DNA of 64,000 nt from Macrocystis pyrifera. Taxonomy: Eukaryota > Sar > Phaeophyceae > Laminariales > Laminariaceae. Location of the stretch: assembly GCA_031763025.1 (NCBI GenBank), contig JASSKH010000023.1:7529501-7593500 (forward strand). The letters are read 5' to 3'. Position numbers and translations under genes: made by a program. The notes under the pieces were generated by a model. That model had not been told where the DNA came from, searched no databases, and worked only from the letters and a program-made list of their open reading frames with translations. Shown piece by piece: positions 1-64,000 of the stretch; the stretch's first letter is position 1, and each line of letters opens with the position of its first letter.

Positions 1-482
1 TCCCGATTACTATGTTCGAGCGGTTTAATATCCAAGTTCGCATCCCTCCTAAACATACTGGGTGAAGTATGGGCCCGCCAACAAGAAACGCCGATCGTAC
101 CGGGTACGTAATCTGAGCAAGCAGTCCTTAAATTCTTATCGTGACACTATCCTCGAACAATTCTTGAGCACATAGTATTACATACCAGGTACCTGGTAGG
201 ATTTAGTGCAGCGCTCGCCGCTGAGCTCATTTTCTTAACGTAATTTTCTAAGCGTCCTTAAAAAAGTGAGTCTAATGTCCTTGTGAAGCTCTTTCTTATT
301 CGCATACGCCCATACTGTATGCCCCTCGCGGGGCCGTGCCGGGTGGGGTCGGGGCAGTACATTGTTTCCCGTCCGAAAGATCCTGCATCATGCTCGCCAT
401 CACGACAGAGAACCCAGTGAAACCTCTCGGGGTCAACAGCCGCTATTAATAGTACGTCCACACTATTAATACTATTAATACT

Positions 483-589
483 ATTACGGGGGACCATAGT
501 AAATAGGACCAAATACTGTTGGTAAAAATAGTTCAATATATAGGTTTTTATGTACATCATAGGTCCTATTAACTATGGACCCCCGTAAT
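483..589. mobile_element. TA-type MITE (family A), copy 1
   Basis: Begins TTACGGGGGACC and ends GGACCCCCGTAA, flanked by TA on both sides. It has the family core of an AT-rich centre between two GGTCC/GGACC blocks. Family evidence is given under the nested pair at 15091-15302. Non-coding, so presumed mobilised in trans. Confidence 0.85.
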
Positions 590-596
590 AGCACTA

Positions 597-638
597 CTGC
601 TACTACTACTACTACCACTACTACTACTACCACTACTA

Positions 639-699
<61 letters not shown>

Positions 700-700
700 G

Positions 701-732
<32 letters not shown>
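597..732. repeat. (CTA)n / (CTG) trinucleotide microsatellite
   Basis: A run of more than 40 CTA/CCA/CTG triplets directly abutting the right end of the MITE at 483-589. It produces poly-Leu, poly-Thr and poly-Val reading frames that are not genes. Confidence 0.95.
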
Positions 733-733
<1 letters not shown>

Positions 734-1565
734 ACATACGCTGTGCGTAACTGCCTATCCTGCGCAGATTTTGAGCTGAGCTCGCAGTAGTTTCAGTAGT
801 AGTGGGTGACTGGTTTGATTGGCCCGCGTAACCTTGCCACGACGAGACCACGGAGTATTGTGCAGCGACCGGATGAAACAAGCAGAGACAATACAGATGG
901 CAAACAGCGCAATGGGCTCTGTTTACAACAATGCAAGATAGATACGTAGTGCACTGCTGTTTTATTCGTAACTGCCAAAACAGAAGGATGCTGATCTGCA
1001 TCGAGGCTTCCCGGCCGCAAACAAACGCGGATACCTTGTACCAGTGGTAAACTGTAGTATGTACTGCGGCGAGACACACAACAAGCGGTGTCCCGCTCCG
1101 CTGAATATTAACCTCAAACTGAAGCGGGGCTTTCTTTTCCTACAGTTAGTAGTACATACATTTGTACGAATATCCACACACTGACGCCCCCTCCGGGGCT
1201 CCTCCATCGGGGATTCCTCGGCCGGGGGAGGGGGCACATCGGACAGATACGTATTCGATTTCATCTTGTTGATCTAATTTTTTCAGCGCAGATGCATCAG
1301 TACGGGACGAGATATATAGATCTCTGATCAGTATGGGTGTATTGTCTATACGAGTATAGCTTATGTTGGCGGGTGGGAGCCAGCCGTAAAATAATCTACA
1401 TGTTTCTTGAGTTGAATCTAATACTACAGTTAGCATGCAGTCCCTGCACAATACCTCATAACGGCAGGTTAGGATCTATACGTTCAACAACAGCAGCAGT
1501 ATTAATACTCGTACAGTAGTAGATTCAGACGATCTGCAATAAATAATAGTAGTCGTGCTTATTAT

Positions 1566-2125
1566 GTCCTGTTGACCCGGGCAGCATCCAGGCGAGCGGC
1601 TGGCCTATATGTATATCTTTGACAAGGAATTACATATCATATAGAATACGCGCGTTCGGTTTTTATCACAATACTCGTAAAATTCGGTAAAAATGCAATA
1701 TAGACGAGACGTATTACGCAGCTTGCAAAGTTGAGTATCAACTATTTAATCAGTCGAACTCACAGCTGACGTATTTCAAAATTTATATATATTTTGCAAG
1801 CTGCGTAATACGTCTCGTCTATCTGCTACTCGTATATTCCATTCTTACCGAATTTTACAACACGCAAGTGTTTTTTTTTTTTTTTTAAATACGTCAGCTG
1901 TGAGTTCGACTGATTAAATAGTTGACACTCAAGTATTTTGTGATAAACCGAACGCGCGAATTCTATTTTATAAATTTTGAAATACGTCAGCTGTGAGTTC
2001 GACTGATTAAATAGTTGATACTCAACTTTGCAAGCTGCGTAATACGCCTCGTCTATATTCCATTCTATTAAAAAAAAACTAGATCGCACGTCAGCTGTGA
2101 GTTCAACCGATCGGCAGATCGGTCG
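1566..2125. repeat. Cluster of direct and inverted copies of a dispersed repeat (family D)
   Basis: A block starting TGTCCTGTTGACCCGGG (1566-1790) recurs at 62719-62924 in the same orientation. The part with 'CGTATTACGCAGCTTGC...CAGTCGAACTCACAGCTGACG' like text is repeated in inverted orientation at about 1793-1930 and 1975-2065, and again at 3140-3232. The arrangement suggests nested or rearranged copies of one mobile repeat. I could not define its ends. Confidence 0.7.
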
Positions 2126-2576
2126 ATACTCAACTTTTTCACCTCGTGTATCTGTCCATCATGTATGTCGTGTGAAGATTTGATCATGAACAATGAGTGC
2201 GTAGGACAGACAACAACGTTCAACATGCCTCGCCGCAGCCTATCTCTTACAACGGTGATCAGGAGAGTCGTCGCAACCACTACACGTTCATGTCCTGACG
2301 GACCAGGCCTCACACGGCACCGAGGTGTCGCTGCCACAACCTGTCGCTACGTACGCATACATGCTGTACGTGCTTGCGGACAGCGACACGCGGACCTTGG
2401 ACCGTCTTTAAATTACGCCGCATGTTACTGTTCGTGCGAAACGGCTGAACAACGGGACCACGCGAGAGCAACGAGCAACGAGTACATGAGCACGAACACA
2501 CTAGCGCTCGTAACTCTGAAGGACGAACGCACTGCTGCTGGTGCCTGGTGAAACTAAAGCTATACAGACGACGATC

Positions 2577-18425
<15,849 letters not shown>

Positions 18426-19352
18426 CTGAGGGGGGATGCAAACGCCTCCTTTTTTTTCCGGGGGGACATAATAATCAGCACCAAAAATGGCGTGTAATCA
18501 CAGGGGGGATACATCATTTTTGGGTCTTTAGTGGGTTCGGATTACTGTGGCCCTGCCCTACTAATAGTAGTGGTACGTAGCGATCGGAAGAGAACACTGA
18601 TACGAGCGTCATCATGTTTTCAGCTCTAAAAAAAACACCGTGCTCAAAGGGTCCCCGGTGTGTGTGGACCTCGAAATTATTTTGCAGTCAGCAAGCATCA
18701 ACACACGGGTGTGCTGGCCTGTGCCTGCAGCTTCGGAAGTCTTTATGTGGGTAGGTTTTTTCTGCCTCACAAGTCAGTCGGCCGCGAGAAGTGAGGGCTC
18801 GCCTGTACACACATGGCGACTGAAGAGTAGCAAGGCGAATATCTTTTCTACACGGAGTTCGCTTATATCTATCGGTGTCACGTAATCATATGTTCTATCA
18901 AACAGAGCACACTCATCTCTCGGCCACGCACCCTCAACCGGAGGCGTTTCCGAAAGTACAAAGGGGGACGCGGATACCGGCAGAGCATTTCATTCAGAAA
19001 GTGGGGAGGGAGGGGCGGCTGGGGGGGGGAGGGGGCGGGGGCATGGTCGTAGTCGTATGACCGTGGACCCTCGCGTCCCCGCAATGCCGTGACGGAGCAC
19101 GTCGGATTTTCACCGACCAGGTGGACATTGCTCGGACGAAAGGACTGTATTCCTTCGCGCGTTTTTCATCGTGGATAGTTTCGTCAAAGACACACGAAAA
19201 TGCTCCGTCATACGGAGCAGATACTTCGTTAGCAACAGTTCGAACCAGCAGCAGCAGCAGCAGGAAAAGCAGCAGCAGTGTCGCAATCGCTGGCCCTCGC
19301 GCGGCATCTGCTTCGCCGGCGACCGCCTACTAAAACCCTCTTGGGAGCGCTA

Positions 19353-19459
19353 TTCACGGGAGGATCACAGCAAATAAGACCTACGGTACACACAAAAGTC
19401 TATATATTTACCTATTTTTACTCTCAATACTTGGTCCTATTTACTATGGTCCCCCGTAA
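19353..19459. mobile_element. TA-type MITE (family A), left member of an adjacent pair
   Basis: TTCACGGGAGGATCACAGC ... GGTCCCCCGTAA. The next copy starts three bases later. Confidence 0.8.
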
Positions 19460-19462
19460 ATA

Positions 19463-19567
19463 TTACGGGGGACCATAGTTAATAGGACGTACGGTACACA
19501 CAAACACCCATATATTTCCATAGTTTTACTCACAATACTTGGTCCTATTTACTACGGTCCCCCGTAA
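19463..19567. mobile_element. TA-type MITE (family A), right member of an adjacent pair
   Basis: TTACGGGGGACCATAGTTAA ... GGTCCCCCGTAA, in the same orientation as its neighbour, the two separated only by ATA. Confidence 0.85.
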
Positions 19568-20004
19568 ATAGTTAGCGCATTCAACACCTACCGTAGGGGC
19601 AGCGTGAGGGCCCAGAGGTACTACTGTACGGGTATAGGATCGTGTTACGCCCGGCACGTGTCGTACGACCCCTTGCTTTTTTTTAATATTTTTTTCCTAA
19701 CCCCCGGACACCAACCATTGTATCGTCCTCCCGATCACGCAGCGGCCTGCTGAAAATCGCCTCTCTCTATTTATATACTGCTGTATATCGTCAGTTTCTC
19801 CCTCTGCAAGTCCCGAGAGCGTTGGCAGGGGAGAGTGCTGGGCGAGAAGGGCTCCTGAAGCATAGTTGTAGCTGCTGCTGTTGTTGTTGTTTTTTTTGTT
19901 GCTCAAAATTATGTGTGTGCGGGCGCCTTGCGCCCTGAGGTGCGTATGCTATACTTGACGCTGGTTGAGCCGCTGGTTGTACTGCTGTATATACACCACG
20001 CGGT

Positions 20005-20047
20005 GTGGAAAAAAAGAAAAAAAAAAAAGAAAGAAAAAAAAAAAAAA

Positions 20048-20091
<44 letters not shown>

Positions 20092-20220
20092 AGTTGTTGT
20101 ACGCGACCGGCAGCAGCAGACCAGTTCTCCTGTCGAAGCTCTCAGCCAGCTGGCGTGTTAAATTATGACCCCCCCCTTTCAAGGGTTTTGTCTCCGTTTC
20201 GGCTATTAAAACAGAACTTA

Positions 20221-20256
<36 letters not shown>
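20005..20256. repeat. (GAAA)n and (TC)n microsatellites
   Basis: About 85 bp of A-rich GAAA units (20005-20091) and 36 bp of TC (20221-20256), with unique sequence between. Confidence 0.95.
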
Positions 20257-20258
<2 letters not shown>

Positions 20259-20733
20259 CTATCTCGGTTTTTCGACTGTGTTTTCTTCACCGTCGCTGAT
20301 AAGTCCAAAGGCCCACAAGAAAGCCGCGGCCACGCCCTCGCGGCGGTGGACTTCACACACGCCACCCCCCCGCTGCCCGGGAAGTCTCGTGGTTCTGCTC
20401 GTTGGGTTCGGGTAGGAATCCCATTCCCTCGGCGCCTGCGTGATTCGTGCCAGGAATTTTCACTTTTTATCAAAAGAGTTGAGTCTCCATTTCAAGACAA
20501 CATTCGGAAGGGAAAATCGTGACATTTTACGCACTGAATCACCGTATTATACGGGAATTCAGGTACAGGTACCTCCCCTGAAGACGTGGTGCGCGGTGCG
20601 GGGCAATGCACGGGGGGGGCTCATGGCAGACTTGGGTGTGGCCGAGCCTGCGCCACTGCAGCACGGCTTAGTATTTGCCTTATCCCCTTCAAGACTGCGG
20701 TTCCGTTTTGGGCACAAACAGCCCAAATTCTTA

Positions 20734-20839
20734 TTACGGGGGTCCATAGTTAACGGGACCATTTTTTTTTTAGTAAAAATAGGTAAATATATAGGTTTTT
20801 ATGTATACCATAGGTCCTATTAACTATTGACCCCCGTAA
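20734..20839. mobile_element. TA-type MITE (family A)
   Basis: TTACGGGGGTCCATAGTTAA ... TTGACCCCCGTAA, TA at the left flank. Confidence 0.85.
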
Positions 20840-21420
20840 GAGTATTAATAGTTTGTCCCCAAAACCGACTATTAATAGTCACTGCGGTCTTGAAAGGGCT
20901 ATATTATCTTTTCCCAGGAAAGGGAGAGTTGCTTTGGGTGCCTTGCATTCGCAAGGGAAAGCAGTAGTACAATGGACAAAGGGGTTATTAAGGATGGGAC
21001 AGCAAGTGTTAGTTGTGCACTAAAATACCGCCGCTATGCACATGAACTCCCTGAAACCGGGGTTTGGGGCCACCTAGGAGGGGATACATGATGTGCTAGG
21101 GCCGCAACAATCAGTAAGGCAAGTCTAGAAGGTAATTTGTAAGGCTTTTTAAGGCATGCAAAGTTCGTTAAGCCAAAGACAGGTCTTCGAAGGCGTGCTA
21201 TCACTCTCTCTTGGGAATTCAAAGAGGGGGGGGATGACAACTAATTTGCAGCAATAACGGCCACTGCCAAGTTACAAATTGGTGTCCCGAATTACAACGG
21301 TCGAATGCAAGGAGTCGTACGCCACGGGCGCAACATGATCTCTACCTACACCCATACTGCTGGGCGCTAACGCAACGCTGCCCCGAGACAATGGTTGACA
21401 ACACCAAAGCTATCAACCGT

Positions 21421-21628
21421 TGTGTTGGTCGCTATACGTACCTCGGGGTCCCTAGAACGGGGTTACAACCCAATTTAGTTATTCAACACCCCTGCCGCAT
21501 ACCTGGTGTGCCTTGGCGGCCACCATTGTGTTGGTCGCTATACGTATCTCGGGGTCCCTAGAAAGGGGTTACAACCCAATTTAGTTATTCAACACCCCTG
21601 CCGCATACCTGGTGTGCCTTGGCGGCCA
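21421..21628. repeat. Two-copy 106-bp tandem duplication
   Basis: Unit TGTGTTGGTCGCTATACGTA ... CCTTGGCGGCCA at 21421-21522 and again at 21527-21628, separated by CCAT. Only about two bases differ, so the duplication is recent. Confidence 0.9.
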
Positions 21629-21699
21629 GGCTGCTTACGAGTTCCACAGCACTAACTGTGCAGTTGAGGAGCCTGGTCAGCCAGAAACATGTGCCCCCT

Positions 21700-21822
21700 C
21701 TTAACCCCCTTTTTTTCTTTTTTTTTTTCATCATCGCTTTTACTTTCCAGCCCACTCGTAGGAGGTTTTACCCTCGACGATCTTCTGGACAAGCCGTGGT
21801 CACAGGTAGGTGTCGTCCCTTC
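21700..21822 (-). repeat. SINE-like dispersed repeat
   Basis: Inverted copy of the segment at 45590-45711, sharing 'CCCACTCGTA.GAGGTTTTACC', 'CGACGATCTTCTGGACAAGC' and 'CGTGGTCACAGGT'. The T-rich run at its left (21711-21730) corresponds to the poly-A of the other copy. Confidence 0.75.
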
Positions 21823-22200
21823 TCCCCCCTCGGGACCGTCTTGAGGTCGTTCTTGTTTCCATTGTTTTTCGACAACTCCCTGAGACATGGCTGGAATTCT
21901 TTGTTTCCATTACGTTTCGACTTTTCGATAAAAATCCCTCAAGACATGGGGTTATTTTCCGCGGGTTGAACGCTCCGGCTTTCCATCTCAAAATCAGGTT
22001 TTGGGCGTCTTCTTTTTAGAGCTCCTCAACGAGGAGTTTCAGAAAATAATACGTACTCAGTAGGTAGTGCACACCTATCGTACCTACGTAGCATGCATCG
22101 ACTGCAGTCCCGTTGGGCGAGAACAAAACATTCGGATGTTAATACCTCAGATTAAAGTGTATGCGCAGTGGAGTAGTAAAGGCAATTTTCGACAATACTA

Positions 22201-22306
22201 TTGCGGGGGCCCATAGTTAACGGGACCAGACTTTGGTTAGTAAAAGTAGGTAAATATATATGTTTTTATGTATACCATAGGTCCCATTAACTATGGACCC
22301 CCGTGA
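22201..22306. mobile_element. TA-type MITE (family A)
   Basis: TTGCGGGGGCCCATAGTTAA ... GGACCCCCGTGA, flanked by TA. Confidence 0.85.
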
Positions 22307-22544
22307 TAGGTATGTATATGGTTACGTCTTTTCCAACGACGGGCAAAATGAAACAGTCATACCCTGCAGTGCCCCACTACTGTATTACGTATCTCCCAAC
22401 TTCAGCGAGACAACGATCTGATGTTGGTACGAAAAAACAGCGACAATAGGCGTCCTTCGCCTGGTATTATTGTTGCGGTCCTCGCGGCCTCTTTCTGTGT
22501 GCAGTCATGAGTGCTCACCACACTTTCGAGCACCACGCATGCTT

Positions 22545-22855
22545 TCAGACGCAAAGCTTAGAAGCAAAGCTTGGAGGCAAAGCTTGGAGGCAAAGCTTGG
22601 AGGCACAGGTTGGAAACAAGGCTTGGCAGCTTAGGAACACAGCTTAGAAGCAAAGCTTAAAAGAAAAGCCTAGAAGCAGTTACCGAGTGCTCATTACACT
22701 TTTGAGCACCACGCATGCTCAGAAGCAAAGCTTAGAAGCAAAGCTTAGGAGAAAAGCTTAAAAAGCAAAGCTTGGGAATAAAGCTTAGAAGGAAAGCTTG
22801 GGAACAAAGCCTCGGAGCAAAGCTTCGGAGCAAAGCTTGGAAGCAAAAATCTATC
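22545..22855. repeat. 12-13-bp minisatellite rich in AAGCTT (HindIII-like words)
   Basis: Tandem GAAGCAAAGCTTG units with frequent one-base changes, in two blocks separated by a repeated 'GAGTGCTCA..ACACTTT.GAGCACCACGCATGC' spacer (22508 and 22687). Confidence 0.9.
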
Positions 22856-23947
22856 AGGTACGCATATAGAAAGCGCGACTACTAATAGACGCAAGCTTTA
22901 GACGCGAGGAGCGTCTGTAAAAACCCGCGAGCAGCCGCCGACCCAAAAACTTCTCCCGAAGGAGTCTAGCAACCACGCCACCTAAAAAGCGCGTGCCTGG
23001 TGAGTACTACGCAGTCAAACCCCCCTCACTGCAACATGAGCACTTTACGCGGGGTACGCGTGCGTGGAAATGAAACGACAGCGTTCAATTAAAATAAAAT
23101 ACGAACACTACAGACAAAAAAAAATAAGGAGGAGGGTCAATAAAACAACACGGTTCCTCACCCCACTGACTGACCGACCGACTACGGGAGTGGGTAGGAA
23201 AGGGTTTACACCTCCGACAGATCATGTGCAGATCATGTACAGATCATGATCAACGTCTTCCAAGGCAGATCAAATCCCGATCTTGTGTGATATGACCTAT
23301 AGCTCATGTTGCCGGGTGGGACCCGTACAATCTGCATCATCTACAGCACATGCTTCCTGGGATCTGTATTATGCAGGCAAATGCAGATCCTGCACCTTCC
23401 ACAACGGCAGGTGAGGAACTAGATCATATACTGTGCATAGATAGATAGATAGATCATGATCTACAGTATCTGTCTGTCTGAGGTATGGAAGGATTCCGCG
23501 GCACAACCGGAACGCATTTAACAAAAAACATACACACGCACACGCACAGGCACACCAACGTTGACGAAAAGCAAAACCCTCAGCGCACCAGGTAGTTAAC
23601 AAAAGGAAAAAAAAAACCGCCAACGTTGACCAAACAAAACAAAAACTAACGACGGGTAGACAGGGAAGGGGGGCAAGCGCCACTACCGAGAACGGACGGG
23701 CGCTATAGCTCGACACAATCGCCAGCACAGCTACCAAAAAGCGGTGGAATTTGTCTGTTTTTTCTTCACCCTCGCCGCCAAATATGCTAGGAGGCCGCGG
23801 GTTGATCCCACGACTGACCTGACGGCCTTGACTGACCGCCCCATACACATAAAAATAATACCAGGTATACTTAGACCAAAATAGGCTTGACGCGACCGGA
23901 AAGACAGGCCTTCTATTAAAAGCATCTTTGTTCGCCGTCATGCCGAC

Positions 23948-26900
23948 TCAAACTCCCCCCCACACGTCCTCGTCATAATCATCACCGCCATCACCACCAC
24001 CTCCCTCGCTAACTCCAACCCCGACCCCCTGCCCCTCCCCCTCCCTGCTCCCTTCATCCCCCACTCCCTCCGACGAACCACAACAACCCCCAGTTGCTCC
24101 CGCACCATCTCGAGCATCAACAACGCCCGGTGATGTCGCGTTTGGCGGCTCGACCGCCGACGGAGATGTTGCGGTTGGTGGAGACAATGTTCCGTTTCGT
24201 ATCGATGTCGTGGTTGGTGGCAATGAAACGCTCGGCGGCGAAACTGGTGGCGGCGACACCGGCGGGGGCGAGTCCGCCAGGGCTGAACCTTTGTACGTCG
24301 CGCCTGGCAGCGGGGGAGGTGCCAAGAGTCCCACCCCGACGCTTCCCGCGCCGGAGGCATCGCTCCTGGGACGTCGACGGGTTCGCGAGCCCCCGTTTGA
24401 AGCAACCTGGTTCGGGCGGGGGAGGCGGGGGGGGCGTACTCATTTGTTGCTTGCCTTAGTCATATGACCATTGACCACGCATCCCTTTCGAGACGGAGCA
24501 CCGTTCCTACTGGGGGGGGGGGGGGGGGTGGTGAATTGGCGATCATGCGGCATTAATAGTCGTTAGATGGTCATGTTGTCGTATCGTGCTGGCCTAATAG
24601 TGGTCGTGGAGGTGATGGAGGTGATGGTGGTGGTGGTGGTAGTGTTGGTAGTGTTGGTATTACGGGGGGGGGCATAGTAAATAGGACCAAATATTGACAG
24701 TGAAAATAGGTAAATATATAGGTTTTTATGTACACCATAGGTCCTTTTAACTATGGTCCTCCGTAATAGTGGATGCGGATGTCTCCAGAGGGTCAACAAA
24801 AAAAGGCAGTGTACGAAAAGGGCAAAAGCCTCAAGGGTACAGGTACCGCACTCCGATCGACCACCGGGAAGCAGCAACATCACCACATATCACAATTACC
24901 GTCATTGGGAGGGGTGGATGTCCGAACAGCGACAGCTCTCACGTATAGCACCACTTTCCCCCCCCCCGCATATATGGTGTCGTCAACAAACATGCTCGCC
25001 GCGACTCGACGATGCCGACAGCAAACGACCACGGTGTACGTATGTAGACAGTGGCGGCGGAAAAAGAAAGGACACCCCTCGAATCGTGCCGACAGTTCAT
25101 TTTTGAAGCAGAAAATAAACACACACAAACACACATCATACATACATACATATATTACGGGGGGCCCTAGTAAATAGGACCTACGGTACACACAAAAACC
25201 TTTATATTTACCTATTTTTACTAACAATATTGGGTCCTATTTTACTATGGCCACCCGTAATATTACACACCATGCATACACCACACACACACCACCACAC
25301 ACACACACAGATCACAAAACGCCACGCGACACCACGCATCCCACTACTACCGAATAACTAGACTCTGAAACGTATTCTGTAGTACACGCTGAGCAGGGAC
25401 CCGAACAACGTTCCTGTACGTAGGAGCCCGTACTGCCAAAATCGTCACGACGTGTGTCGAGCAAACACTCGACACATCAGTTACATATCATCGCCTTCCA
25501 CATCGTGATCTGTGGATACGTAGTTATTTCCGGACAGACAATTCCTGGTCGGTAGGACCTAGCTCATGTACGTTCCCCGGGTGGGGGTCCGTATAATCTG
25601 CCTGAATCTTGGACACGTTTTCTGGGTCGGACCTGTACTGCACAGATAGATAGATCCTGCACAACCTCTCACAACGGCAGTTAAGGATATATCTGTAGAT
25701 GATCTATCTATAGATGATCTATCTGTAGATAGATAGATAGATAGGTAGGTCATGACCTATCTGTCCGACATGTGGAACATCAACATTCACAAAAAGAACG
25801 CGTACTGAGCGGGCTGGGACGGGGGCCGGTACCATGGACAAACTGTAGTAAGCTATCTATTCATGGGATCTGGACTACCATCGTCGTACCGAGCAGAATA
25901 ACGGCCCCGCTTGACTGATAACACTCTGGGCGGATACGTAAGGACCGTTATGTACTGATAATTATACACGAACGGTCTCTACATCTCCGTCCAGAATAGT
26001 ACCTGGTACTGCTCTGTGCGTGTTGTATTCACATCAAGTTGTTTTTTCTACCCAGCTTCAACGGTACACCCAGTGTCCGTCCTGATTCCTTATCCTAGAG
26101 ATATACTAATCATGTGGTCACAGCCTGAGAAAAAAGCCTGAAAGCAATATATTTTTTTTTCGCATGGGTAAACCAAGTGAAGCGCCAGCGCACCGGGTAC
26201 GAGAATACAATTACACAACAAGCGAGACCAGGCGATAAGAACAGAGAGCAACGCTCTGGCCGGCAATGTAGCCCCGGTCTAGACTCCGATGTCAACACCA
26301 AAACGGAGTGGCATAATAGGATAAGACACCATGCTTTAAAAAAAATAGACTGGCGACACGTACAAGCAGCCACTCCCACTTCCGCTGCCACGATAACCCA
26401 TTCCGCCTCAAACACAAAAAAAACGCAACGTAAAACCACGCGCGCGACTGCAACCGCGCACACTACTAAAAAGCCTACCACCGCCGTGAAGTCTTCCGTG
26501 ACACCGGGTACCCCGACAGCACAAGTACCAAAGTATGTCGCTTGTCTTGTCTGTCGAGTGGCTGATGCAGTGGTCATTACCAGGTAATAACAGCGTTGGA
26601 TATCGAATCGGATTCGACATGATACCGATTTTTGAAGAAAATCGATACCACTGCGGGCGTAAATATAAGGACCGCTTGGTATTCATATTACTGTAATGTA
26701 CTAACGGTCCTTATCTTTCCGCGCAGAGTGGTTCCTCGCACCTACCTCGTATCTACCGCGATTTCGATATTCGATAAATCGAACATCCGCATACAAAAAA
26801 AAACACGGGAGAGCTGCTGCCGGGGGATGATCGAGGGTAAAGCACGCTCGAAACGACATATCGAAACTTCGATGTTTGATATATATATATATCAAAACTT

Positions 26901-27869
26901 CGATATTTCGATATATATCGAACTTCGATCAGTCGACATGTATCAAAAGGTGTCACTATTTCGATATATATATCGAAAATTCTATATCGAAACCGTTCAT
27001 GTGATATCCAACATAAAATACCGCGCACCGCACCTTGAGGCCAAGGTGAACTTTCTGCCCCTCCGCTATGGAGAGGTCCTTCATCTGCGTCACTGGACCC
27101 GGGTCCCCCTTCTCCCCGCCGGCCTCCGTCCGCTGCAAACCCACCGCCGAGAAAACCGCGAAAAAACAGAAGAGAAAGTCGACAGTCACACGCAACAAAT
27201 AAACGCGTCTGGGTGACCAAAACAAAAAGCACCTTTTTTGTTTTCTCACGCCCCGTCACTACGGCAACGAGCGATGGGTGAGGCTGGAGATTGCAGGGGC
27301 GACAGAGGTCTATTAATACCCACTGCAGCTGAGGGTTTTGTACAGAAGAGAGTTGCCGGGACGGGGGGCGGGATGATAAACACCCGTGACCACGAATTTT
27401 GTCCGGAAGGCCGTTGAGGGCCAAAACCTTCGCACAATAGTTGAGTTGGAACTTGAAAGTGACAGCCGAAATACAAAACATGAATGATCTACCGTTGACA
27501 GTACAGTACAGTACAGTACAGTACAGTACAGTACAGTACAGTACAGTACAGTACAGTACAGTACAGTACAGTACAGTACAGTACAGTACAGTACAGTACA
27601 GTATTGACCAGTCTAACTCCCAGGCAGGCGTGAGCACCCTTCTCGGGTCTTGAAATAACTGGTGGAACAAAGCAACAAGAACAGCAGACGACAATAAATG
27701 ACAAACTTTAACAAAACACGAAACAAATCAAAACGAAAACCAAAGCTACACCAACCAAAAAGGTCGCGTCCGAGCCGCCATAACGCCTCACCGTAACAGC
27801 GGAACTCTCCGCCGCGCGCCTCTGGCGGTCCAGAAAGCGAACGCCCTGCCTCGCTCCTCTTCCACCTAC

Positions 27870-27911
<42 letters not shown>

Positions 27912-29324
27912 CCCTCCCCCCCCCCTCCCCCCTCCCCCCTCCCCCCCCCCCCCCTTCCCCCCCCCCCCCCCCCCCCCCTCCCCCCCCCCCCCCCCCCCCC
28001 CCCACCCCCTCGCCCTCCTCCTCTCTCCCGATCGTCCACCTCTTCCTTCTCCCCGCACTTCCTGTGCACCCGCCACTTCGTCCTCCCCTCTATCTCCTCT
28101 CCCCCCCCCCCCCTCTTCCAAATCAATCTCCTCTTCTTCTTTCCCCTCTCCTCCTCCTCCTCGCATCCCCCCCCCCGCGCCCGCTACTTCGTCCTCTGCC
28201 CCCCCCACCCCCCCGTCTATGGTCACACGACGACGACATGAATGCCCCCCCCCCCCCCCCTCCTCCCCCCCCTCCTCCTGCTTCCCAGTCCCACTCGCAA
28301 CGCACCTATGCCGACGTAGGCATGCCTGCCGGAAGCCTTGTCCTCGCAGCGCAGCACAAAATATCTGAACAGGACAAACGCAGGGAGCGATGAGGGGGAG
28401 GGGGAGGTCGAGGAGGTAAAATCGACGATAGCTGACATCGTTTCAGCAAGGTTTCGTCGCGTGCAGGGAAAAGGGTACTGCCACTACCAAGTCACGTCAC
28501 AATAGCGGGCGTACCTAAACCTTTTAATTTTTTCAATGTCTCATCAGGTTCTTAACATGAGCCCGGGAAATTTTCCTGGTAGTCCAATACCATGGGCTAT
28601 GATAGGCATGTGATGAATAAAACAGGGAAAAAAAAAAACACACACACACAAAATGTGAGACGGTAGTCCCCGCAGAAAGTAATCTCTTTGTTCCAGCTTG
28701 AGCGGAGACACACAGAGGTGGGTTATGTGGCGTTACCACACTCGGGGGTCACGATGGCCTTCAAGGGTTGTACAGGTAGTAATAAAGAGGCGGTACTCGT
28801 ACAACCTAGGGAATAAGGACCTGGTATCCCCATGAATGTCAATTGCAGACATGTTGAGTAGTTCTTCAGAAGTTGAGGAGCTCGCCCCAGTCAGCCGTAG
28901 CCTCTTGGCCGCAACGGTGCCCCCAACACCGCACTGTACAGGCATGGCTCTGCTGCAGTGCAGAGCATTTTCGCCCCAAAGGTACCCCCCACCACCGCAC
29001 TATACTGGCGCGGCCCTGCCGCAGTTGAGTGCGCGCGCGCCTACCGCCCCGTGAACCGCGCCCCCCCCCAACCGGCTCCCTCACCTTGACGAGTCAATGA
29101 CGGACTCCACGTAAACTTGCAAGGTGCGGCCTTTGTCCAGCCGCACCTCGCACTCCGCAAACAGCTCGGGCGTTCCCCCCAGCTCTCCCTCCGGAGGGGG
29201 CTTGAACAGGCGCAGGCAGCAAGCGTTGCCCAGCTGGACCATCTTGAGCACGCCTTCAAGAAAGCGGCAAACATCGGCGAGCGCGAGCACAAAGCGTGTA
29301 AGAGCACGCGTGCGACGAGGCAAC

Positions 29325-29355
<31 letters not shown>

Positions 29356-29663
29356 CCGGTGGAGTGGGTGGCACGGAACCAGGTACACGGAGATCGTCCC
29401 GCAGTAGTTTTTGCTCGCTCGCGCGTCCCTCGTGTGCCGCTATCGTTATGACTTACAGTAGACTTATGCACTGCGTACTAACCGAATCTTCTTCGTCGTC
29501 GTTTGAAACTTGTCTGGTACACGTCTCCGTTTCACACTACTAGATTTTGCGTTGCTTCAAGATAGGGCAGCTCTTGATAGTGAATATCGTAGGAATTCCT
29601 GCCGGTGGATGTTGTCACTGTCGTCGACTGTCGTGTGTGGCTGGACGCGTAGGTAACAGCAGC

Positions 29664-29708
<45 letters not shown>

Positions 29709-31536
29709 ATATTGTCCAGGGCTCTTTACGGGTCATGGACCCGCGGGTCGGGTCAGGAACTTATTTGTAATATCACGGGTCGAGTAGGGTCGGGTAGGGT
29801 AGGGTAGGGTAGGGTCGGGTCGGATCAGGGGCCATTCGAACTTTCACGGGTTGGGTCGGGTCACCCTCGCCCTTACCCGACCCGACCCGACCCGCGAGGT
29901 TTGAACCGAACCATGAGCAGCCCTGATACTTTCGAAGATTTCCGATCGGACGGCGAGGACCTCCGGCCTCAGATGTTTCTATCATACGTATGGGATCTCC
30001 GGCTTCACCCAGCTCAAAAGTAAGGGCATGCCCCTAAAAAAAGGCATGCCCTATACACTAGGCGGCCGTGAAAACTGAGCAGGTGGCTTTGCTATTGGTA
30101 GCAATAATGTATTCGTTGTCTCCTGCCATATATGGCAAATCGCTGTAGGTGCGCTGAAGGCGCGCCCGGCGGGCTTACGGGCGATCGTCGCCACCGCCGC
30201 CGCCGCCACGGCTGTGCGCGCGTTGGGCGGATTTCCATGCTTGAGAACGAATCCTCGTGGGGACAAGCCCTCTTGAGAACTCAACCCAAGTACAGTCCTA
30301 AGGTTGCGGACGCTAACGACGACAGCATGAGGACGGTATTAGTTAAGGCACAGAACGGTGACCCGTCTGCCGCCGCCGCCGTAACAACAGCAGCAGCAGC
30401 AACCGCAGCAGCAGCCGCAGCAGCAGCACTACCGGCACTAGGTTGCCCTTCTTTCATCACAGGTTGCGTTTCTTTTGATCACAGCGAGCTTGGCAAGAAC
30501 GAGGGGTGCGGCACTACTGCTGTAACTACTCGGTCAAAATGGGCGCTCGTCATTGTGTTCTGGGACGTGCTGCCACAGCTTCTGCTGCTGTTACTGCTGC
30601 TGCGGTACCTGCTACTGCTGCCGTTGCTGCTGCTACTGCTACTGCTGGTGCTGCTGCTGTTGCTGCTACCCATGCTGCTGCTGTGTAAAGTTTCTCCTGC
30701 TCCTACTGCTGCTGCTGCTGTGTAAAGTTTCTCCTGCTCCTACTGCTGCTGCTGCTGCCGTTGCTACAGCTACCTCAGCAGCTGCTACATACATGGTATT
30801 TTTTTTTCCACTGCTGCTGTTGCTGCTATTTCGGCCACCGTCAACTTGTGCTCGCTGCTGCTGGTAGGTAGCGTAGCCAGTGCCAAAATGCATACCAGAT
30901 ACTTCGTACAGCTACGCTGCGTGTTGTGCTGTGCCGTGCAGTGCCGAGCCGCTTTGGGAGAGACGGGGGGGCAAGGGAAGGGCAAAGGGTCTCGTTTGAT
31001 GAATCGTGCAGCACTCGTAATATACTGCTGTTTCAGTCGCCGCCCCCCCACCCCCCTGCACCCTCATATTTTCTTCTTATATTTGCTCTCCCTCCCCCCT
31101 ACCCTCCGCCCCGCTCTCTCTCACACTCTCACCCGAGAAGACTGGGCTCGCTAAACCCCACTCCTCGGCACGGTGACCGGAGGACGCTCGAAGCGGGGGC
31201 ACCTTATACACAAACACTTCCTTGATCGTCAGCAGAGGCTGCTCAATGACGATCTCCTCTTCTTCGTGCTCTTCTCCAGCGCCGCTCTCCTGGCTTCTCC
31301 CGCCCGACACGGTACCGATAGCCCCGGTGCTGGGGTTTCCCACAGCAGCGGTAGTACCAGAAGCTACTGCTGCCGTATCTGTCGCCCCCTTCCCATCGCC
31401 CGCTGCTTTCGGTGTTGAGTCTTTTACAGTTGCAGCGTGGGGGGGGGGGGGGGCGGTCGGATTGAAACCCTGCTGTTGGTGGCGAGGTAGATTTTTCTTC
31501 TGGGACTCCACCAGCACTTTCTCGCTTTTGGTCCAT
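23948..31536 (-). CDS. NECAP-like adaptin-ear-binding coat-associated protein (PHear domain)
   Basis: Minus-strand exons: 31133-31536, 29085-29253, 28306-28364, a tentative 27792-27865, 27034-27132 and 23948-24406. Splice phases match across every proposed junction. Landmarks: 'EVFVYKVPP' with 'RAEEWGLASPVFSG' (exon 1); 'GTPELFAECEV' and 'VESVIDSSR' (exon 2); 'YFVLRCEDKASGRHAYVGIG' (exon 3); 'MKDLSIAEGQKVHLGLK' (exon 5); and a Pro-rich tail 'GLLAPPPLPG' ending 'DDYDEDVWGGV' (exon 6), like the WGDF-type ear-binding motif. NECAPs bind AP-2 and act in clathrin coat assembly at the plasma membrane. Two oddities: a G15 run at 31439-31453 separates the only good ATG (31536, context GGATGG) from the domain frame by a one-base shift, and exon 4 lies against a poly-C tract and matches the family poorly. 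Homopolymer assembly error is likely. It is divergent from the Nfu-HEAT gene. Confidence 0.88.
24660..24766. mobile_element. TA-type MITE (family A)
   Basis: TTACGGGGGGGGGCATAGTA ... GGTCCTCCGTAA with TA on both flanks. Confidence 0.85.
25155..25260. mobile_element. TA-type MITE (family A)
   Basis: TTACGGGGGGCCCTAGTAAA ... GGCCACCCGTAA with TA flanks. Confidence 0.85.
25920..26010. mobile_element. Family B MITE, diverged
   Basis: Ends ACACTCTGGGCGGATACGTAAGG and CTACATCTCCGTCCAGA.TAGT form an imperfect inverted pair of the family B type. Confidence 0.55.
26646..26732. mobile_element. Family B MITE
   Basis: TACCACTGCGGGCGTAAATATAAGGACCG at one side and CGGTCCTTATCTTTCCGCGCAGAGTGGT at the other, ~28-bp inverted ends. 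Confidence 0.75.
27498..27603. repeat. (GTACA)n pentanucleotide microsatellite
   Basis: About 21 uninterrupted, identical GTACA units, so recently expanded. Inside a NECAP intron. Confidence 0.97.
27871..28260. repeat. Poly-C / C-rich low-complexity tract
   Basis: Runs of up to about 38 C broken by single T or A. Reading frames here are poly-Gly or poly-Pro artefacts. Confidence 0.95.
29254..31132 (-). other. NECAP intron 1
   Basis: Phase 1 intron. It contains CAG and CAA microsatellites (29327-29354, 29660-29706), a short hAT-type element (29717-29925) and a long CTG/GCA-rich stretch (30380-30790) that yields poly-Ala and poly-Leu frames. No independent gene is supported. Confidence 0.7.
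29717..29925. mobile_element. Short hAT-type non-autonomous element with CCCGA repeats
   Basis: Begins CAGGGCTCTTTACGGGTCA and ends with GAGCAGCCCTG. The interior is GGGTCG/CCCGA pentamers like the 916-bp element at 7588-8503. The flanking octamers ATATTGTC and ATACTTTC agree at 6 of 8 positions, a decayed 8-bp duplication. Confidence 0.75.
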
Positions 31537-31950
31537 CCTTTTCTCTCCGTGACCTCCGTTCGTTGTGTAGTAGCAGTACCAGCGTCAATTTAAGGCCACT
31601 CTGTCCCTGTGACTGCAATGGTCTGCACGTGGCAGTGGTGCGTGTTGTGTGGTGTGTTCAGGGCCGGGCATGCAATTTTTCCGCAGATATACCCCCCAAA
31701 GAATATACCGCCTCCAGATTATAGTGGAAACCCTCGCATCCAAGCCAGCGAAAACATGAGCACTGAACTACAGCAGTACACATCGTCTCCACATCTCCAC
31801 TACTGCCTGTGAGGGCCTTCCACGGAAACAACACAGCAAGTCGGGGCAAGACGGATATCATTCACGAGATAGCAGGAAGAGGAAAAGCAATTTGCCACCA
31901 GCAACAAAACAACCCCCCTCCCCCTCTGCTCCGGGGGAAGGTCAAACAAA
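31537..31950. promoter_or_regulatory. Presumed bidirectional promoter between NECAP (-) and Nfu-HEAT (+)
   Basis: The two start codons are 414 bp apart and point away from each other, so both promoters must lie here or in the 5' exons. I see no TATA box or clear shared motif. The call rests on gene arrangement only. Confidence 0.4.
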
Positions 31951-33216
31951 ATGATCACAATTAGTAATTCATTAAAGTCAAGGAGGCTTCCCACAACACC
32001 AATGACAACAACAGGAGCAGCGGTAGCAGCAGTAATCGCCTGCTCGCTCCTTCTGCCTTCCGCCCGGGCCTTCTTCCTCTCGCCCTCGACAGCACCCGCA
32101 ACATTCAAATCGACTACCACAACCACCACCATCGCCATGACGAAGACGAGGATGGTGATGCGCGTTTCAGGCATCGAGTCCACCCCGAACCCGTTGAGCT
32201 TCAAGTTCGACCTCGACGAGAAGATGCACGGCTCGGCGAAGGGCATCACCTACACCCCCAAGACGGCCCTGTCGGCGCCCGAGTCCGTACAGCGTGTGCT
32301 AGAGCTCGCCGGCGTGGAGTCTGTGTACGCGCTGGGGGACTGGCTGTGCCTGAACAAGGCGCCCTCCGCCAAGTGGGATGCGATCGTAAGTGCTTTGCTG
32401 TCATGGGTTTAGGGCCGGTTGTTCCACACTAAAACTTACCAGGTACTGGTATTAATAGTAGTTTGGTGTCGGTCAGGCATGTCAAGGCAACGTTGCCGTC
32501 TGTCAAGGGGTGAAAGTGCTGTCTCCTGACATCCCTGATCGGGAGTGGTTTGCTCCGCTTGGACTGCTGCTTTGCACATGGTTGCTTTGGTTGCTATTAA
32601 TAGGTTGCTGGCTGGCTGGCGCTGGCTTGATGACTTGTTGGCTAGCTTGCTTTGCTGGCTTGCTTCGCTTATTCTTTGTTTGCTCCTTGCTTCCTCGTTT
32701 CCGGATGCGATAGTGAACAAGTATCAAGTGAGAGACCTAACAAACAACAACAACAACAACAGCAACAACATTACGATTATGTTCTTCGTGACGAACTGCA
32801 TACACATGCCAGCTGTGAGTGCCGCTGAGCTCATTGGTCGACACTCGGCTTTTCAAGCGCACATGCATTCTGATGTGTTATACGTCGGTTCATCAACTCC
32901 TGATTCCCCGGGTGGCCCTTGTTTCCCCCCTCGTGTCTCCATTGCAACACCCCGGTGCCTGCCGGTTGACGTTGTGCTTGTTGTATTTTGTTCGATGGCG
33001 GCGGCGGCGGCGGCAGGTACCCGCGGCGGTGGAAGCCCTGGGAGGGGCGGCGGAGTCACTGGACCCGATGACGCTGCTCATGGCGTCGGGAGGGGAGGGC
33101 GGAGGGTCATCTTGGCAGAGGTCTGAGATGGACGGGATCGCCATCCGCCTGCAGGTGTCCAACGGCATCCCCATCCAGGTATGTCCGTATTCGTGAGGGT
33201 GTGTAACGGGAAAAGG

Positions 33217-33270
<54 letters not shown>

Positions 33271-35358
33271 TCAGTGTTGGTGTTGGTGTTATGTTGGTGT
33301 TTCGTTGATGCTATGTTGTTGTTGTAGCTGTTGGTGTATTTGGTGGTGTTGTTGATAGTGTTGGCGTTGGTGCTGGTGTTGATGTTGGCGTTTTCGTTGG
33401 CCTTGGTGTCCTCGTCGTTATTGCTCACTGTTGTTGCTCATGCTGCTGCTACTGTAGCTCTCACTTGAGCTTATCGCAACAAATGTAGCCCACCGTTTTG
33501 GATGCGCGTGCGTTTTGCATCAGCGAAAATAACCACTACGTGTATAGCCAGCGCATACAGAAGCGACGGCGCCCGAGCCCCCCCCCCCCACACCCACCCG
33601 GCCCCCCCGTTCCCCGCTTCTCACCCGTCGGAAAAGGTGGAAGCATGCCCGCCAGGCGGCACCCCTCTTCGTCGCAAGCTCTCCCCCCGCTTCGTCGACG
33701 CCATGACGGAGTTCGTTGGCAGCTCGGGCGACGAAATGGCGTTCTTCAAGGGCCGCCAGTGGATGCCTCGGGGCGTCCGGTACACGGAAGACGGCCGAAC
33801 CGCGGCAGAATCGGCGGAGGAGGCCCTAACGGCGGCCGCGGCAGAAGTGGAACTCGCATTCCACGACTCCAGGCTGAGGGGAGCCGTGGCGAACGCGGTG
33901 TCCGCTCTGAAGATCACCGCCGCCGGGTTTTCAGCGGGCGCTTCTGGTGGTGGTGGTGGTAGCGCGGCAGCGGAGGCTGCGGCGGCAGCGGTGCGGGAAG
34001 CGGCGGCGTCGGCGGCGGTGGAATTGCAATCCTCGGTCAAGGGGGAGGTTGTAGCGGCGGTGGACACGCTCTGCGGCATCGCGGGAGACGCACCGACGGT
34101 GCCCCCGAGCAGCGGTAGCGGCGACGGCGAAGCTCCGGCCGCGAATACCGCCGCCGCCGCTCGCGACGCGCTAGATGCGCTCATCGGGTTCGCGGGGTCT
34201 GGGGACGGGCCGGTGGCGGCGCGGCGTGCGGCCGTGGCGTTCATCGGGGGTGCCGGGGACGCCGTCGGAGCGGCGGGTTTGGAGGCCGTGGCGGCGGTGT
34301 TTCGCGGGGATAAGAGCCCCGGAGTGCGACGCACTGCGGGGGACGCGCTCAGGTAGGCGGTGTGGGAAGAGGGGGGGGGGGGGGGGGGGGTGTTGTGCGG
34401 TGCTATTTAGTCATCATGTTCACGCCGAGCTTTTAAGCGACTGGGCGGCCGCTGCTCCAGGTGTCTGCACTTCCGGCAAACCTTTTGAACTTGTCCTTGA
34501 CCTTGAGTTGTTTTTTCCCGTCATCGTTACTCAGGCTGTACCGTACCAACCCCACAGAGCAGCGTATGTTGCGGCTGTTGTCCACGTCATTCCTCGCTCG
34601 TAAGCGACCACCAGACAAGACTGACCCTCTGCGGTTCACTTTGCCCCCCGTCAAGAGCTCCCCAACCGTCTAAAACTATTTTGTTAAGCCAATGCTCTAC
34701 CGCATCATGGCATGTTCATCCAACTTGTCAACCGAACGCCCCCCCCCCCCTTCTCCCCTCCCCCCCTCCCGATCCTCCATCCTCCTCTTGACCAAATATG
34801 TCAGAGACGACAGTTTAAGCCTGTGATGGACGACTGTCTAGAGTTGACATACTTCGCACTATTTTGAGGTTATTAGCTAGGGGCTCCTATTGACGGTGCG
34901 GCCGACGATAATGCTCTAAAACGCTCGTCTCCTGACCTGCTTTTTTTTTCAAACTCTCGTTTTGCCCCTCTTGCAGCGACCTAGGAGACCCTGGCGCCGT
35001 TCCGATTGCGGTCACCGGACTGCGGGACAAGAGCAAGCTCGTGCGCTGGCGAGCGGCGCGGGTGGTCGGCGAGCTGGCCTCCCGCGAGCAGGAGGCCGTG
35101 TACTTGGACGAGGCGCGGGAGGGGGAGGCGGAGTTCGAGGTGGCGTTCGAGATGTCGGACGCCGCACGTAAAGTTCGGTCTCGCGTTGCCGCGGTAGCCG
35201 AGGCGGAGGCGGCGATGGCCGCGGCGGGAGACGGGCTGGGGGGAGAAGAGGGCGCAGAGGCGCGTAAGAAAGCCATGGCGGCGGCAGCGGCAGCGGCCGG
35301 GGCGGGGGCGGGGGTGGGGCCTGTGTGGAAGCAGATCCAGGATAGGAACACGAAGTAG
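31951..35358 (+). CDS. Plastid-targeted Nfu N-domain / HEAT-repeat protein (CvfC/YpgR-like)
   Basis: Four exons, 31951-32385, 33017-33178, 33637-34352 and 34977-35358, with matching phases (0, 0, 2), give 564 aa. Residues 1-40 form a signal peptide with hydrophobic core 'AAVAAVIACSLLLP', ending SARA|FF, followed by a Ser/Thr-rich transit region: a heterokont plastid presequence. Residues ~72-155 are an Nfu/NifU N-terminal domain ('GIESTPNPLSFKF'). The C-terminal part has HEAT-type helices and the family signature 'VRRTAGDALSDLGD..A' and 'SKLVRWRAARVVGELA'. There is no C-terminal CxxC NifU domain, so it is not an iron-sulfur scaffold in the usual sense. Bacterial relatives (CvfC, YpgR) are ~370-380 aa. 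The extra length here is the presequence plus Ala/Gly-rich inserts in exon 3. Molecular function is unknown. Confidence 0.92.
33214..33270. repeat. (GTT)n microsatellite in Nfu-HEAT intron 2
   Basis: About 18 GTT units followed by degenerate GTTGGTGTT words to about 33430. Confidence 0.95.
34353..34976 (+). other. Nfu-HEAT intron 3
   Basis: Phase 2 intron with a poly-G run (34373-34390) just after the donor and a good TTTTGCCCCTCTTGCAG acceptor. Nothing else recognised. Confidence 0.7.
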
Positions 35359-36469
35359 ACAGGGATGAGACAAACGTTTTTTTTTTTTTTTATTATTGGT
35401 ACGAAAGAACGATATATATTTTTTAGCGTACATATTTGTAGAAAATTATTGTTTAGGAAGGTACCTGAACTGTTTGTGAGATCGATAGATTTGCTCGAAA
35501 GTCTCTCCTTTTTTTTTCGTCGCAAATGAACCGTTTTTTTGCGTTGTTTTCTCTAGAAGAAGGCGCTGTGTGTGCACAGGGGCGGGCGTGACTCAGCACG
35601 GAAGGTTACTCGTAGGTATGCAGGGGGGGGTTTGTGTCTGTAGAAAGGTTTCCTGATGAGCGCGATGTGTACTGTGCGCCCTACGCATCGAGCGCAGCGA
35701 ATGCTTCAATGATCTACGTTAATCTCGGACAGCTCATTGACCAACCCATGGTCCAACCCATGGTTAACCATGGTATCTATATGTCGTGGTCAATACAACG
35801 GTTAACCATAAAACAACCCTCGGTCACCCGCTCTGGAGCGACTTGTGGATAGTTAATGGATGAATTGATGGGGTATGCCACGATTATCCACGGTGTGCGT
35901 CTTGGTTCGCCTCACGGACTGCGTAAGGCACCACCGCTACCTGTGGCGCCGGATTGATTATTGATGTATGGTGCCATGTGATTTGATATATTCTTCGTAT
36001 ATGAGGCGGGGGAATGCTGATGATGTGGCTTGTCAGCGCACACTACGTGTTGCCATGTCTTCTTATTTATTTTTTATTTTTTGAGGTCATACTACTCCAT
36101 ATCTCCGTATGTGACGGCCTTCAACCGAGAACACAAGAACACGAGACACAAACAAAAAATAAATCATAAAACAAGCTGCAATGCAGATAATACTCGAAGT
36201 AATTAATTATTGCAACGCGAGCGCGTAACTCCGGCTCTCGGTATCCGGTATCGTTAAACCTTGAGAATATGAGGTAGGGGGGTCTATATATACCGCGGAC
36301 CCCCTTGAGAATTCCATAATTCCGCGGGAAAAACAAAATCCGTCCGGCTGAATACAATTCCGGCGAATTCCGGAATCGCCGGAATTGCCATCACTGGTTT
36401 GAACGTGTTCTAAACCGCCGTGTACACCCCTTCGATGCTCAGTAGGTATGCACTCAGAACGTGTAACAA

Positions 36470-37225
36470 AAACAGCATTTCGAAGCAGCTCTAGGGGGTT
36501 GCGAGGTGGTATCGTCCGGAGCGTTCACCGTTTTCGTCCCCGAGTCGTTGGAGTTGTAAATAAATGGAAGTACTTGGTATTTATGATCCGAGAAGGGGGC
36601 TGTACCCTTTCAAGGTGCTGCTGGCTTTACGAGCCCCAGCCCCCAGTCAATGGCGTGCTCGGAGTGGGGGTTTCCACACCGGGCGGGGTGGTTGCGACAC
36701 GGGGGATCACCTCTTCAGTCCCTTCTTTGTTAGAGCTGTAGATATATTGAATGGGCTATGATGAGGGGAGGGGGCAGTTTTCTCACTGTGCCTCTGGCTA
36801 TGCCAACCACAGCCGACAGTGTACAGTGTATACCTGGAGTTGGGGCTTCCACACCATCCGACGGGTACTCGAGAGCGGAAATCACTGCTTTCGTCACCTG
36901 ACTCATTGGAGTTGTATAGGTATACGGAAGGATTTATTACCCGAGGATCTGTGGCTCTGACCTCCCCGTACGTCGCGCGCTTCACCAAACCCATACGCAG
37001 CCAACTATGGTGTGCCCGGAGCTGGGGATTCTACATCGTGCGGTGCGGAATCATGCGGGTCTCGGGAGATCAGCTTTTGTCCCCCGATTCGTTGAATTTG
37101 CAGAGATGTGCAAGGGTTGGGGTTTCCAAACCGTGCGGGGCGGTTTTGATCCGAGATGAGACTATTTGCTTTCGCGGTTTGTCGGAATTGTAGAGTTACG
37201 AAGGAAGCTTATTTGAACCGAGGAT
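36470..37225. repeat. Degenerate ~110-180-bp tandem repeat (five units)
   Basis: Units recur at about 36480, 36640, 36830, 37010 and 37105. Each shows 'TGGGG(G/C)TTTCCACACC' (or a variant), then 'GCGG.G.G..TTTTCGTC.CC.GA.TCGTTGGAGTTGTA', and in several units 'GGA.GGATTTAT..CCGAGGAT'. Divergence between units is high, so the array is old. Confidence 0.65.
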
Positions 37226-40200
37226 GTCACCTCATCCTCCCCGGGTGCGGCGGAACCGTTGTTTCGGGGACAGACTGAAACCTTGGTGTCCGACTATAAA
37301 TTCTTGAAATTATGGTACTCGCGAGATGAAAAAAACATGTGCCGGCGACACAAAATACTTGGGATTATTCTGGTAGCTTGAAACGCATCCACGTTTCGGG
37401 GGCAAACTGCTTGGAACTACAATAATATAGGATAGAGATATCCACGTTCCGAGGGTATAAAACCACCTGAAATGATAAGAGGATAAGAATACCCACATTT
37501 CGAGGACAAACTACAGTACCTACTTGGAACTACTGTAGACTGGGACACGTGGTAAAAAAAACAACTCGTTTGGGCTGTAGACGTACGTACGGAGAAGCAC
37601 CTTTTTTATTTTACTCATCGATCGACTTTGCGGGTGTGACAAACAAAGACAACATGAAAAAAATCCGAGCTGCGGAAAAACTTCGGGTACGCAACAAGAT
37701 ATGGCGGTAATTCAGGCTTTGCATACTGTGAAGAATACATGTTGATACTTGTGTACCTGCCCGTGAGTGTGTTGCATTACTGCTGTATAGGTTACGCGGA
37801 TGGATGTTTCAGAAGAAAACGAGTGAGTGTGTGCCGACCAAGTGACGCGAGAGAACCAAAGTAGACATAAGAAATCGGACGATCTTATCCAAGCGTTTGC
37901 ACTTATGAGCATAGATCTGTTCACTACAGCAGCAGTAGTAGTACTAAAAATCTAGGGCGCGTTCCTCATGTGCAGCTTTCAACAACTCATGCACAACCAC
38001 ACAGAAATGCTACAGTACACCCAGTATGATAAGCAAATGTCATCACTTTTTGTCAATACTACAGAGTACTACGAGCTGGGCTAGCCTTAAAAAGGTATAA
38101 ACGTCGGATTGGTCATGCCTCCATCGATTTTACGATTTTGACTTGTTTTTTTCACACGGTGTAGTTCATGCAGTTTCCGACCCTCTCTGTGTTTTTTGCT
38201 CCTCCCCGACAGATATGACCGATCCAACTACCCGAAAAATGCAAAAAGCGACCATTAATATTAATAAATTCACGCAGTGAATAATAATAATAAAAAAAAA
38301 AACAGCGCCGACAGTGAGTGCCTTTAAATGTGCGATTCAAATCCGGGTTTATGTAAACATCCAGTGCAAAATTCTCAAACTTGAGCGGGGCATCGCAAAA
38401 ATGCACGATGTTTGTCATTACTTGTTAATAGGAATCGAGTGTTGGTAATATCTTTTGATGGGTGGCGAGTTGGGCAACGAGACTTACGTCGATCTTTTCC
38501 TTGATCAAGAATGATGAATTTTTTCGAATTGAGTGTCAAAAAGTTGGTGCTTCAGATTTCACGGGTTCACGGCGAGATCGAGTCGGAAAGAATTTGTCTC
38601 GCACTTCGAAGAAGAAGTGGTATGTCAGGGTTAGTGCTTCCAACTTTTGTAGCTTCATTTGCAGTGGTTCACGAGATATACGACTTTAGTTAGGAAGCGT
38701 TCCCCGTTTTTCGGATGGCCCAGCTCGTACTCTGCAACGGTGTACCCCCGTGCATGCTCTGCACGTAGCAATGGAATGCCTTAATCACTCAGAAGAAAAA
38801 AAGGGAGGGGAAAATGTCACATGTTCTGTGTGTTATATGCCAGCAACCACATCTGGTCCACTATCCTCTTCTTACTGTTCGTCTGGTTTCCTTCTGGTCT
38901 TTGGGATCGAGTTCAGTTCAGCCTGAGGAAGGTTAGGTCGAGGTTAATCAAAACCCTTTACCTTCCAGGGCCTATATCCAACCGGAGCCACGTGGAGGCA
39001 TCGATCATTTCCGGTCACACACAACCTTTCCGAACGGAAGGGAAGCGGGACAAACGACACCATTCCTAGAAGATACGTGTCCGTTACTTCGTAGCAATGA
39101 TGCCATTCGTCTCTATCTACATACTGTACCTATTAATAAAAAATCTACAGAGCACTTGGATTTTTTTCGCTCTGTCTCGAAAGTGATGCGTGGTTGATGG
39201 TCAAATGACTACATGTATGACCACGCATAAAAACTTCCAACTAATACTCCGCCCGAAAAACGTTTCAAATATGATAATACAGTAGTAGATATTCGTATAA
39301 TATGAACCACTCTGGCCGGAAATATTGCCTACATTTTTCGGGATAACGAAAAAAGAGAAGATATGCTTTGTACGAGTACCTGGTACCAGGTACATGTTAT
39401 TGATGTTTTGTGTGTTACGATACGATGTCGTTGGCGACCAAGAGCAGTGGGAAAAAAACATCAGTCATAATTCCAATGGAACTTCCTCGGGGTCGCCCAG
39501 GGGATGCCCGGCTAACAACCCCGGGTTTCGTCCGTTTTGGTTTTCCAAAAGAAATTGGTTCATTGTTTTTCTATTTTTTTTCTTCATGTCTCTGCTGGTA
39601 GTCACGGCATACCAGGTTTACCGGATCGTTTCACGTACCCGTCTTTGAAAAACGGCCTACTAAAATTGACTTTACTTGCGGCCAAACGCAAAGGCCTCAA
39701 ACAAACCGAAATTTCGCCTGCTGCGATGCAAACGACCTCGGGCAGCATTTTTTTCGCACCTGTCATATCATACGGCGAAAATGTTGAAACAGTTCGCAGT
39801 AAAAGGTACATGTTGCCGCGGGCCCATCGGGAGCCCTGCTGCAATTACACACGCACATACAGCATGTACCTGGTTTGTTCGGCACCTACTGTATAATGCC
39901 GCATTCTACCTACCCAATACCAGCCGCGATTCTCGCCCTGCCCACGCGGACGCTTGAGAGCTTGTGTCTGACCTCGGCCCTACTCCGTTTCGACCGTGAG
40001 GAACGCTTCTCGGAACCTACTCCCAAACATCGCCCCTCAGAATGCTTCGAGGTACTCTTTTCGAAACGGCGCCTTACCCTTCTAGTCGGTGGGGGCACTG
40101 CCAACATTGCCGGCGGATAGTCTACCCCAGGCGACGACACCTGGTAGCTACCCTTGTTTGCCGCATTATTACTATCTTGAGGGCTGAAAGACTGCATCGC

Positions 40201-40454
40201 AACGTTTTCCCCCCTTCTCTTTCTCATCTGAGGTATCTTGTCGCTTGCCGTTGAAACTGCTGCTGCTGTCCACGTCGTCGAAGCGTTCGGTCGGCTCCGC
40301 CACCGGGAGCAAGGGCGCATCGAATGCTAAATCTGCTGAGTCGCAGGGAGAGAACATACAGCAGTACAGCACGCATACAAACACGGGAAAGGGCCTTCGC
40401 TGAAATAGGGGAGCACGATGCTCTGTACTGTACCGTGTCGTATGATTGTTCTCA

Positions 40455-40685
40455 TCAAAACCGCACCGCACCGCACCGTAGCGTACAACTGAAATTAATA
40501 GAATCCGTATCAAACCGCGTCGCACCGTTCGAATCTCACAAAATAAAAACGTGGTCAGGTCTTGGAGTCTATCAAACCAACTACTTCGCTACGACGCGGT
40601 GTGGGTTTTAACGGGTTTTACCAAGCCGCACCGCACCCTGTGAAAATCAAAATCAAAGATCCGCACCGCACCTCACCGTACACTA
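40455..40685. repeat. Degenerate (CCGCA)n pentamer block
   Basis: ACCGCACCGCACCGCACCGTA near the left and CCGCACCGCACC blocks at 40625 and 40660, with unique sequence between. It recalls the CCCGA-filled hAT elements, but I found no terminal repeats. Confidence 0.55.
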
Positions 40686-40694
40686 CCGTGCACC

Positions 40695-41619
40695 CTACTG
40701 CTGCTGCTGTAACTCACCCGTGGTGAGCGATGGCTGGAACGTGACTAATTCGGCCTGCTTGTCGTTGGAACGGCTGTGCTCCCCGATTCTAGCATCCTCC
40801 GACACGGCCATCTCCCCCAAGTCGTATACTGCTTCTTGAACGTCAGTATCCTCCTGCTGCTCGTACTCGTAGGGCATCGCTTCGGGGTTGAACTGGTAGA
40901 AAGGATAGGGATCGTTTGCTGCTGCTGCTGTAGTCGTCCACGATGCCGCAGTCGAAGATGGTGCTGCTGCCCGCCGGGTCACCCGTCACCTCGATGTCAG
41001 AGTCGCAGGTGCTGTGAGGATCGTTGTCGTCCGGCATGGAGTAGTCCTGGAAGTAAGAAGAGGTTTCCTCCGGATAGGCCGGGGGTGCGCATGACCAAGC
41101 AGACGGGGTCGATGGCGCGGGGGCCGCCACTGATGGCGATGCTGTTGCTGATGATGATGGCGGTGGCATGTTGTCGAGGTCGACCACCATCGTGCCAAAA
41201 CGAACGCTCGACTTCAGCCGAAGCGGCTCGTTCCAGATTTGGCTCATGACATCGTCCAACATGATGCATTCTTCGTCAAAGTAGGTGGTGTAGTATAGGT
41301 CGTTTCGGATGGTGTCGAGCTCTTGAATGGCGGGGATAGCCTTTGTTTGCACGAGGCCCTTATCGTCAAAGGGGCGGCTTCCTGCTAGCCATGCCTCGTG
41401 GACCACACCTATGATCGCGGAAGCACCCCACTTGAAAACGTTGGTGGCTTCGCGGGGGGAGTGTGGAGAGCACATGCTCGCTGCCGTCGACAGATGCTCG
41501 AGGCACTCGAGCGGCGTGAGGTCTCGCAGAGGGTCCGCAGGCGACAGTTCTACTGCACAGGGAGAGGACGGGTTGTCGTCCACGATGCGCATTTGGAGGC
41601 TCCGCGTGGTCGTCGTCAT
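40695..41619 (-). CDS. Hypothetical protein with an internal frame break
   Basis: The minus-strand frame from ATG 41619 runs about 230 codons: conserved-looking N-terminal half ('LTPLECLEHLSTAASM', 'VFKWGASAIIGVVHEAWL', 'IQELDTIRNDLYYTTYFDEECIMLDDVMSQIW') then an acidic Ser/Pro-rich half. At an AGC repeat (40917-40931) the natural continuation moves to another frame, reading 'YPFYQFNPEAMPYEYEQQ' to a stop at 40695; the first frame instead ends at 40843. I do not recognise the family. The acidic, Pro/Ser/Gln-rich tail would fit a transcriptional regulator, but that is only a guess. The break is a true frameshift or a sequence error. Confidence 0.55.
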
Positions 41620-41982
41620 CGTCCGTAGTGGTGGTGGGCAAAGAAGATTTGCAGCACCAGGTAGCGAAGGGAAGCGGTCGAGAGTGACAGCGGGAAGGGG
41701 GCGCGTGCATGATGTATGATGGGCTTACACACCTGGAACTTGGGCAGGCATCATTGCAGGCGGATGTTCCTCTTCGTCTACCACTTTTCACTTATTTCAG
41801 GCCAATCAAAACGCTCTCAACTCTAACTTCAAATGAAACATTCAAACATTCAAACGCAACCAAACTTCATCATGTTACCTTTGGCCCCCCGCTTTTTTTT
41901 TCGCCAACCTAGAACGCGCTTTTGGCGGTGAAACAGGTACGATGCGACACAGTTCACTACTGTGGTAGCTCGTGGTTCGCAG

Positions 41983-42087
41983 TTCGCGGCCGGGATGAAG
42001 CTCATGCAGGAGACCGGCGCGGACCGCCCCTGCTGCCTGCTGCGCGCCAACCGTGGCTACCAGGGACCAAGAGCGATAGAGGACAAG
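41983..42087 (+). CDS. Exon of an unrecognised plus-strand gene
   Basis: 35 codons between TTCGCAG| and GACAAG|GTGAAA, phase 0 at both ends, with a strong G/C third-base bias. The peptide contains 'GMKLMQETGADRPCC' and 'RANRGYQGPRAIEDK'. Possible later exons of the same gene in the same phase: a Lys/Glu-rich segment ending ...VVVKL at 43060 before GTACGA, and 44129-44200 (24 codons, 'REEPSWLSQYERALEAP') before GTATGT. I cannot name the family or find the first and last exons. Confidence 0.5.
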
Positions 42088-42169
42088 GTGAAATTAAGAG
42101 TATGACGTCGTGACTGCTTTTTGTTTTCGCTACGAGCTCTCTCGTATCTCCCTTCGACTGGGGGGTGTA

Positions 42170-42310
42170 CCCGTGTTATGCATGGCCGCAGTCCCATGGC
42201 CACATAGGTCCTCGCATCCCTACAATGCCGAGACGGGGCACGTAGGGTTTCCACCAACCAGGGAGACATTGCTTGCAACGAGCGCGAAGCACCGTGAGGT
42301 GCGTTCGACT
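42170..42310 (+). repeat. Dispersed repeat family G
   Basis: Shares 'TTATGCATGGCCGCAGTC', 'CCTCGCATCCCTACAATGCCG', 'GGGCACGTAGGGTTT' and 'GAAGCACCGTGAG' with the other copies. Sits just downstream of the exon at 41983-42087. Confidence 0.65.
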
Positions 42311-42869
42311 GGCGGGAGGGTCCTACTCGTAGGTCATCGCCGTCACACCGCCACCGTCAGCAGCAAGGGCTCTTTCTCAGTGGTTGTCACCACTCCAAAT
42401 ATACAAAAGAAAGTTAGCCTTGCTTGGCATACTGAAACTCGTTGTACAATGTGCTCGTATTGATCTGTTTATACCCTACGTTGAAAGGATCTATTAATAG
42501 TTAGTTGTTCAGTCGTTAGATCTAATAGAGCCGATGGTCGCAGCAGTATAAGTAGGTTGATATCGGAACACTCCCGCTCGTGCCTGGCGTGTTCTGCAAT
42601 GCAGTGACGTCGGTTTACACAACCGTACAGAAGCATGTTGGTACACAATTATCTTGCCACCAAGCAATCTCCTAAGGATTCTCGGGTGAGCACAAGCAAG
42701 GCGGGCAAGGGCAAGGCTTCAGATATTATTTTTAGTTTGTTCCATCCCGTCTGATGTCTTTGCCCTACATGTCCAGCTCCCTCCCTTTCGCTACTCAGAT
42801 CCCTTAATAATAGTGATGATGATGTCTTAGCCCACTTCCCTGAAATCCTGCCTGTGGTCACAAAAGAGG

Positions 42870-43060
42870 TTGTAGTTGATACACGACACTCGAAAAAAAA
42901 AGAAATGAAAAAAGACAAAGAAAAACATGAAGAGGGAACAGAAAAAAACGACAGAAAAGAAAAAGAAACAAAGGAAAAAGAAAAGAAAAGAAAGAAAAAC
43001 GAAGCCAAAATGCGCTCAGGGGGCAGACCGAGTCCCGAGGACAAGGTTGTTGTTAAGCTG
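42870..43060 (+). CDS. Possible Lys/Glu-rich exon
   Basis: An open frame of alternating Lys and Glu followed by 'MRSGGRPSPEDKVVVKL' and a GTACGA donor. The last ~20 codons look coding; the A-rich part may be simple sequence. The acceptor is not resolved. It would join the exon at 44129 in phase 0. Confidence 0.3.
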
Positions 43061-44128
43061 GTACGATCAGTCCGGCCCTATGATATGTCCTGCTGATGGA
43101 CCAACATATATAAGGACGACACACGAAGACCGGACGGAAGGCAAGAAGGCAGGAAGAGGGTAGAGACAAAGAAACTCTGTTGCTGCTTGCTGTTCTGCAG
43201 TTTCCCCAGCTAGTTCTATGCTGTTTGTTGTTGTGTTGCCCTAAACTACAGCAGCAGTAGTACCTGGCACCTAATAATAACAAGAAACAGGAAAACTGTT
43301 CCAGGATGGATTTCTTATTTAAGAATGAGTGCGTTCTAAACTATTTCAGTATGATGAATCCCGAATTTCTTATTTTCCTGTTGAGCTCAACCTGCCTTTT
43401 TTATTGCTCGCTTGCCAAGTCAATACTGGTGAAAAAATATTTTGTGCTCACGTTTCCTTCCATCAAGACGCCCTGTGCGAGTACGTACAGAGTGATTTGT
43501 CTCTCTGTACGTAGTGCCGGTATAGGCCAGCCAACATTACCGGCACTACGCCTGTAGCTGCAACCGACACTACTCCGCATACCACCATACACACTGACTG
43601 GTGAATCCCATCTGCGCTAAGCGTTTCTACAGGCACTACTATAGTAGTGGACAACCGGCACTATAGAGGGACCACTACTGCTGCTGCACTCGTGGCCTGT
43701 TTTCGCGACCCACAAGCTAGACCTGAGACTCAAGGCGTTTGAGCTTTGAGCTGCTAGGGCCGTGACCATCTCACACGTAAAATGAATGGGAGAACCTGCG
43801 GGTTATGACCCTCCATAAAAAAAGGACTTTCATGTTTTGGGAGGGTCATACCTTGTAGGTGAGGACATCATCAACCTCATCCAGGTTCGGTGGCCTTATC
43901 TCACCCATCCATTCATTGCCTGTGTCTGACGGACATCTTGCAATGTTACGTGTACGTACGGAGGTCAAAATACAACACCACCACTGGTCCAGCAGAAGTG
44001 CACGTGTACGAGCGTGTGAGACAAAAAAAACTTCGTTCGTACATATGATACGAGTACTACTGCTATTAATACTGCTGTAACAAGTATGTACGAGTGGATT
44101 GATGATTTATTATTTTGATGCTGCGAAG

Positions 44129-44200
44129 CTGCGTGAGGAGCCGTCGTGGTTGTCACAATACGAACGCGCGCTCGAGGCGCCACGCGGCTCGTTGCATAGA
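44129..44200 (+). CDS. Possible exon of the same unrecognised gene
   Basis: 24 codons between GCGAAG| and CATAGA|GTATGT, phase 0 at both ends, coding-like codon use, and no stop. Its peptide would continue smoothly from the preceding candidate exon. No family recognised. Confidence 0.35.
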
Positions 44201-44869
44201 GTATGTAGGATCTACTATTGTAGTATCGACGAGCTTGGTGGAACTCACTGTCACAGCTCACAGCTGGCACCATGGAGCTGCGAGTACGACGTGTTATCAC
44301 CCTCAACAGTCATCCATCTACGAGCACGACGATCTACTACAGCAGATCTACGAGGATGGTAAATAGATCTACGCGATTACAAAAAAGTAATTTTAATTCC
44401 TTTTTTTTTAAAAAGGCTCACACTTTTCTCGTCGTTTCGCTTGTATGCGGCACGATTCGCATCAAGACAAGATTCACGACTCGCGACTCGCCGAGGACGT
44501 GTGACATTCACCAGGTACCTGGTACTGTACAACGCACGGTAACCCAACCACACACCGTCTACAGCGGTACTCGTATTTACTCGCACGAGTACAGCAAATA
44601 AATGTACTTGTGTTGAGCTACTTTCGAGAGAGTTAGTTGTACGTATGGCCCCTACGTACAGATATACCTCGTGGCCTCTCCAGACTCTTCCCGTCGCCCT
44701 CAAGACACCGAGACAACCCACGGCGCATCACCAGGAAGGGGAACAGCTACTACCGCACTACTGACGTACTACTGTAGCTGTTTTCTTTATCTAGGAGTAC
44801 TTGGGTACTGCTGTAAAAGCTCTCGGGTGGGATATCGTCTCGCTCTGCACCAAAAAATATTCAAGGCTT

Positions 44870-45230
44870 ATTTTGACGGGACGGGAACGACGGTAGCGGC
44901 GGGACGGGACGGGACCAAACGGTAAAACCGTCGTCAAAATGGTCCCGTCGCCCCGTCCCGTCGATAAATTCCCTGATCGTCGTCATTGACTGTCCTGTCC
45001 TAATGAAATAACCTCTCCCGTTGTACTTTACTGTCCCGTCCCGCCGATATAGTATCTCCCGTTGGAAATTACCGTCCCGTCCCGTCGCGACATCGTAAAT
45101 TTACCGTCCCGTCCCGCCATCAAAAACTGCACCGTTGTCATATACAGTCCCCTCTCGCTGACACAAATTAGCTTTTCCCGTCCAAGATACACTGGTGGCC
45201 GTCGTCTATTCCCGTCAATTCCCACCAAGA
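44870..45230. repeat. Degenerate (CCCGT)n / (ACGGG)n pentamer block
   Basis: Starts with GACGGGACGGGAACGACGG and continues as repeated CCGTCCCGTCCCG.CG words every 45-50 bp, the same design as the CCCGA hAT-type elements but with a different pentamer. Ends not defined. Confidence 0.6.
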
Positions 45231-45589
45231 AAGAAATTACGGAATTTAGAGTTTTACAAATATAATTCAATATGAACATCCTTGTGTACGTATACTCATT
45301 TCGCTCAGGTGCCGAAAGCAAAATAGATACCAGGTACACACGTATGTCTGCACCAAAATAATTTTTTGCTCAAAAATGTATATATAAACAAGCAGATAAG
45401 TCTCTGAACTATATATAACTTCTTGCTAAAAATTCTTCAAATAAGATCCCACCAGTATCATAGGGACTTTTTCTTGCATAAAAAATTGATAAGCGGAAAG
45501 CGCGAAAGCGTGAGTTGGCTACATTCGATGAAAATCGACGAGCAGTGGGAATGCTGAACCCTATGCGCGATAAAAACTAAAGGCACGCA

Positions 45590-45711
45590 CCGGGGGGGAG
45601 AAGGGACGACACCTGTGACCACGGCTTGTCCAGAAGATCGTCGAGGGTAAAACCTCGTACGAGTGGGCTGGAAAGTAAAAGTGATGATTAAAAAAAAAAA
45701 AAAAAAAAAAA
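45590..45711 (+). repeat. SINE-like repeat with 3' poly-A
   Basis: Inverted relative of 21700-21822. The + strand copy ends GTAAAAGTGATGATT followed by about 20 A, as expected of a retroposed sequence. I see no clear RNA polymerase III box. Confidence 0.65.
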
Positions 45712-46046
45712 GTATGACCTGACATAAACCTTCGACATATCTTGACCTTGCATACATACCTCGTATACACTACTTTCGAATCTACACAAAAAGCCATACA
45801 CAATAAAATCTAGACATTAAAACAACAGCAGCAGCAAAAACAGCAGCAAGAACAGCAGCAGCTCATCCCCGGAATAATGTTTCACATTTAGAACCATACT
45901 ATACTAAAAAATCAAGAACACTCAAATCAATCTATAAACATTTGTGAAATGAAAAGGTTTCGATACGTTGCAACATCATATCATTATCCCTTGTTCGGGT
46001 TATTATTCTCAGTTTGTAAAACTGAGTCTCAGCTGCGGTAATTGCA

Positions 46047-46080
<34 letters not shown>

Positions 46081-46709
46081 CCTGTCTGTCTGTCTGACCG
46101 CAAGGCTTATATTTTCGAACACTTTCCAATGGTCGATATATAAACTCGTTACAGATGATATTCGTACGACGTTTTCGACCCTTACAGACCTTATATACTG
46201 GAACATACCATACCACAAGGAAAATTTAGCCATATAATACATCCACGACATCGTACCATGGTACCATATCACAAACGTACTATACCATATACTGTGTTTT
46301 TCCCGTACCATACCGTCAACACATACCATACCACATACGTTGGTTTTCCCATATCCCCATATACATACCACCAATATCCCATATACCATATTCCCATATA
46401 CCATACCAACATATCCCATGTCCCATACCGAGTTGGGGAGACGGCTATACACCAGACTGCTGTAGTGCCGTCTTGTTGTGCAGGGGTAGCTATTAATACA
46501 AGAGTTGGTTCAGACGCCCATACCGAGTTGGGGAGACGTCTATACACCAGACCAAGTGCCTGCTACTGTTGTAGTGCTGTCTTGTTGTGCAAGGGTGGCG
46601 ATGAGTACAAGAGTAAGAGTTGGCTCAGACGCTTGGGTCCCACGCTCAGTGCAGCGCATTGGCCGCTGGTGTGCACGAAATAGATGAAAAACATTAGCTA
46701 TGAGTACTA

Positions 46710-46814
46710 TTACGGGGGTACATAGTTAACGGGACCAAATTTCGTTAGTAAAAATAGGTAAATATATAGTTTTTTATGTATACCATAGGTCCTATTAACT
46801 ATGGACCCCCGTAA
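46710..46814. mobile_element. TA-type MITE (family A)
   Basis: TTACGGGGGTACATAGTTAA ... GGACCCCCGTAA with TA flanks. The only family member I find in the right half of the window. Confidence 0.85.
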
Positions 46815-46837
46815 TACTACTGTGGCATCCGTCTCGA

Positions 46838-47316
46838 ATGGCAAAAAATGAGCTTTTTTCAGGTTTGGGAGGATACCGTAGGATGCCGCCGGCAAAGCTC
46901 TTGCCCCCTAGAGCATGCGTCCACCTCATTTCTTCGAGCCCGTCATCTATACTAGTTGATCTTGCCCGCCACCGCGCGGGTTGCCCGTGGGCTGAGTCTC
47001 TGTCGAGATCGAGCGTCAATCGTGTATCGTCGCACCAGCTGAAATAATACTTTTTTGGTGAACTTCGCGTTTCCATTCGCATACTATAGCAGGTTTTTTA
47101 GAGTACAACAGGAGTGGGTTACTTTTTGTGTCAGAGCAAAATTATGGACGAGTACTGCTGTACTGCAGAGTGCTGTATCCAAGCAGTATCATAACAGAAT
47201 GGCAAAAGAATGCATTGTGTCTATCAGTACATCAGTACAACAAACGTCTCGAATGGCAAAAAATGGTTTTTTTTTTCAGTTTTGGGAGGATATATACCGT
47301 TCGTTGGACGCCGCCG
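46838..47316 (+). repeat. Dispersed repeat family F, host of the LTR element insertion
   Basis: Contains 'TCGAATGGCAAAAAATG', 'TTGGGAGGATACCGTAGGA.GCCGCCGGCA', 'TCTTGCCCCCTAGAGCATGC' and 'CCACCGCGCGGGTTG'. A second, interrupted unit runs to 47316 and resumes at 60279 beyond the big retrotransposon. More copies: 60283-60690 (+), 61310-61405 (+) and 63340-64000 (-). Confidence 0.75.
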
Positions 47317-47777
47317 TGTGATGCGGAGCCCGCTCTAGGGTAGTGGTAAGGGTAGTGGCAAGGGACGCAGGTTGTTCTGGCAGCTGGAAAGCAGTGCTTC
47401 GCTTCTTCTGATTTAGATCTTATTGATGGCAAGAGCTGAGGAGGTGCTCTGGTAGAGAAGTGAGAGGTAGGGGGGCGGGACTCGACGCCCAGATATACTC
47501 GTCCCACCCCACGCCACAAACTCTCCTAAATTCCTCTTATCTGATGTACTCCAACAGAACTTTCCTAATGGCTACGATCGTTCTTCTGCTAATATAAGAA
47601 CTTCTCACTTCGTAGTCCTATCTGCATCACGGAACATTCCTAAAATAACGATACTCTCGACTAACGGAATATCCGCCGGGTTAATCCATTCTTTGGATTA
47701 TTCTCGTATTCGTGGAACTACAAAACTGCAACGTATTATCTATATCTATAGCCCATGAATACTCTACTCATATCACA
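47317..47777 (-). repeat. 3' LTR of the NADAR retrotransposon
   Basis: 461 bp, TGTGAT...ATCACA at the ends. Aligned to the 5' LTR it is nearly identical from 47379 to 47777, with only about two single-base indels in ~398 bp. It differs by ~46 extra bases (TAGTGG-like tandem words) near 47330-47375. Confidence 0.9.
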
Positions 47778-49356
47778 TTAGCCCACCCTGAATAGTCGTA
47801 TATGCAGACCACAAGATGGTCGGAGGGTGATGACAAAGTTCATCCCGAACGGCCAGAAAAAGGTGGTCGAAGATGCGGCTATTCGAAACAAAAGAAATGA
47901 GGCTATAGATCCCCCCACACCTCGTAATAAACCCCAAACACTACGAAGAGGGGGTGTTCGCTGCGAACAACCACGGAAAGGGAGACTGAAGGAGAGAGAG
48001 ACACCGAACTCATAGCAGAGGCGAAAGGAAAAATCACCCAAAATGAAAACAAAGAGAGACGAACGCAAAATGAGGCAGAAACCGAAAGCGAAGGCCGAAG
48101 AAGAAAACGATGACCCAAATGAAGGCAAAAGAAGGACGCACAAGCGTTTCACTGGAGCCATTGTCTGGGGCCCAAGGAAGTACGAAAGGGTTGTTCACTG
48201 AACCGGGTTGGCGAACGAGGAAACTCTAAAAAGGAGACAGCGGTCACAATTCGAAAACATATATAGATATATATCCGCTAGGCCCCATGCCTTGTCTTGT
48301 GGCGAAGGTCCTAACATGGTAGTCATCATGCGAGACAGAAGGGACACAGCTAGAGTGCTATGAGGGCTGCGTGTACTAGGGACTGCTAAAACCGAGAGAC
48401 GCAACAAACAACGCGGCGTCTCGGAGACCTGTCCGTGGTGTGAACAAAACCAGCAAACGTAGCAAGGTAGCCAACTCAACAAAAACAAACTCGAAAGACG
48501 GTGGCGGCAAGAAAATCGCAAGAAAATCCGCAAGAAAATCGGCCTAATGCATGCAGTTCGAAGTTGTAGATAGCGCGGGGCCCAAAAACTAGCTTGTGCA
48601 ACTCGGTCAACCGGGGCGACATTAAACGTGGTGTCGTTTGCCAGAGGACAGAGGGGGTGTGCGGGATACCGGACAAGAAAGAAAGAAGAAGAAAAGGGAA
48701 AGAGAAAACGAAATACCATCGGGACCAGAAAACAGACAAAAAGCTGGACACAGGTCAGGAGAAATCGATCATGTCCGAACCGCTTATGTATGGCCGATAA
48801 CTCAGCGGCCTTCCGGGGCGGCAATGCTATCGGGACCCTACTTGTCAAACATGGAAGAAACACGGGTGAGCTGGAAGCTCGATATAGTCTTAGCTCGAGG
48901 ACCGTCTGAAACACGGGTCGGCGGAAGTCGACTAAGGTCAGAGTACAGCTCAGGCTACAACACGATTTTACCTCGGCGTGATATCGCCGATACTTGGCTG
49001 TAGGCTAGTGGAGTACAAACACAAATGCAAGTGAAGGTATCGCTACGAGTCAGTGGCCTGAACGTATGGAGGTTACACGGAGCCGTAGGCGATAAGAAGA
49101 AAAACAAACGGGGGGGGGGGGGGGGGGGGGACGATGATACTCCCAGACACACCCAAAAAAAAGAAACATACACGGCCTCGGATCGGTAGCCAACACGGGG
49201 TCGGTCAAGCGATACCGGTGGCGGTAGATGGAAACAAACACTCCCAAGAAGATGACTGCTGATGACTATTGAAGACTAACCCTGAAGAACTACTCTTAAG
49301 ATATTGTAGACTAACCAGAACCAAATACCCAGAACTAACAAAAGACTAAACTAAGG
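47778..49356 (-). other. 3' untranslated region of the NADAR retrotransposon
   Basis: About 1.6 kb between the integrase stop and the polypurine tract, with a poly-C run (coding strand) at 49111-49130 and no coding frame that I trust. Its first bases beside the LTR ('TAGCCCACCCTGA', 'CGTATATGCAG', 'GTCGAAGATGCGG') recur beside the other LTR at 61686-61775, so the two elements belong to related lineages. Confidence 0.6.
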
Positions 49357-52300
49357 CTAACCAGGGGGGGGAGTGGAAACGGTGGGGGTTCCGCGGGACA
49401 CATCAGAGTTCCGCAGCACCCCACGTGCTAGGCTCCCATTCCCATGGCGTTGAAGACACCACGATCCGTATACGGCGTTCCGTGCTGTAGTGTAGCGGGC
49501 GGGTTGGAGGTCGATCTTGATCGGGCCGGGGTCGTCCAGGAACCGGACGATGTAGGAGCTTCCCGGTGAAGACTCCGGCGGAGTTCCCGAAGAGGCGTCA
49601 GGGGGTGAGCCGTGGGCGACCTTGCCCAGCCACCAAAGGCCGTCGTGCGCCTTGTACCATATGTGTGCTCCGGAGGGTAGGATGGTGGTGCTGAAGTTGT
49701 GGAGCCAAAGGCTGCGGGAGACCAAGGCGTAGCCTGGGGCGAGGAAGATTTGTCCTTGAGATCGGGCCAGTTCGCGGTGAGCGGCGCCGATGCGCATCTG
49801 GCGGTAGAGGCGGTTCGTCTGGCGGTGCTGGGTTGGTGATCGTGACCAGTAAAGTAGGATGTGGCGCCGGAAGTGTTGAAGGTCCAGCTCGCGTTCCCAA
49901 GAGGGGCTGAGAAGTCCAGTCCAGTGAGTCTCGTACAGAACGGCGATGACCCCGCCGCGGCCGCGTACGAGTTGATGGCCGGTGATCTGCTCGACCTCGA
50001 GGCGTTCCGGTGGAGGAGTGACGTCGTCGACGGTGACGTGGTAAGGGGGGGACTTGGCGGCAGAAGCTGTGAGCACGTATGTAGTAAGGTCCGCGGGCAG
50101 ATGCTTGGGGATGTCGCTGGTGTCGTCGGGGTTCCGGCAAGGTTTGCATCGTTGGACGGAGACGCGTGGCTTGGAGTCCCGTCCCGGAAGGTCCGATGGA
50201 AGGTCGAGGAAAAGTAGCTTGTCGTGAAGGGGGCGATTGTCGGGGGTGTTTGAGGCGGGCGTCGGCCCTACGGCAAGGACCTTGAAGGGGCCATTCCAGT
50301 TGAGGGAAAGCTTCGCCTTGAGGACGGTTGCGTCGGTGCCCTTTTTGACGCCTTGGCGGATGGTTGAGGCGGAATTGTAGACCCAAACCCAGCCGCCTAC
50401 GGTGAAGGGGGGGGATGCTAGGAGGGCGGCCATGATGGGCGCATTGCGGCGCTGAAGACGCGAGACGGTGAGTCGGTGTAGTTCGCGGACGAGGGAATAG
50501 GCGCGTCGTTGTCGGTCGGTGGCGAGGTTGATGTAAACCAGGTGATCGCGGTCCAGGCTTTGGTGACCGCCGATATTGTCGGGTTCGAAGACCGAGAGCG
50601 GGAGGCGAGGAAGGCGGCCCATGTGGATTTCGTTAGGTGCAAGCCCTGTGGCAGCGTTCACGGAATTGTTGTAGGCCGACGACACGTGTGGGAGCAGCAC
50701 GTCCCAGTCGGTCTGCTGTTCGTTGCCAACCATAGAGAGCATTTGGGCCAGTACGTGGTTGACGCGCTCGACGCCGCCGTTGGTGCAGGGGTGGTAGGAG
50801 CTGGTGTTGACCTTGTGGATGCCGAGGCGTTCGTAGACGATGTTCGCAAGCTTGGAGGTGAAGTGTAGTCCGTTGTCGGAGAGAAGTGTAACCGGGCACC
50901 CCCAGAGAGGGATGTACTCGTTCAGGAAGATGTCGGCAGTGCCGGCGGCCGTGAACTGCGCCGCTGAAACGGCATACATATCGGCGCGGCGGCTGAAGCG
51001 GTCTGTGAAGAGGAGGATGTGGACGTTCCCGCGCGGCGTGAGCGGCAGGGGCCCAAAGTAGTCGACGCTGACGGTGATGCCAGGCCCGTTGGGCAAAGGA
51101 AGAGAAAGGATGGGCCAACGAATGGTGTGCCGGGAGGTCTTCCGCGCCTGGCATTGAAGGCAACGGCGGATCCACCAGCGGACGGAAGCGTTCATGCCAA
51201 TCCACCAAAAGAAACGTGCCAACATGCGGACCGTTCGGGTGACTCCCAGGTGTAGAGAGGTGGTGGCGTGGCATGTGTTCAGCACCCAAGGGCGCATTAA
51301 CATTGGCACGTAGACGCGTGGGGTAGAGGGGGCGGGTGGTGGTAGGCTGTTCCCGGATGAGGTTGTGGGTGGTCGTTGGACCAGGAGGGCGGTTTCGTCG
51401 TCGGTACGGTGTAGCTTGCTTTTGGAGGCAAGAGTGAGGACGTCCGAAAGTTGTGGGCGCCGGGCCGGGGGGATGAAGTCCAGGAGGTCGTGCGGCGTGG
51501 GGCTGGGGGAGTCCAACGACAGGAAGCGGATGGTGGCGCAGCACAGGGGCTCCGCGCGTTGTTCTCGCGCCCAGTCTTTGTAGGTGTAGTGCTCGACGCA
51601 GGCGAGGAGGTAGGGGTCATCATCGGGTTCGACGACGGGCTCCGGAAGGGGCACTGACGGTGGTGTTTGTGCCGGCGGCGAGGGCGTTGTTAAAGGGGTC
51701 GGTCTTTGCGTGGTGGGCGCCGATGGCTTGGGTGGCGGTCGGCGTCCAAACCGGTAGTCGGCTGTGGGCCGAGGGGTTCCCGCGGCAGCGGCGACGCGAT
51801 GGCGGGTCCGAGAAGATATCAGACCTGAAAGGGCTGGTGTCGTGGCGCCAATGGTGGGCGGCGGAGAGACGACGGACGGCATGGAAGCCGAGCCTGGAGG
51901 AGCTCCGGTGTTCACGGCGGCATTCTCGGTGCCGGCAAGCTGTCCGGTGGTGGAGTCGCTGGTCGCAATAGGCCCGATGAAGGTGTGGGTTGCGGGGGAA
52001 AGGGTGGGGTGCTCCATACGTGGTCCGAGTAGGCGAAAGTCGCGGAAGTCGTCGTCGGTGAAGGGGAGCGGCTGGACGGTTGGGATGGGTCCGGAAGGGG
52101 GGGACACGAGCCCACCCAAGCCGATACCCGGGGTGGAAGGGTCGTTCGGCGCGAAGCCGCAGGGGCGGATGAGGTAGATGCCGACGGTGTCGGGGCCAGT
52201 GCGGCGGTTGCGTCCGGTGCGGTCGGCGTCGGTGGCTGGTTGGGGAAGCCGGGAGAGGAAGTCGGCGTTGTCGTTGGCCGTGCCCGTCCGGTACTCCAGC

Positions 52301-52452
52301 GTGTAGGTGTACGCTGAAAGGAGCTCGAGCCGTTGGGCTGTCCGGGGGTACGGTGATCTTGAACGGCATGAGCGAGCACGAGCCGAAGTCAGTCTTGGTG
52401 GTGGAGAAGACGTCCTGGAATCGCAGAGGACGTCTCCCAGGTTGTTGATCAC
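49357..52452 (-). CDS. pol C-terminal part: RNase H tail, integrase, chromodomain, Tudor-like module
   Basis: 1031 uninterrupted codons on the minus strand from 52452; the first ~40 are out of frame with the ancestral RT. Residues ~42-71 are the RNase H end ('YTLEYRTGTANDNADFLSRLP'). The integrase zinc-binding site is H395/H401/C431/C434. The catalytic triad is D464, D526 and E562, with exactly 35 residues between the last two. A GPF module (~682-730) is followed by a chromodomain (~817-870, ending 'WERELDLQHFRRHILLYW'), which places it with chromoviruses. A further module at ~925-988 ('GAHIWYKAHDGLWWLGKV ... YIVRFLDDPGPI') looks Tudor/SH3-like. Integrase inserts the element's cDNA in the nucleus; the chromodomain steers it to histone marks. 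Confidence 0.93.
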   Translation of the reverse strand: MINNLGDVLCDSRTSSPPPRLTSARARSCRSRSPYPRTAQRLELLSAYTYTLEYRTGTANDNADFLSRLPQPATDADRTGRNRRTGPDTVGIYLIRPCGFAPNDPSTPGIGLGGLVSPPSGPIPTVQPLPFTDDDFRDFRLLGPRMEHPTLSPATHTFIGPIATSDSTTGQLAGTENAAVNTGAPPGSASMPSVVSPPPTIGATTPALSGLISSRTRHRVAAAAGTPRPTADYRFGRRPPPKPSAPTTQRPTPLTTPSPPAQTPPSVPLPEPVVEPDDDPYLLACVEHYTYKDWAREQRAEPLCCATIRFLSLDSPSPTPHDLLDFIPPARRPQLSDVLTLASKSKLHRTDDETALLVQRPPTTSSGNSLPPPAPSTPRVYVPMLMRPWVLNTCHATTSLHLGVTRTVRMLARFFWWIGMNASVRWWIRRCLQCQARKTSRHTIRWPILSLPLPNGPGITVSVDYFGPLPLTPRGNVHILLFTDRFSRRADMYAVSAAQFTAAGTADIFLNEYIPLWGCPVTLLSDNGLHFTSKLANIVYERLGIHKVNTSSYHPCTNGGVERVNHVLAQMLSMVGNEQQTDWDVLLPHVSSAYNNSVNAATGLAPNEIHMGRLPRLPLSVFEPDNIGGHQSLDRDHLVYINLATDRQRRAYSLVRELHRLTVSRLQRRNAPIMAALLASPPFTVGGWVWVYNSASTIRQGVKKGTDATVLKAKLSLNWNGPFKVLAVGPTPASNTPDNRPLHDKLLFLDLPSDLPGRDSKPRVSVQRCKPCRNPDDTSDIPKHLPADLTTYVLTASAAKSPPYHVTVDDVTPPPERLEVEQITGHQLVRGRGGVIAVLYETHWTGLLSPSWERELDLQHFRRHILLYWSRSPTQHRQTNRLYRQMRIGAAHRELARSQGQIFLAPGYALVSRSLWLHNFSTTILPSGAHIWYKAHDGLWWLGKVAHGSPPDASSGTPPESSPGSSYIVRFLDDPGPIKIDLQPARYTTARNAVYGSWCLQRHGNGSLARGVLRNSDVSRGTPTVSTPPPG

Positions 52453-52465
52453 CGACGGGGTTCAT
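52320..52465 (-). pseudogene. N-terminal remnant of reverse transcriptase, cut by an internal deletion
   Basis: A short frame from the ATG that overlaps the protease-frame stop (ATGA at 52465-52462) reads the usual start of Gypsy RT ('FQDVFSTTKTDFG', then '..FKITVPPDSP'). At about 52315-52330 it runs straight into the RNase H tail in another frame. The whole palm/fingers core, including any YxDD box, and most of RNase H are gone. The junction sits at a GGCTCGAGCTCC stretch. Confidence 0.85.
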
Positions 52466-53850
52466 CTAGAACCGTGCAGGTCGAAGTTGACGTCGCGTAG
52501 GTGTAACGGCAGACGTTCCCAGAGGTCGAGGAAGCTTTCCCGTTGGTCGAAGTTGAGGTGTGCAAGACGTTGTGGGCACGGGGCTTTTGGTGCGGTAGGA
52601 GAGTCGTCTGTCGATGGGCTCTGGTCGGCCACGGGGATGTTGTCGTGGAGGGCATGTAAATCCGGAATCGGAGGGGGATGGGGAGGGGCCAAGGAAGGGT
52701 GTCCAAGGGTGGAAAGTGGTGCCTGTACCAGTGGGGAGCAGGAGGTTCCGAGGAGGTCGCCCGGCTCGAGATCGGTAGATCCAGATAGTGGGACCGTTAG
52801 GTATTCGTCGGAGACGAAAATGGCCGGGTCGGACAGGGGGTTCTCGCGGGGGAGCATGTTCACCATGTAGTTCCCGGTAAATGCTGGAGCGCCTGACTGA
52901 CGCGCCAGGTTGACCTTGACGAGCTTGGGGGTGGAGGAAAGCGAAATAGCTTTGTTGCCGGCGAATCGGAGGGGGTAGACGTCGTCAGTGGAACGATCGT
53001 TGGAAATGAATGCAGAGGCTCCGTTGGGGTCATGGTGGTTCAAGGAGAGCTCACCGCGGGTTCGCCGGGTAGGTTGGTGGGGGGGGGTGGGCTGTTGCTG
53101 GAGCGTGGTATACGAGCGTTGCTCGAAGCGCATCCAGCTGTCTCGTCCCAGAAGGATGGGGTGCTGCATGGTTCCTGCAGGAACTACGCAGGCCCATACT
53201 GCCAGGGCAGCAGTGGGGGACTGGAGGCGCATAAACTGGATGCTTAAGCGGATGGAGACGGAGGTGGAGAGGGGGGCTGAAGTGCCGAAACCTCCCCATG
53301 AACGGGGGGAACTGTGCCGTTCGCACGCATCGGTGGCTGCCTGGGAAGCCTTCAGTTGTTCCACCGCGGTTGCGGTGATAAATGACTGGGGCGAGCCGGT
53401 ATCGAGCAGTGCCACGAGTTCGCGGCGCGTAGTGGCGGTGGGGCCGCTGTGCACGAGTACTTCGTCGTGAACGACGCGTCGTCGACGGTAATGATGCCGC
53501 TTGTAAGGCATGGTCCGTGTTCCGGTATCGGCGGGCGGCGGGTAGGGAGGTGGCTGTGAGTTGCGGTGTTGATGGTGGACACTTGGGCAAAGTGGCTGCT
53601 GGGGTAGGCGTCGGGGGTGGACGGCGGTAGGAGTGGCCCAAGTGGAGAGGTAGGCGGTTGCCATGGAGGGGTCGGGCTTGTTTCGTGGATGCCGTCGGCT
53701 GTGGGGGAGACCCGGGTGGAGTCGGTGGGGGTGGGTGTTGGCTCCGGGTCGTGAAGATGGGGAGGAAATGGAGGCTGGGTGGAGCAATTGTCGCCGAGGC
53801 TTTCTCGAACGTCCATCAGTATCCTGCCCAGCAAATTCCGACCACGCCAA
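52462..53850 (-). CDS. Retropepsin-like aspartic protease region of pol
   Basis: 462 codons on the minus strand. The catalytic motif 'LVALLDTGSPQSFI' has its Asp at about 53403 (residue 150 of the open frame), followed ~75 residues later by 'ILLGRDSW', the usual second landmark. A linker with 'LVKVNLARQSGAPAF' and 'DEYLTVPLSGS' leads toward RT. The frame differs from the upstream NADAR frame and overlaps it, so expression needs a ribosomal frameshift, as is common between gag and pol. It matures the polyprotein. The stop TGA overlaps the ATG of the RT remnant. Confidence 0.88.
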   Translation of the reverse strand: MAWSEFAGQDTDGRSRKPRRQLLHPASISSPSSRPGANTHPHRLHPGLPHSRRHPRNKPDPSMATAYLSTWATPTAVHPRRLPQQPLCPSVHHQHRNSQPPPYPPPADTGTRTMPYKRHHYRRRRVVHDEVLVHSGPTATTRRELVALLDTGSPQSFITATAVEQLKASQAATDACERHSSPRSWGGFGTSAPLSTSVSIRLSIQFMRLQSPTAALAVWACVVPAGTMQHPILLGRDSWMRFEQRSYTTLQQQPTPPHQPTRRTRGELSLNHHDPNGASAFISNDRSTDDVYPLRFAGNKAISLSSTPKLVKVNLARQSGAPAFTGNYMVNMLPRENPLSDPAIFVSDEYLTVPLSGSTDLEPGDLLGTSCSPLVQAPLSTLGHPSLAPPHPPPIPDLHALHDNIPVADQSPSTDDSPTAPKAPCPQRLAHLNFDQRESFLDLWERLPLHLRDVNFDLHGSR

Positions 53851-54536
53851 CGCGTCGGGTCACAGGCGTCCGGATGGTCGGCCTTGAAGCCTATGCCCCA
53901 GATGAGGTCGTGTGGGCTGGCCTCGGCGATGTGCTTGTCGCCGGTTGCCATTAGCTCCTCCCGTAGCTCCGGGTGTTGGCGGAACTTGGAGAAGTTAATG
54001 TAGAGGACGATGGTGTAGCGGTGTCGCTCCCAGACCATTTCGTCGAAGTCGGAAACGGTTCGCCCAAGTGCTTTTTGGCGGGCCGGGTCGCGGGTCGCTT
54101 TGATGCGGCGCTCAGTTGTGATGTTCCCGAAGAGCGCGGCCTTCTGCGCCATCATCGTCTGCTCAGCGCAGTTGTATGTGACGCCATCGTGTTCGATGTC
54201 GCACAGGTACCACTGCGAAAAGACCGAAGAGGAGTCCCAGAAGAAGTGGAAAGATGAGGCGGCCTCTGCGGTGACGTGTGCAGATGATGGCGTCTTTTGT
54301 GTTGGGGGTGGGGGGCGACGATAATCTTTCCTATCGCCGCCTGGCGTCGACGGAGGTAGAGTCAGCAACGATCGAGCGGTGCTGGCCGGAACCCTCGTGT
54401 TCGCGGGGGAATTGCTCGGCAAAGCCGAGGTACCGGGGCGGTCCTCGCCGGGGCTTATAAGCCGGGCGGGACGACCCTCAAGCGCCCTATCGTCCAACTT
54501 TTGGAGAACAGGGGCATACTCGCTAGGGGATGCCAC
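53352..54536 (-). CDS. NADAR (YbiA/DUF1768) domain protein carried by the retrotransposon
   Basis: 394 intact codons on the minus strand. After a Pro-rich leader, residues ~95-247 (54254-53796) are a full NADAR domain: 'FFWDSSSVFSQW', 'HDGVTYNCAEQTMMAQKA' (with the conserved Glu), 'KALGR.VSDFDEMVWE', 'KFRQHPELREELMATGD', 'ASPHDLIWGIGF' and 'WRGRNLLGRILMDVRESL'. NADAR enzymes cleave N-glycosidic bonds: YbiA acts on riboflavin intermediates, and others remove ADP-ribose from guanine in DNA. The tail overlaps the protease frame. Position between gag and protease, the same strand and location inside the LTRs make it a cargo gene of the element. I infer, but cannot show, a role in shielding element DNA or RNA from ADP-ribosylation, or in NAD metabolism. 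Confidence 0.93.
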   Translation of the reverse strand: MASPSEYAPVLQKLDDRALEGRPARLISPGEDRPGTSALPSNSPANTRVPASTARSLLTLPPSTPGGDRKDYRRPPPPTQKTPSSAHVTAEAASSFHFFWDSSSVFSQWYLCDIEHDGVTYNCAEQTMMAQKAALFGNITTERRIKATRDPARQKALGRTVSDFDEMVWERHRYTIVLYINFSKFRQHPELREELMATGDKHIAEASPHDLIWGIGFKADHPDACDPTRWRGRNLLGRILMDVRESLGDNCSTQPPFPPHLHDPEPTPTPTDSTRVSPTADGIHETSPTPPWQPPTSPLGPLLPPSTPDAYPSSHFAQVSTINTATHSHLPTRRPPIPEHGPCLTSGIITVDDASFTTKYSCTAAPPPLRAANSWHCSIPARPSHLSPQPRWNN

Positions 54537-55013
54537 ACCTGGGGTCCGTGTCCACGCTTTGCGCGAAGCAGGCGAGGAGGACGGGTCAGGGGGCTCAGGG
54601 CAGACCCTGGTCGACGTTGGTCGCGAGTCTTCCGTATTTAAAACGGGACTGTCCCTCGAGGCTCAGGGACAGCGGTGGTGTCAACACCGTGGCAGCTGGA
54701 GGAAGCCCGTCGTTCGCGGGTTCAACGCTGTCACAAGCGCGCATGCTGGAACATGCGCGTATGGAGCGGCCAATATGAGGCAGGCTCAGGGGGCGGTGGC
54801 CCGGTAGACGAAACAGTAGTTTCGTGTGAACCGGAACCGCTGGTAGCCGTAATCGTCGAGACGTTTCCCAGAGTAGCAATGTCTGGGGTCTCGGCAACAG
54901 TCGGCAAGCAGCGTTGCTCACCGCCAGAAGACGCCGAGTGGAGCATCCCGGTGGGGCTCGGCGTCTTGGCCTCCTCCCGCCCACACCTCAAGGCAATCAC
55001 TTGGGCAAGATGA

Positions 55014-56821
55014 TCAGTGCTTGAACAAGTGGCTGTGAAATGGGCTGGGGTAGGGGGGGGGCATTGGAGGGCAGGGGTCGGGGAGGCGTGATGCACGTGA
55101 TTTACTCGTGCGTCCTGGGAGCCTCGGGTGCTCGCAGTAGATGCTGTTGGTGGAGATGCGGCAGTTGCTCCACCATCGGCTTGTCGGTTGGTGCGGAAGG
55201 TTCCCGGCTGCCGTTGGTTCGGGTGGGTACCCGAGTTGGTGCTGCCCATCCGCATGTTCGCGGGGGCGGCAGGTGCGGAAGTATTGGTCACAGGGGTATG
55301 TCAACGCGGAAGACGAGGGGGCAGGCTCGATGCGTTGTTGTTGGAACTGTTGCCCTGGCGACTGTCGGTTGCCGTTGTCGTATGACCGGCCGTTGTTGTG
55401 GCGCCAGTTGTCGGAGCGCCCGTTGTTGCCGCGGTAGTTGCGGGAGTGGTTCTGGTTGGAGCGGTTGCTGTTGTAGTTTCCGCTGCGGTTGTTGTTGTTG
55501 TTGCCTCGACGGTTGTTGTTGTCGTAGCGGTTGGAGTTTCGCTCCAGGTTGTGCTCGTAGTGTCCACGGCGATATAAGAGCATCCTCTGCTGCCATTGGC
55601 GCTAGGCGTGTCCAACTACCGGGCTGAGGATGCCGAACGTGTTGCGAAGCGCAGGGGGCAGGTCTTCATACTATGTCCGTGCCATTGCAGTTGGGGCAGT
55701 GGTCACCGTGAGCTCGTAGGGCTTGGGCGTGGGACACCACGACGTTCCGCCTCCGTCGTGGGCTCCGTGTTGGCTCTCGTCATCAGGCTGCGCGCTCGTG
55801 AGGAGCGGGGCGCTGTCGTCGTAGGGGGCGGCGCTGTCGAGGTGGGAAGGGGCGGTGTCGCCGGCGATGGCATGTCCGTCGTGGGGCGGGTGGTTGAGGG
55901 TGTCGGGGGAGCGGGTCGAGACGGTTGGGTTCCACACGTAGCCGCGGCCGGCGTTCGAGTGAAAATACCGTGGCTCGAGTAAACGGGTATGGGCGGCCCC
56001 GATGAACTCGGAAGAAACACCCTCGGTGGCGGCGCGGGCCAGAACGAAAGTGATCGACGGGTTACAGTCGGGTGTGAAGAGCTGCCATACACGGTGTACC
56101 TCTAGCGAGACATCCGAGACCGTCGCGTCGCGTGTACTCTGCATCCAGCGGAGCTTAGCGTCGAGGAAGACCCAGTCATTGGGCTCAAAGCCGAACGTCT
56201 GCGGGTGCCGGTGCCCAGTGGGTATGGGGGCTGGCAAGGGTTGGGCCGGTAGTGGTGCCTGGGACATTGTGGTCCCAGTTTGGTTTTTGGGAGGCTGGGA
56301 GGTGGTGGTCCTAGACATCGCGGCGGACGTATAGGGTGCCCATGGTGAGGAGCGAACGGCTGCGATTGGGCCGTGGTGGCCGCGGTCGCAGCTGTAGTCC
56401 CATAGGTGGAGTCGAAAGGGTTCGAGTAAGGGGTGGGGGACGGCGGTAACACGAGTAGGAGGTCAGCGCCCTCTTTCGCGAGAAGGAGGAGCTGCTCGTG
56501 GTGGGCTTTGAGGGCCGCACGGCGCTCACGGAGGGCCGTGGGATCGCCTTGGTAACGCCCCGGATTGAGAGCCAGGGTGGAGGTTTCCTGTGCAGAGACC
56601 TCCGGGTTGATGGTAGGCCCGGCACTGGTCGTGCCTGCTCCCATTGGAGAAGATCCCGGTGTGGTGGGGTGTAGCGTGAAGTCGCTCAGAATGGTTTCGA
56701 AGCCAGGGGTGTCGTCGTCGGTAGCGCGAAAGGCCCTTGCGGCATACCTCGCCTCGCGGGGGTTGGTGGCGTCGGGGGAGTGGGCGCCGGGAATGTTGGT
56801 GGAGGAAGCTTTCTCGGCCAT
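55014..56821 (-). pseudogene. gag-like region of the NADAR retrotransposon, spread over several frames
   Basis: From ATG 56821 the minus strand reads a Gag-like protein (frame to 56102). The sense then moves to the frame of 56318-55671, with 'FGFEPNDWVFLDAKLRWMQ' and 'PDCNPSITFVLARAATEG'. A CCHC zinc knuckle is visible near 55695-55655: CPNCNG in one frame, then GHSMKTC in another, a one-base break inside the knuckle. Then comes an Asn/Arg-rich low-complexity segment (about 55560-55330). At least two frame breaks separate these parts, so this copy should not make full Gag, unless some shifts are programmed or sequence errors. Confidence 0.75.
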
Positions 56822-57847
56822 GTTTAGGCGGGTGGAACGCTTGCACTGGGGCGGGAAAAGGTTTGGTGGAAGATGGAGAGGGCGGGTGGATCCAGGCTTG
56901 GATCAGGGTAGGCGGCTACAATACCAACAAACCGATCTAGGAGAGAGAAAGGAGTGACGGTAAGGACGTACGATAGGGGGTGTTGAGGTTGTGCGTGCCA
57001 CGATTTTAGTGCCCGTCGAAGGATATTTTTATAGTTGAGGGCATCTAACTAGCGCCAGGCGCCTCGCGTTTGATTGACGGTAGTCGCGCCGGGGTCACTC
57101 AAGTGATATCAGTTGAACAGAATTGAACATAACTCCGTCTGAAATGCCCAAAGTTCGTAATGATAACAGGGCGTGACGCTTACTGAGCGTGGGCAGTGCA
57201 AGACCTTTCGTTGGGATACAAATAAGAGTACCCGTAAAGAAAATGTGAAGGTCGAGTCGGGGAAAAAAAAATGCAGCATGCCGGCACTATTTAGTAGCTG
57301 CACAGAATATCGGGCGATTCCCTAAACGGTGGGCAGCTTGTCGTTCCGTGGCAAAACAGACAGCAACCGGTGCATTTTCGGGGCGTCGCGAGGTCCGATA
57401 CGATGTGAGATACGTAGGGCATCGTAGAAGTAGCACTAGTGGGAAACAAAAATAAATAACTAGACCCCGGTACGTAAAAATGTGGAAAAGGGTATCATTC
57501 GGCTCCTGCGGGGAGGTCCAATACTCTAATCCGCCGCGAAAAATTGTATATTATTTTGATTAATTTGGCCAGCATTTAGTTAATCTCTTTGGAACTGGTC
57601 ACTGCCCGGGCCACAGTTATTATGTTCCATATATGAGCAGCAGGCAGCTGCTGTTTTTGTGAGAAGCTGGACAAACAAGGGATAAACATATGATATGTTA
57701 CTCGTTTGTGTAGCCTTTGTACTGTTACAGTTCTAGGCAGCCTGTACCCTGCATATTTGTAAGAGCGGGTGGGGATGGGATACGCTGGAAAATAACACTT
57801 GTTACAAACTCGAACAGTGTCTACCCTGCTTTGGCTTAAAAGTCGGG

Positions 57848-57878
<31 letters not shown>

Positions 57879-59863
57879 AAAAAACAAAAGACGAAAGCGA
57901 AACGGGAAAGGGAGAGAAAACAAACACGACCAAACAGAATATTCGGACCAGATCAGGTGTCGTACATTCTGTTAATGTAGTACAGCTGGGGGGGGGTAGA
58001 CGTAAACAGCAGTAGTCAGACAAGGTTGTGGGCGCCATGAAGCCTCGTTGTGTCGTTAACGCGGAAGATCGTGCACGTGGGGAGCTGTAGCCGGACTTAT
58101 TTGTGCGGCATATACCTTATTTCTGGCGTCAAACTGGGAAATTTAGGCATACACAGGCAGCCGTGGGCCGAGGTTCAGCAACATAAAGCCGTCTTATTAT
58201 GTCGTCAACGCTGGAAAACGTGCACGTAAAGAGCAGCAGCAAAAATATATATATATATATAACAAAAAAAAATGAAAATAATGACCGTTGTTTGTATCCT
58301 ATAGAGGCTGTGGGGGTGGGGCAAAAAAGGTAGCAGAAATCTGGTCAATTTCGGCAACATGCGCCCTGTTTATATAGTAAAGGCTCCGCAGGAGGTGCAT
58401 CATGCCGCTTGTTCTGTACCTCGTAGTGTAGAAGCAGCGTAAGGATGGGCCAATCTGAAGAGGGGTGCACATATGTACGCTGGTCCCAAAAGAGCTGTTA
58501 ATACTACGTGCAACCATATAAGATTCGTCTGCGAGTATATGCGTTCCTATACGATGGATGTGCGACTCCATCACATCGAGACGGGGGGACCGACCCAATT
58601 GTGCATCGTTTGGCTACCTAAATATATGGCAGGGAACGAGGGGGGGTTCACGGGAATTTTCGCTACTACATACGTAATATTATTACTACGTACTATGGTA
58701 TCACTATTAATTATTTGTACCTCGCTCGTATACCAGTCTCTGTAGGCCAGTATGTGGTTTGAAATCCAGTAACCAAAGGGCATGAAAAACAAAAATAAAT
58801 AAAACAATATATATGGCTCTTCTCGCTATCAGGGGGTCGCAAGTAAGGTCAGTCAATACGTATACCATTGCTCGTATCAGGAAATAATAATAATAATAAT
58901 AATAATGGCCTCTCAAGAACTCGCAGGCGAATATTCCATGCGATGGATACCAGCGGATACAATTCGAAATGATGGTCGAGCCGTTTGTACGCTGCTCACA
59001 GATGCGTATACTAACGATGGCGTAGTAAGTCACACCACCGGCATACGTATCACGTATCAAAGAATAAGGTGTCGGTACTGCTGTATGTGTCCTATCAGTA
59101 CGACAACAGCTTCTTTGTAGTCGTGTTAGGGTCAAATCCCATACAACACGGGTATAAACCGGAAGATGCAGACAAAATATCTGCGGGCAAGAATGTGCCA
59201 ATAGTTCCACCTACAGTAGTACTTACTACGTGCATTCCCTGTGAAAGGGCGGGCATATCGAGGCGGAGGGGTACAAAGGAAAACGCTGCTTGGTTTGTGC
59301 GATGAGCACGAGGTCATTTTGGGGGGTCTCCAGGTGCATTCAACCACGTGGTGTCACGTATCGTGGAGGATATCGATCTCGCCATTCCACGGCGGAGACG
59401 GGGTATAGGGAGCGGAAAAACAAACCTCGATCATACTGCTAATAGCACTGTTAATAGCACCAATCAATACTTACGAACAACAGAGCTTGTTGTACGTACT
59501 TGCACGTGCGATTTGACGGTGTCTGATAAGAGGTGAGAAGCGTCTACTCACCTATACTGGTATACTGGGGGGGGAGGAGCGTCTACTTATGCTACTAGGC
59601 AGCTTGTCACGCTCTACACTATAAACGCACTCAGTAACGCGGGTTCGTAAAAAAAAAGAAGAAAAAACGAAAGAAAAGAGAGAGCAAGAAGAACGAAAGA
59701 GACGAGAAACAGGGAACATAAACAAAAACAAATAAATAAAAAGTTGACTTCAAAACCAGATGCCTCCCGGATAGGGATGGCTCACATGATCGTGAGAAGG
59801 TCTAGAAGAAGCGCTGCAGTCCCAAGCTTGGCCAGAACATTCGTTGAATGCGACGACGTCAGA
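56822..59863 (-). other. 5' leader of the NADAR retrotransposon
   Basis: About 3 kb between the 5' LTR and the gag start, unusually long. It has a poly-A/T run (57847-57876), an (AT)n and a (TAA)n microsatellite (58242-58261, 58884-58905) and no coding frame I trust. A primer-binding site is not clear: directly after the LTR the coding strand reads TCTGACGTCGTCGCATTC rather than the common TGG start. Confidence 0.55.
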
Positions 59864-60278
59864 TGTGATGCTCTGACGGCAGCTGGAAAAGCAGTGCTTC
59901 GCTTCTTCTGATTTAGATCTTATTGATGGCAAGAGCTGAGGAGGTGCTCTGGTAGAGAAGTGAGAGGTAGGGGGGCGGGACTCGACGCCCAGATATACTC
60001 GTCCCACCCCACGCCACAAACTCTCCTAAATTCCTCTTATCTGATGTACTCCAACAGAACTTTCCTAATGGCTACCGATCGTTCTTCTGCTAATATAAGA
60101 ACTTCTCACTTCGTAGTCCTATCTGCATCACGGAACATTCCTAAAATAACGATACTCTCGACTAACGGAATATCCGCCGGGTTAATCCATTCTTTGGATT
60201 ATTCTCGTATTCGTGGAACTACAAAACTGCAACGTATTATCTATATCTATAGCCCATGAATACTCTACTCATATCACA
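59864..60278 (-). repeat. 5' LTR of the NADAR retrotransposon
   Basis: 415 bp with the same TGTGAT...ATCACA ends as the 3' LTR. It lacks a ~46-bp tandem-word segment present in the other LTR. The coding strand contains TATATTAG-like and AATAAGAT-like words that could serve as promoter and poly-A signals. Confidence 0.88.
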
Positions 60279-61408
60279 GCCGGCAAGCTCTTGCCCCCTA
60301 GAGCATGCATCCACCTCATTTCTTCGAGCCCGTCATCTATACTAGTCGATCTTGCCCGCCACCGCGCGGGTTGTCCGTGGGCTGAGTCTCTGTCGAGATC
60401 GAGCGTCTATCGTGTATCGTGGCACGAGCTGGAATAATACTTTTTGGTGTACTTCGCGTTTCCATTCGCATACTATAGGAGGTATTTACAGCACAACAAC
60501 AGGAGTGGGTTACTTTTTGTACCAGAGCAAAATTATCGACGAGTACTACTGTGTCTCGAATGGCAAAAAAAATGCATACTATCGCAAGTCTTTACAGCAG
60601 CGAAAGGCAAAAAATGAGCTTTCTTCAGGTTTGGGGAGATACCGTAGGACGCCGCCGGCAGCAGTGGATTACTTTCTACTTTTCGCCTGCATTTGTTTGC
60701 GATCGTCATCGTATGTTTCCGTACTCGCATATAATACAATGAATAACCCGCCAGTTTAAAGCAGCGCACAGCGCTCATCCATCGTATACGAGAGATTGGT
60801 ACAGCATACCACGTGCGTACTTGCAAATTATTGCACATCGACACCCATCTGATCGTTTTCCGAGAAGATCTATATTTAGAAATTGATAAAGCACATGCCG
60901 AAGAGACATCATTTTTGGATAATAAGTGTACCGACGAAAACACCCTATTCAATTTTCGTTCTGCGCTAAAAATACTCTAGAAGAGTACTATTGAAAAATT
61001 GCATACTACTACTAAAAAAATGCACACGAACTATCGTCGGTCTTTTACAACAACAGCAGTAGTTAGTTGATTACTTTCTACTTTTCGCCTTTATTTGTAT
61101 TTTGCGATCCTCGTCGTATGTATGTTTCGGTACTCGCAAAAAGAATGACCCAAGATTGAATACTATCGTAGGTATTTTTCAACAGCACAGAGCAGCTAGT
61201 TGACTACTTTCTACTTTTCGCCTATATTTGTATTTTGCGATCCTCTCGTCCTATGTTTCGGTACTCGCAAAAATAATAGCCCGGCAGTTGAAAAGACGTC
61301 AATCTGTCGAATGTGTAACAAAATATGTTTTTTTTTCAGGTTTGGGAGGATTCTGTAGGACGCCGGCGGCAAGCTCTTGCCCCCCATAGCATGCATCCAC
61401 CTCAGTTT

Positions 61409-61685
61409 GTTAAGATCAAGGGTTGCGGGACACTTTGTATCCTTGGACAGGTCTGCCTTTTAAGTCGGTAAACATTGTACTCACATGTGTTGTTTGCTTA
61501 GCTACAGAACAAGAGCAGTTTTATTCCTTTCGTGCACGCGGAGACTGAGACCAAGCTCGTGCTCTTCTGGAAAACCCCCTGGTTTTCCATCTAAGATACG
61601 CCTTCCAAGTACTACAAATACGTTCCCAGTGACTGAACCCAGGTAGTTACCGGGCTTTCAATCTCATACAAGACAATATCTTAAC
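61409..61685 (-). repeat. 3' LTR of an internally deleted LTR retrotransposon
   Basis: 277 bp; on the minus strand TGTTAAGATATTGTC ... GATCTTAACA, a 9-bp terminal inverted repeat. A purine-rich CAGAGTGGGCTAG on the minus strand directly precedes it (polypurine tract). Same family as the solo LTR at 9202-9490. Confidence 0.8.
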
Positions 61686-62164
61686 ACTAGCCCACTCTGA
61701 TGAGCCGTATATGCAGGATTATGGGAAATTCGTGGAAACCCCGATTCCACGAACTAGAACATGAGTCGAAGATGCGGTTCCTCAAAACCCACTCCCACAC
61801 CTCTGAACGGCGAGGCAACGAAGCCGGCAAAGTACGTAAAAAAAAACAAAGGGAAGACCTAGCCTTAAGGGGCAGGAAGAAAATCGTCGATGAAAGCCAT
61901 CGCCATGCCGCCCGCACGGGGGGGGCGAGGAAGATGCACGGAAAAGCGAAAAGTGCGTACGGGAACGAAAAGAAAAATAACACGGAAGACGACAAGAACC
62001 ACCTAAACCCAGTCCACCACTCTGAAAGCGCGTCCCAACACCGAGCGGGGGGGGAAGGCAGGACAGAATACGCAAAAACACATCCCCAACCCAGTCCAAA
62101 AAAAAAAAAAAAAAAAAGAAAACACGCCAGAAACATATCGGGCAGACAAGACAATATCTTAACA
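61409..62164 (-). mobile_element. Internally deleted LTR retrotransposon with 4-bp duplication
   Basis: The outer ends are TGTTAAGAT and ATCTTAACA, and the flanks carry AGTT (61405-61408, 62165-62168). The empty site is visible in the other arm of the palindrome (63325-63340, CCTCAGTTCTCATTTCG on the complement). The 5' LTR is reduced to its first ~19 bases, followed by an internal remnant with a G/A-rich frame and the intact 3' LTR. An 18-bp tandem repeat follows the right end. Confidence 0.75.
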
Positions 62165-62184
62165 AGTTCTCATATCTTAACAAG

Positions 62185-63330
62185 TTCTCATTTCGCCAAC
62201 AACTATTTCGCGGTACAGAGATCTCTAAGATCTTGTCAATCTGTCGTTTACTTTTTGTGATAAACAACCGACATGTTTTGCTTTGGCCAAGAGAGCGTCG
62301 TCAGCTTTCTGAATGATTGTTGGAGATCTCTCCCCGTTCATGTTTCGTTTTTCATTGGCCAACAGTCTTGTATTTAGCCCTGCAGCCCCAATTACATCCC
62401 AATGATATCGATCCCATTACTGTGGTACTGGTGCGGGTGCTCGTTCCGTCTTCGTGTGCTGCTGCTGGATATATGTCCCCCCGCCGAGTACTATAATAAG
62501 TGGTACCGATACTCAACAAGTAGACGCTCTGCCTGAGCCAGACACAGCACTCTGGGGTTCCGTCTGTGCTGGTCCCGACTGGTCTCTGCCGTCACTCTCA
62601 ACAACTCCACCTGCGACTTCACAAAAAAAGAGACAAGCAAACTGAGAACAACGCTCGAATGCATTTTATCGAGGGCAATAACAATATAGTATCAGTGCGC
62701 AGAATGATTATTTAAAATTGTCCTGTTGACCCGGGCAGCATCCAGGGGAGCCGCTTGCCTATATCTTTGACAAGGAATTACATTTAGAATACGCACGTTC
62801 GGTTGATCACAATACTTGTAAAATTAAAATTCAGTAAAAATGGAATATAGGCGAGACGTATTAATTACGCAGCTTACAAAGTTGAGTATCAACTATTTAA
62901 TCAGTCGAACTCACAGCTGAGAGTGACGGGAGAGGCCTGTCGGGACCAGCACAGACGGAACTTCAGAGTGCTGTGTTTGGCCCAGGCAGAGCGTCTACTT
63001 GTTGACTATCGGTACCACTTGTTATAGTACTCGGCGGGGACACATATCCAGCAGCAGCACACGAAGACGGAACGAGCACCCGCACCAGTACCACAGCAAT
63101 GGGATCGATATCATTGAGGTGTAATTGCGGTTGCAGGGCTAACTACAAGACCGTTGACCAATGAAAAACGAAACATGAACGGGGAGAGATCTCCAACAAT
63201 CATTCAGAAAGCTGACGACGCTCTCTTGGCCAAAGCAAAACATGTCGGTTGTTTATTACAACAAGTAAACGACAGATTGAATAGAGATCTCTGTACCGTG
63301 GAATGGTTGTTGGCGAAATGAGAACTGAGG
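62185..63330. repeat. Large inverted repeat (~400-bp arms)
   Basis: Left arm 62185-62610 and right arm 62928-63330 are inverted copies with small indels, sharing 'TTTCGCCAACAAC', 'AACCGACATGTTTTGCTTTGG', 'GGAGATCTCTCCCCGTTCATG' and 'CGTCTTCGTGTGCTGCTGCTGG'. The arms extend outward into inverted family F sequence (61310-61405 against 63338-63420). The spacer contains the family D copy at 62719-62924. Confidence 0.8.
62719..62924 (+). repeat. Family D repeat copy at the centre of the palindrome
   Basis: TGTCCTGTTGACCCGGGCAGC ... CAGTCGAACTCACAGCTGA, the same orientation as 1566-1790. Confidence 0.8.
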
Positions 63331-64000
63331 TGGATGCATGGTCTAGTGGGCAAGAGCTTGCCGCCGGCGTCCTACAGTATCCTCCCAAACCCGAAAAAAG
63401 TCAATTTTTTGTTGTGTGTTGTTATACATTCGACAGATTGACGTAGTTTCAACTGCCGGGTTATTATTTTTGCGAGTACCGAAACTTACGATGATGATCG
63501 CAAAATACAAAAGTAGAAAGTAATCAACTAACTGCTGTTGTAACCCACTCCTGTTGTTGTACTGTAGAAGACCTGCGACAGTACGCGAATGGACGCAAAG
63601 TACACCGAAAAAAAAATATTATGCCAGCTCGTGCGACCATACACGATAGACGCTCGATCTCGACAGAGACTCAGCCAACGGACAACCCGCGCGGTGGCGG
63701 GCAAGATCAACTAGTATAGATGACGGGCTCGAAGAAATGAGGTAGATGCATGCTCTAGGGGGCAAGAGCTTGCCGGCGGCGTCCTGCGGTATCCTCCCAA
63801 AACTGAAAAAAGTCCATTTTTTGCCATTCGAGACGTTTGTTGTACTGATAGACAAAATGCATTTTTTTTGCCATTCGAGACGGATACAGCACTCTGCACT
63901 ACACAGCAGCAGTTCGTACTCGTCGATAATTTTGTTGTGGCACAAAAAGTAACCCACTCCTGTTGTTGTACTGTAGAAGACCTGCTACAGTACGCGAATG

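Follow-up and report, generated by a model that had tools for sequence, protein, structure and literature searches.

The window analysed here, a stretch of 64,000 nucleotides of Macrocystis pyrifera DNA, contains an LTR retrotransposon whose Pol region begins with a complete NADAR domain of the YbiA type, and the same arrangement is repeated in many copies across the genome. As a tentative reading, given slightly less than even confidence, this domain was taken up by a Ty3/gypsy lineage of brown algae and removes guanine-linked ADP-ribose, or a related NAD-derived adduct or metabolite, for the benefit of the element.

NADAR domain and structure of the window element

The following features of the element were assigned, all on the minus strand and listed here from the 5' LTR onwards:

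59878..60278, minus strand: 5' LTR, 401 nt, aligned with 47379-47777
56105..56821, minus strand: gag-region open reading frame, first part, assigned by position; a 94-residue piece matches at 96-100% in 7 of 10 long family-A copies
55671..56318, minus strand: gag-region open reading frame, second part in another frame, assigned by position; a 160-residue piece matches at 91-99% in 7 of 10 long family-A copies
53352..54536, minus strand: NADAR-bearing open frame of 394 codons, NADAR plus linker, the last 35 codons out of the protease frame
53796..54245, minus strand: NADAR domain (PF08719), YbiA type by the glutamate equivalent to E125; from Pfam, TIGR02464 and active-site alignment
53089..53460, minus strand: aspartic protease domain (LLDTGSPQSF), directly downstream of NADAR and here in another frame
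52249..52368, minus strand: end of RNase H, a remnant after deletion of the reverse transcriptase (RT) and most of RNase H; the junction is found in seven other copies too
49855..51612, minus strand: integrase region (Integrase_H2C2, E 9e-16; rve, E 7e-6, under its cut-off)
49843..49998, minus strand: weak chromodomain-like stretch after the integrase (PF00385, E 0.04, 14.3 bits, cut-off 25.1)
47379..47777, minus strand: 3' LTR, 399 nt, aligned with 59878-60278

The intact 394-codon frame with a NADAR domain, as originally predicted for positions 53352-54536 of the minus strand, is present. The Pfam search for NADAR (DUF1768) aligned residues 98-247 with positions 1-162/163 of PF08719 (E 5.1e-49, 167 bits against a cut-off of 35.1), so that membership of the NADAR superfamily is confirmed for the whole domain. 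The frame is also matched by TIGR02464 (riboflavin intermediates N-glycosidase, E 1.2e-43), while the domain alone retrieved the structures PDB 8bau (E 1e-18) and 2b3w (YbiA, E 2e-7).

The end of the frame is out of step with the protease in this copy. Residues 360-394 lie in a frame that differs from that of the protease following at this place in relatives such as P0001, and the distance between NADAR and protease is 336 nt in the window against 337 nt in 21 of 28 measurable copies of family A, to which the window element belongs. It was because of this broken frame that the NADAR region looked like a separate gene of 394 codons, of which the last 35 are an out-of-frame end.

The two LTRs differ by two single-base indels and by no substitution. 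Such near identity points to a probably recent insertion. Visual inspection of the flanks revealed no target-site duplication at the element ends. The position of the frame inside the LTRs, the gene order and the common strand were found as predicted for a gene between gag and protease; the label gag itself is given by position and by similarity to sister copies, since the Pfam scan of five gag-region frames gave no match at E 0.1. For the second gag-region frame, the 160-residue piece reached 68-86% in L017 and L020, and in L028 it falls outside the stretch covered. The protease carries LLDTGSPQSF, which we take to be the protease signature, and matches Pfam Asp_protease_2 weakly (E 0.035, under cut-off).

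The order protease, RT, RNase H, integrase typical of Ty3/gypsy elements is present in sister copies (for example L015, L020 and L021) and not in the window copy, which has no RT; in L020, Pfam RVT_1 and RNase H were found. The designation as chromovirus-type is doubtful, given the weak match to PF00385 and the description of the chromodomain-bearing Gypsy lineages of Ectocarpus as unrelated to chromoviruses (PMC12477816).

Copies in the genome, gene order and reading frame

The M. pyrifera assembly (537,376,219 bases, 223 contigs) was searched for further copies, and at least 150 NADAR loci exceed the PF08719 cut-off (150 scored of 1264 candidates, all 150 passing). Twenty plus-strand loci, chosen by NADAR score and not at random, were taken as 9-kb stretches. 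In all 20, NADAR is followed by the protease on the same strand. They fall into two families of ten copies each, family A with 95-98% and family B with 47-51% identity to the window NADAR, the two families being about 50% identical to each other in this domain; within the families, each sampled NADAR is 91-100% identical to one member of its own family. The predicted multiplicity of copies with a constant NADAR-protease order is thereby borne out, and a private insertion of a host gene in the window copy is excluded by these many copies of the same order.

The reading frame was scored in 65 loci (the 20 stretches, 44 further loci and the window; 29 of family A and 36 of family B, four overlapping loci omitted). 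As the 64 loci other than the window were picked by NADAR score, intact domains are over-represented among them. NADAR is free of stops in 56 of the 65. NADAR and protease share one frame in 42 loci and do not in 14, including the window, while nine could not be judged. With 42 of 56 judgeable loci in one frame, NADAR is to be regarded as the N-terminal domain of Pol, and not as the free-standing cargo gene that was first proposed.

Independently of NADAR, the window protease was used as query, and 150 of 1465 candidate loci were scored. Pairing was defined as a NADAR upstream, on the same strand and within 1.2 kb, from a list of the best 150 of 1115 candidates obtained with the NADAR of P0002. 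At least 101 of the 150 protease loci have such a NADAR, 60 of the 101 at exactly 337 nt. By protease identity, pairing was found in 84 of 112 loci at 95% or more, in 17 of 30 at 79-94% and in none of the eight at 67-68%. The remaining 49 of 150, including all eight at 67-68%, have no NADAR among the NADAR loci listed, and some of them may be NADAR-less or broken copies. Copies lacking NADAR, named beforehand as evidence against the proposal, may thus exist among these 49.

Active site and subfamily

For the NADAR protein of the oomycete Phytophthora nicotianae, 13 residues near the ligand have been named, including E43, K50 and E125 (PMC11543638). PDB 8bau was taken to be this protein because its residues match the numbering in that paper; all 13 letters agree once the paper and chain numbering are shifted by two relative to each other. 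Eleven of the 13 residues are identical in the window NADAR, and the other two are conservative replacements (Y84 to F, D86 to E). The window frame has E125, K132 and E205 in the places of E43, K50 and E125, respectively. At the E125 position, glutamate is described as marking the YbiA subfamily, aspartate the DarT-linked BC4488 subfamily and histidine the phage type (PMC11543638, PMC11125620); by its E205, the window NADAR is thus assigned from its sequence to the YbiA subfamily.

The equivalents of E43, K50 and E125 are kept in 29/29, 29/29 and 29/29 family-A copies and in 35/36, 35/36 and 36/36 family-B copies of M. pyrifera. Among 136 database proteins collected by NADAR similarity, they are kept in 80/85, 111/117 and 125/134 of those without a gap at the column. 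This retention bears on a structural or binding role within the Pol polyprotein (spacing, RNA binding or protease activation), where catalysis would be unimportant. Such a role would agree with the nearly fixed distance to the protease (337 nt in 60 of 101 pairs listed), but the three residues are kept in nearly all copies and in most database proteins although about half of the domain differs between families, and we consider a purely structural role improbable.

Selection on the domain

Pairwise NG86 ratios within families were 0.51 (A, 29 rows) and 0.48 (B, 36 rows) for NADAR, and 0.82 (A, 27 rows) and 0.47 (B, 25 rows) for the protease. Variants that occur in at least two copies were assumed to have mostly arisen in replicating lineages. 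The pN/pS set omits L036, which is identical to another copy. For shared NADAR variants, pN/pS was 0.26 in family A (9 nonsynonymous, 10 synonymous) and 0.35 in family B (19 and 16), compared with 0.62 and 0.58, respectively, for variants of single copies. Pooled shared NADAR variants lie below the neutral expectation (binomial p 3e-5; 0.004 on the assumption that synonymous changes make up 30% of neutral ones). The contrast between shared and single-copy variants is marginal (Fisher p 0.055), and single-copy variants look near neutral once mutation bias is allowed for.

Shared protease variants gave a pN/pS of 1.06 in family A (15 nonsynonymous to 5 synonymous), showing no constraint, and 0.32 in family B. 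The family-A value is at odds with simple purifying selection on Pol and may be an effect of small numbers. Since sampling started from the highest NADAR scores, intact domains are favoured and the NADAR pN/pS is biased downwards. Taken together, the evidence from these variants for purifying selection on NADAR is moderate. The hint of selection read from the window copy is thus upheld as far as the depletion of amino-acid changes among shared variants goes, and is weakened by the marginal contrast and by a sample selected on NADAR itself.

These data also bear on whether the domain is a passenger, captured once and of little function, which appears intact because the copies are young and were chosen by NADAR score. 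The nearly identical LTRs of the window element, the 91-100% identity of sampled NADARs to one family member and the near neutrality of single-copy variants would all fit, but the depletion among shared variants speaks against it, as do the active site kept in families A, B and C, whose domains are about half different, and the presence of the same domain in the published Ectocarpus lineage (PMC12477816). A passenger is accordingly given a very low probability.

A multiplied derivative without reverse transcriptase

The window copy lacks RT and most of RNase H. Eleven long family-A copies could be compared, namely ten of the 20 nine-kb stretches and the window. The identical deletion junction was found in eight of them (window, L017, L018, L022, L023, L024, L026 and L027), while RT is present in the other three, L020, L021 and L028, in the last partially. 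A junction common to eight copies indicates that the product of a single deletion has been multiplied. The derivative retains its NADAR, protease and integrase matches; RT is presumably supplied by other copies.

Relatives and origin

A search with residues 195-590 of P0009, itself a distant relative, returned 312 proteins. The NADAR Pfam domain is present in every one of the 120 listed, accompanied by a reverse transcriptase in seven. In P0086 and P0104, RVT_1, RNase H and the later part of the NADAR domain stand in one frame. Of the 136 database proteins examined, all 123 with both domains have NADAR before the protease, 95-112 residues apart.

The nearest prokaryotic NADARs share 49-56% identity with those of the elements (top rows). 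This sharing of about half of the residues is the one observation in favour of bacterial contamination or an artefact of assembly or annotation. Such an origin is refuted by the spread of at least 150 matches over many contigs, several of them as large as chromosomes, by the adjoining protease, with RT and integrase in most copies read, and by independent database entries whose NADAR and RT share a reading frame; its probability is practically nil.

A NADAR tree was built from the element NADARs and the best 80 of 591 prokaryotic NADARs (112 rows). The element NADARs form two groups, A with P0007-like sequences (94/86) and B with C, and in the free tree Myxococcota NADARs (Nannocystis, Polyangia) stand beside B and C (97/90). 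For the AU test, 94 rows were kept; the 18 rows dropped were 11 Streptomyces sequences and seven mostly long-branched ones, including the decayed element row P0008 and the unplaced proteins P0012 and P0014. This test did not reject a single clade of the 28 element rows (p 0.305). In trees of 25 rows, NADAR and protease agree in the family groups and in an unrooted split that separates A plus P0007 from B plus C. Families A, B and C differ in about half of their NADAR residues and keep the active site.

The simplest reading of these trees would be one acquisition, followed by co-inheritance with the protease. Two acquisitions, one for A and one for B and C, are possible, as the Myxococcota sequences group with B and C in the free tree. 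A bacterial donor is plausible. The NADAR domain of the Ectocarpus Gypsy lineage is likewise reported to have almost only bacterial matches (PMC12477816).

Possible function

ADP-ribosyl hydrolysis is probably the function of the element NADAR, and reversal of RNA or cDNA ADP-ribosylation, as proposed originally, would fit an active site conserved in this way. Hydrolysis of guanine-linked ADP-ribose is favoured because a YbiA-type oomycete enzyme carries it out on DNA (PMC11543638), because the active site is conserved, and because fusion to Pol would put NADAR together with the template. Under this preferred reading, a Ty3/gypsy lineage of brown algae would have acquired a YbiA-type NADAR between gag and protease, perhaps once and perhaps from a bacterium, and retained it at the N-terminus of Pol. 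The domain would most likely be made with Pol and may be freed by the element protease. As an N-glycosidase it could then take ADP-ribose off guanine in element RNA or cDNA, or act on a related NAD-derived adduct or metabolite, and reverse transcription would be shielded from host or stress-induced ADP-ribosylation. In this reading, release, packaging, substrate, donor and selective benefit are inferred.

The main rival explanation is the clearance of metabolites or signals, in which NADAR would hydrolyse soluble NAD- or riboflavin-derived molecules, the role assumed for YbiA and many phage NADARs, and would not act on the nucleic acid of the element. The TIGR02464 match and the retained YbiA-type glutamate are in line with it, and phage NADARs have been proposed to act on soluble ADP-ribose derivatives (PMC9503650). 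Phages frequently encode comparable proteins (716 of 50,697 records, all below 60% identity); a scan of viral contigs with the NADAR domain gave no relative. We regard clearance as possible and somewhat unlikely, as the fusion to Pol would put the enzyme into the particle beside nucleic acid and guanine-linked ADP-ribose is hydrolysed by the oomycete YbiA-type protein (PMC11543638).

A search of the M. pyrifera genome for DarT gave no candidates, with a control positive in 1 of 14 genomes, so that no known guanine ADP-ribosyltransferase is shown in this genome. It seems doubtful that brown algae ADP-ribosylate guanine of retrotransposon RNA or cDNA as a form of restriction, which would be new to eukaryotes, with the bacterial-type de-ADP-ribosylase in Pol of this Gypsy lineage acting as a counter-defence.

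What NADAR proteins do physiologically in the different eukaryotes is described as unclear (PMC11125620). An active site kept across families that are about half different in the domain suggests that its chemistry helps an RNA-to-DNA replicator, and the element NADAR points to possible nucleic-acid ADP-ribosylation in brown algae. An exception among the unclear eukaryotic roles is reportedly an essential trans-splicing protein of nematodes. The question of the substrate can be approached with one purified NADAR domain.

Comparison with known systems

Whether this lineage had been described before was left open in the original prediction, and as a kind it had. In Ectocarpus, one Gypsy lineage, for example Gypsy-12_Ec32, is reported to carry a YbiA-family NADAR at the Pol N-terminus (Dinatale et al. 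2025, Genome Biology, PMC12477816). The first surprise, a NADAR in a Gypsy Pol, is therefore already in print, and by this published description the Macrocystis element is a kelp member of the same kind. Compared by description, the likeness lies in the position of NADAR at the Pol N-terminus and in the bacterial affinity of the domain; the differences are the other genus, at least two families within one genome and the lack of RT in the window copy. In the literature searched, mostly outside subscription journals, nothing was found on kelp copies, on selection on the NADAR domain or on RT-less NADAR elements.

The YbiA-family NADAR of P. nicotianae (PDB 8bau) shares the domain and the active site, with 11 of 13 named residues identical. 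It is described as a stand-alone protein (PMC11125620), whereas the kelp NADAR is part of the Pol of an LTR retrotransposon. The DarT1-NADAR toxin-antitoxin system (BC4488 family) belongs to the same superfamily, and its known chemistry is the hydrolysis of guanine-linked ADP-ribose (PMC11543638); in contrast, the element has the YbiA-type glutamate equivalent to E125, and the M. pyrifera genome has no DarT match.

NADAR domains inside the proteins of RNA-based replicators have also been described in the polyproteins of some RNA viruses (PMC9503650) and in ORF1 of oyster Tx1 LINEs (PMC12477816), both of them, by description, other replicators than the kelp element. Over the published Gypsy lineage, the present analysis adds the evidence on selection and the multiplied RT-less derivative.

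A non-autonomous derivative of the element

Among the 11 long copies of family A (95-98% identical to the window in NADAR), 8 lack RT and have one deletion junction in common. The copies sharing it are the following, the L handles denoting other copies of the element in the same genome:
window, 52249-52368
L017, L018, L022, L023, L024, L026 and L027

NADAR, protease and integrase are retained in this RT-less derivative, which is a non-autonomous subfamily that has multiplied. The database protein P0005 joins the opening part of NADAR directly to the integrase ORF's C-terminal tail and looks like a further and larger deletion derivative.

The gag regions of L017 (150-583) and L020 (343-778) showed just 68-86% identity to that of the window, against 95-99% for their NADAR, protease and integrase; these two family-A copies are perhaps mosaic elements.

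Surroundings of the element in the window

A repeat of about 160 nt (94-96% identity) flanks the element on both sides and occurs in one further, inverted copy:
46895-47055, flanking copy
60285-60445, flanking copy
63611-63777, inverted copy

Because of this arrangement, the element seems to sit within older repeats. Beside the element, a long imperfect palindrome at 61246-63494 consists of nested inverted repeats, with arms of 76 to 250 nt and 88-95% complementarity; it could be a DNA transposon whose terminal inverted repeats are long.

Related loci and proteins

Protease loci with 67-68% identity to the window protease in the same genome, e.g. C189:5505897 and C205:1104588, represent a further family. 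Their open frames are long, the longest reaching 1573 residues. Among the NADAR loci listed, 150 scored of 1115 candidates, none was found for them.

With the database protein P0009 as query, 312 proteins were retrieved, and NADAR was present in all 120 listed. Many of the proteins concerned (P0009, P0010, P0015 and P0019-P0136) are encoded on contigs between 0.1 and 4 Mb long. The window ORF is 38-39% alike to P0009 and P0010.
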